Shown here: in pieces, positions 1-64,000 of the stretch
Layout of the letters: every line of letters starts with the position of its first letter
Position numbering within the stretch: the first letter of the stretch is position 1
Notes under the pieces: model-generated
Database searches by the model: none
Seen by the model: only the letters and a program-made list of their open reading frames with translations
Told to the model about the DNA's origin: nothing
DNA from: Brachycybe producta
Taxonomy: Eukaryota > Arthropoda > Diplopoda > Playtdesmida > Andrognathidae
Direction of reading: 5' to 3'
Assembly (NCBI GenBank): GCA_036925085.1
Contig: JAUPFP010000004.1
Coordinates: 4,230,001-4,294,000 of the forward strand
Length of the DNA: 64,000 bases
Program-made: the position numbers and the translations under genes

Positions 1-2910
1 AATAATAATAAAGAAGCAATTTTCATAACAATTTTCAAAAGTCAGTTAAACTAGCTATTATTTTAATACTTTTTGAAGCTTTCTGTGGTTTTTGCGGACA
101 TATTCAGGGTATAAATTAGCCAGAACATTAAAGACTAACCACCAATGAAGAAGTTAACGTTACCTACGAGCGTATCACATGTGAAACAAATATAGAAAAC
201 AACAACAAACAACTAAAATTGAACTATGAGCAGATACAAAATCAGGATGTCTCTTTAAAAAGTATTCCAAAATACAAATAATTTTGTTGTTTAAATACAT
301 TTGATACACAGGATGCAAAATGTTGAATATTTCCAAAATACTATAGTAAATGTTATTTCAACTACAAAAAATATATTCAATACGAGAAATGTAATTATAC
401 ATTCCTTGTTGAACACATTGCTCTTTCAAATTAACATAAAAATCAAAACATGTTGAGGCATTCACAAACGCACACAGTGCAAAGACATTGACATTTTCTT
501 GAAAGTTAACAAATAACCACAATCTGTTGCTGTGTTTATGTTTTGATTATTTTTTATATAAAATGTTTTCGTCAGTTTTGTTAAAATATGCTAAAAAGTA
601 ATTACAAGTTATTAGAAATATACAAGGTAAATTTTTTTAATGAAATCACGAATGATGGGAGTAATCAAATGAAGCAAAGGTGTCCTCTAGCATATTTCTT
701 CGCACCATAGTAAGCCCCAAATTCAAGAAGCAAACTTGGCACTTGAACTTCACCTCGAACCCTTTTCTCTCTGCAGAGTTTCAACATAAAAAAGTCATGG
801 TTACGGTACTCTTATAAATTGGAGGCTTGGGAGGGTTCAAATGTAATTTCATGTATGATTTTATCACGCTGATTTATCATGCTGAACTTTATACCAAAAA
901 CACCTTAAAGCTAAAAAAAACAAAATCACCCAAAAAAAAATGACCACATACAATTTTTTATTATGTAAAAAAATTTCTCATCCTATCTATAAAGCCTGTA
1001 TGATGCCAATTGAAAAATAACGTGTTTGTCTCATATAAAATGTTTTAAAAAACAAGAAACCCAAAACAAGACACAATCAATAGTTTGATTAGGCCTATCA
1101 GTTAGTAAACGACCAAGCCAAAATGTTTACCCAACTAAACATAATAATACATTTGCAAACCAACCAACAAACCACCCAACAACACCCACACAAATCTAAA
1201 TGCAGTAAAACTGTTATTAATTAAGATAAACATTTTTCCACTAATGGAGAGAGAAATAGAGCAAAATAGCCTTTTTCTCTCTGTGGTTATCAAGTAAAAC
1301 CCATCCCCAAATTACAATAGACATCGTGTTTGTTCTAGTTGTTTATATATCACAATAGACTCCCGAGAACCTTTATCTAATTTTTTTTTCTATCATATAC
1401 ACGCTCGTACATGCAAAAGGATACAATGAAAAAGTTTCATCAATTTTCTGTGTAGCTATTTTCTTTACAACTAAATTCTATGCCAAGTATTATAGAGAAT
1501 AGGTCAGTTGCTTTTAATAACAGTTTTACCATATTGACGATATAAATAAGACCTGTATACTTTTATATTATATTAAAATATAAAATAAAAACCGTGAAGA
1601 GATCAGGTGCAGTTTTCAACGTATACATTTTATCTATACAACATATTCTGCATGTACAGTATACATGTACAGAATATGTGTACGCTGCCACCGTTTAATG
1701 ATTTATTAATAAGCAATTTTAAGCTGTGATAAAAGGTTGACAGCCAAATTGATCAGATCCACTCTTCAGAAAAATAATTTTGGATCGCTACTTAGAGCAT
1801 TTTGAGGTGGTGTTGCTTCGTCTTGACTATGAGACAGATGAAACTCATAATTTTCACACTGGAATACCCATCCATAGCAAAAATTAAAAAAATACTATTA
1901 CATATTTCGTATGTATTTATGGCAGGTGTCATGAAATTTTCTAAAGAACCATAATTAAAGCCAAATCGTTTATAATGTTAATAAACAAAATTCAAAAAGT
2001 GTGCAAAGTGTGTTCAGAAATTTTAGAAAATAAACCACGCGAATACAAACTATGCTAGAATTTGTTAGTTTTATGCAAATAAAAACGTATATTATGTAAC
2101 ATTAAAACAATTAAATCAAGGAAGCAATTAATAACTAGAAAAAAAAATACAATTATTAGTTATTTTTTTAATTAAAATTTCCAAAAATTATGCATTTTGT
2201 GCATTTTATACATATTTTCTGGCCTTAGTTATTATTATTGCCATATAAAATTGTACAGCATATTTGACAGTTTGGAATATGAAAATACTGCTAAGTATGC
2301 TGTGTAATTACCCATAAATAAAATTAACAGCAAAAAGTGGGTATCGGAAAGAAAATATTTTTTTTAGTTTAATTCAACATTTAAATATCATCAGAGTTCA
2401 CTTGTTTACCAGTACCATGTAGTAAACCCATAGTAAACTCTTTGATAGCGTGTACACATTTTGTTTATTAATTTATTAATAACTTAAATATAAAAAAAAT
2501 ACTATTGATGTTTCTAAAAAAAAGTTTAAAAGAAAAAGCAAAAATTCCAATATTACATACTGCAGAATAAAATGTTGTAAGTTACATCCTACAATGGTAA
2601 AAATACGTTTTTTTGTGTTTCAAACATCGTATAAACAAACAACGTGTGCAATTTGCATATAAATCCGCTTCCTAGTCACAAGTACCTATAAAGAACCTCA
2701 AACAAGCCCACTTAACATTGACATCATTATAAAATTGAGCATCACTCTCTGGTAAATGAGGACATCATTGTCCCGCCAACCTCAACAGAAACATATAAAT
2801 CCTGGTTCACGTTATTTCATTTTTTTGCTCGCTTTTATTTAACTTCATAATTTGTTTGCTTGTCCAATGCCACCTTCTGAAATATTTGAAAACTAGCGGG
2901 GTAACCCGTC
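1..2910. other. AT-rich non-coding stretch, no gene seen
   Basis: No open frame of useful length and no exon-like segment with splice sites was found on either strand. The stretch is homopolymer-rich and AT-rich. The only clear structure is a short near-perfect palindrome at about 1641-1679. It may be intergenic or lie in a large intron of a gene outside the window. Confidence 0.6.
1641..1679. repeat. Short near-perfect palindrome
   Basis: The sequence ACATATTCTG, followed by ATGTACAGTATACATGTACA and then AGAATATGT, pairs with itself almost throughout and would form a tight hairpin. It resembles a small relic of inverted-repeat DNA. There is no evidence for a function. Confidence 0.6.
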
Positions 2911-3423
2911 ATAAATGACGGGAGCAAAATTCACAGGCAATTAATTGTGCCCAGCATTAGAATTTGTTTTCCTCCGCCCTTTTATGACCAAGTAACAAAC
3001 CAATTAGAAATTGATGACGTTCATAAAAGGGTGGAGGAAAAGAAATTCTAATGCTGGGCACAGTTGCCCGTGATAAATTCTAGTTTAATTTCGCTATTAT
3101 ACCCTCCCCTTTTTATATTTGAAAGAGAAAATGAGTTTTTCATTTTCTCTGGTGTGGCATGCGCGTCATTTGTTCCTTTTTTACTCCTTTCATTTCAATT
3201 TAGGTTTCCCCCTCCCACTTTTTTCCCTCTCCACGTTTCTCTCTCTCTCCCCCTTCTACACTTTCCAACCTTTTCCTCTCTCCAATTTAATATCATGGGG
3301 TTCTTGGATGGGAAGGGTGCAACATATAGTTGACCTTGAGAAAAAAAAACGGTTCATTTATTCAAATTTATATAAATTCCGATGTTACACACACACAGAG
3401 ATCTGGGATATTATATATATAAT
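2911..3423. repeat. Interspersed repeat copy A1 (MITE plus long tail)
   Basis: This segment aligns along its length with 55743-56309. It starts with a palindromic MITE (2931-3073) whose arms read GTGCCCAGCATTAGAATTT and its reverse complement around CAAGTAACAAACCAATTAG. A pyrimidine-rich tract and a conserved tail (ATCATGGGGTTC..GGATGGGAAGGGTGC, then GACCTTGAGAAA) follow. Open frames here are conserved only because the DNA is repeated, and their content is low complexity. The element class is not identified. Confidence 0.8.
2931..3073. mobile_element. Palindromic MITE, family A, copy 1
   Basis: The terminal inverted repeats are about 40 bases and include TCACAGGCAATT, GTGCCCAGCATTAGAATTT and CCGCCCTTTTATGA on the left, with matching complements on the right. 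The short unpaired centre is shared with the copies at about 22056-22201 and 55764-55910. There is no coding capacity, so it is non-autonomous. The superfamily is not assigned because no clear target-site duplication is visible. Confidence 0.75.
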
Positions 3424-4235
3424 AATTCACCCTGCAAGGGATTGCACCGATGACCAACATTACCATTGGCTTAGAGATCTGTATAATTTGTTTTTTTTTT
3501 TTTTAACTTTTTAGACCTTTTTTATAAAAGCAAGTATCACAAGAAACATGTTTTTTGTTTCATTTTCTTCTTTAAATTTCAATTGTCATAGTTAATATAA
3601 AAAAATGGATGACGAAGTTTTTTTCTAAAATAATAGAAATAAAGAAGAAATTTGCAATAAATATAACTTTAAGACAGGCATAAAATTGCACAGAAAAATA
3701 ATCAAAAAACGCACTAGAAATTATTTAAAAAAATAACACTTTCGATCGTACATTTCCAAGAATGTTGTCTACATTCTACTTTAACGACAAGAAGTATAAA
3801 ATTATTTATAAGCCACATTGTAGAGGTATAAAATATAAAAGAAAAACAACAACAAGAGACCAGAATTGAAACCTTTTCCATCATGCCAACAGAATGAAGA
3901 CAAATAGATTTGTCCAAACACAGCAGCACCATTATATGCGGTAAATCAAGTTTTGCCTTTTTTCCATTCATCAAAAGGTAAAATTGAGACACCAGTTTGA
4001 AATAAATGTAAAAACGTTCTCCAAGATGAGTTTAAACAAAAATTGCCAATTTACCAGAAAGAATTTAAACTATAAAAAATAGCAATTCACTGAAGATTTA
4101 CTATTGTCTTGTGTTAGAATTTTAAACTTTAATGTAGTGTAGAAAAATCTACCTGACCCGGTTATAATAATAATAATAATAATAATAATGTGTTGATATC
4201 ATTAATGAATCAATATTTTAGACTGAGTGTGCTTA

Positions 4236-4503
4236 TGCCTCGAGATAGCCCAGTGTCTCTGCTTGTGGTACTGGTAGTTATGGGTTCGAAACTTCGAATC
4301 CTGGCATGGGCATGAAATTTTGTGTTATCCTGACTTGAATACTGGACTCGTGTATAGACTGACTGACTCGTGAACTGATTGCAATTGGCTTGTGAATTGG
4401 TGTGTTTGATTGGACTTTTTGAATTGATTGGACTGTGAATTGACTTGTATGTCCCTCAATGACCTCGATGTTGAAAGGGACGTTAAATAAGTTACTAACA
4501 ACA
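4236..4503 (+). mobile_element. tRNA-derived SINE
   Basis: The head carries a Pol III A-box-like TAGCCCAGTGT (4246-4256) and a B-box region GGTTCGAAAC (4283-4292), followed at once by TTCGAATCC. The body is a degenerate series of GAATTGATTGGACTGT-like units. The 3' end AAAGGGACGTTAAATAA is a sequence I have seen at the ends of invertebrate SINEs. It is preceded by an AAT microsatellite. It is probably one dispersed SINE copy rather than a tRNA gene, because no acceptor stem pairs. Confidence 0.6.
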
Positions 4504-7500
4504 ATGCAATGCCTCAGTCTATTACTAAAGTATATTGAAGGTGACCACGACTGTTGTTTAAAATTTAGAACATCTCAGAAACTATCAATATAAAACCTAC
4601 AAATATGAAACTGAAAGTTAGTTGTTAACAATATATCAAAATGTAGATAGAAAAAAAAATGAAATGGTATTTAAGAAGGGCGAAAACGGGAAATGGGCAA
4701 ATCTGAAAAAAATAACGAATCTTAAAAAACCAAGCAAATTAAAATTTCCTATATACAAAATTATGTCTCTCTATTCACTGATTGGATGTCTTGCTCTATT
4801 GGATGTCTTGCTTCACTTGCCAGAATTTACACCTAAAAGGGTAACTCGCTACGCTCACAGAAATTTTATTCAAAACATCAATAAAAGCTGACACGTTTAT
4901 TATGGGCGAAAATGAAAATTGAATCCCGTGAAATAATTGGGGAAAAAATTAAGCTAACATTTAAAAAGCACGTGGTCCTAGAGATTTTTCGAGTTCCTTA
5001 AGGTCTGAAAAATAATTTTTTTCAAGCCGTTTTTTTTCTCTCAGTGAAGAGTGAAGACCTAATGGGAACCATGTGTATGCACAGTTTTGTTGACACATGG
5101 TTGGTAACTTGGCTCGAGTACTATGCGCCGTCTTACGTCTCCTCATCCGTACCCTAGTTATTGTATATTACCTTGCCATTTTAAAAAAAAAGGCTATGAA
5201 CTGCTAATCTAAACATTCTAAGATGGTTAAGCCCACTGTCAACACATATACACCATGCACGTTAATATTATCAACAACGAAAAATCATTAGAAGAAACAT
5301 TTTCTGAAGCATTTTAGCTTTTTCTGCATCAACCCTACTCCCTTTTATTTATCTTTATTTAAAAATTAATTTTAAATATTTTTTTTTTCATTTGGATCAC
5401 GCTAGCTAAAAATTCTTTTTGGTAAAAATTCTTACATGTTTTTTTTTCTTATTTGCTTGGCATTTCGAACGCAACTCATTTGCATTATACATATGTATAA
5501 CATGTAAAAAAAAACAGAAATTAAGATTTGCAAACTACTTCGTTAAGTGATAAGAAACGCATCACTTCCGACAGCAGACGATAACGAACTGTGGAGTCCT
5601 ATTGAATAATTCAAAAGCAAAACAGAATAATAAAAATACAGAAATAAACGTTTCAATTGCCATGCATTTTTTTTCTCTACTTTTACCAACTAATCTAACA
5701 TGCAAAACTTAAGACTAATGCATCTGCTCTTTTTCGATGACGAATTGCCAATCTATACTTAAGTTAATTTTGTTTTGCATAATGTATAATCAGACCAAAT
5801 TTTAAATTTTTAAATAAAATAGGCTCCATTGATTTTTTTTTTCTTCTTCAGTGAGTTGCTGTAAAAGTTCTTTTAAAAAAAATTATCAATTTAATATTAC
5901 TGGTTTAATTATTAAAATGAACAAGATAAATGTTTTTTTTTATAGCTATCTTTTTACATTGGGACTAAAAGTTCTTGTTTGATATATGCTAATACAACGC
6001 GAAATTTGGTCGTTACTTAAGTCTGCTGTATATGCGCACATTAATATAACATCCAGAAAATACCAGGTCCAATTTTCGAGGGGTGCAGAACGTGCCATCA
6101 CACGGTGTGCCAGAGTGTGCAAAAAAACAATTATGGTTTAGAAATTTTGCCAATTAGGTAATTGTTAAAAAGAAAAAGTATGAAAAAAATCAGAGGGGGC
6201 CAACTAAACGTTTTGCACTTGTTACCACAATTCCGAAAAAAAACAGCACTAGAGCACACATCACAGCCATTGTCTCCAGCCGACTAAATAACAATTCAAT
6301 TAATATTAAGGGCACATTATTAGCCAAATCTTTAAACACTTTTTAATGTATTTTCTACTTTGTTGCGAAACTGCAATTAATTCCAACATCTTACTACTCC
6401 ATTGCATGCAAATTTTTTAAAATCGAATTTTGTCAAAAAAATATAACGTCATCAACAATTTGAGTCAACAAATCACCATGTAACAACCAATTGTAGTTTT
6501 CTGATAATGCAGTACAGTATATATTCACTGTTACCTAGTGATATAAGTACGGCGTACCTTCCTTTTTTTAAATCATCATATAGTATTGTTTCATTCGTAT
6601 GATTTTCATTAAATTAATTGCAGTTATACACATATTTCCCATATATGCAACAGGATATTCTAATAGAACAATGTTTGCCAGTCTTAATAGAACTTCTCTA
6701 GACCTTTTTATGCAAAAAAAAAAGCTAGAATGCACAAAATCTGATTGTACTAAGTGAAAATTGAATAAATTGGAATAACTTCAATGAAATAAGACATTAT
6801 GAGCCAGACTAATGCTAGAGAGTTAGCCCGTGGGGGCTGCTTAATTCAGCCAAAAAAGGGAACATACAACAATTGCTTCAAAAACTATTTTAACGGAATT
6901 AGCCAGACATAGTGTAAAAAAAATTTCTTTCATACAGATTCGATTGCAGCTGAGCAAATTGAACAATAGCAATTTCCAGTTCTTTTTTTTTTCTTTCTCT
7001 TTTCAAAAGACATATCAAGAGCAGCAAAATGAAAAAAAAAAGCACAGGGCTAAAGTAGAACTAGAAAAGAGATGGAATTTGTCGAAATATCGACAATGAA
7101 ATCGTTTTTTAGAGAGAGAAAAAAAGGTACACGTTAGATATATATGAGATTTGACATAAAGAATGACATTCTATTCAATAGACTACAGAGACAAAACTAC
7201 GAGAAAAACAAGAATTCAAGTATAGAAATGACAAAGTATATCATTTAGTGAAAGTGGAAAGAATGAAAAATAAGTGGGAAGAAAAATTCAACATAAGATT
7301 TTAAACTACTAAAAAGAAATCCTATAACAACCTTTTATTTTCTTGAAATAAAGAAGGAAATATTATCCATAACATTATTAGTCAAATAGTAATATGTTCT
7401 ATTTTTACTAAACTCTGCAACATTAATTCTAAAATAATAGTAGAAAAAATGAAACAAAAGCTATCAACATAGGCCTCAGAGAATAACTTCTTGAAGAAAA

Positions 7501-8881
7501 AAAAGCTCAACTTTATGTTTAAAGTATGTTGTATGCCCTACTATACATTTTAACCCTCTAGAAAAGGATTTAGAATAAAACTTCAAGGTCCATATTGAAA
7601 TTTTCACTCCTTGAGGCTAAATGCATGCATGGCAAAAGAAACCCAATTACATTCAATCTACATGTAATCTAATCCCCATGGAGCTATATATCCATATCCT
7701 TGATATTATCCCCCATAATAGGGCTTCCAACCTTCCACAAAAAAAAATTACATGCATGTATAGAGAGGACCCTTTTCTTGAATGGCACAGCCATGTCATC
7801 AATTATGCATTTCATGAACTCTAGCAATTTGTACATGCAAATTTGGATTTCTTGCTTTATAGGTGGCTTAGATGGGTGACACAGACAGCCTAACCGTAGA
7901 CCCTCTTTTCTGAGCCCAATATGTGTGCTCAAAATATAGTCTCATGTGGCATATGATTCTCACTGTAGCACACACACACACACACAGTAATTGTTACTGT
8001 CAAATGTTAAAATACACTTGAGTTTCATTTTACGTGGGGGGGGGACATTTAATCCGAAATTCAAGAAGGACACTTAGTACTTTTAACTTCAATTTGAACA
8101 CTTCGAGCAGACTTCCTATATAGAAAAACCTTTTTCAAAGGTAAAACAATGGTTTAAACAATGGTTTTTCTATAAATGAAACCGTGTTTAGTGTTGCTGT
8201 TTTAAACGAAAACATTTATTCTTGAATTTGCGCCCAAAGTAAATCTTAAAAGACTAAAAATAATATATTACTTGACTTTTGAAACACCTGTGCAGAATAT
8301 TCGATATCACCAAGACAATGGTAGACAATTGCCTACGAGAAGAAAACTATAGTTGTTCATGCATTTGCATTAAAAATACTACAAAACACACACTCATATT
8401 TAATGCCGTACAATTTCCCAATGGACTGAAACACAAAATGACTAATTAGAAATTAGCAATCAGTACAATTATCTATCTCAATTATGCTAATGTAAAGAAA
8501 AAAAAATGAACAAGAAAAATTATTTTCTATCAGAAACTACATAATGAATAATAATTTTTTCATCCGCCTATCTATTCTAAGACTTGTTTAATTAAACATC
8601 AGTTTCATTTCTACCTCAAATTAATTTTTTGCTATTGATTTTCAAGATATTGATTCCAAAAAAAAAATAATAGTTAAGAGATGGGGAAAACGCAATTCTT
8701 AATGGCACTTTCCTAAATGAAAATCAATACAAATTAAATTATATCTTGAGCTCATGCAAAACTACCAGAAAAAAATTATTTCGAAGCCAATTCGCACACG
8801 ATTAATATAAAAATAATTATATAAAACATTTTCTTGGTTATTAAGTAGTAGCTCTTTTAACAAATACAACAAAATCATTCA
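4504..8881. other. AT-rich non-coding stretch
   Basis: There is no gene-like coding signal. Short open frames (for example 4622-4891 and 7621-7824) have no recognisable content and no conserved splice sites. A CA microsatellite lies near 7971-7986. Confidence 0.55.
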
Positions 8882-9259
8882 GTGTCCGGAAACTAAAGAA
8901 AAAACTAATTTCTGTAAAAATGGCTATAATTAACAAAAAAAAACATAATTAATATTTTTCTGCAAAATAAACAAAAAAAAAGCGTCTGTAATCCTTCGAG
9001 CCAAAATCTTCAAGAATTATGCTAACTCCACCTACTTTTTTCAATAAAGTAAACACCCACATGTTTGCATTTTAGAGAAGATTCAACTGAATATGAATAA
9101 ATGGTTACTTTCAGTGTGACGGTCAGAATGCATCATGATCTCCTCAAATGTTTTTGTTTTTTCATGGCCTCATATTTGAGAAGAAAATGGCAAAAAAAAG
9201 CACATTCGGAATTTTTTTTTGTTGACAGCCTACAGAAATAGTTTTTAGTTTCCGGACAC
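8882..9259. mobile_element. 378-base TIR element (GTGTCCGGAAACTA ends)
   Basis: The left end GTGTCCGGAAACTAAAG..AAAACTAATTTCTGTA is matched by the reverse complement at the right end (TACAGAAATAG..TAGTTTCCGGACAC). This gives inverted repeats of about 35-38 bases. The interior is AT-rich and non-coding, so this looks like a non-autonomous DNA transposon. The motif resembles Tc1/mariner-type ends, but the class is an inference. Confidence 0.65.
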
Positions 9260-11858
9260 AGCCATTATATGTCCAACAACAAAACTGGCAAAATAATTTT
9301 TAGCTATATGAAAGCCTATGATAAAAACAAGAATAAGCCGTTAAAAAACATGCACAAGCCATTTAACTTACAGTATTTCTTCACACACTAATTAGCAAAC
9401 TTTGATTCCAAGACTCATCATCAAAGCTTTTGAAAGAAAGATACAAAAACCTAACGAGATCCTCTTAAGATTCAAATAACATTTTGACCAATGTACAAAC
9501 ATTATAACTATTATTTGGACCAAATCTTTCAAATTAAAACAAACAACAACAAAAACAACTATATAATGAAAATCTTCAAGAATAGTGGCACTTCAAAACT
9601 GCCATTCAATGCATGGAAGAATCTCCAATTACAAGAAAATTAAGTTCATTAAACAAGCGTTAAGTTTCTCTACTTAAAATGTATTTAGTCTCTTCTTTGT
9701 ACTTTAAATTAGTCGATTGCTTACTTTATTCAACAGAACATCAGTTATGCAACCCTCGAGACATAAAGATATACATACAGAGTTACCACACCAACTAATA
9801 AACTGTACATTACACCCCCTCAGACATATTACAGCACCACCACCACCACCACCATCACCATGACCCCAAACACAATACAATGATACAACTATAGAAAAAC
9901 CTCTAAAACAAAATGTATCAATCTAAAATCTTAATTCTGTAAGAGCTTTAGAAATTTTTATACCCCATAATGAGCGAAAGTGAGGACCATTTTTGCCCAA
10001 AATCGTTAACAAAATAGCAAGAAATATGCCTCTCTGTGTATACATGTGAATGTGTGGGCTCAATATTTCTAATGTTCAAGAAGAAATACATTTTATCCCA
10101 TTTTATGGTCATATTGCTCGTGTTCTTATCTTCCGTGGGTATCTTTTATATTTCACTCTTTTCAATCTTTCTCCTTCTACCTCCATCCTCACTTAGGTAA
10201 TCAAATAAGCATAGCAAATGCACAAAACGTGACAAAAGAAGCAAAAAAAAATACGTTAAGCAAAGTGGCACAAGTTGTTAAGCCTCACTTTGAAATAAAA
10301 TTAAGTCAACATTTCCACTTTACCACTACCTAACAACATTTTTTTGGTCTTTGTATTAAGAAATATATTCAGACCACTCAATATACGTAGCCACCGAAAA
10401 TTTACTATTAAGTTACTATTAAGAAAAATAACAAGCTGAAGAAAACTAATTAACATCCAACAATGTTTTATCATTCAAAAAAAAAATTCTAATTGTAAAC
10501 TTTAAAGTAATTGAATTTGACAGTGGCGCCAGATACTATTTATTACACCTAAGTTGACATTTTAACTTAAATAGACACCTAAAAATACCATGATCTTCAA
10601 GCTGCCAACTGAAGCTATAAATATAAAGGGTTAGATTACAAGTGTGAGATTTATATTCCGTATATTTCAAGTTTTCTTAACTCAATTACATGACATTTCA
10701 ATTGAAGTCAAATCTTGTTTCATAAAACCTTTTTTCCTTTCTTTCTACATTACACAATTATAGCCCGAAAAAAATAAACTTCTGATATGCTAATTAGTAA
10801 AGCCCTCTTTATTATCTCCCATTAATGTGTGTTTCAACAGAAATTTTAAGTTCATTAAATAAACAAATAAAATTCAAAGTTTGTTAAACTCAAAAATATT
10901 CTACAATTATGCCAATAATCATTCCTGATAATATCTTTAAAAAATAAACGTTTATGGTAGTTCAGAAATGATCAAAGTTTGGTTTTTAAGTGAAAAATGT
11001 TTTTCAATCTTCCGTAAAAGTTTATATCTAAAAAAATATCATAAAAATTATTTTAACACATTAACATGTTATGAGCGTATTTTCATTTCTAACAAACGCT
11101 AAGTTTATTCTCAAAATTATTTCTAAAAAAAATAAGTTTGTTCCTTATGTAAAACGTTGTCTGAATTGTGTTAAACAACTGTAAACCACCGTTAAAAAAG
11201 ATGAAGAAATATTTCTATTACTCTTTTCGCATCACCCTGAAATCAGGCAATCATTACATACACCAACCTACTTTCTATGTAAAAATAATAATAATTCTGC
11301 CCCATTTGCCTCATACTTAAGAATACTAATAGGTTCACCTCCAACATTCAAAAATTCAAATATATATAAATTCAAAGTTTTATTAATCTAAAAAAAACTG
11401 TGATAACCTACCCAAATATGGGTAAAAAAATCAATAAAACATTCACTGAAATGAAAAACGAATAGTTTGTTTATGCATTTTACATTTGTGGAGAAAAAGA
11501 AAAAAGAAGAAAAAAATGAACGAATTTGCCAAGAAAAATGTATTTTTTTTTTCTTTTTTCTCTCGATTTCGTTTACTGTTACAAGTATAGGATCCTATAG
11601 TGACTGCAGTTTGTTGCAAAGAACTTCGCCCTCGACTTACCGCATTTTAAAGTATTGACTGAGGCGGCAAATTTCTTTGAGAGCTACACACACACACACA
11701 CAAGAATGCATACATACATACATACATACACACATACATACAAACCCATACATACATACAAGCTACTAAAAGAGAGGATGCTGAGGTGGGTGGAGGTGAA
11801 GGAGGATAAAGCAATTTCTTTCTTTTTTTAAAGCACTTTTTTCAACATGCATCATGCT

Positions 11859-11860
<2 letters not shown>
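9260..11860. other. AT-rich non-coding stretch
   Basis: No coding exon is recognised. Small simple repeats include a run of CACCAC units near 9837-9855 and CA/TACA microsatellites near 11690-11760. Confidence 0.55.

Positions 11861-11918
<58 letters not shown>
11861..11918. repeat. (TA)n microsatellite
   Basis: An uninterrupted TA dinucleotide tract of about 57 bases. Confidence 0.95.
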
Positions 11919-11919
<1 letters not shown>

Positions 11920-12180
11920 AAAAATGGGAAGAAGAACATCCTATGAATTGCGCATTGCAGCTAATTTAAACCTGGATGACCAATCACAGAATGGTGGCCC
12001 AAAACATGAAATAAAACACACTAACTCATTACCAATATAAATACAGTATATATCCAAGATTAAAATTTAATCGAGATCTTTCTATCATGTACAAAGCAGC
12101 AAGAACACAGATTGCAATATAAAGAGGTGGAAAAGAAGGAGAAGGATAGAATGTAAAATACACTGAATCCTTATTTTCAA

Positions 12181-12500
12181 GTGTGTGTGTGTGTATGGTT
12201 CCAAATAGCATGTGTGTGTATGTGTTGTCTGAAGCATCATTTGTGTATGTGTGTGTGTGCAACATCTGTGTGTGAGCATGATGTCTTGCATCTTGTGTAG
12301 TTGTGTGGTGTCTAATATCATATGTTGTTTGCTTGTGTGAGTCTGTGTGTGGTGTCAAGCATCACGAGTATGTGAAATGGCATGTGTGTATGTTATCAAT
12401 CATCATGTGTGTGTGTGTGTTGGTGGTGTGAAGCATCATTTGTGTGTTTGTGTTGAGAGTCAAGCATCATATGTACGTGTGTTTGTGTGTCTTGTCTCTT
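12181..12500. repeat. Degenerate GT-rich minisatellite
   Basis: GTGTGTG runs alternate irregularly with a recurring (A)AGCATCAT word, seen near 12232, 12357, 12431 and 12463, with variants between. The pattern suggests a decayed tandem array whose unit was a GT run plus an AGCATCAT spacer. The His/Thr-rich open frames on the minus strand are by-products of this repeat. Confidence 0.7.
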
Positions 12501-14761
12501 ATGTGGCCCTATGATTGCTGCATTGGGGTTGACCATGCGAGTCATTTCGAAGGTGGAGGGTGTGAAAAGGCAAGAAAAACGTATAAGAAGAGAAAAAAGG
12601 AAACATTTTCCCCCTCTACATGTGTATGTGTGGTGGTGTCTTCATCAATAAGTAAAAGCCAAAGATGTTCTTTTTTTTTTTTGAGCTGGCGCATCTCATA
12701 AATGTGTAGGATTGTTGTGCACAGCATGCATACACACACACAAACACATGTACATACATCCACCCCTATATACTCTGTAGTGGCTATATATAATTCGGAA
12801 AGCATACCTTGAGGAATTACCAGTAACACCTCTGCCATTTCAGGCAAAAGATCATCAGTTGTAGATGGATATAGGAGAAGAAAAAAAAAGTAGAAGAAAA
12901 GGAAGAAAGAAATAGAAACTTAAGGCGGGTAGCCAAAGAAAGCTACAAAAAAATTCGTTCTCAGCATTCCAATGAATCTTCAATAGGCACCTTTTTTTTC
13001 ACCCCCCACCAAAAACCCCTTTAGAGTGCGCCTCAAGTCATTTGTTTCCGATTTAGAAAAGAAGAGCAGGGAGAGGTCCTAGCAAAAAGAATTATTAAAT
13101 TATTATAGTCGAGCATCTGCCAGCTGCTACTCTTTGGTCCATTGAAAATTATATATATATATATATCTACTATTTTATAGGTAAAGCAAATTCAGTTTAG
13201 TTACACAAGAAATAAAAAGGCCAGACAAATAATATAAAAAAAACCCTAGCTGAATTTCCATTGAAATACGTAAACATGTAACGAGCTCTTGCAAGACAGA
13301 AAAACAAATAGCAAATGAATTTGTAATGGGAATTAACGAGCTATGTAAAGAAATTTAAGCTGATGTTATTGTTTGAAACATACTATATATATATATACAC
13401 TATTTGAAGTCAGTTCCCAATGAGGAGAATAAACAACTGTTCATAAAAACACAGAATTTAACGAAATTTACCGGAAAAAAAATAATTGTGGGAGTAGGTT
13501 AAACAAGAAAAAATATCTACAGTACGTATAAGAAGTTCAATATACAGAGTGTTTGTAAATTATCTTTACTGATTCAAAGTGTTTAATATAGAAAAATAAC
13601 CAAACGCTTACAGTTTGGCTTTATGTTAAATTTCTTCCAAACATTTTTGAAACAATGTTACGGACTTTTCAGATGTTGCCTATAATTTATAAGAAATTAT
13701 TATGACTAAGACAATTTCAACCAATATTGGGCACACTATGATACCATATAAATGTCATATGTGTAAAAATGATCTGTAAAAACCAAAGTAAAAATCTATA
13801 ATTGTTTGGAGAATTGCATAAATTCGAATAATTTCACTTATTTATTTTTTTTTTGGTTAAAATACGCTGTAGGCCTAAAAAATGTACAACGGGTTTTTAT
13901 ATAACGAATCGTTCTGATTTTGCATTGTTGTTATTGTTTCTGATAATCGTGACTATAAATTTCTTTAGCCATATAATATGATTAATTGTACTTCAGCTTA
14001 TTTTAATTTGCACATAAAACAAACAATTTTCCAGCATATTCTGCATTTTTTGGTTTATTTTTTTTATTTGCAGGCAATACAAAATTTCTAAAAAATAATT
14101 TGCAAAGTTTTTAATTATTTGCATAAAAGTTTTAGCATTAATTATGACTAGCTTAATATAATTTTAAAATATGCAGTTTGAACCATCCTAACAACTACAC
14201 TAAAAATGTCACTGTATGGTGTGAATACTTCCTGTTGTATAATCTACACTAGTTGTTTAAACAACAAAATAGTTATTTATATAAAAAAAGTGTTTTTATG
14301 AAGGAGTTCAAAATCCTTAATATGAAACATTTTTTGACAACAATAATCATTGTAAAATAAAAACAACAAAAAACAGTTGCAGTCAGAAAACTAAAAAATA
14401 CGCAAACACCAAAATAAGAAAACTAATTTTCAGAACACCCTATGAAGAAGAAAAAATATATTTACAGACACTCTGTACATACTAATTTCCAACAAAAAAA
14501 CACATTTGCACAGAACACATACAAAACAAACAAATATACAAGGCCCTATAGAAAGAGAATGCATAAGATGTGCTATTTATTTCTACACGAAAGAAAAAAA
14601 AAATTTCAGTTGATTATATTACTACCCATATATGCTAACTAACTACCCAACGTAAGTTCAGATATATCAAGAAGAAGACACTAATGAAAAATTCGTAAAG
14701 AAATGGTTCGTAACTCTCACGAGAGTCTTTTGAGAAAATGGATCCTCTCGTTTTTCTTATA

Positions 14762-14765
<4 letters not shown>
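12501..14765. other. AT-rich non-coding stretch
   Basis: No gene is seen. The stretch includes purine-rich and short TA-repeat tracts. A minus-strand open segment near 12790-12840 looks mildly coding but has no usable acceptor site. Confidence 0.5.

Positions 14766-14838
<73 letters not shown>
14766..14838. repeat. (AT)n microsatellite
   Basis: An uninterrupted AT dinucleotide tract of about 70 bases. Confidence 0.95.
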
Positions 14839-14842
<4 letters not shown>

Positions 14843-17800
14843 TGTGTGTGTATGATACTTGTATAAAGAAAGCTATGCAAATTAAAGTTACAGTTGGCAG
14901 AAGTTACAGAAAAAGTAGTAAGAAAATGCAGCAAAATAGAAGAGAGGTAAAGAAGAAGAGAAAAAAAAAACCTGAAGATGAAAAAGAATTGCCTGTGTTT
15001 TGTACCTGACCTGCATTCTCATGGATGCCACTCTACCTCAAGAGAGATTGAGACAAGTATTCCATCAATAGAAAAAAGTTATATATATTTTTTTTCCTTC
15101 CTTCTTTTACAGTTCTTCTACCTTTTCTATAACATTTAATGTATGCATGAAATCATTTGACAGCTAACAATCTACCACCCATGCATTTCAATGACAACAG
15201 GATAAATCAGGTGTAGGGAGAAGGTGGAATATTATTATTATTATATTCCTCTCCACTTTTTTTTTTCTCCTCTGAAATCCCATTCAAAAATCACCTACAC
15301 CAATTTTTTGTGCACTTACTTTTTTTTTTTAGAGATCTTCTCATTCAAAGATGTCTCTACTATAAGCTAGCTTAGCTTGTATACAAAATTCTATATAATA
15401 AACGTAAATTGAAATCAGCAAGTTTAATTTAGAATCTACACGTATGTGGAAATCATTTCTTTTTAATAATAGTTTGTTAGTTCAATGCACTGTAATAAGT
15501 TAAAAAGAACCATTTGAGGTCACTCACTATCATGAAACACTATGTTTCAAATGAAAACAAAAGTAACAAATATTAGTTCAAATCTCATGAGATTGTCTAG
15601 GTCATGTAGAAGTAAATATATTTATAACTTATGTCCACTTAAATATTATATGGTACAACTTACAAGAGTTGTTACTTCACAAAATGAAGACTAATTTCAA
15701 CATCCAAACATCACTTTCAAAGGGACTAGTTGACAAGAAAATTTACTAACAAAGTTCAGAAAACTTTTAAAAGCCACTTTTTTTTTTAAAAAAAGAACTT
15801 TATTGTAAAGTTTAATATTATGTGAATATGCTTGAAATATTTCAACGATTGTACCTTAAATAATACATTTTACAGAAGTTTGAAAATGAATAAATTTCTC
15901 ATTTTTTTTTGCATCAATGTTTCACATAAATTACGCTGGTAGTTTCGCCTTTTTTAAAACTGCCATAAAAAGGATATTTTGAAAAATAATGAAAATATTT
16001 TTTTTATCACATTCATATAACATTATAGCATCAAATGTTACATTTGTCTGATTAAAGACACTAACAAAAAATAAGTTAACTTCATACACCTCGAATTTGC
16101 TGTGGATCCACATTAAAGTAATCTAAACAATGTCTTTACAAAAAAAAATTAGCCTCTTCAAAACATGTTTCAGGGTTTCTAACCCTGCTAATACTCGTTG
16201 AACCTTTTTTTTTAAAGCAATTTAAGTATCAAATGCATTGTAGTATTGGACTAAGTAAGATTTACAAAGACGGTGCGGGTCTTACAATCCGAGATGCATT
16301 TCTTACTATAAAAGTAACTTCCATATAACTTGGATTAATTATTCATGGCCCTTGTGAGTTTAAGATGGGGCCAACCATGACAATAATGTACAAGTTCTGC
16401 ATACATGTATAACAAACCCATATACTTTATACAGTATATGTACTGTATACTGTGTAAAATAAGATGGGTTTTCTAGATGAAATACATTATATCCGGAAGC
16501 AAAATGCCTCAAAAAAAAACGAAAATGAAGCCAGAATGCAAACGTGAATAATTTAAAACTAAAGTTGATTTGTTTCTTAAAGGGCAAAGAAAAATCAACC
16601 CAAGTTTCTGTTATTTACATAAACAAAAATTATGAATTAAAATAACCAAAATATTGCTCTAGATTTTGTTAGCCTTTTAACAGACAAGAAAAGTGTCACT
16701 ACAAGTAAAAAAAATATCATGACATTATCACAGTAGAAAAAAAAAAGAAGAAGAAGAAGAAAAAAATATGAAACATTGCTGTTACATAAATTCTAATCTG
16801 TTTGAATGACTCTCAAAGGAAGACTGCTCACATAAGACACCACTAGAGATATCATAAATGTGGTCAAAGTGGAGATGTATGGGTGATATCAAATGATTAT
16901 TAGAACAAGAATTCTTAGATAATAACATCTTTTTAGAACAAATAGGATACATGGTTCATATTTGTTATCTGCAAGTTTTCTGCCATTTATAGCCAGTATG
17001 CGAAGTTTTATGTAATATATATCAACATACTGTATTGTTGGCATTTGCAACATTTTACATATTTTATAATATATTATGTGATTCAAAATTTTTCAAATAT
17101 CTTTTTCTTGTCAAAAAAAACCTGACAAAAACTGCAATTTCACTTTTTTTTAGTAAGTTTTGTTTTGAAATAAAAAAACAAAACAAAAAAACTTGTCAAA
17201 TGCATTCGATTTGTTCAGAAAACATTCTATTTTCGAGTGTTATTTTTATATAATATTTTATATAATATAATATTTTTATTAACGTAATTTAGCAAGGATG
17301 GAAGAAACTAAAAAAAAATTGTAACACAGTTAATTGGCTTTATAAATAAATGTTGCAATGCGACTATTTCTACAACATATTGTGGCAATATATTTTGAAA
17401 CGTTTAACAAAATATTAATTTAAAAAGTATGTTTTACAACATAATTTTTTTACTCTGTATCACATTGTAGTCGAAGTACATTGTACAAACAAAACACATC
17501 CTATGATCATAATGAGAAGTGAAAGTTTGCTGATGAAGCAATTACATGATTGTATGTTGCTTGCCTTAAGGCTCACCACCACCTGCCATCAATTTTACCT
17601 TACCCATCTTGGCCTTCTAAAACCAAAATGGACCCGTGTGGGCAGCGGATTTTGTTAATTTCAATCTTTTTTAATAGCCTTTCCATCCATCTTTACTCAA
17701 ACTCTCTGCTATGCCAATTGATTGCACGAATGGATGACAATTTTAGTAGCGTGGGAACAAAAAATGTTTGCTCGAAACATAATGTGTCCTATGATTGGAA

Positions 17801-20800
17801 AGTTAAAGAGAAAAAAATCGGGTCCTTCTACATACAATTTCAAAAGATAAATTTACAGGAATGGATGGAACACGTATGTTTTTCGATTTTGAGAGACAAT
17901 CCTGTATGATAAGCCAAGATGGATAAGCCAAAATTGAGGGTGATCACTAGGCAATCACGTTCTTCGTGATCTGCATATAATTTAAATACAAATCTCGAAA
18001 GAAGTCATTGCGAAATGAACTTACGAAGACTATAAACGCGACATTAAGAACACCTGCTTTTATAAGAGTACGCTAATACAGAACACAAATTTACAACTTA
18101 GGGGTCTCTTCTAGAAAAAAAAAAATCATATAATGTCACAACATATGATCTACCATTTTTATGACGCTCATATTATGTTGTACACGAGTCAATAGTCGTC
18201 ATAAAAATATGATACACAGATAACAGTATTTATCTTATAAAAATGTTTTGTAATTTACTTTTGTAACTATTACAAGGTTATAAGGTAGACATGATAATTT
18301 GTTGTTAAACGAGTACTTGGGAAGAAACCACACATGCTGAAAAACCGGCAGAAATTAGAATTAGAAATAAAAAAATCGGAATATCTCTATCGTGCTTTGG
18401 CACTGAAAGATATATGGCGCTTTTGTTAAATTACTTACAAAGTGAAATTTTATTATGCTTGTGTGATTCTTTCCATATTACCGTTCTGCAATGACAACCA
18501 TGGTTATTTATGCTTACCAGATGCAAGAAGAAAAAATGTCAAACTATGTTAGAAAATTAATGTAATAGTAAACCCAATTGCATTAATAATATTAAATTTT
18601 CGAAAATAATTTGATGGCACAAGTAGGAGATTAATGAAACAAACAGGTTACGACTATTTTCATATTCATATTTTTATCAAATAACTTTATGGCAGTTCGA
18701 AAAAAGAAATGGATTTTTCCAATGAGACAAGTTACAAAAAAAAATAAAAGTTTCGTCTTTTATTCTATTCAATTACTCTTGTAGTTTCTAAAATATAAAT
18801 CAAGTTATTCTTTAAGTTAAATTGCTTTAAAAACTAAGATAATACGAAAAAAGTAAAATGAATGGGATAAAGGTGTGTTATGATATTTTTTGCATTTAAA
18901 CTTTTAAACTAGTGTCACTTTAATGACACAACAAAGTCGTAAACTTTCAGACATTATTAACTTTTATTCTGCTTTTCACATCATTACGATTTGCAATTTT
19001 ATAGTCATGACTCCTAAGAATGTGTTTTGTTGGTTAAAGGCACTGGCGAACCGTGAGTGATAATTTCGAAACATAAAAGATCAATCTGTTTCCGCGCCCC
19101 TATCTATATTTATTAAATATGACTATAAAATATATAAGTGTGGGTCAATGGCATCAGGCTTATTTTATGGCTTTAGGCCATATATTGCTTATATGGTCAT
19201 ATATGCGTGTGTTTGCAGAACTTTGATGAACATTCTTTTTTTTTTTTTACAACATCTGCAATCATAAAAGCGCTTTAAGCTGAGATAGAAAAGAGACAAA
19301 ACTAGAAATGAAAAATGGAATATGAAATTGTCCACGCCTGTTGGTATTATGGAGCCTGTTATGTATTTGGTTGGTTGTCACGCTACAATGTACTTGGTAC
19401 TTTACAAGTTGTACACAGAGATAGTGATATGAAACCAGATTTCATCACAGTCATGTACAAGTAGAAGATGAAATATACTACAATACGTGCTCGCGTGGGT
19501 GGACATCCATAATATTAGAGAAAAATTATTATGACATATGCTCAGGAAACAAAACCCTTTCTTTACCCCACCCCCCCCCCCCTTTTTCTGTATCCATTCA
19601 AGCTGTCACGATTATAAATCAAAAACTATTAGAAAAATAACATTAGCAAAAGGATCTAAACTTACTCGATAATATTACAGTTGTTCCCATTCCAGTGAAT
19701 AACATTTTACTGATGAAATGAAATGAGATGGAATTTGTTGAATAACATTCCTATATTCTAATTTGCATTTATGATGTCACGCATCCAAGAAACATTATTT
19801 TATACAACGTATTAATACATATTGCTATTTGTGACATTCAAACTTTTCTTTAAACAAAATTTGTGACATTCTTGTCTAAATTATTTTTGAAATTGCATTC
19901 TTTTTTCTAACAAATTTAAATTGTGTTGCTGTCCAAAGATTCCAAAGTTATTTTTTTTAGGAATTTACAAAGACATTTTTTTTAGAAATCAAAATTTATC
20001 AACTTGTCAGTCACCTTCATTATTTAAAATCAAGGTTATAAGTTTTGCAAATTTCTGTCAGAAAAAAATAAAATTATATTATATAAATTTTTACATTTGA
20101 TTAAATCATACGTAAATTTAATAATCACCGACTGATACTTCGAATATTAATCAGTAAGGTTAACCCCTCAATCCTTAATATATAAATTTGCTGTTCAAAG
20201 CATTCATTTTAAAACACAAATGACGTCACTATTCATATAAATTAGATAAGATGATAGATGCTACAAACACAGAAATACAATTTTGCTTAAAATTGTTTAA
20301 ATTATGTGCATATTCATAAAAAAAACTCACCGCATGAGTCTTTGAATGTTATTTAGAAAATTTACCTGTTTTATAATAAATTTATATTTTGCTGTTCAAA
20401 GCCCCTTTAAGCATTCTTTTTGAAGTATTTTATCCTGTCACGAAATTATTCATAATCCTAAGAAAAAAGGTGGTTAAGGGTCGCCATTTTCAGTAGATCT
20501 CATGGGAAATCTAAAAGATAGCAAATTTTTGACATCATGCAAAACCCTAAGAACAAAGTATACCTGAATCTTCCAAAACCTTCTCTAAATCCTCCCTTTT
20601 AAACCACTAAATTGACCTAGGCCTACTTTTATATTGGTACGTCCAGATCACCGTACATGACAATGTTTCATGAGGCATCCATAATCACATTTAGAGCTTA
20701 ATCAACATCAATTTCCTAATTTAAGGGGGGTTTACAGTTTTTGAATTCAATCAAACATAAGATTTTGCTCATGCCACATAATGTGAATTGGTTAACAAAC

Positions 20801-22055
20801 ATACAGAAATACAAAAAGAGAAAGACACAACAATCATTGGGAAGTCAAATAAAATGAAAAGAACCTCATTCACTTACATGCTTTAGTTAGCCAATGAATT
20901 CAATTACACACATTCCAAATTCTCTCCATCAAAACAAGCTTAGGAGGCTACATTAAAAATTAGTCGACTATTAAGATCCACAAAACGGCACAAACATCAA
21001 ATGCGGTTACAACCAACAAAAGCTTGTTCCAAACGATGCATATACACTTGTCAGAAACTTTCACCTTGAACCTTTAGCACTTGGTTTCAAAACAAAAAAA
21101 AAACATATTCTTGGTTACCAAGTAGTATTCAATAATAAGAACACATAAAAAGGATACTGATTCTCATCTATGTTGGAAACATTAGCAAAAATGTTCAAGG
21201 TGAAATTATGACTAGCGCAAGCATCATATGAAGAATTAATTAAATTAAATACGAAATCATAATATTAATTTTTTTTGGTAACCCCTCCGACGTCACACGC
21301 TTGATTTAAGGGCGATGCAAGTATAATTACATAAGTTGAACTTTAAATCTTCGACCTTATTTCCAAGAAATTTGAGAACTCAAGTGACATTTTATATACA
21401 GTATAAAAAATTATAACTTTGTGACTTAGTTAATTAAAAATAATTATGACTTTTCATGACCTTCCTCAATAACATTTTATCAAAAAAACATCCTTAGATA
21501 AAAATAACCTTCAAATATTTTTTGTGCGATGCACAATAATAAAGCAAAAATTTAAAACCAAATAAATAAATTGAATTTATAAGACATTTTTCTTATATAA
21601 ATATTGATCGTTAATTAAACAAAATTCAACGTCAAATTTATAAAATGTACAAAAAGACAATGAGCAGCAGACGCGCACAATAACTCAAGAGATATATTTA
21701 TTATTAGCATTTTCTTAATAAATTAAGGAATATTTGCGCGATGCGTAAAAAGAAGAAAATCAATAAATATTTAAATTTGACTCTGTCAATCCTTTTCATT
21801 GTCAGTTAAATAGTGTGTGTATATAGGACGTAATCCTCTTATACAGTCTAATGTAATGCTGTCACTGCTTATTTTATCAAAGAAATCCTCTTCTTTGATA
21901 AAAAAAAAAAAATAAAATCCAATTTGTCACAAATTTGAGTATAAATTTAAAACAAACCTGTGAATATTTAAAAAATATTCTTCAGCAAATTAACAGTATT
22001 ATTTAAAAACATAAGGAGAATTTCAATTACATTTCACAACTTTAAAAGCCAACAC
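14839..22055. other. AT-rich non-coding stretch
   Basis: No exon with splice sites or recognisable protein similarity was found. The longest frame (17550-17909, plus) has unremarkable content. There are homopolymer tracts, including a poly-C run near 19567-19581. Confidence 0.5.
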
Positions 22056-22201
22056 CACAGGCGTCTGTGCCCAGCACTAAAATTTCGTTTGACCCGCCCT
22101 TTTATGACATCAGACCAAGTAACAAACCAATTAGAAATTGATGCCGCTCATAAAAGGGCGAGGCAAACGAAATTCTAGTGTTGAACAGAGAGCTTCCTGT
22201 G
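22056..22201. mobile_element. Palindromic MITE, family A, copy 2
   Basis: This is the stand-alone form of the family A palindrome. The left arm is CTGTGCCCAGCACTAAAATTT..CCGCCCTTTTATGA. The centre is CAAGTAACAAACCAATTAG, and the right arm is the complement with a few mismatches. It lacks the roughly 350-base tail found after copies 1 and 3, which shows that the palindrome can move or exist alone. Confidence 0.75.
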
Positions 22202-22410
22202 CCAACACCTAACCAAAAATGCCCACAGTAAACCTAAAAGCCAATTAAAAACAGTTCATATGTTTAACTTTAAGGGGCTTTAAACGTTTTTTTATAAAAA
22301 AAAAGTAATAGGTTTTCTTTTAAATACTTATGTACTGTAGCTATAAAATTTAAAAATGTTTTCAATATGAAGCCAACATGTCTGCAGACATTCACATTTC
22401 TTTGTCTCCC

Positions 22411-22530
22411 CACTAGCGTTACCAAACTTTGGGGATTCACTAGTATTTACAGTTCAAATGAAGTATCCTTTTACTTGGTCGCATTGCGCATGTCAGTCAG
22501 AGATGTCTGAAGTTTTTGGTAACACTAGTG
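22411..22530. mobile_element. 120-base MITE-like inverted repeat
   Basis: The left end CACTAGCGTTACCAAACTTT is complementary to the right end AAGTTTTTGGTAACACTAGTG, with about 70 bases between. The small size and lack of coding content fit a MITE. Confidence 0.6.
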
Positions 22531-25459
22531 TTTCTATGCCCTTTAGAATAACGTCACAATAATTAATTTTTTTATTACATAAAAGTTGTAAAAAAGCCTT
22601 TTCAGGTGAGTATCAAAACTCCACATAAAATTTAACTAAACTTATACTGAAGTACTAAAGTTGGAATAAATCAGAATGTTATCAGTATTTTTTTTAAAAA
22701 AATTCAAAACATAGCATGCATTTATTTTCTTGAATTCTTCAGCAATTATCACGAATCATTATAGTCTCAGATTGTGAAATACCATATTATTGAATTTTTT
22801 TTATATTTATCACTTGACTATTTGTAGAGGCGACCAAAACCTCGTTTAGACAGAATAAATACAAGGCGATCGAACAATTGGAGAAAAGTAAAACGATATA
22901 TGAGTTTACAATAAAATTATAAATATTGAGAAATCCACTTTTCTATGAAAAGTATGGACAAAAAAAAGTTCTGAGTTTTCAATCGAACATTTTGAGCAAA
23001 ACCAGATCGAAAACAGTTGTTGCGTTTTTTTCTTGCACAATTTTTATTTAAAACTAAAATAATTTGTTTTAAATGAATGAATGCCTTTTCTCATTTCTCT
23101 TTTGAGAAAAAAACATTAATTTTAAATTTTTAGTTGCAGTTTATTTTTTTTTTTTCATTTTAATTTGAAATTGTGGGGGAAAAAACGCAACGAATTCGTT
23201 GACAACCAAAATGCATATAAAAAGTTGCCATTATTGCAATACGGTTAACTTTTTAATAATATCACAAGACCCTTGTTATAGACTGTTTGTAGCTGGTACA
23301 GTATAGTTGACTTATTTGTATGTTTTTGAAAATGTAGCCTACCATCTGAATAAATGTTTGAATTGTGTGGCTAACATGGGTTCAATCTTTGTTATACGTA
23401 AACAAATAAAAATGTATGCGAAACAAATAAAAATTAAAAATGACAATCCAGTGAGTCGATTCGCTGTTGCACAAAACGAGCACTTTAACATGAACAAATA
23501 ATAGCTCAAGAAAAGTTTTACCTATTTTAATGAGATGTAAATTGCCAAAAGTAACTTTAAACAGCGCACATAGGATGAATGAAGTAAGTGTGAAAAAGGC
23601 ACCAAAACCACCATAAAAGACGCTATGGTATTATTTAAATCCGGAAATGTGTCTTATAAACGAAAAGTGTAATTTCGTGCAACGGGGGTTTTTGAGAGTC
23701 TCAACTTCGCAACTAAAATTGAAGCCCATGCTTCAAAAAAAAACGTTAAACGTTTTCAACAAAATAGCAAGAAAAAAAACGAAATTTAGTTAAACCCAAG
23801 TGTGTTGTGCATTTTATACTATAAAGGTCTAGACCTAAACTGTATAAAAAAAAATACAAACCATACGTTAAAGAAAAATCTAACTGCAAATTGTTACAAA
23901 AGATGAGTTTCAAAACGTCTTGCGCACTATTTAAATAGCAAATTCGTGAAGTATTGTACTTCCTGCTAATTAGGAAAAAAAACAGCTTCACGAACAGTTT
24001 CGGTTGTTCCCGTGGGCAAAACATACAAGAAAGCTTCCTATTAAAATTTGCATTGAATGAAGTTACTATCGTATATATTCAAACTGTGTTTTACTTTCTC
24101 GATGTTTGCTTTTTCACAGTTTAAACTATCTATGCGAGCTAAAATAACACTATATATTTTAGAAAAGACATTCTTACAACCTATTTCACATACGAGAGCA
24201 TATGCGTAACGTAATAAACGAATTATGACTTTTGGAGTTTCTGTTCATATTCGAACTAAAATGCATGTGATGTACTTGTGGTCCATCTCACACGAAACGT
24301 AAATGGCAATAAGAATGAAGAAGTGGATGGTATTTATACGCTTGACGCATAACCTTCAATTTCTGTACAAAATAAGAGAGAAAAACTTTCAAAATAGCCA
24401 TTGGCATTGTCAAAAGATTCACCAAAATCGAATATCAGCTTTCATCCTCTCCTTCTGCACATACATACATACATGTATATACATTCTATGTGTATATAGT
24501 GTAAATACACGTATATATATTTCACAAGATACACAAACCCATATTGTGTAAAACATAAATTATGCATCTCGATCACAAAACTTAAGAGTGCTGATGCGGG
24601 GCCGACTACTACATAAAATACTAAACGAGGGGTACATACAACATGACATTACTAGCAAAACACAATAATGTACATAGAACTGTTATTGACCAGACAATAA
24701 CAGATCTACCTATCCTTTTCGAATAAACCAAAACTGATAGTAACAAGTCACTTTTGAGTTCGAGCCCTACTTTGAGTATTGTCCTCTACTATTGAGCAAT
24801 ATAGATCTAGAATATAGATCTAGTCAGTGAGCAGAAAGAGAAAAAAAATACCATTTTTATATTCTAAGACCCTTAAAAAGTCCATCCACTCAGATAGGAT
24901 CATATAACGCAGTTTTGAACCGGAGAGAAACGAGGAGGAAGCCTTATGTGTAACAGTCCGCAATTACCGTTTGCTACGAAAATCGCACCAATAATAAAAG
25001 AGGAAATGTAAACGTTACGAGTCAAAACCTTCTTCGTGTCATCAAACAATATCTAGCAAAGAGCAACAATAACAACAATAGCAACAACAAAAAAGCATCG
25101 CTTTGAAAAAATAGCTACCAATGTGGACCCTTTTTAATTCCCATCAAAACAGAAAAAGGATGATTTTATTTCACAAACCAAATTTATGCGTTGAAGAAGT
25201 GTTGCAGTGTTGACATACTGTAACTTCAGCTTTTCAACATAAAAACTGATTTGCTTTTTGACAAACAAAAAATGTATCAAAAAATTTATTTTGTATTTTT
25301 ATGTTTTTGCTACTGTTGAGCCATATTTTATTAAACCTTCAGTAGTTATAAACAAAATAAAGCAGAATATTCTTCCATAAGCAAGCTGCAAGTTTAAGTT
25401 TCCACGATATCATAACGAAAATACCACTGCAGTAGTTAAGCAATAGTTATGAATATACG
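22531..25459. other. AT-rich non-coding stretch
   Basis: No gene is recognised. A duplicated TATAGATCTAG word lies near 24800-24825. Confidence 0.5.
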
Positions 25460-25584
25460 CCTAAGTGCGGCGCAAACGGCAGTATGGAATAGTGATGTCA
25501 CAACAACCTCATATACCGGACACTGGCTGTGACATACTTTTAACATCACTACTATTCCGTATGGCCGTTTGCACCACATTTAAG
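25460..25584. mobile_element. 125-base palindromic MITE-like element
   Basis: The left arm CTAAGTGCGGCGCAAACGGC..TATGGAATAGTGATGT pairs with the right arm ACATCACTACTATTCCGTATGGC..CGTTTGCACCACATTTAAG, about 40 bases per arm. It is GC-richer than its surroundings and has no coding capacity. Confidence 0.65.
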
Positions 25585-26033
25585 TCATAAGATCGTAACA
25601 AGGGCTTTATAAGGAATTCCTTTACCTAACTACTTTTAAATAAACTTCAAATTTCATTTAGAACTTTGCTTTTCAAAAAAAAAACTTCGTGTAGATCTCA
25701 ATTCCTGAATCGACGTTCAAGTAATATTTATCCAGGTTACTTCTTGAAGTGGTGTTTATTTATGTGTAGAGGAGGTTCTGAAGAAGACTGGATATTTCTC
25801 AGTGTAATGAACAGTAAACTTTCAATGGTTGTCCTTCGCCCTGCCCTCTTCAATTTTTCCCCTCTTCACCTAAAAACTGACCATAACATACTGTACAACC
25901 AAATATACACACGTACATTGTACAATTTACTACAATAGTAGCAGCCCCCCTCCCTCTAATGTATGAAAGAGAATAACGAGAACGACATATTAGAGAAGTC
26001 CAACATAATGGATTTACTCTGTGCTTTTGAGAG

Positions 26034-26039
26034 TTTATT
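26034..26039 (-). terminator. Candidate IPO11 polyadenylation signal
   Basis: AATAAA on the minus strand lies about 740 bases past the IPO11 stop codon. It is the nearest canonical hexamer I noticed, so it is a tentative end for the 3' untranslated region. Confidence 0.25.
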
Positions 26040-26094
26040 TCTAGAAGATGCTACACTCCATTTATCAGGGCAGAAGAAAAAAAAACATGCTGCT

Positions 26095-26099
<5 letters not shown>

Positions 26100-26129
<30 letters not shown>
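26100..26129. repeat. (AC)n microsatellite
   Basis: An uninterrupted AC dinucleotide tract of about 30 bases, lying beyond the IPO11 stop codon and possibly in its 3' flank. Confidence 0.9.
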
Positions 26130-26131
<2 letters not shown>

Positions 26132-26781
26132 GTATACGCATATATTGTAGTATATCTATCGAAGAAAAGTAGATTTGAGGTGCTTTTATAGAAACTAGCT
26201 AGCTAGCTATCATAAAAGAAATTCTAAAAACACGGGTGCAGATTTGGTTGAGGGCTTGTTTCAAGTCAGATCGATATACCTCATAGCATCTGCGTAATAT
26301 AGCACAGTGTTAAGATATAAAAAAAATGTTATCTATGCTTATGTACGGTTCGTATATATATATATATACAAACTAACAGTAAATGGGAAGATGGGGGAGG
26401 GGAGAGAGGGGGGAAGCCACTCTTTGAAATGCTCCGAAATGATTGGAAATCACTGATAAAAGTTCATAACAGCCTAAAAATAAAAAAGGTAAACTCTTCA
26501 GATCAAACCTTATTTACATATTTTAGCAACCAAAAAAAATATCTGGAAAAAAACTCAGATCCCATTTCATTTGAGATAATGGCGTAATTGTCAAATGCGT
26601 ACAACTAGATAAAAAGAAATACCTTTACAAAACCGTATGACGAAATACTGGACTTTTCCTCTAAGAAGACATCAGTTCGAAGTAATATCTCAATGACCTT
26701 TAATAACATCAAAGACATTAGCAGATCAAATGGTACAGAAAAAAGAAGGAAAAAAAACCAACATGATTCAACTACTGTCAT

Positions 26782-29700
26782 TCAATTAGTTCTTAAAGGA
26801 TAATTGAGATGGTCCTGTAACTGCTGCTTTGTTTCCACATCCACTGTTTGCATCAGGTCCTCGAACGCAACTCTTCCTATTGTCTCCTGCATACGACTTA
26901 ACTCCATCATTGTGTATTGTCTCAACTCAACTGTATGAATGGGATCCTTGAGAGACAACTGCAAAAAACGAAGACTTTCTCGTATAAAAACATCCTCTTT
27001 TGTATTATCCACATGTCATAACAGCCTCTATAATTGCCTCAAAGTAAGATGAAACTTGTTACGTCAGAAGGGTTGACAAGAAATTTAGGCTTGTGTCATT
27101 TTGTCTGATATAAAAAGGTTAAGACGGTTTATGAACAGCTCATTTTCAAACTCCGATTATTCTGTCTTTGAGAAGCAAAACTAAGAAAAACTAGAAAGTT
27201 TTAGAAACTACAAGGGTAGCTGGATATCTTTCAAAATAAACTTTTTACAGACAAATATTAAAAAAATGTCATAGGCTTAAACATGGATCATTGTTGTAGT
27301 GACATAAAAAGCTTATTTTGAAAGATAGTAATATGAAAATAACCTTAAGTGATTGAGCTACCCAACTAGTTTCTAAACCACATCCAAATATATCTTCATT
27401 TTGCCCCTAAAAGGTAGAATAATCGGAGTTTGTGACGTGTTTACGCTTTAAAACCACCTTAATAACAAAAGAATACAAGAACAAGGCGAGAACTAGCATT
27501 CATCAAATTAAATTACACAATCCTATCTCTTTTGTCAACCTCTCTGAAGTCACAAGCTTCATCTTATGGTGAGGCAACTATAACCTATTACGATTACTTC
27601 AAATAGTAAAAAACAACAACAAACAAACTGCAGTTTAAATCAAATGAACATTTTTTATTTAGGATGTAATTTTCTATTCATTGTTTTTTTCTTTCAGAAA
27701 CAGTAACTTTTTTTATGGTAAATTTGTAATGAAATGCCTACTAAAGTTAAGATTTACAAGTTCCCAGAACAAAATAAATTAGTGTGTCTCCAATGCTCGT
27801 AACAATTTTAAAAAAAATGTTACAGCATAATTCCGTTAAAGAAGAGTATTAATATATATTATATGTAACCACCCTAAGTAATTAATCTCTTCATGACGTT
27901 AATAAACCATTGGGAATGCCACATGCATTTCTCGATAATTTTAAGACAGCATTTTGCCACTTTATGACATCATTAGTGGCCAACTTCAAAGCTTTCTGTT
28001 AGCTGCTGAACTGGCAAAGAGCTAACGTCATTAACCAACATAAAAAAAAGAAATTTCATGAAAGTCGCGTTTATACATCCATATTGATTAAAAATTCAAT
28101 ACCCCTGCCTCTTCCTGACAAAATTTAATCTGAGATGCACAAGTGCAGCAGATATACTGAAGTAACTGTTCGCAAAATACGATACAATGATCCTTCAAAT
28201 ACATAAAGTCTAAAGCGCCAATCCCCAAGTCTACACCTAAAGCAAACACACAAGTATCTCTTTTGTGTTTTTGGCATTCCTTAACTTTTAAGAAAGAAAG
28301 AGATGGAGAGAGATAGAGAGAGAGAAATGGAGAGAAAACAACAAAAAAAACTTCTTTCTTTACTCCTTTCTCGAAGAAATCAAGGAAAGAAAATAGAAAG
28401 GTGTGAATAATTCAATAGTAAAGAGAAACATAGGACGAAGTGCTGCATGCAATAGACAAAATCTTTCTCCATCTCTCGTCTCTTCCTGCAAATTACAAGA
28501 TGTAATCAGTGGACGTCAACGTACGACACTGTATTCATCACATGCCACGACGATACAGACAACCAAGAGAAGAAGAACGAAAAAAAGCAGAATGGGCTCG
28601 ATCAAGATTTATCACAATTGCAAGTGGTCTGGTTTCTACCTCCAAGATCCCTCAAAATAAATATTAAAACAACCTCAGTGGATGTATTTATGTTACTGCC
28701 AAAGTGGAAACTCTGCTATTCTATACAATTACTAGAGAATGTGCAAAAGAACCAATTAGAAAGTAGATATACAACGTTACTTAGAGACTATGTGCACTAA
28801 AACAAGCCAATCATGATATTATTTATCTAACGGTATTATGCAGATTCGCTTTTTTTATCCGCTCGTCGTTTAAAGTCCCGCAAATCACGTAAATTTATGG
28901 TTGAATTGGCAGTTCTGCACTTTGTCTAGTAATTGTTCAGAATAACTGAATTTTCACTTTACCGGCAACAGATATATAATTGTGTTATATATGTTAGTAC
29001 TTTTGAGGTGCCAAACTTTTTTTTTCTCCTTCGTTAAGACGATGAGAATAGTTGAAACTTTCTCAAAAGAATAATTATCTAATAAATTGGTTTTAGTTGA
29101 AGTACGTGCGTAGAAAATTACAGATGGATTTTCAGCACCATCATTTTAATGTGGAGTACATTTTTTGTAAAGTTTATAAAAAAAAAATTTAAAAAGAAAA
29201 TTCGTGCCGAAATTTATCGAACAAAAATATCTTACTCTAGCTTTCTACGAAATGTAATTAAAATAGTGTTGGTACAATTTTCAAAATGAAACCACAAATT
29301 ATGTACAAAATGCGTGATACAGGAAAAAAAGGGTGATAAATAGAAACTTCTGGTTGTATAAAGTGAACGTAAAACTTTTTTCTATGCAACCTTATGTTTG
29401 TTAAAAACTAGAATTGTAAGCCCAGTATTACCTCGCTTAACATGAATAAAAGGCGTATCATTAAGTAAATCATTGGCGGCAATGCAAATGCAAGGCGCTT
29501 TTGTACAAAGCTATGTACTTGTAGTTTTTGGTCAACTACGTTATAGCGAAGTGTCGTTCTCAAGATGTAACGTAAAGCGAAGTATGTAGTTGAATGTTAA
29601 AATATTTTCACAATCAAACTTGATTATAGCGACATTGGTTATAACGACAACTCAGGGATAACGTCAAAATAACGAGAATTAGGAGGTATTCCTATATAAA

Positions 29701-32700
29701 TAACCATGGCTACAGCGTCACATGAATATAAGTTGTAAAATGTCACAAAATTCTCGGTCCGTTAAATGGCGCTATAACCGAGTTTGACTGTTTTAAAATA
29801 AACGCTTTGAGACAAATGGAAAATGTTTCACAAAAACAATTTTCAGTTATTACAAAAAAATCATTTCTATACAGGCATACCACGACTTACGACAATTCGA
29901 CTTACGACAATACGACTTACGACACTTTCGCACCTAGAACGCTTTTCAATTGCCACCACTCCCTGAACTTGAGTCGCTTGCTTCACAGTTATGACACATT
30001 AGCGACATGACGCTGCCGCTCACATCATCTTCCACCACTTGAAAAAAATTGCATTCCTTCGAATTGCGACCATTTTTGAGTTATTTTAGTGGCCTGGAAC
30101 CTAACCTGTCGTGCATACATTAGCAATGAGGTATAACCACCTACGATTCTAGTTTTGAACAAACTATGAATTTCTTTCTCCTAATGTTACATCCGAAAAA
30201 CGTTTCCATATACTAGGGATTTTTCCCCGTGAATTGTGTTTGAAACTTGCTTAAAAGTTAAAACAAAATAAAAGCAAAAACTCAATAAATATATATAAAA
30301 AAATAAGTCATTTTTAAAGTAACAGTGATAAAAGTGGTAAGAGTTAATTCTTATGAAGAAAAAAAAAACGAATAAAACCCCAACATGCAAACAAAAACTA
30401 ATGGCAATTACTAACAGCTCATTAATTTTTAATTATCATCAATGCTTTTTGCTTTTTTGTTTTATAGGAATAGATGAATATTCGAGGAAGAAGAAGAAAA
30501 AAGAAACGACAAAAGAGGAAGAGACTTTTTTCTAATAAAAAAATCTCTGACTTAAGCCCTTCTGTGTGCCAAAAAAACACAACGAAAACACATATCCTAT
30601 TCATGAAAGTAAAAAAAACAGACTACCCCCCCCCCCCACAAAAATACGGAGAGAAAGAGAATGAGAGAGAGAGAAAGAAAAAGTTCCAATAAAAATGTGC
30701 TTCGCATGTAATTAAGAGTGCCACTATAGAAGGCACTTCATCAGTAAAAGATAGTAACATGCACAAAAGAAACAACCATTACAGAAGATATTTCAGCATT
30801 CAAGATGAGCTTCAAATACAGAATGGATGGGATGGAGAGAAAGAAAAAAATGCAATGCAATGCAATGTTAAAAAAAAGTTTCACCCCACGCAAAAAAAAA
30901 ACACGCACACATAGTATTATTATTGTACGAGCCTCTTATATGCATGTTTCTTTCATCTGCTTCATTTCACATTTACAACCTAACTTAAGCTATACCAAAG
31001 GAGCTTCGAAAAAAAAAGCATAGTTAAGGAAGGAACTCGCTCTATCAACAAGAATGCCAAACAAAAAAATCGTATTTGCATAAACACGAGAAACGATATA
31101 GCAAATAGAACAATGACAATGGAGAATGTGAATAAATATACTGTCTCTCCTCGACCCTTGAGAGACAATCGTGTGTCATTATTATTGAAGTAGAAAGTAA
31201 ATTAAAAGTATCCAAAAATGTAACTTCATTATACATTTTTGTCCGAAATACTATAAATTTGGGTGCATTTAAAAAAAGAGAGAACTGTAATTTGCAACCC
31301 CCCCCCCCCCCCATTACATTTACATATGACGCCAGTGTCCAATTTCAAGTACTCCTAGCTTCCTTACATGCCCTTGCCACCAGAGAGGCGAGATGTATGT
31401 AAAGAGGTTAAACAGTTTTAAGGTGGTTTATGCATTGATGATATGCAGAAGCATCAAAAATGCCATTATGCCTAGTTCTCACAACCTTCTTGTAGCTCGG
31501 GCTAAAATAGCCTTGGCTAAACGACTGTCTTCACATGTGAGCAGCTACATATGGGCTTCGTAACCTGCCTAAAGGTGGCGCTCACTACAGCATATTTATT
31601 TCATTTTTACAAATTTGGCACTGGCCATTATGTGTGGACATTGTGCTGTGTATAGCCTGCATAATGTATACATAATTGGAGGGAAAATGGCTGATATTGT
31701 CCATACGAAAAAAACTGAATTGCATGAGTCTTCATTGAACACACTAAATGCAACATATTTTTATTGTAGGTAGGTTGATGATTTAGAGTTTATGGAAATA
31801 AGTAATTATTAAATAAAGATCAATTGATAATTTAAAATTATTTTAATAAATTAACAAACAGACTGAAACATCTAACAATGGAAATAGAAAATGAATGATG
31901 CCATTTTCTATTCAGATTTATGACCACCAGGTGGCGTACGATCAAGTTAACTTTGTTTTGCATTCACACTAAATAATGTGTAGGCTACGTATGGGTAACC
32001 AAGGCTACCTAACCAAAGCTAACATTTGACATTGACCACCATCTACTGTGTTCTCACAACCCTTATACATAGGCTAAGTCCTTAGCCTGAGCTACATGAA
32101 GGTTGTGAGAACTAGGCATTAGAGCCTCAGATTTTTGCCTTAGTGTTCCACATTTCAAAGCTTTTTTTCTTTTAGAAGGGAAAGGATTCTATTGTATTGT
32201 AGATGTTTTATGGGTTATAATGAATATAAAATATCGTAAAGCTTGCAAGACCACATGTTTGTATGAACAAGCTAAGCTTTGAGGAGCTAATTTTTAGAAG
32301 CTTCAAATTCTGCAAATCAAAGCAAAGTTTGAAGTATAAACCTACCCTATCGTAGGAATACGATTCACAAATTTTCATCTGTTTCAAATTGCCATAAAAA
32401 TAATTTTTAAAAACATCATGATAATTTAAAAAAATACGATTACTGCGTTCCTACAGTATAGTACTCTGATGAAAAGTCTTTTAAAAATTATTTCTAAGCA
32501 TCGCTGCGCTGCACCTCAGTCAACTGAACTTTAAGCTACGTGTGAGTAACTTCTAAAATCTAAAGTGAGCAGCTTTGAATTGTCAAACTTTGGAATATCA
32601 CCATCAAAGTCATCTTTAAAGTCCTGAAAAGTGTATTTTGGTGTTAAATAAGATTCCAGTTAGAATATTTAAAACAAAAACAAGATGATATTATTATTGA

Positions 32701-35700
32701 TTACTTCAAACTCATTGCAAAAACAAGATTTGTCTTTCAAAATAATTCTTTTACCTGTTTCTTTCTCTTGCTGTGTTCCTTCTCATTATCTTCATACGTA
32801 ATATCACTGTCAGTTATCATCAGACAACTAATTTTTAAAAGAAAAAAAAATACAATAATTAATTAGCTAATCACATTTACTTTCATAAAACGATGCAAAT
32901 GATAAAAGGGGTTTTGTATTCTCTACGCAAAAGGTAGAGTGGTTCCAAATGACACATATATTTCACAATTGCAACCGTGAAAATAACATAAATTTGTTTA
33001 TGTACATACAACCCAATCCTCCCCCTTATAAAAAAAACCTCTCATGCAAATTTATTTACAATTTCTATCCTTCCACTTAATCGTGTTTATTAGAAGAAAG
33101 AAAGAAAGAGAGAGGACAAAGCTTAGAAAAATACGAATGCATAATACACACTCAAATACGCTCATGAATTTGTCTCGAAAAGTAAGCTTTACAATTTTGA
33201 AAAGAGAATCCACTCACGTAACTAAACTATACAATAGTCCAATAAAGTAGCACATTTTTGCAGCTCAGGGGATTAATTGCTAATCACAATTACTAAGGTG
33301 TATATAAACTACATATATAAATGTATATAATATAAAATCTAGATGATTCACGATATTAATGTATAGAGAGAAAAAGAGAGAGAAAAACAAAAGAGGCAAA
33401 ACGCGAATGAAAATGTTTTGTGAGGATTCTGAGCACAGACAATTATTATTTCCATGTCGATAAATTAGCAAACATGCAAATGAGGATTAACAACTCTTGG
33501 GTCAGCGAAAAAGGCAACTTGTTTTTTTCTGCAGTTTCCTCTCTCTCTCTCTCTCTCTCTTTCTTTGTAAATGTAAGAAATTTTCTTCACTCATTTCTAA
33601 ATATTGTCAAGATAATTGTAAGAAAAGTGATGCTTAAGAAGGTAGCTTTATTTTTTTAACCAATCACAACAAGTAATCATTTTAATTCAAATAAATTTGA
33701 AGAAACTAAACGATGTAATAAAGCAGAAAAGACTGATAATAATACCAGGATGAGGAGGAGGAGGAGGAGTATTTTCTTTTTCAAAGAAAAAGAAAAAAAC
33801 GATTTCTCCCATATCCCTCCACACTTAATTCCCAACTCATATACAAAGTAATTAAATGCAATGCAAAGTCTCTCGCTTTATACAAAAGAGATTTGAAAAT
33901 TGTTCAAAATTGAGTGGAGAAAAATAGTTGCTTCATTAAGCAAAGAATTGAGAAACGAATTAAGATTGAAGTTGAGGGGTGGAGAAGTGGGAGGAGTGTC
34001 CATTAAAATATTGTGACTAACTTAGATTTTTTAAAAAAAAATTATTTTCCAACACATTTAACAAGTGAGCAGGAGGAGGAGAGGGAATAAGGTTGATTTT
34101 TCTTCTCCAACATCACCAAAGGTTTAATTACCAAACAAGCTATTTTTTATCGTTTTCAAGCCAACTAACAGACAATTGTGTAAGAGATAAACACACAATT
34201 AAACGTGAACCCCCCAAAAAAAGAAAAATATATATGTACAGTATATACACGAAAAACGAAAAATGTGATTACTCTGCCAGTGGGATTTAAAACTGGTCTA
34301 ATTAACACAGAACAGAGTTGAAATTAGAAGTGGGAAGCTTACAGATCTCTAGGCTACTTACTAGTAGTTACTTAACCCAATGCAAGATTTCCAAAAAAAA
34401 ATACTAACCACCCTTATGATAAAAGGGATGAAAATTTTCTAAATTTAAAAATGTGACAATCAAAACTTTTTAAAGGGTCGTAATAAACCTCGCAACTGTT
34501 TCTAAGAATTTAGCAAAACTAATAAATATCTGGATTCCGGAAGCTATATTCTAAAAATGAAAATCTCAGAAGAATCTTAAAAATTCTCACTAGAAAATAT
34601 TAAGTTTAAGAAAGTGGCAAGAGCAACAACATAAGATTTTTCAGTTTTCTATGAATATTGCAAAGATTAGCAAAAATGTAACTATTTATTAAGTATCGCA
34701 AAATATGCAAACGAAAGAGAACAGTCAAAACAGTACACTGGTTTGTTCTACATTTTAGAAACATCATTAAGAACTAATTGGAAGTGTTTTAGAAACTAAC
34801 AGACAAAGTGACTTGGATGAATTCCCAATTGATATCTTTAAAAAATAAACATTATCTTTAAATTTAAAATTCTGTCATTTTTTTTTTTTTTTTTTCACTT
34901 CAAGTTGGCTAAAAATCGTCTGATAACGTCCAGCAAATTGAAATGTAATCATTTTAAAATGCCATAAGTATACCTGAAGACAATATGTGAAAATAAATAA
35001 TATTATATGTATTCAGTTATTCCTTTAGTTTCTAAAACACTTTCAATAGTTCTACTGGCACTTTGACGTGTAAGCCAGGCTTAAATGTAAAACCACTATA
35101 AACTAGCACTTTGCATTTGTTGGAGATTATTGGCTAAATTATCTGCAGACCTAATAGTCAAGCTATTGCACACCATTTAAATACATATATAGCAATTAAT
35201 ACTGGTTATGAATTATGTTTATTGACCCATTCACAGTTTAATATTAACTTGATCACATAAGTAAATCGCCACTTTTGTAATTTCTTAATAGAAAATAACG
35301 TTTTGTTACATAATATGTAACCATTAAATTTCTCAATATTCCCTGACGACTTAACATCGCCATCAGTAAAAAAAACATCCACAAAAGGAATGAATATCTC
35401 TCACTAAAAGAGATTACGTTAGATTGGTTTCAGATTATCCTCTCTAAATAAGAACTATCTTTGGGAAACACTGAGAAGAAAACCCTCCGTAAAATAAATG
35501 GCGTTGTAATGTAGTAAACACACCGAAATAGCTCTTCCTTTTTTTAAAAAAAGAAACTTCCACATAAGAAGTATGTGTGTTTGACCATGTGTTAAGTAAT
35601 TCTTAAAATGTACATAGAGTCAGGGTTTTAAAAGGCACTATACTTTTACTTTCTTTCTTTCTTGTGCTTTTTTTTTAGCTTTTCCTCTTGTCATGAAAAT

Positions 35701-38700
35701 AAATGGGGTAGGTGGCATTTTTGTATGTGGATTCGCACCCAATGTGGTCATTTGTTGGTGTGAATGCTTCCGCCACTGCCCTCAGTTAGACTGAGGGAGT
35801 TCATTACGGGCGGTACGTTAATCTACCCTTGCTCTATAAAACCTACTTTGTAGAAGAAGAACATTCATGATCCCGTGGGCCTACAGCAAAGTGCTTTTAA
35901 GTGCCCCGGAATGTCTGCCAAGGGTCTTTAGAGACACCGAAACAGCATCTCCGGTAAAGCAATAGAGAGAAAGAGAGCTCTAACATTGCGACAATAACGA
36001 GCACTCATAGTGCCTATATTTGCAAGAGATGCCTCGCGCGCGAGAGAGTGGATTTCGATCGAAGTACTTGGCCATGCCAAAAAAGCAGAAGGGGGAACGA
36101 ATACGAGCACTGCCAATCAATACTGTGGACGAAGACCGTTTATTAGCTGCTTCATTACCTTCGCCCCTCCTATGCAACCTCAATGTTCGCCTTGCTTAAT
36201 TAAAAAACATCCCACTCAGTTAAGAAATCTTCTTAAAGTTAAAAAAGTACGAGCGAGCTCGTATAACGGCAACGACATATGTTATTCTATGAAAATAAAG
36301 CAAATAAAATCAAGTGTGTTTTCATTTGCATATGAGTAGGCATTAAAAGTTTGTGACAGATGTAGCTTTTGAGTAAATGCAACAGCTTCAACTTTCGGTA
36401 GGTGGTTTTTTTTTAGTTGTTTCAATGCAATACAGAGTGTCACATAAGTCAGATCATTAGTTAGGTCATAGCTAGATCAGAGGTTCTTAACCTTTTTACG
36501 ATTACAAACCCCCAAATGGATTGCTCCATCATATGTTCCCATACCCCCTTCGGCAGAATGTCGAAATCATCGTCACCATCACCAGTCTTATTAGGTACAA
36601 TTATGACTTCAAAAAATGTCATTCTAGTGGAATCACCGCCTCAATCTGTATTCATAATGGCGATAGTTCATTCTAATCTAACAGCTTTTTTTTAAAAAAA
36701 AATTGTCTCCATACCCTCAAGGGGCCTGGATACCACCTGCTAAGAAACCCTGCATTAGATAGAACGTATATTGTCGAAGGGCTGTGGAACGGCATGCGAG
36801 AAGCCCGGATTTTATATTAAGTACTGAAGTTTTAACTCTGTGTATCTCGTCTGGATTTATGTATTAGAAACAAAGGTCTTTCCGTTTTTATTGTTACTAG
36901 GATGCTAGACTTATGAGAGACACTGTAAAAGAGTACAGAATAAGAAAATTGTAATTGCTTACAAAAAAACACAAAATAAGAAGATATAAAAAGAGCAACA
37001 ACAACAACAAAAAAGCCAAAACACCGAGAAAAAGAGACAAAGGCCAATTAACTCACTCGACTTGAATCCCAGCATCGTCAGTCCTCATAATGTCGTGTAA
37101 AACTTCTACGACTGACAACAAAATGCCACAAAATCGATCTGTAATAACACTGAAACGAAAGCAGAAAAAAAAATGTTCAAATAAGAAACACGAAGAGAAA
37201 AAAAAATCAACTTTTCATACAAAATAATAAGCTACCATACGAAAAACGATCCATATAAAAATCGTCTTCGGGAGTTTTTTGAAAAAAAAAATCATTTCTC
37301 ATTATAAATGATGCAACATAAATATTATGCATATAAGATGATACTGCATGAATACAAAAAATATGCAAGACTTAAAAAAAGTGAATTTGAAGAAAAGTAT
37401 CGGATGGAAGACAGAAAAATTCCAACTATTACAAAAAAATAAAAGTAAACCAATATTGCCAGCTTCAGCTTTAAATGAAAGCCACAAAATCAAGGATGTA
37501 AATATGATTTTTAAAGCGAGAACGCAGCATATTGAATTTAGAATATTTTACTAATGCACTACTAAGGACACAAAAGGAAATATCAAGAAAAAAACCAATA
37601 GAATATCTTACAAAAATGTGCATATAATTGGGTTATCGGTGTGCGTGTTGCCTCTTTTCAACTTCTTACATTTTCCTATACTAATAAGAAATAATAGCTG
37701 CATTAATCTCTCTTTACCAAAAAAAAAACCTAAGCTGATAATATTTCTTGCTTCGAGACACTTCCTAATAGACCACGCCATTCATTACAGACAGATCTAC
37801 CGTTTTACGTTAATGTAAACAATGACTTGTTTAGCTTACAAACAGCATAAGAGCTACCCAGTTCCAAACATACAGTATATCTGGTAAGCAAACTATCGGT
37901 CTGAGATAACAACCGTGTTACAAATATTGTAACTCACCACATTGACAATGCCAGCATGAAGCCAAGATAATATTAATATTTAAACAAAACGGTTTAAACA
38001 AATAATATGATCAGTGATCAACAACGTCGCCCTTTAAGAACATAATACAAAGCTTAATAATGATAATAAATAAAAATGAAAACAAGTAATTGTAAATTGG
38101 ATTTATATTTCATTTTCTTAATTAAAATTTGTAAACAGTTTCAATCTAATTCAATTCAACTTAGAATTTCACTCGAAAGCCATGTGAGAAGGGACATAAC
38201 TCTCAGTCGTATCGTCAAAATAAAGACCTAGTTACAGGGAAGAGAATTTCAAAGTCTGAACTGAATACATTTAGGAAGAAGGACCAGAAATTTGCATCAA
38301 TTCCAGCACTTAATTCTTTAATAGGCTTTGAATGACCAAGTCTACTTAAGCGGAGATTTCTGGTAAGAATACCACTTAGTATAACATTATGTTCTCCTAA
38401 GACAGTAGACGTTCAAAAAGGCCAATTCTTTGACAGCTTCTATGGTTTTCAAATGATTTCGATTGAAGTTTGCCGCCTCGATAGAAACATCAGCCAATCT
38501 TTTCCCTCAAAATAGTTAATTATTACCAAAATGTACTCACAACTAAACCTTGAATAAAGTTTAAAACAATAAACTTTATACACTGTTCAGCTGTTACATT
38601 ATGCACGCCTTTAAAGTAACCAATTTGAATAAAATGGCTTCAATTAACTGTGTGATGTCGCGGTGACATGTGTAATAAGTTAGGAACCAACTAGCTTGTA

Positions 38701-41700
38701 TTTGCAATTTGACAATGTTTGTCTTTAGAAGAGCTTGTAAAATAAAGCTGCATTCAAAAAAAATGAATGTACAACAATTAAAGTTGCATTAAAACGGCAT
38801 GCATTCTCAACATTGTTCCAAATGTAAACAAGCAACGGATGTCAGAGAATTGAAGGGTTGACGAACAAGAAATTATAACTCGGAACATGTCGTGTTCAAA
38901 GCAGCATGTCCATGTATACCAAAAAAACCACATTAGAGATACAATACTGAATTGAAAGTAAGAGTATATATGGTTCGAGTCATTTCGACCCACACACACA
39001 CAAAGTGTACACACATATATACTACATCACATGCATTGAAAATACATTTTATGGCGACAACAAGGCGAATAAAACTCTTTGTTAGCCCATTTCATCATGC
39101 ACAACAACAACAACAACATAGAACCACACAACGAGGGTTGGATTTTGTAAAATGTTTGTGACATATTGCTTGCTAGACACACTTGTTCTATAATGTATAC
39201 AGAAAGGAGTTAGGAAAGGGGGGAAGAGGGTTGGTCAAATGGAGGAGGATATGGTAAAGTTTTATCATTCATCGCATAAAAATATATTCGAAGACTACTA
39301 ATACAGAAGAAGAAAGAGCAAGTTATCATCAAACAAGAACCTGCTTAAAAGTTAGTTGTGTGTGTGTATATTTGATGCAATAAGGGACGACATGATGCTT
39401 GACAAACCTACATATCCACACATGTCACTTCCAATCGAAAAGCCAATGATTTACTTTGCACTCAGTCAACCTTATAGGACAAGACATTTGCAAAAATTTA
39501 GCATAACATCTCCATGCATCGAGGGACGTACAGTATTTGGTTACTTGCAACAAAAACACATTTTTTGAATAAGAAAAAAAAACAGCAAATAAAAAAACAT
39601 AGATGGGAAAGAATATTCAACGTAGAATAATCAATGTGTAACTGAAGCTGATATGGTCAGCTAAATTGAGCTTTGTTTTTTTTTGTGCTCAGATTACCTC
39701 TCATACATACATTTCTGTCAACAGCAATGAACTACGATACCAATCAGCCTGTTCTTTTTTTCATTTTTTTCATTGCAGAATATTAAAAATGTGCCCAGTG
39801 GACAATATTTTTCTTTTATCAAATGTCTAAGCTTTTGGGGTCGATAAGCGATTACTTTCATTTTGTTTTTTTGTAACCATGCTTTTATCTTCTTATTCTT
39901 CTTGTTATTTTATGACAAAGTATCAGTTTGCATTGTCGATTGGTCATCAAGCAATTGAGAAATGTGGAGCACATCGATTTGAAAAATTTATAAGTTAATA
40001 GCGATGTCATTTGCTAATGTGATAAATTACCGAGATCATCTGGCTGAAGTTATGTATTTGTTACTGTCAAATTTAAAAAAACAAAAAATAGTTCAGATTC
40101 ACTAGCCAACGTGCAGAACCACCAAATCGATAGTAAATCTGCACAATTCGTAATGTTTTAGGCAGCATACAGAATGACTAAGCCAGTCAGTCAATTTACT
40201 AAATGAAACAATGACATTATTTACATCTGCACATTGCCCCGAAAAAGTTACGAATTGTGCAGATTTACTAAAGAATTGCTAGTGATTTCACAAAATAGAC
40301 TTTCCACTTTGACGTTAACATAATCATACCATTGTAAAACAGAAAGAATTTTCCCAGTTGAAATACATATTTCAAACTTCAATAATTGTTTGTTATCATT
40401 TATTTGACAGGACCAATCGCGTAAAAAACATGATTGAGAATTTCCCAGTGGACATTCAGTTCGAACAAATTCAAACCTGTCTGAGACTAAAACAGTTTTC
40501 TTCTAACATATCTCCCTTCAAAGAACAGAAGAAGAAGAAGATGAAGAAAAAACAATCACAGCGAATTAGTCATCAGAGATTCCGATCATCAATTCTCACA
40601 CATTGGGGGTACAAATGACCCAAAGTGGCTATAGAGTAGATCTTTGCAAACAACGGACGACACAGCTCGTCCATTAGTTGCAATCGATGCTCTCTCTCTC
40701 TCTCTCTCTCTTTCTCTCAACTCGTTGACACATTTCCAGTCCATTTGATACACTTACAGACAGAAGCTCAAGCATCAGTATTTTTTTTTAAAAAAAAGGA
40801 CAAAAAAACAACAGAAACAAGTGCAAACCAATGTACGTTAAGTACTATCTAAAAAGAACTTCTTGCGTATTTTGTTACAAATAAATAACTAATTCATAGA
40901 TCGAGACAAACATCTAGTCCATTTCTTTTCTTATTCAACAAAAAAAAAACACAAACCATAACATATCTTAAAAATAATGCAATTTACACAAATATATATA
41001 AAAAAGATTGTCTTACTTGCTTCTAGAAGATAAAAGTGTGACGAGAGCCAATCCCAAAACTTTTCTTCTTTCGACATGCGTAACTAGCCCCATCCTACTA
41101 ATCCAGATATCCATCAGTGGCCCAAACACTGATTCCATCTATTGAAAATATGTTTTAAAATAATTTTAAATTAAAAAAACAGTTGTGAATGGTAAAAATA
41201 AAACATCTCACATTTGAAGGTAATAATATCAAATTGCTAAACAGATGCCGAGATTCAACTTTAGCATTAATTTTAACTTCCGTACAACAACAAAAAGCAC
41301 ATCTTACAAGACTAGCTTCCCCTGAGGACAAGAATTATTGCGAATACAATAAAGAACACACTTCGAAAGTGTAATAGATTATACAACTAAAAAAGTTCTC
41401 CACTTTTGTATCCATAATTCATATGCTAGAAAACTAGAACCGATATACAATATCAGTATTTATAAATCATAACAAATCTCGAAAACGTTATTTAACTCTT
41501 ACCATTTTTTAAAAGAAAATATGCTGGACTTGACATAATCTTAAAATAGACAGTACAATAATTATTATTTCTGATTGCATTATGATAATCATACAATTCT
41601 ATTCTTAGAGGCGCTTTTGTACCTGTTAGGCGTGGCATAATTTTAAGGCATCTAGTATAATATTTCAACAATTTTGTGTATAAAAACATATAATGTATGT

Positions 41701-44700
41701 ATGTATATAAAAAATATCAATATTTTTTTTTAAAGACCGGTTAGTCTTTAAAAAAAAAATATTGATATTTTTTAATTCGATGTATTTGTGGAGTTTTTAA
41801 AACGTTTGTGGCACTTCAAGGTGAGTTCAGCCCTCCTGAACCCTTCTTAGTGCATTTCATTGCCATGAAGACACTTTTTGATCTTCGGCCGTTTCACTTA
41901 GAAAGACAAAGTCGTGATTTCAATCCAATTGACGTTAATCAGTTTGGCACTTATTCAGTTTTCCAAGTTGAGGAGTTGAGATTGTTTCAAATGAACTCAT
42001 TACGTCTCTTCAGTGCAGCAGCCCTTATGCGCCGAACTTATACTGTATAACAGTTTCGCAAAAAAAAACTTGGGGGCTATTTTTGTAAGCGATTTTTTTT
42101 ATATTTGCAATGAACTTTAATATGTGCATTGGCGCTAGCTCAGTTTGGTGTTTGTCCAGTTTGGCACTTACTCTAATTATCATTTATTCAGTTTAGCAGT
42201 TCTTCCACTTGGTGCTCAATAAAATCCACCATTAAAACTTCTAGGCGCAGCAGGATTTTGGTTCTTCCTAGTGACAAGCATTCAACAATTATGTATTTTT
42301 GTACTAAAATATACTTTTGACTTTCAAAGGCCTCTAAAATCCTCAATTTAAATCGAATTAATGACAATAAAAAATGCTCTATTATCATAAAGGTATTGTT
42401 AAAGAATCAATATAAGTAATTGACCAATTGTTAAAGGCAAAAACTATAGACAGGCAAATGAAAGAACCATACTGAGTTTGAAAATACACAATACAAAATC
42501 AATAATAATCAAAAGTACCAGACAAAAAAGTGATTGTATGTAGCTGTCTTTCCTCTGTGGCACGACACAACTGCATATGATCACTTTTTTTTACCAAATA
42601 CTATTTCAAAATCTGTAACATTCATTGCGTTACCTGACTACAGTAAAAAATACTCTGAAAAAAAAAGCAAATAAAATGCTTTTTTGTTGTGCTATAGACA
42701 ATTAATATTAACGGATTTCTTAGCAAAAGAAAACCATTAAAACTTCCATTTGTTACCACCTTGAGGACATGAACGTATAACATCATATTTCACTCCCGTT
42801 TTATATTAATCTTTGTTAAACGATTCTTCACAGTATGACAGTTGCATTCACAAGATAATTGCATTTATAACGAATGCCTCATCCATAATTTCAAAATACT
42901 ATAAACATTAACAGACCCCAAAACATAACACAGTCACTGAAACGTGATGCATCCTCAAACACTATTTTTCTAAATCTGTATAACAACCGAAAATGATTTA
43001 AAGCATCCCAGTCTCTTGAATGTTTGCACGAAAAACAACAATAAATGTCCTTTGAAAACATCACACAAAAAACAAAAACTTCGAGTCAAATACATTCTCA
43101 AATCAAACATCGAACTCGCTTTTATAAAAAAAAACGTCTAACTAAAACAAAATATAATCGGTCTTGTCTTATTGGTGTAGTGGTTAGGGTCTTAGCCCAT
43201 GATTATGGGTTCAATCCCCGTCCAGTGTGGATTATTTTCAAATATTTCAAACAAACAAACAAATTATGAAGTTAAATAAAAGCGAGTAATAATAGAAGGA
43301 ATACACAACAAACCTGAGCCATACGTTCCAGGGCTAACATGCCCATCAAGTACATCACACATTCCGTGTCATGAATAATAGCTCTTGCTACAACAGACAG
43401 ACACATGGAAAGAACCATCGGAGAATCCTTAAAGCATAAAAAATTAATCAATCATTGCGATTTTTCTTCTTCTTCATAACTGATGATGAACCATCAATCA
43501 ACAACAAACCTGCGCAGTAAAGATCATTCGACAAACATCTAATAACAAAGGTTTACATAACCTCGGTCCATCATCAGGTAGCACCTTTAAGGTCACTTCG
43601 AGAAACTAAAATTACCGTACCAAAAATATTATTAGATTAAACGGTATATAGAAAATCAGACTAGACGTACAAAAAAAACATTACCCTCATGATCATGACA
43701 ATGCCATCATTTCTCATGTCTCGTAATAGACAAACGCTGGCATCAATAATCGAAGACAAGTAATTCTGAAGTAAAAAAGAAAACGCAATTCATTCAGTAA
43801 CAATACACCACTTCCTATTTTCAACATTTTTGCTATTCTGTGTTCAAATGAAACACATCAATAGCAACCTAATAAAACAGTTCGAATAGAAACAAAAATG
43901 CAACAAGCGTCTCTTAGCATCCTTTCTTGTAAAGCAGCACAGAGCTCCATAATTATGAAAACCATTTTACAAACAAAATTTTACAAAAAAAATAGCATCC
44001 CAATTAAAAGAAAACATGCAAGTAAAATTCATGCATCAACTTAAGGCGCACAGCTTGTATTTTCTGTATTAATATTGCAGATTATGTACGTGTACAGTGA
44101 AAACCGTTTAACAGGAAACCGGATAACGAGAAATGTTTTCAGTCTGGTCCCTTAAAATATCATAAAACTCTTAACACGAAAAATAGTCCAATCCTTTCCA
44201 TTTCGTTTTAAACGGTTTCTCCACTGTACATGTATATAAAAGATTTTCATATTAAACGTTGTGGGCTTTGTAGAATGCTAGTTAGACAAAACAACGGCAT
44301 AGTAATGTGGGTAGAAGGTGTCAAATAACCAAAAAGAAAGATTCAAATAAAAGATTTTAAGACAAAAGGAAGTCTGAAACCATACGAAACGCTGAAATAT
44401 TTTCCTAAACGTAAAATGTATCAAACAATTAAGGCGAGCAAAGTTAATAGTTTGTTCATCTCGAAACAAATATAAAATAAAATACTAAATAATATAGCCC
44501 AACGTGTGTAACTATAATGAAATAAGAACACGTAACCCGACAATGAACACAAATCAAAATTAAAGTTTCACAACCCCTTTCGGTAATCACTGTAGGGTTA
44601 GTGTATAAAGTACACTTTCAAGCAAAAGTGCAATCACTCTTAAGGCCTGCATGTCCTATAACAAATGATGACACAAACATGTCTCCATCATTTTCAAATA

Positions 44701-47700
44701 CATCTGCTGTCATGTTCACAGATGGTAAAGTAGCACACTGTCAGCGAACAGAAGATGTTAAAAACCGCCAACTCATACAGGCACCATACATACGCAATTA
44801 TGAAAGTGTGCTTCAAGTCAAAACAAATTTATTAATGACACAATTAATAATAGCACAGTAAACAGCCGTTCTTATCCCACAAAATCTCTTTAAAAACAAT
44901 TGATTACCGATTTGAATTCCAGAGGACAGATTAGAATGTAGGCTTGAATGATGTGAAAACATGTCCTAAGGCTTTCATTACCAAGTTCTAAACAAATAAA
45001 CAGAATATTTATTAAAGATATTCAACAAAACATAAATAAAACGACAACAAAGGGAAAAAATAAACCTGCAAACCTAAAATCGGTAAAATGTTGGGAAACA
45101 TGTGAAACATTTCAGCCGTCAAGGCTGACGCATTTTCCAACGTAGCCTTCCACAATTCAAGACCATCTTCCATAAGATAGACATGTGGCTCTTGAGTAAC
45201 ATCCGTGCTTAAACGAATGATTGGAATCAAAACTGGATACAATTGTTCGCTGAGGATTCCCAAACCCTTCAATTAAGTAGAAGAATATTATATGTTATGA
45301 ATATTACTGTTGTACAAGAAATTCGTATCGTCTTATGTGAATGGTACATTGATCACCTCGACCAAATGAAAGAGTGTGGTCAAAATAGCACATCGAAGCA
45401 TATTGTGGTCAGCGGATTCATCCCACAACAGAGGAAGATACTGAGCCAGAGCTGGAGCATGGGGCCTAATGGCACTTCCAACCCGCTCGACAAGAAATGA
45501 AAGAACATGGAGTACGTGCATCTAAAAAACGAACGCAAACAGTAAAACTAAGTGCCGTTCAATCAAAACCGCAGATTTATGTACAACACAAGGGTTGAAA
45601 GGCTTACAATCAAATGATTAAAATAAGAGATTAATAATATCGATTATTGCAAACTTAAACAGTTTGATTAAAAGTGATATATCACGTAATCAATTACATA
45701 GAAATTATATAAACAAATTCCGTTTGGTCATCGTAAGTTCGCAACAGTCTTAATTGTAAGTCTACATTGGCACACACAGACAAAATGTATGAGTGCACCC
45801 TCTAGAACTATGAAAAGTTTTAAATTCTTTTATTATAAATTTCACTACGCACTGAAAATTAATTTATACCCAAAATCAAGAAGAAAACTTAGCACTGAAA
45901 TACTCAAAACATGGTTCAAATATAGAAAAAAATAACTTACGGCGAGGCAAGTTAACTTGTAATTCTTGGGGGAAATAAGATCACTTGTATTTTCTGATGT
46001 ATCAGTTAAAAGTTTAAACTATAGGCAAATGCAAACTTGACAAAAATGGCAAGTGTTCAGTTCATTAACACGCATCACAAAAACGTTCTCATCTTCGAAA
46101 CCATTTACTGTGTTTCAGAAGATTTAATTTTTTTAAATTTTTGGCCGCTTTTGGAAAAAAAATCTAAGGCTTCGATTTTTTTTCCTCCATTTTTTCGCAT
46201 TTTAAAAATTCTTTAATCTTTGGGCATTTTTAAGCTTTTTGATAATTCTGAGCCCTGTTTTAAGCCTTCCAAAGCCCTTTTTACTGTATTTTAGAGGATT
46301 TAATCTTTTTCAATTTTTAGAAAAAAAATCCAAGGCTTTGATTTTTTCACCCATTTTTTCGAATTTTAAAATTCTTGAATCTTTGGCCATTTTTAAGCTT
46401 TTTGAGACATCCGAGTCCCGTTAAGCCTTCCTGAGCCCTTTTTACTGTATTTTAAAGGATTTAAAAATCTGTTAAGTATTTTTCTGTTTTAAAAAAAATA
46501 TTTCAAAATTGCTTACGAGCACGTACTCAATGGAGTTTAACATAAGAGTACGCGATTTTGAAATATTTTTTTTTAAAATAGAAAAACAATTACCAATTTT
46601 TTGTCATTCTATCACTAGATCAGCATATAGTTAAGGTGCACATTGCATTTTGAACCACCAAAATTGGACAACTTTAAATACGAAAAATAAACATATTGCC
46701 ACGACTGTGTATTTTAAAAATTAACGTTTTTTCTTTAACATCGGGTTTATAGATATAAACACGATGCTAGCACTCTTTGTGGAGATTTCTCGAAATCATT
46801 TTATGATGTAGCCTCCTAAGGAGCCTGGGGCCCGACCTGGCTCTCCACAGCCCTGTTGATAACTATGACGAGTCATAGCATTTTTTCTTCCCCATTTTTG
46901 TGAAGAGGTTTAGCCCATTTTAACCCATGAAAACCCGGGCTAAACCTACTTAAACCAGTGGGCTGTGCTAAATAAGTAAAACCTGGGTTTTTGCCTGTTA
47001 ATAAGAGACTCACATTGCAATGATCTATGATCTGAATTACACATTTGTGTTTTAAATGTACCGGTATACCAAATTTGAAGTTCAAATGAGCACTGGCTTA
47101 AATGGAATACCTAAGATTTGCATCGGGGTAACTTTCGATTCAGAAATGTCACACAGCAAATGAAAACATGTGAAGAAGTGGATGCCTTGTATAGTTAACT
47201 GGAAATGTATTGCACCTATTCCATTTCCATTGATGTCCCATCTGTTAATATGCGATTCATTTTTATATTGTCAAAATACATGTACTTTGACCGGTAATTT
47301 GTATCAAGAAATTTATTGCTGTAAGAAATTTGGTTAATCAAGTTTTTAAAAACGACTAAATATGTGTTTACTTAAAATTCTAAACCAAAATAACAATCAT
47401 TTAGGATAAGGATTCTTCACTTACTTTCGTATCACATTCCTGGACCTGCTTCAACAAGTGGAATAGAAGACTAAAGCTCGGTTCCAAATACTAGAAAAAA
47501 AAACGACAACACAGAAATGATTATCAATTTTGACAGATACAATATATTACTCTACAAAGAAGAATCATAATTCGGTAAGAAAATACACAAAACTAAAAAT
47601 ATAGAATTGGTAGTTAATCAAATAATTATAAATTTAGATATATAAAATCCACATGATAACTCTTGTGTGGTTTATCAACTAAACAAATGTAGACCTCAAG

Positions 47701-50700
47701 TTTAAATTAAGCAACAAATACATATCTAAAAAGTAAAAGAATTCTTTAAATGTACTACTATGACGTGTAAAATGTTTTGCAAAAAAAGACACAAGTTAAT
47801 ATAAAACGCCACAAATAACAGCAAAAAAAAAGTAAATCAAAAGATTGCATAAATATAATTTAAAAACAAAAATCAAAACAACTTTATTCTCGTAATTTAC
47901 TCCAGTGAATGCCGTCATCGTAACCAGTTGCAAATCTTACAAATATCTATAAATTTACTTAAAATAAAGCTAAGCTAAATATATGATGCAAGACAAAACT
48001 CTCTAGTGAGTCTACGGAAAGATCATACGTTTGACATTGTTTAAGCTTCGTACTATCCTCTTTAAAGCATTCACAATAATAAAGCTATTTACATATCTTA
48101 ATGCCTCCTTTATGAAGTAAATTAAAAAAAAACGATCTCAATTCTTGACTTTTGTCTTAGAAGGCAAGCAAACATGCAAAGTTACTGTATAATCACTGGA
48201 CAAATACTATAGATCTGCGAACGGTGTTTACAAAGAACGAGTGAGAAAAACATACTTAGTTTCTTCATCACCAACCTATAGGAAATTTGCCTTTGTACTT
48301 TTCTTTTAATGTCAATAACAAGCCTGGTGGGTGGAAACGAAAAAGACTCGACATGGGTGATTATAACGATATTCGACAGCCTAAGTCTTGTCATTACTTA
48401 ATTGACAAACTTTTATCTTGCTCCTTGCAGACCTCCAGTACGCTAATGAGTATTGATTGATCTCTAAAGCATAATGCAAGTAGTAATCATTTAAAACATT
48501 CAGTTTCGAGAGACCAACCAAACAATGAACGAACACAACATTCCGATGGCAATTTCTCTCCCACAGGAGCAAAGAAATCTACCAAACAAAACAATAAGAA
48601 ATTTTAAACAAATAGCTGTTATAACAGCCACCGATGCCTATACCAATCATGACATATATACTCATTATTCTTCACAACAACAGTTATGCCTACAGACGCA
48701 AAATAACACTAGCTAATTACGAACATCTGCCATCTAATATTTAAGCATTATGTTTCAGTCATTTTTTTTTACATCTTCGAATACTGTCGGCCCCGTAGAG
48801 ACGAACAAACGATAGTACTCGACGACATATAGCAGCTAATAATTCAATTTGGAGTTGACTTGCACAAAAAAAACGATGCAAACAACAGTTACTAATGTAA
48901 GTGATGGCATTTGGCCAATTAAATAAATAAAAAAAACACTGTATGGGTTTGTCCACAAGGAGATTAAATTTAACACTAATGAATTAAGATTCGACATTTT
49001 TTTCGCTCTATACTTTAATGTCAATTAATGTTATAATTGTCTTTTCAATTTGCTAAATTATTGCAAGAAAAATCGATGCAGCTCAATTTACTGAACTTTA
49101 ATCAAGAAAGACTAGAATATCAAGCTGCTGCTTTGCAAGTCAATTTGATGAAACATCGTTCGTTACGAGTTCTGAACTCGTATCTCGCAAAGAAATCTCT
49201 TAGATCTAACAGAATGGCAACGTGAATTTAATAAGTCATTGAAAACAATGCATTCAGACTTGAAACATTCAAGACTTTTGTTTGTAAAACCTAAATATTT
49301 GCAATGCTGTTGTTTGTCATAAACATACACTAACTCTATGACATATTTTCTGACAATATGTTAGAGAGTTTCTCACTGAATGATTGAATATATAACATCT
49401 CAATGTATAAAAAGTTCGTCACACAACAGAATATAATCTACCCCCCCCCCCCCGGGTATATCTAAAACGTCACTCAAAATAAAGCTAAATGTAAAACAAG
49501 AATCGCAAAATTTTGTGTAGCGACTTTTTAAGTGTTACGATCTTTAAGCTTAGCTTTGCCTTTAGCAAAGTTTTAGAACACAGCTGTAAGACTCACAAAC
49601 TCTTGTCATATAAAATACGAGGTTTGAACTTTCTTTACTCAAGCTTATCATAAGTTAATAAAGTAAGTGGCATAATTCGACTATGAATAACTATAGGGCC
49701 TATATCCAACCTAATAAACTGTATCATGATTTCCACTTTTTCCTGGACAACGTCTCGTACCGAGTGAGGTCGGTCAAATAATGAAGATGACTGATAGAAG
49801 ATGCGACATACGAGTCGAATTTGGCGAGATGTGGTTTATGATTGGCTGTCCTGCCTGACGTCAACTCCTTAATGACGGAGTAATTATGAAAGACGAACAT
49901 AACGACCATGTTTCGACCGGGTTTCGAACCTGGGACCCCCAGCACTACACGCTGAGGCTACCTCCACCGTGCTACCGAGGAGTCGGCTACACTGCATACA
50001 GTATTTTATTATTAATATCAAAATACCATTTTCAAATTCTATTCCCAATTTTTAGGTACAGGTGTACAGGATAGGCTTAGGCTTTCACCAAATATTAAAC
50101 TTTTTCAAACATGAACAAAAACTTAAAACTAAATAACCCCTCCCTTCTAATCAAAATTCTAGCCTCATAACAAATGTTAATTTAGCAATGAGAATATTAT
50201 AGGACAATTAAGTTGGATACTTACTGGAGAAAACTGTTCCGTGTTGAATTCAAAATCATCAACAGGTACAAAAATCATTAAGGAAAACATAACCAACATT
50301 CTAATACAGGTCTACATTAGTACAACAAAAAAAGGATATAAACTTTAAGCGCTTCGGCAGCAGTAAGACGTACGACCAAATCCTCTTCGGGCCTCAACAG
50401 AGGCAGAATGTTATCGTAAAGAATCGGACGGAGATCGGGCGATAATTTTACCGAAACCCACTGACCAATTAGCCATACAACACGACGACGTATAATTTTG
50501 TAGCTGTAAAAATGATTAGTCGGTATTAAGAAGAGTATTAAACTATACAACACTGATAACAAGAAATTATATGAGCACACACACATTTCATTCATATTCT
50601 GTGTTGCAACAGATTCATTGTTAAATAAAATAAGTTACTAAGATATTCAACAAACCTGCCCTCGTTGCGTCTCAATTCTTTTAACAACGACGATACGAGC

Positions 50701-53700
50701 CAGTTGTCGAAATCGACTTCATCGTATAAGTCAAAAGCCGCCAAACCAACTGCATTGTAAACTGAAAATTGTTGAAATGAAACTTATTTAATGCAGGATA
50801 CTCTATTCTATTCTTCTATTCGTTAAAAAGCAAATATCTATAGGCTTAATTTTTTCCTTTTCCAAACATTCTACTTACTTGCATCTCTTAGCAAAAGTGA
50901 TGGCATCGAAGTAAAATCTGTACAAGATTCGTTCTTCGTTAACAGATCCAAAAGAACCGGAGTCAGAACTTCTCGATACTCGTGATATACTGCCAAGAAC
51001 AAAAGCTCAGTCGAAACTCTTAGACTGTATCGCCAAGAATCTCCCTTTTCTTCCAAAGCTACGAAGAAAACGATCACAAGGCAACATTAAGAATATTTTC
51101 ATTACGTTTGTTTTCTAAATTTGTGTAAATTATACCGAAACTTTCAGGATCTTCTTCCCATAGAGCCAAATCGTCAGACGTTAAAAGAAAGTAATGTGAC
51201 AAAAGTTTATGACACATTTCAATCAAGATGGGAGGTGTAAAGAATCCCGTTTTTATCCTATAAGCTTCCAGAATATTTGGATCTTTCGTTTCTAATTAAA
51301 TTAAATTATTTGTAAATAGATCACAAGAAAAAACACCTCGTGTGGTTTGTGGGTGTTACCTTCGACTGTTTTGGCCGGTTTATACTCAAGACAAAGAACA
51401 ATCTGCTTGACCAAATGCATACTTTGTACAATAAACCTCTCGAAAAGAAGGCCTGAAAAAACAAACGAAACAGAATTGAACGGAGTTTTCATCAGAAAAT
51501 CTAGAAAATCTCGTGGTGTTTTTTTACCTTCTTCTTTGCTTTGTATAATGTAAATAAAAGTAAATTGCAATGTTGGTTGAATAAATTGAATAAATGAAAA
51601 TGGATGATGATCTAAAACATCCAGCAGCTAAAATAATAATGTAAAATTTCATATTATGAATCGGAAACCAAAATAGGAGCACTTTTTATAATTATTCTCG
51701 AACTTACAACTTTTGTAAGTAATATAATATATTTTTCTAAGGTTTCTTTCAATTGCAAATTGGAAACAAATTGCCTTCCTGAAAGTTAATGAAAAAGAAA
51801 CTGTTAACAAATCATAGCAGAAAACCAAAACAAAAATGATAAGAATGTGTTTCGTAATTGTTTGGATGCGATCGAATAAAAGTAACAAATTTCTACAATT
51901 AACAAGAAGTTACTGGGAACAAACACATTTATACAAATAATTCAATGGACATAAGTAATAAAAGTTTTTAATTTAGGCAACTTTAAAACCTAATTATCAC
52001 TTGTGTTCAGTTTTGAAGTTAGTGATCTTTAAATTTACCACTTGCTTATTTACACAGATTATGTTAGTTGTAAATACATTCAATTAAGATTCAATTTTAT
52101 GTTTACTGCATTCAGTTTAGAAACATTATTTTTCAGCCTTATGCCCGATGCACACCAAGCTGACAAAAGTGCAACATGAGTTATAGACAAAAACACAACA
52201 AAAACGCCAGAAAAAAACAGATTTTTAAAACAAAACAGAACTGAAATAACTGTCTGCTGTACTCAAGACAAAACCAGAACAAATTTATGAGAACAACACA
52301 AACAAATTGGGTTTTCAGTTTTCAAAATATGCTTCAAAATAAAAAATTATAACAATCTTAAACAAATGTTACACGTTTAGTAACAAAAAATGATTTAAAA
52401 CTTGACATAAAAAGTTTATTTTTAAAATTATTAAAAATTTCACAAATGAAAAAAGTAACTTTTTTCACTTTTGATGCATCTGTACCCGGCACGGGCACCG
52501 GCGCCTTGCTATAAAGTACAGAAGCAAATAAAGCGGCGATCACGTTAGAAATATTTTAAGCGGCATTCATTGCAATGTGTTCTTGAATTAATTGCAATTG
52601 CCAATGTGCTAACACTCTTGCAAGACTTTTAAAGTGGTTTCTTGACATCGTCTTACAGAAAAAGCTGATCTTCGTCTTTTTTTAAAGAAACTGTGCAATA
52701 TTCACAGCAATATTTATTTTATTTCTTACACGAAATCTTGCGAAAAAAAAGTAGTCAGCAAGATCGTCGCTTTAAACCATCGAAATTCTTTTAGTGTGGA
52801 TCTGTCCAGGTTAATTTGCGCTTGCTCTCCAAACCGAGTTTTGGGTTCGGCACAATATGTAACCAAAGCGTAATAACATAGTGGAGCATCAACTAAAGCA
52901 AAAAGAACTGCCATAGGCCTATTTGGCTGCTAGCAGAGCACTAATTGTAAATGTAGTGGAATCTTGCAAGAAAAATTGCCGATTTGATCGCCGCTTTTGA
53001 GGTTTCTATTCTTGCTGGAAGTACAACACATTTACTTTTCTAGTTTCTAATAGGACCTTCTAACATATTTTGAATTTTTAATTATAAATTTGATTAAAAA
53101 GTGTACGTCTACTATGTAAAGCTAATTTACAGATTAAAAACCTAAAATTAGCACCTGTATTTTACTACTCATTCACTTTCAATTAAAACTGGTTCAGTTT
53201 TCCTCTTTCAGTTCTTCTCAGTTCTGATGAACTATGGTTTATTTGAAAAGTAAAAATTACTTTTCACTAGTAGTTCATTATAAACGAAGAAAAGAACAGT
53301 ACATTTTCTCATTACTGCTCAAAACTAACCAAATATGAATTTTAAGATTATTTAACCTTATAGCATTACTTTTACGAAATTCCTTTCCAAACAACGTACG
53401 AATAACGTTACAAATATATGACTTACTTAATTCTAAGGTCGTCTTCATTCGTTCGAAGATAACAGTTAGAAAAAGAACGACATCGTTCACTTTGTGAGGT
53501 TCCTTAAACCCGTGAACGACCAATTTACGAAGGACCTTGAGCGAAAGAAGTGCTTTGTCCAACGTCTGTAAAGATAGGTAGTTCCCTTCGACAACCTGAA
53601 CGCAAAACTGTTGCGTGTGTGTATTCCACAGATTCATAACAAAATTGAATATATTAGCCGTCAACTGCAAAAAAAAAAAAAAATGTTGAAATTAACAAAA

Positions 53701-54671
53701 TCGAAACTCTTCAAATAAATTCAATGCTTTAATAACCTCCTGAAAGTGCCTCCTGTCCCCAGCAAGACGCTTCGAAGCCAAAGACTTTGTTACATGATTA
53801 AAAACTAGTAATGCTCGATGTTGTACGACTTCTTCTTCTTTTTTGACAGCTTGGAGAAGAGAAGGAAGCAGCTCGGGCCAAAACTGCGGATAGTCGAGCC
53901 TCGCAATCTTAGAAATTAACACAGCCAACTGAGTTGCAATCTGAAACGAACACAAAACCATTAAAAAACGCATTAAAAATAATCCGTCGGTCCGACCGTT
54001 ACCTGGTTAATCGGCTCGTTTAAGCTGCACAACAGCTTCTGTCGTAGATCCGCTCGTTCCTCTTCGCCGATACAACCTTTAAGGACACTACAAAACACAA
54101 AAAATAATGTATAAAGTGGTTTAAACAACCTGTTACGATATCGAAACGAGCTTTACTTTGTGTGTTGCCTCCTCCAGTTTCGTTCGACTCCATTCTTTAC
54201 ATAAATAACAGCTTGAAGCCGTACGTTAACGTCCAAATCGTATTTTAGAACGACTGACTGCAAGAAAGAGAAAAGAGATAGAAAAAACCGCGACAAGAAG
54301 ATAAAAAGAAACAACCAATGATACCATGAGAGCCGAATGGAATCCAGGATTCGTTTCCCATTGCTTTAATTTCTCTTCTGCTGGTTTCAGGACGCTTGGA
54401 TCTTGACTAGACGCATGAACCAATGTCTGTAACACTTCGGTGCAATTCACATTTTCTTCGTTTCGGACTCCTACGAGAGATAAAGATATGAAACGTGAAA
54501 TAAGGCAGATTAGACCAGTGCACTCCACTGGTCTACGGTGAAATATGAACGCTTTTATTATACGGCTACTAGACGCAAAATTGATTTATAAGGATTAGTA
54601 AACAAATAATAAAGTGTGAAGATTGGCTTACCTTCTCCCCATGATCCAATACAAGCGAAATTTACGTCCAT
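26782..54671 (-). CDS. IPO11: Importin-11 (karyopherin-beta), complete, 25 coding exons
   Basis: IPO11 is a nuclear transport receptor of the importin-beta family. Known cargoes of the family member include the E2 enzyme UbcM2 and ribosomal protein RPL12. Coding exons in transcript order, high to low coordinate: 54671-54632, 54470-54325, 54257-54157, 54087-54003, 53940-53737, 53664-53427, 51778-51708, 51627-51528, 51452-51360, 51291-51136, 51058-50879, 50761-50656, 50503-50340, 50265-50225, 47490-47425, 45521-45357, 45266-45074, 44987-44908, 43765-43685, 43605-43510, 43427-43314, 41138-41017, 37149-37057, 32827-32755, 26958-26782. All phases join, giving 994 residues (human protein about 975). 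Landmarks: an importin-beta N-terminal segment (KPAEEKLKQWE, about residue 45), HEAT-type helices throughout such as HNMLRCAILTTLFHL and RRRVVWLIGQW, an acidic/basic linker (TYEDNEKEHSKRKK), then KDPIHTVELRQ near the C terminus. All introns are GT-AG except intron 13. The start is the only ATG giving the MDxN opening of the family. Confidence 0.95.
27116..27464. mobile_element. TIR element of about 350 bases in IPO11 intron 24
   Basis: Imperfect inverted ends of about 45-50 bases share the perfect block CAAACTCCGATTATTCT. The left end begins near AAGGTTAAGACGG and the right end finishes near CCACCTTAATAAC. The interior is non-coding and AT-rich, so it is probably a non-autonomous DNA transposon. 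Confidence 0.5.
27530..27592. repeat. Old dispersed repeat shared with 21279-21341
   Basis: The CTCTGAAGTCACAAGCTT block and flanking sequence align with the CTCCGACGTCACACGCTT segment near 21285 with many substitutions. Upstream flanks (ACTAGC..CATCAA and ATTAAATTA) also match. This appears to be an ancient dispersed repeat family of unknown type. Confidence 0.4.
29611..29794. mobile_element. Mariner/pogo-like MITE
   Basis: The left end CAATCAAACTTGATTATAGCG and the reverse complement of the right end CAGTCAAACTCGGTTATAGCG are clearly related terminal repeats of about 24 bases. The motif style (CAGTC..TTATAGCG) resembles pogo/Tigger-type ends. There is no coding sequence and no intact TA duplication. 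Confidence 0.5.
29872..30135. mobile_element. Tigger-like fragment with CGACTTACGACAAT repeats
   Basis: It begins CAGGCATACCACGACTTACG, close in style to Tigger/pogo ends (CAGGCATACC). It continues with three tandem CGACTTACGACAAT-like units. A degraded complementary end may lie near 30127-30135. Assignment rests on end similarity only. Confidence 0.4.
31469..32118. mobile_element. 650-base Harbinger-like non-autonomous element with TTA target duplication
   Basis: The ends read TGCCTAGTTCTCACAACCTT and continue to about 35 bases, and the right end is the reverse complement with few mismatches. The element is bounded by TTA at 31466-31468 and TTA at 32119-32121. This fits the 3-base TWA duplication of PIF/Harbinger elements. 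The interior has no transposase-like frame. A second TTCTCACAACC word near 32052 suggests internal repetition of the end. It lies in IPO11 intron 24. Confidence 0.7.
32531..32623 (-). other. Candidate alternative terminal exon of IPO11
   Basis: A good acceptor (TTTTCAG) is followed by an open segment in the phase left by exon 24. It encodes DFKDDFDGDIPKFDNSK and 13 more residues, then TAA. Joined to exon 24 by a 131-base intron, it would replace the conserved LSLKDPIHTV C terminus with a short acidic tail. I know no counterpart in other importin-11 proteins, so it may be a chance open frame. No canonical poly(A) hexamer is close by. Confidence 0.3.
35690..36330. other. GC-richer unclassified island in IPO11 intron 23
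   Basis: This stretch is clearly less AT-rich than its surroundings, with blocks such as TGCCTCGCGCGCGAGAG and GATCCCGTGGGCCTACAGC. Open frames of 60-110 residues exist on both strands but none resembles a known protein. It could be a fragment of a transposable element or a non-coding exon. I cannot tell which. Confidence 0.35.
36478..36752. mobile_element. hAT-like non-autonomous element (275 bases)
   Basis: The left end CAGAGGTTCTTAACC and the right end (reverse complement CAGGGTTTCTTAGC) match the CAGNGGTTCTNAACC style of hAT/Charlie terminal repeats. Flanking octamers AGCTAGAT and CATTAGAT share their last five bases, a possible decayed 8-base duplication. It lies in IPO11 intron 23. Confidence 0.6.
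40131..40270. mobile_element. 140-base element with perfect 22-base inverted ends
   Basis: AGTAAATCTGCACAATTCGT plus two more bases at 40131-40152 is repeated perfectly in inverse orientation at 40249-40270. The perfect match suggests recent insertion of a MITE. It lies in IPO11 intron 22. Confidence 0.65.
41709..41773. repeat. Perfect hairpin in IPO11 intron 21
   Basis: AAATATCAATATTTTTTTTT followed by AAAGAC pairs with GTCTTT and AAAAAAAAAATATTGATATT around a CGGTTA loop. The arms are about 29 bases with no mismatch seen. Confidence 0.75.
43114..43287 (+). mobile_element. tRNA-like element with inverted ends, copy 1
   Basis: The element starts ACTCGCTTTTAT and ends ATAAAAGCGAGT, a perfect 12-base terminal inverted repeat. 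Inside is a tRNA-like segment with an A box TGGTGTAGTGG (43173-43183) and a B box GGTTCAATCCC (43208-43218), correctly spaced for an internal Pol III promoter. The 3' part (CAAACAAACAAATTATGAAG, TTAAATAAAAG) is shared with the copy at 55133-55358. No acceptor stem pairs, so it is not a functional tRNA gene. It ends only 26 bases from the IPO11 exon 21 donor. Confidence 0.8.
44095..44226. mobile_element. pogo-like MITE, family P, copy 1, with TA duplication
   Basis: The left end is CAGTGAAAACCGTTTAACAGGAAA. The right end is complementary (TTTCGTTTTAAACGGTTTCTCCACTG). The element is flanked on both sides by TA, the target duplication of Tc1/mariner/pogo elements. The interior word TCTGGTCC and the following sequence recur in the copy at 58117-58257. 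It lies in IPO11 intron 18. Confidence 0.7.
46100..46470. repeat. Tandem repeat, unit about 160-175 bases, about two copies plus part of a third
   Basis: The words TTACTGT(G/A)TTT and GATTTAAT begin each unit near 46106, 46280 and 46440. TTTTTCGNATTTTAAAATTC, TGAATCTTTGG..CATTTTTAAGC and GTTTTAAGCCTTCC-like blocks recur within them. The repeat sits in IPO11 intron 15 and the copies are diverged. Confidence 0.75.
46478..46592. repeat. Long hairpin in IPO11 intron 15
   Basis: TTTTCTGTTTTAAAAAAAAT followed by ATTTCAAAATTGC pairs with CGATTTTGAAATATTTTTTT and TTAAAATAGAAAA. An inner GTACTC/GAGTAC pair is also present. It directly follows the tandem repeat. It is either a MITE or a fold-back sequence. 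Confidence 0.65.
49725..49983 (-). mobile_element. tRNA-derived SINE in IPO11 intron 14
   Basis: On the minus strand the head has the A box TAGCACGGTGG (49974-49964) and B box GGTTCGAAACC (49930-49920), spaced as in a tRNA. An unrelated GC-moderate body of about 180 bases follows and ends near CAGGAAAAAGTGGAAATC. The motifs are near consensus, so this is a fairly well-preserved SINE copy in the same orientation as the host gene. Its family differs from the element at 43114. Confidence 0.75.
50266..50339 (-). other. AT-AC (U12-type) intron 13 of IPO11, 74 bases
   Basis: The exon 13 to 14 junction restores the protein (ALKV-S-VDDFEF, human LKLTVDDFEF) only if the intron begins ATATCCTTT and ends TTGTAC. 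No in-frame GT-AG alternative works. The 5' site matches the U12 donor consensus. A perfect U12 branch sequence TTCCTTAAT sits at 50285-50277 on the minus strand, about 11-12 bases before the AC acceptor, which is the expected spacing. Confidence 0.92.
52140..52920. other. Non-coding intron 6 segment with transposon-like texture
   Basis: The segment starts with TTATGCCCGATGCACACC, which looks like a TTA duplication plus a Harbinger-style end. It also contains mixed-composition blocks and short minus-strand open frames with no recognised similarity. No partner end was found, so this is only suggestive. Confidence 0.25.
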
Positions 54672-54744
54672 TTCATCTCAAATGTCCAAAAACATTCCTA
54701 ATAAAAACAAAATTACAACAAACACACTCCGCTTTTTCAAGTAC

Positions 54745-54790
54745 AACCAAAGGAAGTGGGCGGAGTTACGAACCTTCACGTCACGATTAT
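54745..54790 (-). promoter_or_regulatory. IPO11 promoter motifs
   Basis: About 80-110 bases upstream of the IPO11 start codon is a compact cluster: an ETS-like GGAAGTG (54752-54758), a GC box GGGCGGAG (54758-54765) and a CRE-like half-palindrome CACGTCAC (54777-54784). Such clusters are common at TATA-less housekeeping promoters. Activity is inferred only from motif and position. Confidence 0.4.
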
Positions 54791-55132
54791 GATACGTCAT
54801 CGACGACCTTATTCTAACCTCCTTATCCTAAATGCCTGCTCATTTTCTTCTAATTCAATAGTAATCTTGAGAAAAAGTATGGCGTCCATATCGTCTGTTA
54901 AAACCAATAGGTGGCGCAATGTTCTGTACCCTAAGCAGTCTATCTTTAAACCAATTTTTAAACAGGAGTCACATAGAAATTATACGTCATAAAATGTTTT
55001 CAATTAAAAATAAAAAATAAATGAACGAACTTCATTTATATTTAAGTTTTATTCGATTTTTTACAGTTCACTAATAATATTTTTGAATTACAAAACAAGA
55101 AAATTAAACAAAAACATGTTTTTTTTTGTTGA

Positions 55133-55358
55133 ACTCGCTTTTATAAAAAAACGGTTTAAAAAGTAAAAAGTAAAAAAACAAACAATAATCTCTTCTTGTC
55201 TTGTTGGTGTAGTGGTTAGTGTCTCAGACTCTCAGCCCATAGTAACGTTGGTCATCGGTTCAATCCCTTGCATTGTGAATTGTTTCATTTTTTTTTCAAA
55301 TAATTCAGAAGGTGACAGTGGACAAACAAACAAATTATGAAGTTAAATAAAAGCAAGT
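55133..55358 (+). mobile_element. tRNA-like element with inverted ends, copy 2
   Basis: It has the same architecture as 43114-43287: start ACTCGCTTTTAT, end ATAAAAGCAAGT (one mismatch), A box TGGTGTAGTGG (55205-55215), B box GGTTCAATCCC (55257-55267), and the shared 3' part with AAATTATGAAGTTAAATAAA. It is 52 bases longer because of extra leader, anticodon-region and spacer sequence. It lies about 460 bases upstream of IPO11, in the IPO11-SSR2 interval. Confidence 0.8.
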
Positions 55359-55742
55359 GAAAAAAGAAATGAATGTAATTTATTTGCATTTAAATTTTAT
55401 TGTATCTAAAAAAAATTAAAAAATATTAATGAAAAAAATGAATACTAAAAAGTTGTTTAACTTTTCTTGACAATGTGTTTGTGTAACAAAGTATTTTTTT
55501 TTTGGTTCTGTTGATTCCTGAGAAGATTTCCAAAGTTTTTAAGACAAAAATTCAGAAATGCATTTAAAATGAGTTTCTGAACTAGCAAAACAGCCAAACT
55601 AATTAATTTGATTTTTTTAATTTAATTTAATTTATTATTTTATTTTTATTTTGTATTTTATTTGTATTTATTATTTTATATTTATTTATTTTATTATAAT
55701 GTATTCTTTTACTTATTTATTTTATTTTTATTTATTTTATTT

Positions 55743-56309
55743 CATAAATGACAGGAGCAAAATTCACAGGCAATTGTGCCCAGCATTAGAATTTCTTATC
55801 CTCCGCCCTTTTATGACAGCCGGACCAAGTAACAAACTAATTAGAAATTGATGACGTTCATAAAAGGGCTGAGCAAAAGAAATTCTAATGCTGGGCACAA
55901 TTGCCTGTGATAAACTGTAGTTTAATTTTGCTATTATTATCCCCTTCCCTTTTTATATTTGAAAGAGAAAATGAGCTTTTCGTTTTCTCTGGTGTGCTCA
56001 TGTGCATCATTTGTTCCTTTTTTACTCCTTTCATTTCAATTTTAGCCACCCCTCCCACTTTTTTTCAACCCTACACATTTCTCTCTTCCCCCCCCCCCCT
56101 TCTACACTTTCAAACCTTTTCCCCTCTCCAATTTAATATCATGGGGTTCCTGGATGGGAAGGGTGCAACATATAGTTGACCTTGAGAAACAAAAGCTGTT
56201 CATTTCTTCATTCATTTAAATTTATATAAATTCCGACGTGCTTCAAGGGTTTTGTACAGTGTTACTCCACACACACACACATGCACAGACCTGGGATATT
56301 ATATATATA
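55743..56309. repeat. Interspersed repeat copy A3 (MITE plus long tail)
   Basis: It is homologous over its full length to 2911-3423, including the palindromic MITE, the pyrimidine-rich tract and the ATCATGGGGTTC..GGATGGGAAGGGTGC tail. A poly-C run and several small insertions distinguish the copies. It lies between IPO11 and SSR2. Confidence 0.8.
55764..55910. mobile_element. Palindromic MITE, family A, copy 3
   Basis: This is the best preserved copy. TCACAGGCAATTGTGCCCAG plus CATTAGAATTT is matched by its exact complement at the right end (AAATTCTAATG plus CTGGGCACAATTGCCTGTGA). The centre CAAGTAACAAACTAATTAG is shared with the other copies. Confidence 0.8.
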
Positions 56310-56933
56310 ATTTTATCTTATTTTATTTTTATTTAATTTATTTTAATTATAGATCTGATGGCATCCAATCTTTCCTTTTCTTATTTCTTTTATTTTCTTT
56401 TTTGACACACAATGAGGTACACAACAGTAAACCATTTCATAGAAAAAAAACTGATTGACAACACTCAAAAGTTTTAAAAAGTAGTGATAATCGTGAAGAG
56501 AAAAGGAAAAACAAGAAAACATGAGGATGCAATGCTAATGATCTAATCAACAGGGTCCAGAACATTGCGCCATTTATTGGTTTTAGCAGACGATTTTGGC
56601 GGATTACTTTTACCAACAGCTGAAATGAGCAGGCCTTTAAGATAAGTAGGCTATGCCTTAATCTAACACATAGCCTCCAACCTCCTTGGTGCAAATATAC
56701 CCTCCTTATTCTCCTATATGCGACGGAGGCTAATTGTTACTCTGTCATTTTTTCTGGGGACGTGTCGCTTGAAGCTTGAACGTGGCGTGTGTTTGAGGGA
56801 ACAGGTAAGAAGCGAAACAGATCATTTTTCACGGTTTTAACATTTTTTTTTGTGCCGTATTTACGCAAAAAGTAGCCAAAATGTATCGTACACTTGAATT
56901 AATTGCACATTTCATTGATTTAAGCTTAAAAAG

Positions 56934-57819
56934 ATGCGTTTTTTTACATTTGGATCGACCTTTACGGTGACGTTACTATGGACTCTGATCATGTGTGCAA
57001 CACTCGTTCTGGGCACCACGGAAGATACGGGAGCTCGACTTTTAGTCGCGAAACAGATTCACAACAAGTATTTAGTCGAGGGAAAAGACATTCTTGTCGA
57101 ATACACAATTTACAACGTTGGAAACAGGTAAAATTATCTCCAGAAACAAATTGATTCAACTTCCTCCACTCTCTTTGCTGTTTGCGTTTAACTAACCTTA
57201 CCTTTACAGTGCTGCTCTTAAAGTTCAATTGACCGATGCTTCGTACCCAGAAGATACTTTCGAAGTAGTTAGGGGTCTTCTCAGCATTCATTTGGATCGT
57301 CTCGCACCGTATCCTTTCGTCTGTTCACGTTTTTTTTTTTTCGTTTTTTGTTAAATCTTGACTCTGAAGTTAACAGATCGACAAACATCAGTCATTCGGT
57401 CGTCTTAAGACCCAAAGTTCCAGGATATTTGAACTTCTCGGCAGCCGAAGTACGATACTTGTCTCTAGAAACGGCAAAAGAAGAACAGGTGATAATAACA
57501 GAACTGAGATTCTAAAGGTTCGATTCTCAAAATTTTGTTTCTCTGTTGCAGTTTGGATACAGTTCTGAGCCCGGACAAGGTGACGTTGCTTCGTTTCGTG
57601 ACTTTGACAGGAAGTTTTCGCCTCATTTCGTACGTTTGTATACAGATGAGTTGTTTATTTCCGTTTTATAAATGGTTTTTGTCTTTTATGCAGTTGGATT
57701 GGATAGCTTTTGCAATTATGACACTTCCTTCGTTGGGAATTCCATTTTTTCTTTGGTTCAAAAGCAAGTCCAGATACGCGGTTTCTACTTCTTCAAAGCA
57801 CAGCTCGAAAAAAAATTAA
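56934..57819 (+). CDS. SSR2: Translocon-associated protein subunit beta (signal sequence receptor beta), complete
   Basis: SSR2 is a subunit of the ER TRAP complex, which sits beside the Sec61 channel and helps translocation and topology of secretory and membrane proteins. Coding exons are 56934-57127, 57210-57308, 57377-57488, 57552-57629 and 57694-57819, giving 202 residues (human 183). An N-terminal signal peptide (hydrophobic [14 protein letters not shown]) comes first. The lumenal beta-sandwich follows ([35 protein letters not shown] with a likely N-glycosylation site). The conserved [15 protein letters not shown] motif then leads into one membrane span ([20 protein letters not shown]) and a short Lys-rich cytosolic tail. 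A 5' untranslated exon may end at 56804 (AACAG then GTAAGA). Intron 2 looks U12-type. Confidence 0.95.
57309..57376 (+). other. Probable U12-type GT-AG intron 2 of SSR2, 68 bases
   Basis: The donor GTATCCTTT is an exact U12-type consensus and differs from the GTAAG-like donors of the other SSR2 introns. Near the 3' end, ATCTTGAC resembles the U12 branch sequence with two departures and lies about 15 bases before the AG. The branch match is weaker than in IPO11 intron 13, so the call is probable rather than certain. Confidence 0.65.
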
Positions 57820-57835
57820 AAACTGTCTGACTTTT

Positions 57836-57841
57836 AATAAA
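57836..57841 (+). terminator. SSR2 polyadenylation signal
   Basis: AATAAA lies 17 bases past the SSR2 stop codon, predicting a very short 3' untranslated region. Confidence 0.7.
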
Positions 57842-58116
57842 GAAATCGTTTTTTGAAATGTTTGAGTTTCGTTTTTATGTTTTAGTTAATACTGATCAAT
57901 ATATAACGTTTCAAATGTACACAAAATTAAAACCTCAACCAAACACTGAATTAACTTGTAAACGTGATTCAAAACACCTTTAAATTACGTGCTGTTAATT
58001 GACCTAGTTCGTTTAGTATTTTTGATAAAAGGTGGCCCCTTAATTAAGTCAAAACTAAAACAACGCCTTTAAAAAGTGAGATTATTGACTCAAGAAAGAA
58101 AAACTGTCACAAAAGT

Positions 58117-58257
58117 GACAAAAAACCGTTTAACACAAAAACGAAAAACATGCAAATTATATCTTCTGGTCCATTTCATAAGAAAATCACAAAAATGCTT
58201 TTAACATGAAAACATAATGTAATCCCTTTAATTTCGTGTTAAACGGTTTCCATTGTG
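58117..58257. mobile_element. pogo-like MITE, family P, copy 2
   Basis: The ends ACCGTTTAACAC..AACGAAAA and AATTTCGTGTTAAACGGT are complementary. The interior TCTGGTCC followed by an AT-rich stretch matches the element at 44095-44226. The outer bases are more decayed than in copy 1, with CACAATGG in place of CAGTGAAA. It lies between the convergent SSR2 and HSD17B4 genes. Confidence 0.6.
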
Positions 58258-58433
58258 CTTCATTAAGATTTCAGAAAGTAATTGATACGGTTTCACAGTT
58301 ACTTTCCGACTTGTGAAGAAATTACATTGGATTTCATGAAAATATCCGATATGGATTGCTGTTAAATTCCCCAAAACACAAAAATTATAATTAGAAAAAT
58401 ATATTATTTATGAGCACGTAATTTAAATCCCCT

Positions 58434-58439
58434 TTTAAT
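58434..58439 (-). terminator. Candidate HSD17B4 polyadenylation signal
   Basis: The variant hexamer ATTAAA (minus strand) lies about 25 bases past the HSD17B4 stop codon. The distance is short, so this is tentative. Confidence 0.3.
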
Positions 58440-58463
58440 ATATAATTATTACTTTCAGTTACT

Positions 58464-61400
58464 TTAAAGCTTTGATTCAGCATTGAACAACGCTTGCAAT
58501 TTTCTGCTAAGCATAATATTTCCAGAAAGTTTCAATTTCCCAGATGTGAAAGCCTAGAAGAAAAATGGTTTTTTAAAAAAAATATTGTCAGAATTACGAG
58601 TGATAACTTACCTTCATCGCATCGAGTTTTCCTTGCACCAAATCCAACATGTCATCGTCTTCTAGAGTTAGAGTACACTGAGGTTTTGCATTCTCCGGTG
58701 TTCCACGATAAACTATCTTGCCACCTCCCGACGTACGCAAATCTACAGCTAATATATTACAAATAAAGCAGCTATTAAGTAAAAAAAAATACCTATAATT
58801 TCACATGTAATTAAAAAAATAGCCTCACTCCACTGAGCAGCTGCCTTTCCGTTCTTTAAAATGTTCCACAGAAAGAGAGCATTCACTTTTGCACTCAATC
58901 CAGGAACTTTCGATGCATGTTCACCAATTTTTGCAAAAACTTCATCACTTTTGAGTTCCTTTGTATTAAAAATAAAGAAATCCCTTGAGATAAACTTAAT
59001 TCGAAATGACAAATGTGTAACTCACTGAAACAGCATTTGTCTGATTATTCGACTTTGAAGACGTAGTCACATTGATCAAATCGACATAACCACCAGACAA
59101 AATTACTTCACCAGAATCTAAATTCTACCATAAGCAAAGATCATGTTATAATAAGACGCAGCCAGTGGTCGAACGGGAAATATATTGCCTTGCACTGAAC
59201 AAAGACTCTATTCTGTTCGATCCACATATTGATCTCGATGGTCTGTCCAGGAAGAACGGGTTTAACAAATCTCGCTTTCATAGAACGAAATTTCTTAGGA
59301 TCGTTATTAGCGTAACGACGAAGAACTTCTTTGGCCACAATGCCGTAAGTACAAAGCCCATGAAGAATGGGACGAGAGAAACCTATTTTAAAACACACAA
59401 ACTTCAAACATAAGAAACTTTTCTCATTAAAATTATTGATGTCGCAGAACTAACCGGCGGCTACTGCGAAATCAGGATCAATATGTAATGGATTTACATC
59501 GCCACTAAGACGATAAAAAGCCCCTTGATCTACGAATATGGTCTTCTTGACCGTTGTGTCTGGTTTACGAGAAGGTGCTTCTACGGTCGCAACTTGTTTG
59601 TCTGAAGATCGCGGACCTCCAAATTTTCCAGCACCAACGATGAAAAGCGATGATTGCGTATGTAGAACTTTTGTTTGGCCGCGATAACAATCAACTAAAA
59701 ATGTGTCACATAATGAGAGTCTATTTTTTACCAATTTATCGTAACGAATATACCGTTAAGAATTATAACTGCTCCAGAATTTTTATCGAGAATGTCTACC
59801 AACGAGACTCTCGATTCGAGAACGTCTTCTGGCAACAAAGGCTCGAGTATTTCCAAGTATTGCTCTCCATGAAGAAGCTGAAAATATATAAAAACACGAC
59901 GACGGTCGAAAGACGCGAATGAAAAACTGAAAATATTTCACTCACTTGCATTAGATTAACGTTTAATCCGTCAACACCGCCCGTTATTATTCCAGACTCA
60001 AGCATTGCCGCCTGCATCGGAACAATTCCAAAAGTTGGTAGAGGAGCAAAACCTTCGCTGTTCTCGTAAAGAAAACGCAAATGATCTTCATCTTGCGTAG
60101 AAACTCCGACTAGAAATGAAATTTTACAATCGTAACATATTAAAGACAGGAAAAATCGTAATTTCATTTTCTAAAACAAACAAATAACAAGCTTGGTTTT
60201 CTTACCACCTAAAGCATATAAAATAACATCTTTGCTTGTGTAACGAAAAGTGGAAGGTGGGAAGACGTGACGCATTGCTTTCTCCGTACTAATGCCACTC
60301 ACGTTCGAAGGAACGATGCCTCCTTTAGAGTTTTCAATTGCCTCCATAATGGAACCAAAAGAATCTGAAATAGGTTTTCAACAAATCCAAATTATGATTT
60401 TCAACAATTAAACTGCTTCACATGAGACGATATAACCATTGACGCTGTTGATAACCAAAGAATCCGTCATATCTGTCGCTTTACTCCATGCATCTCGCAC
60501 AATTTCGGGAGTAACGCCATCTCCGCTTCCGCTACGTCGCAACATCGCTCCTCGAGAACGTTGCAACTGAACTAAATCGAACATATACAAATGAAGTCTT
60601 GTTTCTGAAAACTTATTGTTTATGATACAAAAAAAATCGAAGTGTTTTAAGGCTACTTTATGAATTTTTATCTACAGTCTCGTTATAAAATTTAAATAAA
60701 AAATAAGTCTAAATTCCAAATTTCACCCCAAAAAAGTTTAAAACCTTCCCTTCAACCACACTTACATTTTCCAACCCAGCCACCAGCCGTTTCAAAGATG
60801 CCTCCATTTTCATTACAAGATTCATGACACAACCAAACTACGACAGGAGCAATGTACTCTGGACACAGCTGGCTGAAGATATCTAAAAATAAACACAAAT
60901 TCAACATTCGTTAAACCATTCCATTGATCCACCATGATTGATACGATACCTGGTGGCAAGATGTTTTCTGTGAGACGAGATGCTGCCATCGGCACTATAA
61001 CATTGATGTGAATGTTGTGTTTGGCACCTTCGATGGCCAACACGTTACTCAAACCAACCAAACCCATTTTAGCTACAAATTCAGAATCATTCTGACAGTT
61101 AAAAGCGTGTTTCAATCAACAAACATAAATCAAGAGTTCAAACCAGATCCATAGTTTGCTTGTCCAAAATTTCCACACAAACCAGCCACAGACGACGTCA
61201 TGATGATTCTAAAATTAAAAAAACCCCTCCGTTATAGAACCGATCGATCGATCAAAACTGTTTCAATTACTAACTTTCCATATTTTTGTTTGCGAAAATG
61301 TGACCAACAGGCTCGAGTCAACATGAAAGCACCACGAAGATGAACCCGTTGAACTAAATCCCAGTCATCGTCGCTCATCCTTTCGAAAGAACGATCTCGT

Positions 61401-62044
61401 AAGATACCGGCATTGTTAATCAGGATATCTGAAATAAGAAACCATGTCATGCATGCCGTTAGATTTTCTTCGTTCTCGAAGTCGGCAACTCATATGAAAC
61501 CTATTCTTCCGAAATTGTTCAATGCCGACTGCAAAATCTTTTCGGCATCTTCGACCGAATCTAAAACAGTAACGTCATTCGAATGAGTTCTCGAAAGAAG
61601 ACAATCGACTGATCGAATGTTGATTAAATTTCATGATAGCTATACTGTAGTTAGCGACAGCTTTTCCTCCGTTCTTTCTTATTTCATCGACGACGATATC
61701 GGCCACCTTCTTATTGCTTCCCTCTCCACTCGACGTGCCGCCGAGATCGTTTACTAATGATGAAAAACATAACAATTTTGTCACACCCTGTACTATGTTA
61801 TCTCTATGGTGTATACAATGTGCCTCAAAAATATCTAAATAAAATTGAAATTCTAAAATATACCAACTACGGCTGCTCCTTTCGAAGCCAAAAGCAACGC
61901 ATAAGCCTTTCCCAATCCTAAATAACAAATATAACTAAAGATTAGACTGTATTTTTGCAATAATAAACGTTATAAAAACAATTCAAACTGACCTCCACCT
62001 GCTCCTGTTACAATTGCAACTTTTCCGTCAAATTTCAAAGCCAT
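58464..62044 (-). CDS. HSD17B4: Peroxisomal multifunctional enzyme type 2 (17-beta-HSD 4), complete, 18 coding exons
   Basis: This bifunctional D-3-hydroxyacyl-CoA dehydrogenase and 2-enoyl-CoA hydratase 2 acts in peroxisomal beta-oxidation of very-long-chain and branched fatty acids. Coding exons, high to low: 62044-61993, 61917-61864, 61753-61646, 61560-61501, 61428-61275, 61208-61144, 61072-60950, 60882-60766, 60571-60437, 60364-60206, 60109-59946, 59877-59754, 59694-59455, 59382-59189, 59124-59026, 58958-58829, 58748-58612, 58553-58464. Phases close to give 734 residues (human 736). Domains: an SDR domain with TGAGGGLG (13-20), NNAG, Ser149 and Tyr162..Lys166 (ANYGSAK). The hydratase-2 hot-dog domains carry the motif [14 protein letters not shown] (499-512) with Asp504 and His509. 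A C-terminal SCP2-like domain (about 610-734) ends in the PTS1 signal SKL. The introns are mostly short, and intron 14 is GC-AG. The sequence predicts full activity. Confidence 0.97.
59125..59188 (-). other. GC-AG intron 14 of HSD17B4, 64 bases
   Basis: The frame and the family alignment (FVQCK then [16 protein letters not shown]; human [20 protein letters not shown]) require the exon to end at AAG followed by GCAATA, with acceptor GGTAG. No GT nearby keeps the frame. GC-AG introns are a known minor class of U2-type introns. Confidence 0.8.
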
Positions 62045-62232
62045 TTCAAAAAGATATCTAACTAATAATGTATTTTTCAATCTAACACAAATGAAACTGC
62101 AAGTTTAGAGCAGAATGTTGAATGCAAATGACGCAGATATCAATGACAATTTGTAATAAAAGCAACTGTTTACGTTGGTTCTCTCATAGAGTTGCATTGA
62201 AGCTATGCGGAAAAAACAACTTCTAGAGCATG

Positions 62233-62240
62233 TGACGTCA
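62233..62240. promoter_or_regulatory. CRE palindrome upstream of HSD17B4
   Basis: A perfect TGACGTCA, the CREB/ATF consensus, lies about 190 bases upstream of the HSD17B4 start codon. Position and perfect match make a promoter role plausible, but it is an inference. Confidence 0.45.
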
Positions 62241-62299
62241 TCCACCATTAAATACCCCTATTAAGACGTGCACTGAATAAGAAAAGAGATGGAGAAAAA

Positions 62300-63300
62300 A
62301 AAACTATGTCGACTTTTGATTCAGTTTTTATTTAAGCAGCTGCTGGCTATTCTTTCTTGTAATAGATAAAATATACTTTTAAATTGTGAACATGTTTTTT
62401 TTTAAATAAATGCTATCCTTGCTATTTCGCATAGGGGGGCAAGGAGGAGCTAGCTGTAATATTCATTTGACAAAACAAATAATAAAATATTATTGAAACT
62501 ACGAGGAAAAATAAACAAAAAAATAAGAATATTAGTTCATTACAACAACTATTTTTAATTTGTTCAAATTATTAATTATCAGTTCAAAATAATGACAAAG
62601 ACGGAAACTTGGCAAATAATTTGCAACTTAAAAAACTCGAAAAATGGTTCAAAACAGCATTCGAGAGTCTTCAGTAAAACAGGATTTTTTTTATGTTTAA
62701 ACGTTCAGCCACGAGTTCTAGTTGAAATTTAATATCTTAAATTCGGGCCATTATTACAAATTAAATTATATTTAACTAATGAAATATTTTTAAGTTAAAA
62801 AAGTGCAACTCTAGTAACTTTTTTTAATCTGTCACTAAATTACTGTTGCCATATTTGAAAATTAAACCACGTATGCATATAAAATTGCTTCACCAACAAA
62901 CAGCAATTTTAAGAAGGTTCGAAAAACGCATAAACGCAAAATGAAAAGCGAACCTGGAGGCAAAATATCTTTTGTGACACAACACGTTCCCTTCAAAAAC
63001 TATTAATTTTTGCCAACAAGAAGTTTATTTCGAAAGATTGACAACATGAAAATACTTATTAATACTTCCATAGTATTTGCTATTTTGAAACGTAGAATAA
63101 CCAAATTTCGAAAATGAGCTGCTCATACAACATCTTAAACCAATAATATACAATAGGCCTTGCAAGAACAGAAAATATTAAGAAGGAATGACAAAATCGA
63201 AATTCAGCAATCACAAATACCCTATTTTTTTCGACTACATTTTTCATAATGACCTACGAGCGAGCGTAGTGTTTTAAAAAAAAAACATTTCTTCACGAAG
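62300..63300. other. Intergenic DNA between HSD17B4 and ASH2L
   Basis: AT-rich, with no coding segment recognised. It should hold the HSD17B4 promoter at its left and the ASH2L 3' flank at its right. Confidence 0.5.
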
Positions 63301-63307
63301 TAACTTG

Positions 63308-63313
63308 TTTATT
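63308..63313 (-). terminator. Candidate ASH2L polyadenylation signal
   Basis: AATAAA on the minus strand lies about 305 bases past the ASH2L stop codon. It is the closest canonical hexamer I noticed. Confidence 0.4.
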
Positions 63314-63616
63314 GCATCGTCTTCGTTGACAACAAAGACTACGATTATTTTCAAGCACATATCGCACAGTTTTTTTAAAAGCATAGTTTTAACAAAATCA
63401 AGTAGAAAAAAGTTTACAAAATAATCTACAAGAATGACAAAAAGAGAAATTTGGTGATGCCAATCTGAAAACAAGTTTCTAAAAAGTTCTCTTCATAAAA
63501 TTCTTTCTAATAAAACTTCAGGCATAATTTATAGAACGCAGAGTTTAAGATTTTTTTCACTTCCATCAATCACATTATTTTAAAACAACATAAATGGTTT
63601 TTATAGTGATTACTTT

Positions 63617-64000
63617 TCAAACCATGTACGTGTCCAATCTAAGTTTACCGTCATTTTCAACAAGAAAAAGCGTGTCGGATAGCGCCTGTTCAACTATGGC
63701 TTCGTGTGCAGCATCACTCATCTAATTAAAAAGACAATTTCCTCGGTTAAGATAAGCAAAAAAAAAAAAAAACCACCAAAATCATTAAACATACAGCTCG
63801 AAATTTCACTTCCTTTGGAGGATATCTGAACTTTGGACCAAAATTAACTGAAATCTAATCAAAATCAGAACATTGAAAGAAACCGAACACCATTTACATC
63901 AATTAATTATATTTAAACACTCATTACCACTGCATTCTTGTAGATGGAGATTGCAGGATAATACGTTCCCTCGTAGATATCGTTCCAACCAGTCCCCTGA
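63617..64000 (-). CDS. ASH2L: ASH2-like histone methyltransferase complex subunit, C-terminal part only
   Basis: ASH2L is a core subunit of the MLL/SET1 (COMPASS) H3K4 methyltransferase complexes, in the nucleus. Three exons are visible: 63928 to the window edge, 63854-63795 and 63721-63617, joined in phase by two 73-base introns. They encode the end of the SPRY domain: NDIYEGTYYPAISIYKNAV, then ISVNFGPKFRYPPKEVKFRA, then MSDAAHEAIVEQALSDTLFL and the stop. These match the human C terminus ([48 protein letters not shown]). The last residues (VENDGKLRLDTYMV) do not match the human SPPWEP ending. The rest of the gene lies beyond the right edge. Confidence 0.9.

Follow-up and report, generated by a model that had tools for sequence, protein, structure and literature searches.

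The importin-11 (IPO11) gene of Brachycybe producta almost certainly carries a U12-dependent AT-AC intron, as judged from its sequence, its reading frame, a spliced alignment and the scoring of alternative splice pairs. The intron is 74 nt long, in phase 1, and lies on the minus strand at 50266 to 50339 of the window, by which we mean the whole stretch of 64,000 nucleotides that was analysed. In the window sequence it starts with ATATCCTTT and ends with TTCCTTAATGATTTTTGTAC. The 5' splice site ATATCCTTT (50331 to 50339, minus strand) agrees with the U12 AT-AC consensus at nine positions of nine; the +5 base within this match is a C, unlike the G at +5 that marks U2-type AT-AC introns (PMC2831892). 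U12-type branch sites are expected about 10 to 15 nt from the 3' end of the intron. The match TTCCTTAAT (50277 to 50285, minus strand) shows no mismatch to TTCCTTAAY over its nine bases, and its second A, the presumed branch point at 50278, lies 12 bases upstream of the intron's final base. The 3' splice site AC occupies 50266 to 50267 (minus strand), in agreement with the frame. The donor, the branch site, AT-AC termini that coincide with a genuine exon junction and minor snRNAs in the same genome together place the intron in the U12-type AT-AC class at the level of sequence.

The two exons are joined in frame by removal of this intron. By spliced alignment, the upstream exon is 164 nt long (50340 to 50503, minus strand, the 12th in our model) and ends in GCGCTTAAAGTTT; the downstream exon is 41 nt long (50225 to 50265, minus strand, the 13th) and begins with CTGTTGATG; the intron after it is of the GT-AG type, its donor being CCA/GTAAGT. 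The join splits a TCT (Ser) codon after its first base, and the spliced frame reads LTAAEALKV-S-VDDFEFNTEQFSP, an unbroken importin-11 reading, whereas the unspliced frame runs into a stop after LKVYILFLLY. A first-pass annotation, made from the letters alone, had described the 5' and branch-site signals, a distance of about 12 bases to the AC and a restored frame, and we find both coordinates and sequence as it gave them. Within the intron, TACTAATGTAG, ending at 50312 (minus strand), is a plausible look-alike of a major-type acceptor and is the one chosen in a GT-AG-only alignment.

The gene as modelled extends over 26806 to 54453 (minus strand), with 24 exons and 23 introns. The model is a spliced alignment to a provisional human importin-11 reference; its first exon begins near residue 4 of that reference, without the start Met, and the last codon is provisional as well. 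The 41 nt attributed to 'exon 14' by the earlier annotation are correct as a length, but the number is 13 of 24 in a model that lacks the start Met, so that 14 is possible. Two exons other than those at the join match the Pfam family TPR_IPO11 (69.4 and 35.3 bits, cut-off 27), and the 68-aa translation spanning the join aligns ungapped to yeast Kap120 (PDB 6fvb, residues 505-571; E 9.3e-09). A 145-aa piece of importin-11 has three matches genome-wide, each an exon of this same gene. By domain content and copy number, then, the sequence is that of a single-copy importin-11 orthologue. No relative of a 55-aa IPO11 piece was found among viral contigs.

The intron stands apart from the others of the gene. 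Each of the remaining 22 in the model differs from the U12 donor at 2 to 7 of 9 positions and from the branch site at 1 to 4 of 9. Only 1 of the 23 is AT-AC, a count obtained with an aligner that permitted GT-AG and ATATCCT...AC forms only, so that the GT-AG status of the other 22 is partly by construction.

Elsewhere in the window, exons of a gene for TRAP_beta (translocon-associated protein beta) lie at 56919-57512 on the plus strand (Pfam, 46 and 34.3 bits), and exons with MaoC-like and short-chain dehydrogenase domains (Pfam) at 59453-61489 on the minus strand belong to a gene that we take to be probably peroxisomal multifunctional enzyme type 2, HSD17B4-like. Two plus-strand segments, 3052-3330 and 55889-56176, have similar translations (CWAQLPVIN...FLDGKGATYS) and are probably copies of an interspersed repeat.

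How often would such a signal arise by chance? We defined the joint signal as a 9/9 donor and a 9/9 branch site followed by AC 9-15 nt on, all within 200 nt. The window contains one such signal, and 1000 dinucleotide shuffles yielded two altogether. A looser signal (RTATCCTT, TCCTTAAY and AC or AG) was found 6 times in 200 shuffles when up to 200 nt were allowed, and 153 times in 200 shuffles when up to 5000 nt were allowed. The compact perfect pattern has a single occurrence in the 295-Mb genome, at the IPO11 site, against none for a reversed-pattern control.

Is a different pair of splice sites compatible with the conserved protein? We enumerated the GT-AG, GC-AG and AT-AC pairs whose donor lies at 50443 or lower and whose intron measures at least 30 nt. 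This gave 143 pairs, 29 of which keep the frame and are free of stops (12 AT-AC, 10 GC-AG and 7 GT-AG), and all 29 were scored. By Kap120 the pair 50339-50266 ranks first of 29 with 131, ahead of the best GC-AG pair (115) and the best GT-AG pair (112). Against the provisional human IPO11 it scores 220, and any GT-AG or GC-AG pair reaches 194 at most, the scoring output giving the best 14 of the 29 by Kap120. It is the top Kap120 score, along with the 9/9 donor and 9/9 branch site, that bears out the earlier identification of a U12-type AT-AC intron. The accompanying statement that there is 'no workable GT-AG alternative' was right in effect, all such pairs scoring lower, but too strong in its wording, seven of them being frame-keeping. 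When AT-AC is disallowed, the spliced alignment drops by 45 points, 4 of which are the site bonus given to the AT donor, and the aligner picks a false in-frame intron, 50373-50312, losing the VVRLTAAEALKV stretch. The prediction that GT-AG-only methods would mis-join the gene here was thus accurate, and because of this false join we warn that GT-AG-only annotation will damage IPO11 in this genome.

We consider it highly improbable that a major-type GT-AG intron is used instead, for instance from donor 50373 or 50343 to acceptor 50312, yielding a protein variant. Such an intron would profit from a T-rich tract preceding the 50312 acceptor, from the seven GT-AG pairs that preserve the frame and contain no stop, and from the choice of 50373-50312 by the aligner restricted to GT-AG. 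However, all seven pairs score under the AT-AC join with both references, Kap120 and the provisional human protein; the 50373-50312 join replaces VVRLTAAEALKVS, which aligns ungapped to Kap120, with unrelated residues; and a 50343-50312 intron would measure only 32 nt. Use of GT-AG sites would also leave perfect U12 signals without explanation. We also give hardly more than a negligible chance to the idea that the major spliceosome removes this AT-AC intron, a situation found in certain sodium-channel genes. Major-spliceosome AT-AC introns do exist, according to passages in PMC2831892 and PMC8280824, but the sodium-channel examples in the former passages have G at +5, and the IPO11 intron, with C at that position, combines 9/9 matches to the U12 donor and to the U12 branch site, the latter 12 nt before its end. 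Excision as a U12-dependent AT-AC intron is the reading that we retain.

The earlier annotation supposed that the organism keeps a working minor spliceosome and proposed a genome search for U11, U12, U4atac and U6atac. This search returned one above-threshold match each in the 295-Mb genome: U12 at 119.8 bits (gathering score 53), U6atac at 116 bits (33), U4atac at 84.8 bits (53) and U11 at 79.4 bits (39). The alignments of the four snRNAs are full length, and 14 control genomes gave 0 matches for each of them. Within the window itself, an Rfam scan found no snRNAs and an ARAGORN scan 0 tRNA. The genome's own U12 can form nine Watson-Crick pairs, through its nt 19-27, with TTTTCCTTA, the next A being free to bulge, and its U6atac can form six with TCCTTT, at donor positions +4 to +9. 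The U11 locus (L005 1501-1628, minus strand) begins AUAAAGGGUAU, and its nt 3-11 pair with all nine bases of ATATCCTTT, one pair being G-U. We dropped this nine-pair fit as evidence because the Rfam alignment places nt 8-12 within a stem; the fit holds no run of six Watson-Crick pairs. CENATAC, reported in passages of PMC8280824 as necessary for AT-AN minor introns, is represented by Pfam CCDC84 matches to three exon-sized segments of a single contig, which score 63.8, 30.8 and 26.8 bits against a cut-off of 25.3; one stop lies within the third segment.

Further minor introns are found in other genes. In the syntaxin-6 gene, a phase-1 AT-AC intron of 772 nt, ATATCCTTTT...GATCCTTAACTAGCTCTTTCAC, interrupts the N-terminal domain, whose Pfam score climbs from 51.3 to 91.1 bits once the downstream exon is added (one residue at the junction was mistyped). 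A Dbp10-like gene (L014) has a U12-type GT-AG intron, GTATCCTTA...TTCCTTAATAATTAATACTAG, and a DBP10CT Pfam match of 47.6 bits crosses the join. A third case, AT-AC, is likely in the gene of an RRM protein (L012 1501-1568, minus strand), where RRM exons lie upstream of the candidate intron and the downstream exon has no Pfam match. The last two loci come from a genome-wide scan with a relaxed U12 pattern, which gave 30 occurrences (three pairs of them sharing one donor) against 21 in a reversed control; 20 of the 30 passed the terminal rule and, besides IPO11, these two had coding flanks by eye. A perfect GT-AG U12 pattern gave two hits at one site against one in the control, and a longer perfect AT-AC pattern none against one. 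With counts barely above those of controls, we rejected motif counts as a gauge of how many minor introns the genome has, and the scans alone do not demonstrate many minor introns. Taken with U12, U6atac, U4atac, U11 and CENATAC, the syntaxin-6 and Dbp10-like introns make the retention of a working minor spliceosome well supported at the genomic level, in line with the first-pass annotation.

In the mechanism established for such introns, U11 would pair with the donor and U12 with TTCCTTAAT, leaving the branch A at 50278 bulged; U6atac would then take the place of U11 at the donor, and the exons would be joined inside the split TCT (Ser) codon. That the RNA is spliced by this route in the cell is what we infer from the signals in cis, the recovery of the conserved reading, the snRNA genes with their complementary stretches, CENATAC and the further U12-type introns. 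Since the introns flanking the 41-nt exon are otherwise of the major type, this exon must be recognised between two systems. Bridging of the two via U11-59K is described in passages of PMC8034651, and U11-59K may play this role here. A more particular history or function seems unlikely to us, either a lineage-specific intron (by gain or change of type) or a retention switch on importin-11 that acts slowly and depends on CENATAC. Such a switch is suggested by the in-frame stop in the 74-nt intron, and the internal major-type acceptor could yield a second isoform.

The IPO11 AT-AC intron is genuine, but as a representative of a known class it is ordinary and expected. It matters as a sign that this genome retains AT-AC minor introns and the full set of minor snRNAs. 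Minor introns occur in 64% of the eukaryotic genera sampled in a 2023 survey (PMC10639083); the same survey finds that they tend not to lie in phase 0 (22% on average) and that their lengths rise with those of major introns from species to species. A 74-nt phase-1 intron with neighbours of 62-152 nt fits both trends. The AT-AC subtype makes up about a quarter of U12 introns in human and 8.6% in honeybee, by a passage of PMC7367187. Among the papers listed by our searches, which covered article text, none links IPO11 to minor introns, one paper on FUS mentioning each of the two terms once, and IPO11 is absent among the listed passages of PMC8280824 on IPO genes.

Compared with animal U12-type AT-AC introns such as those of syntaxin-6 (which PMC2831892 places among the AT-AC U12 genes of both fly and human), IPO5 (intron 21, the AT-AC example used in the PMC8280824 passages) and PHB2, the present intron has the same donor, branch site, spacing and termini, but differs in gene and position, being in IPO11. 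Passages of PMC8280824 also report that the affected AT-AN genes are enriched for nucleocytoplasmic transport. The IPO11 intron shares with those CENATAC-dependent introns the AT-AC subtype and a place in a nuclear import receptor gene, in a genome that has CENATAC exons; with its perfect signals in an import receptor gene, it adds a case to the link, as those passages present it, between AT-AN introns, CENATAC and nucleocytoplasmic transport.
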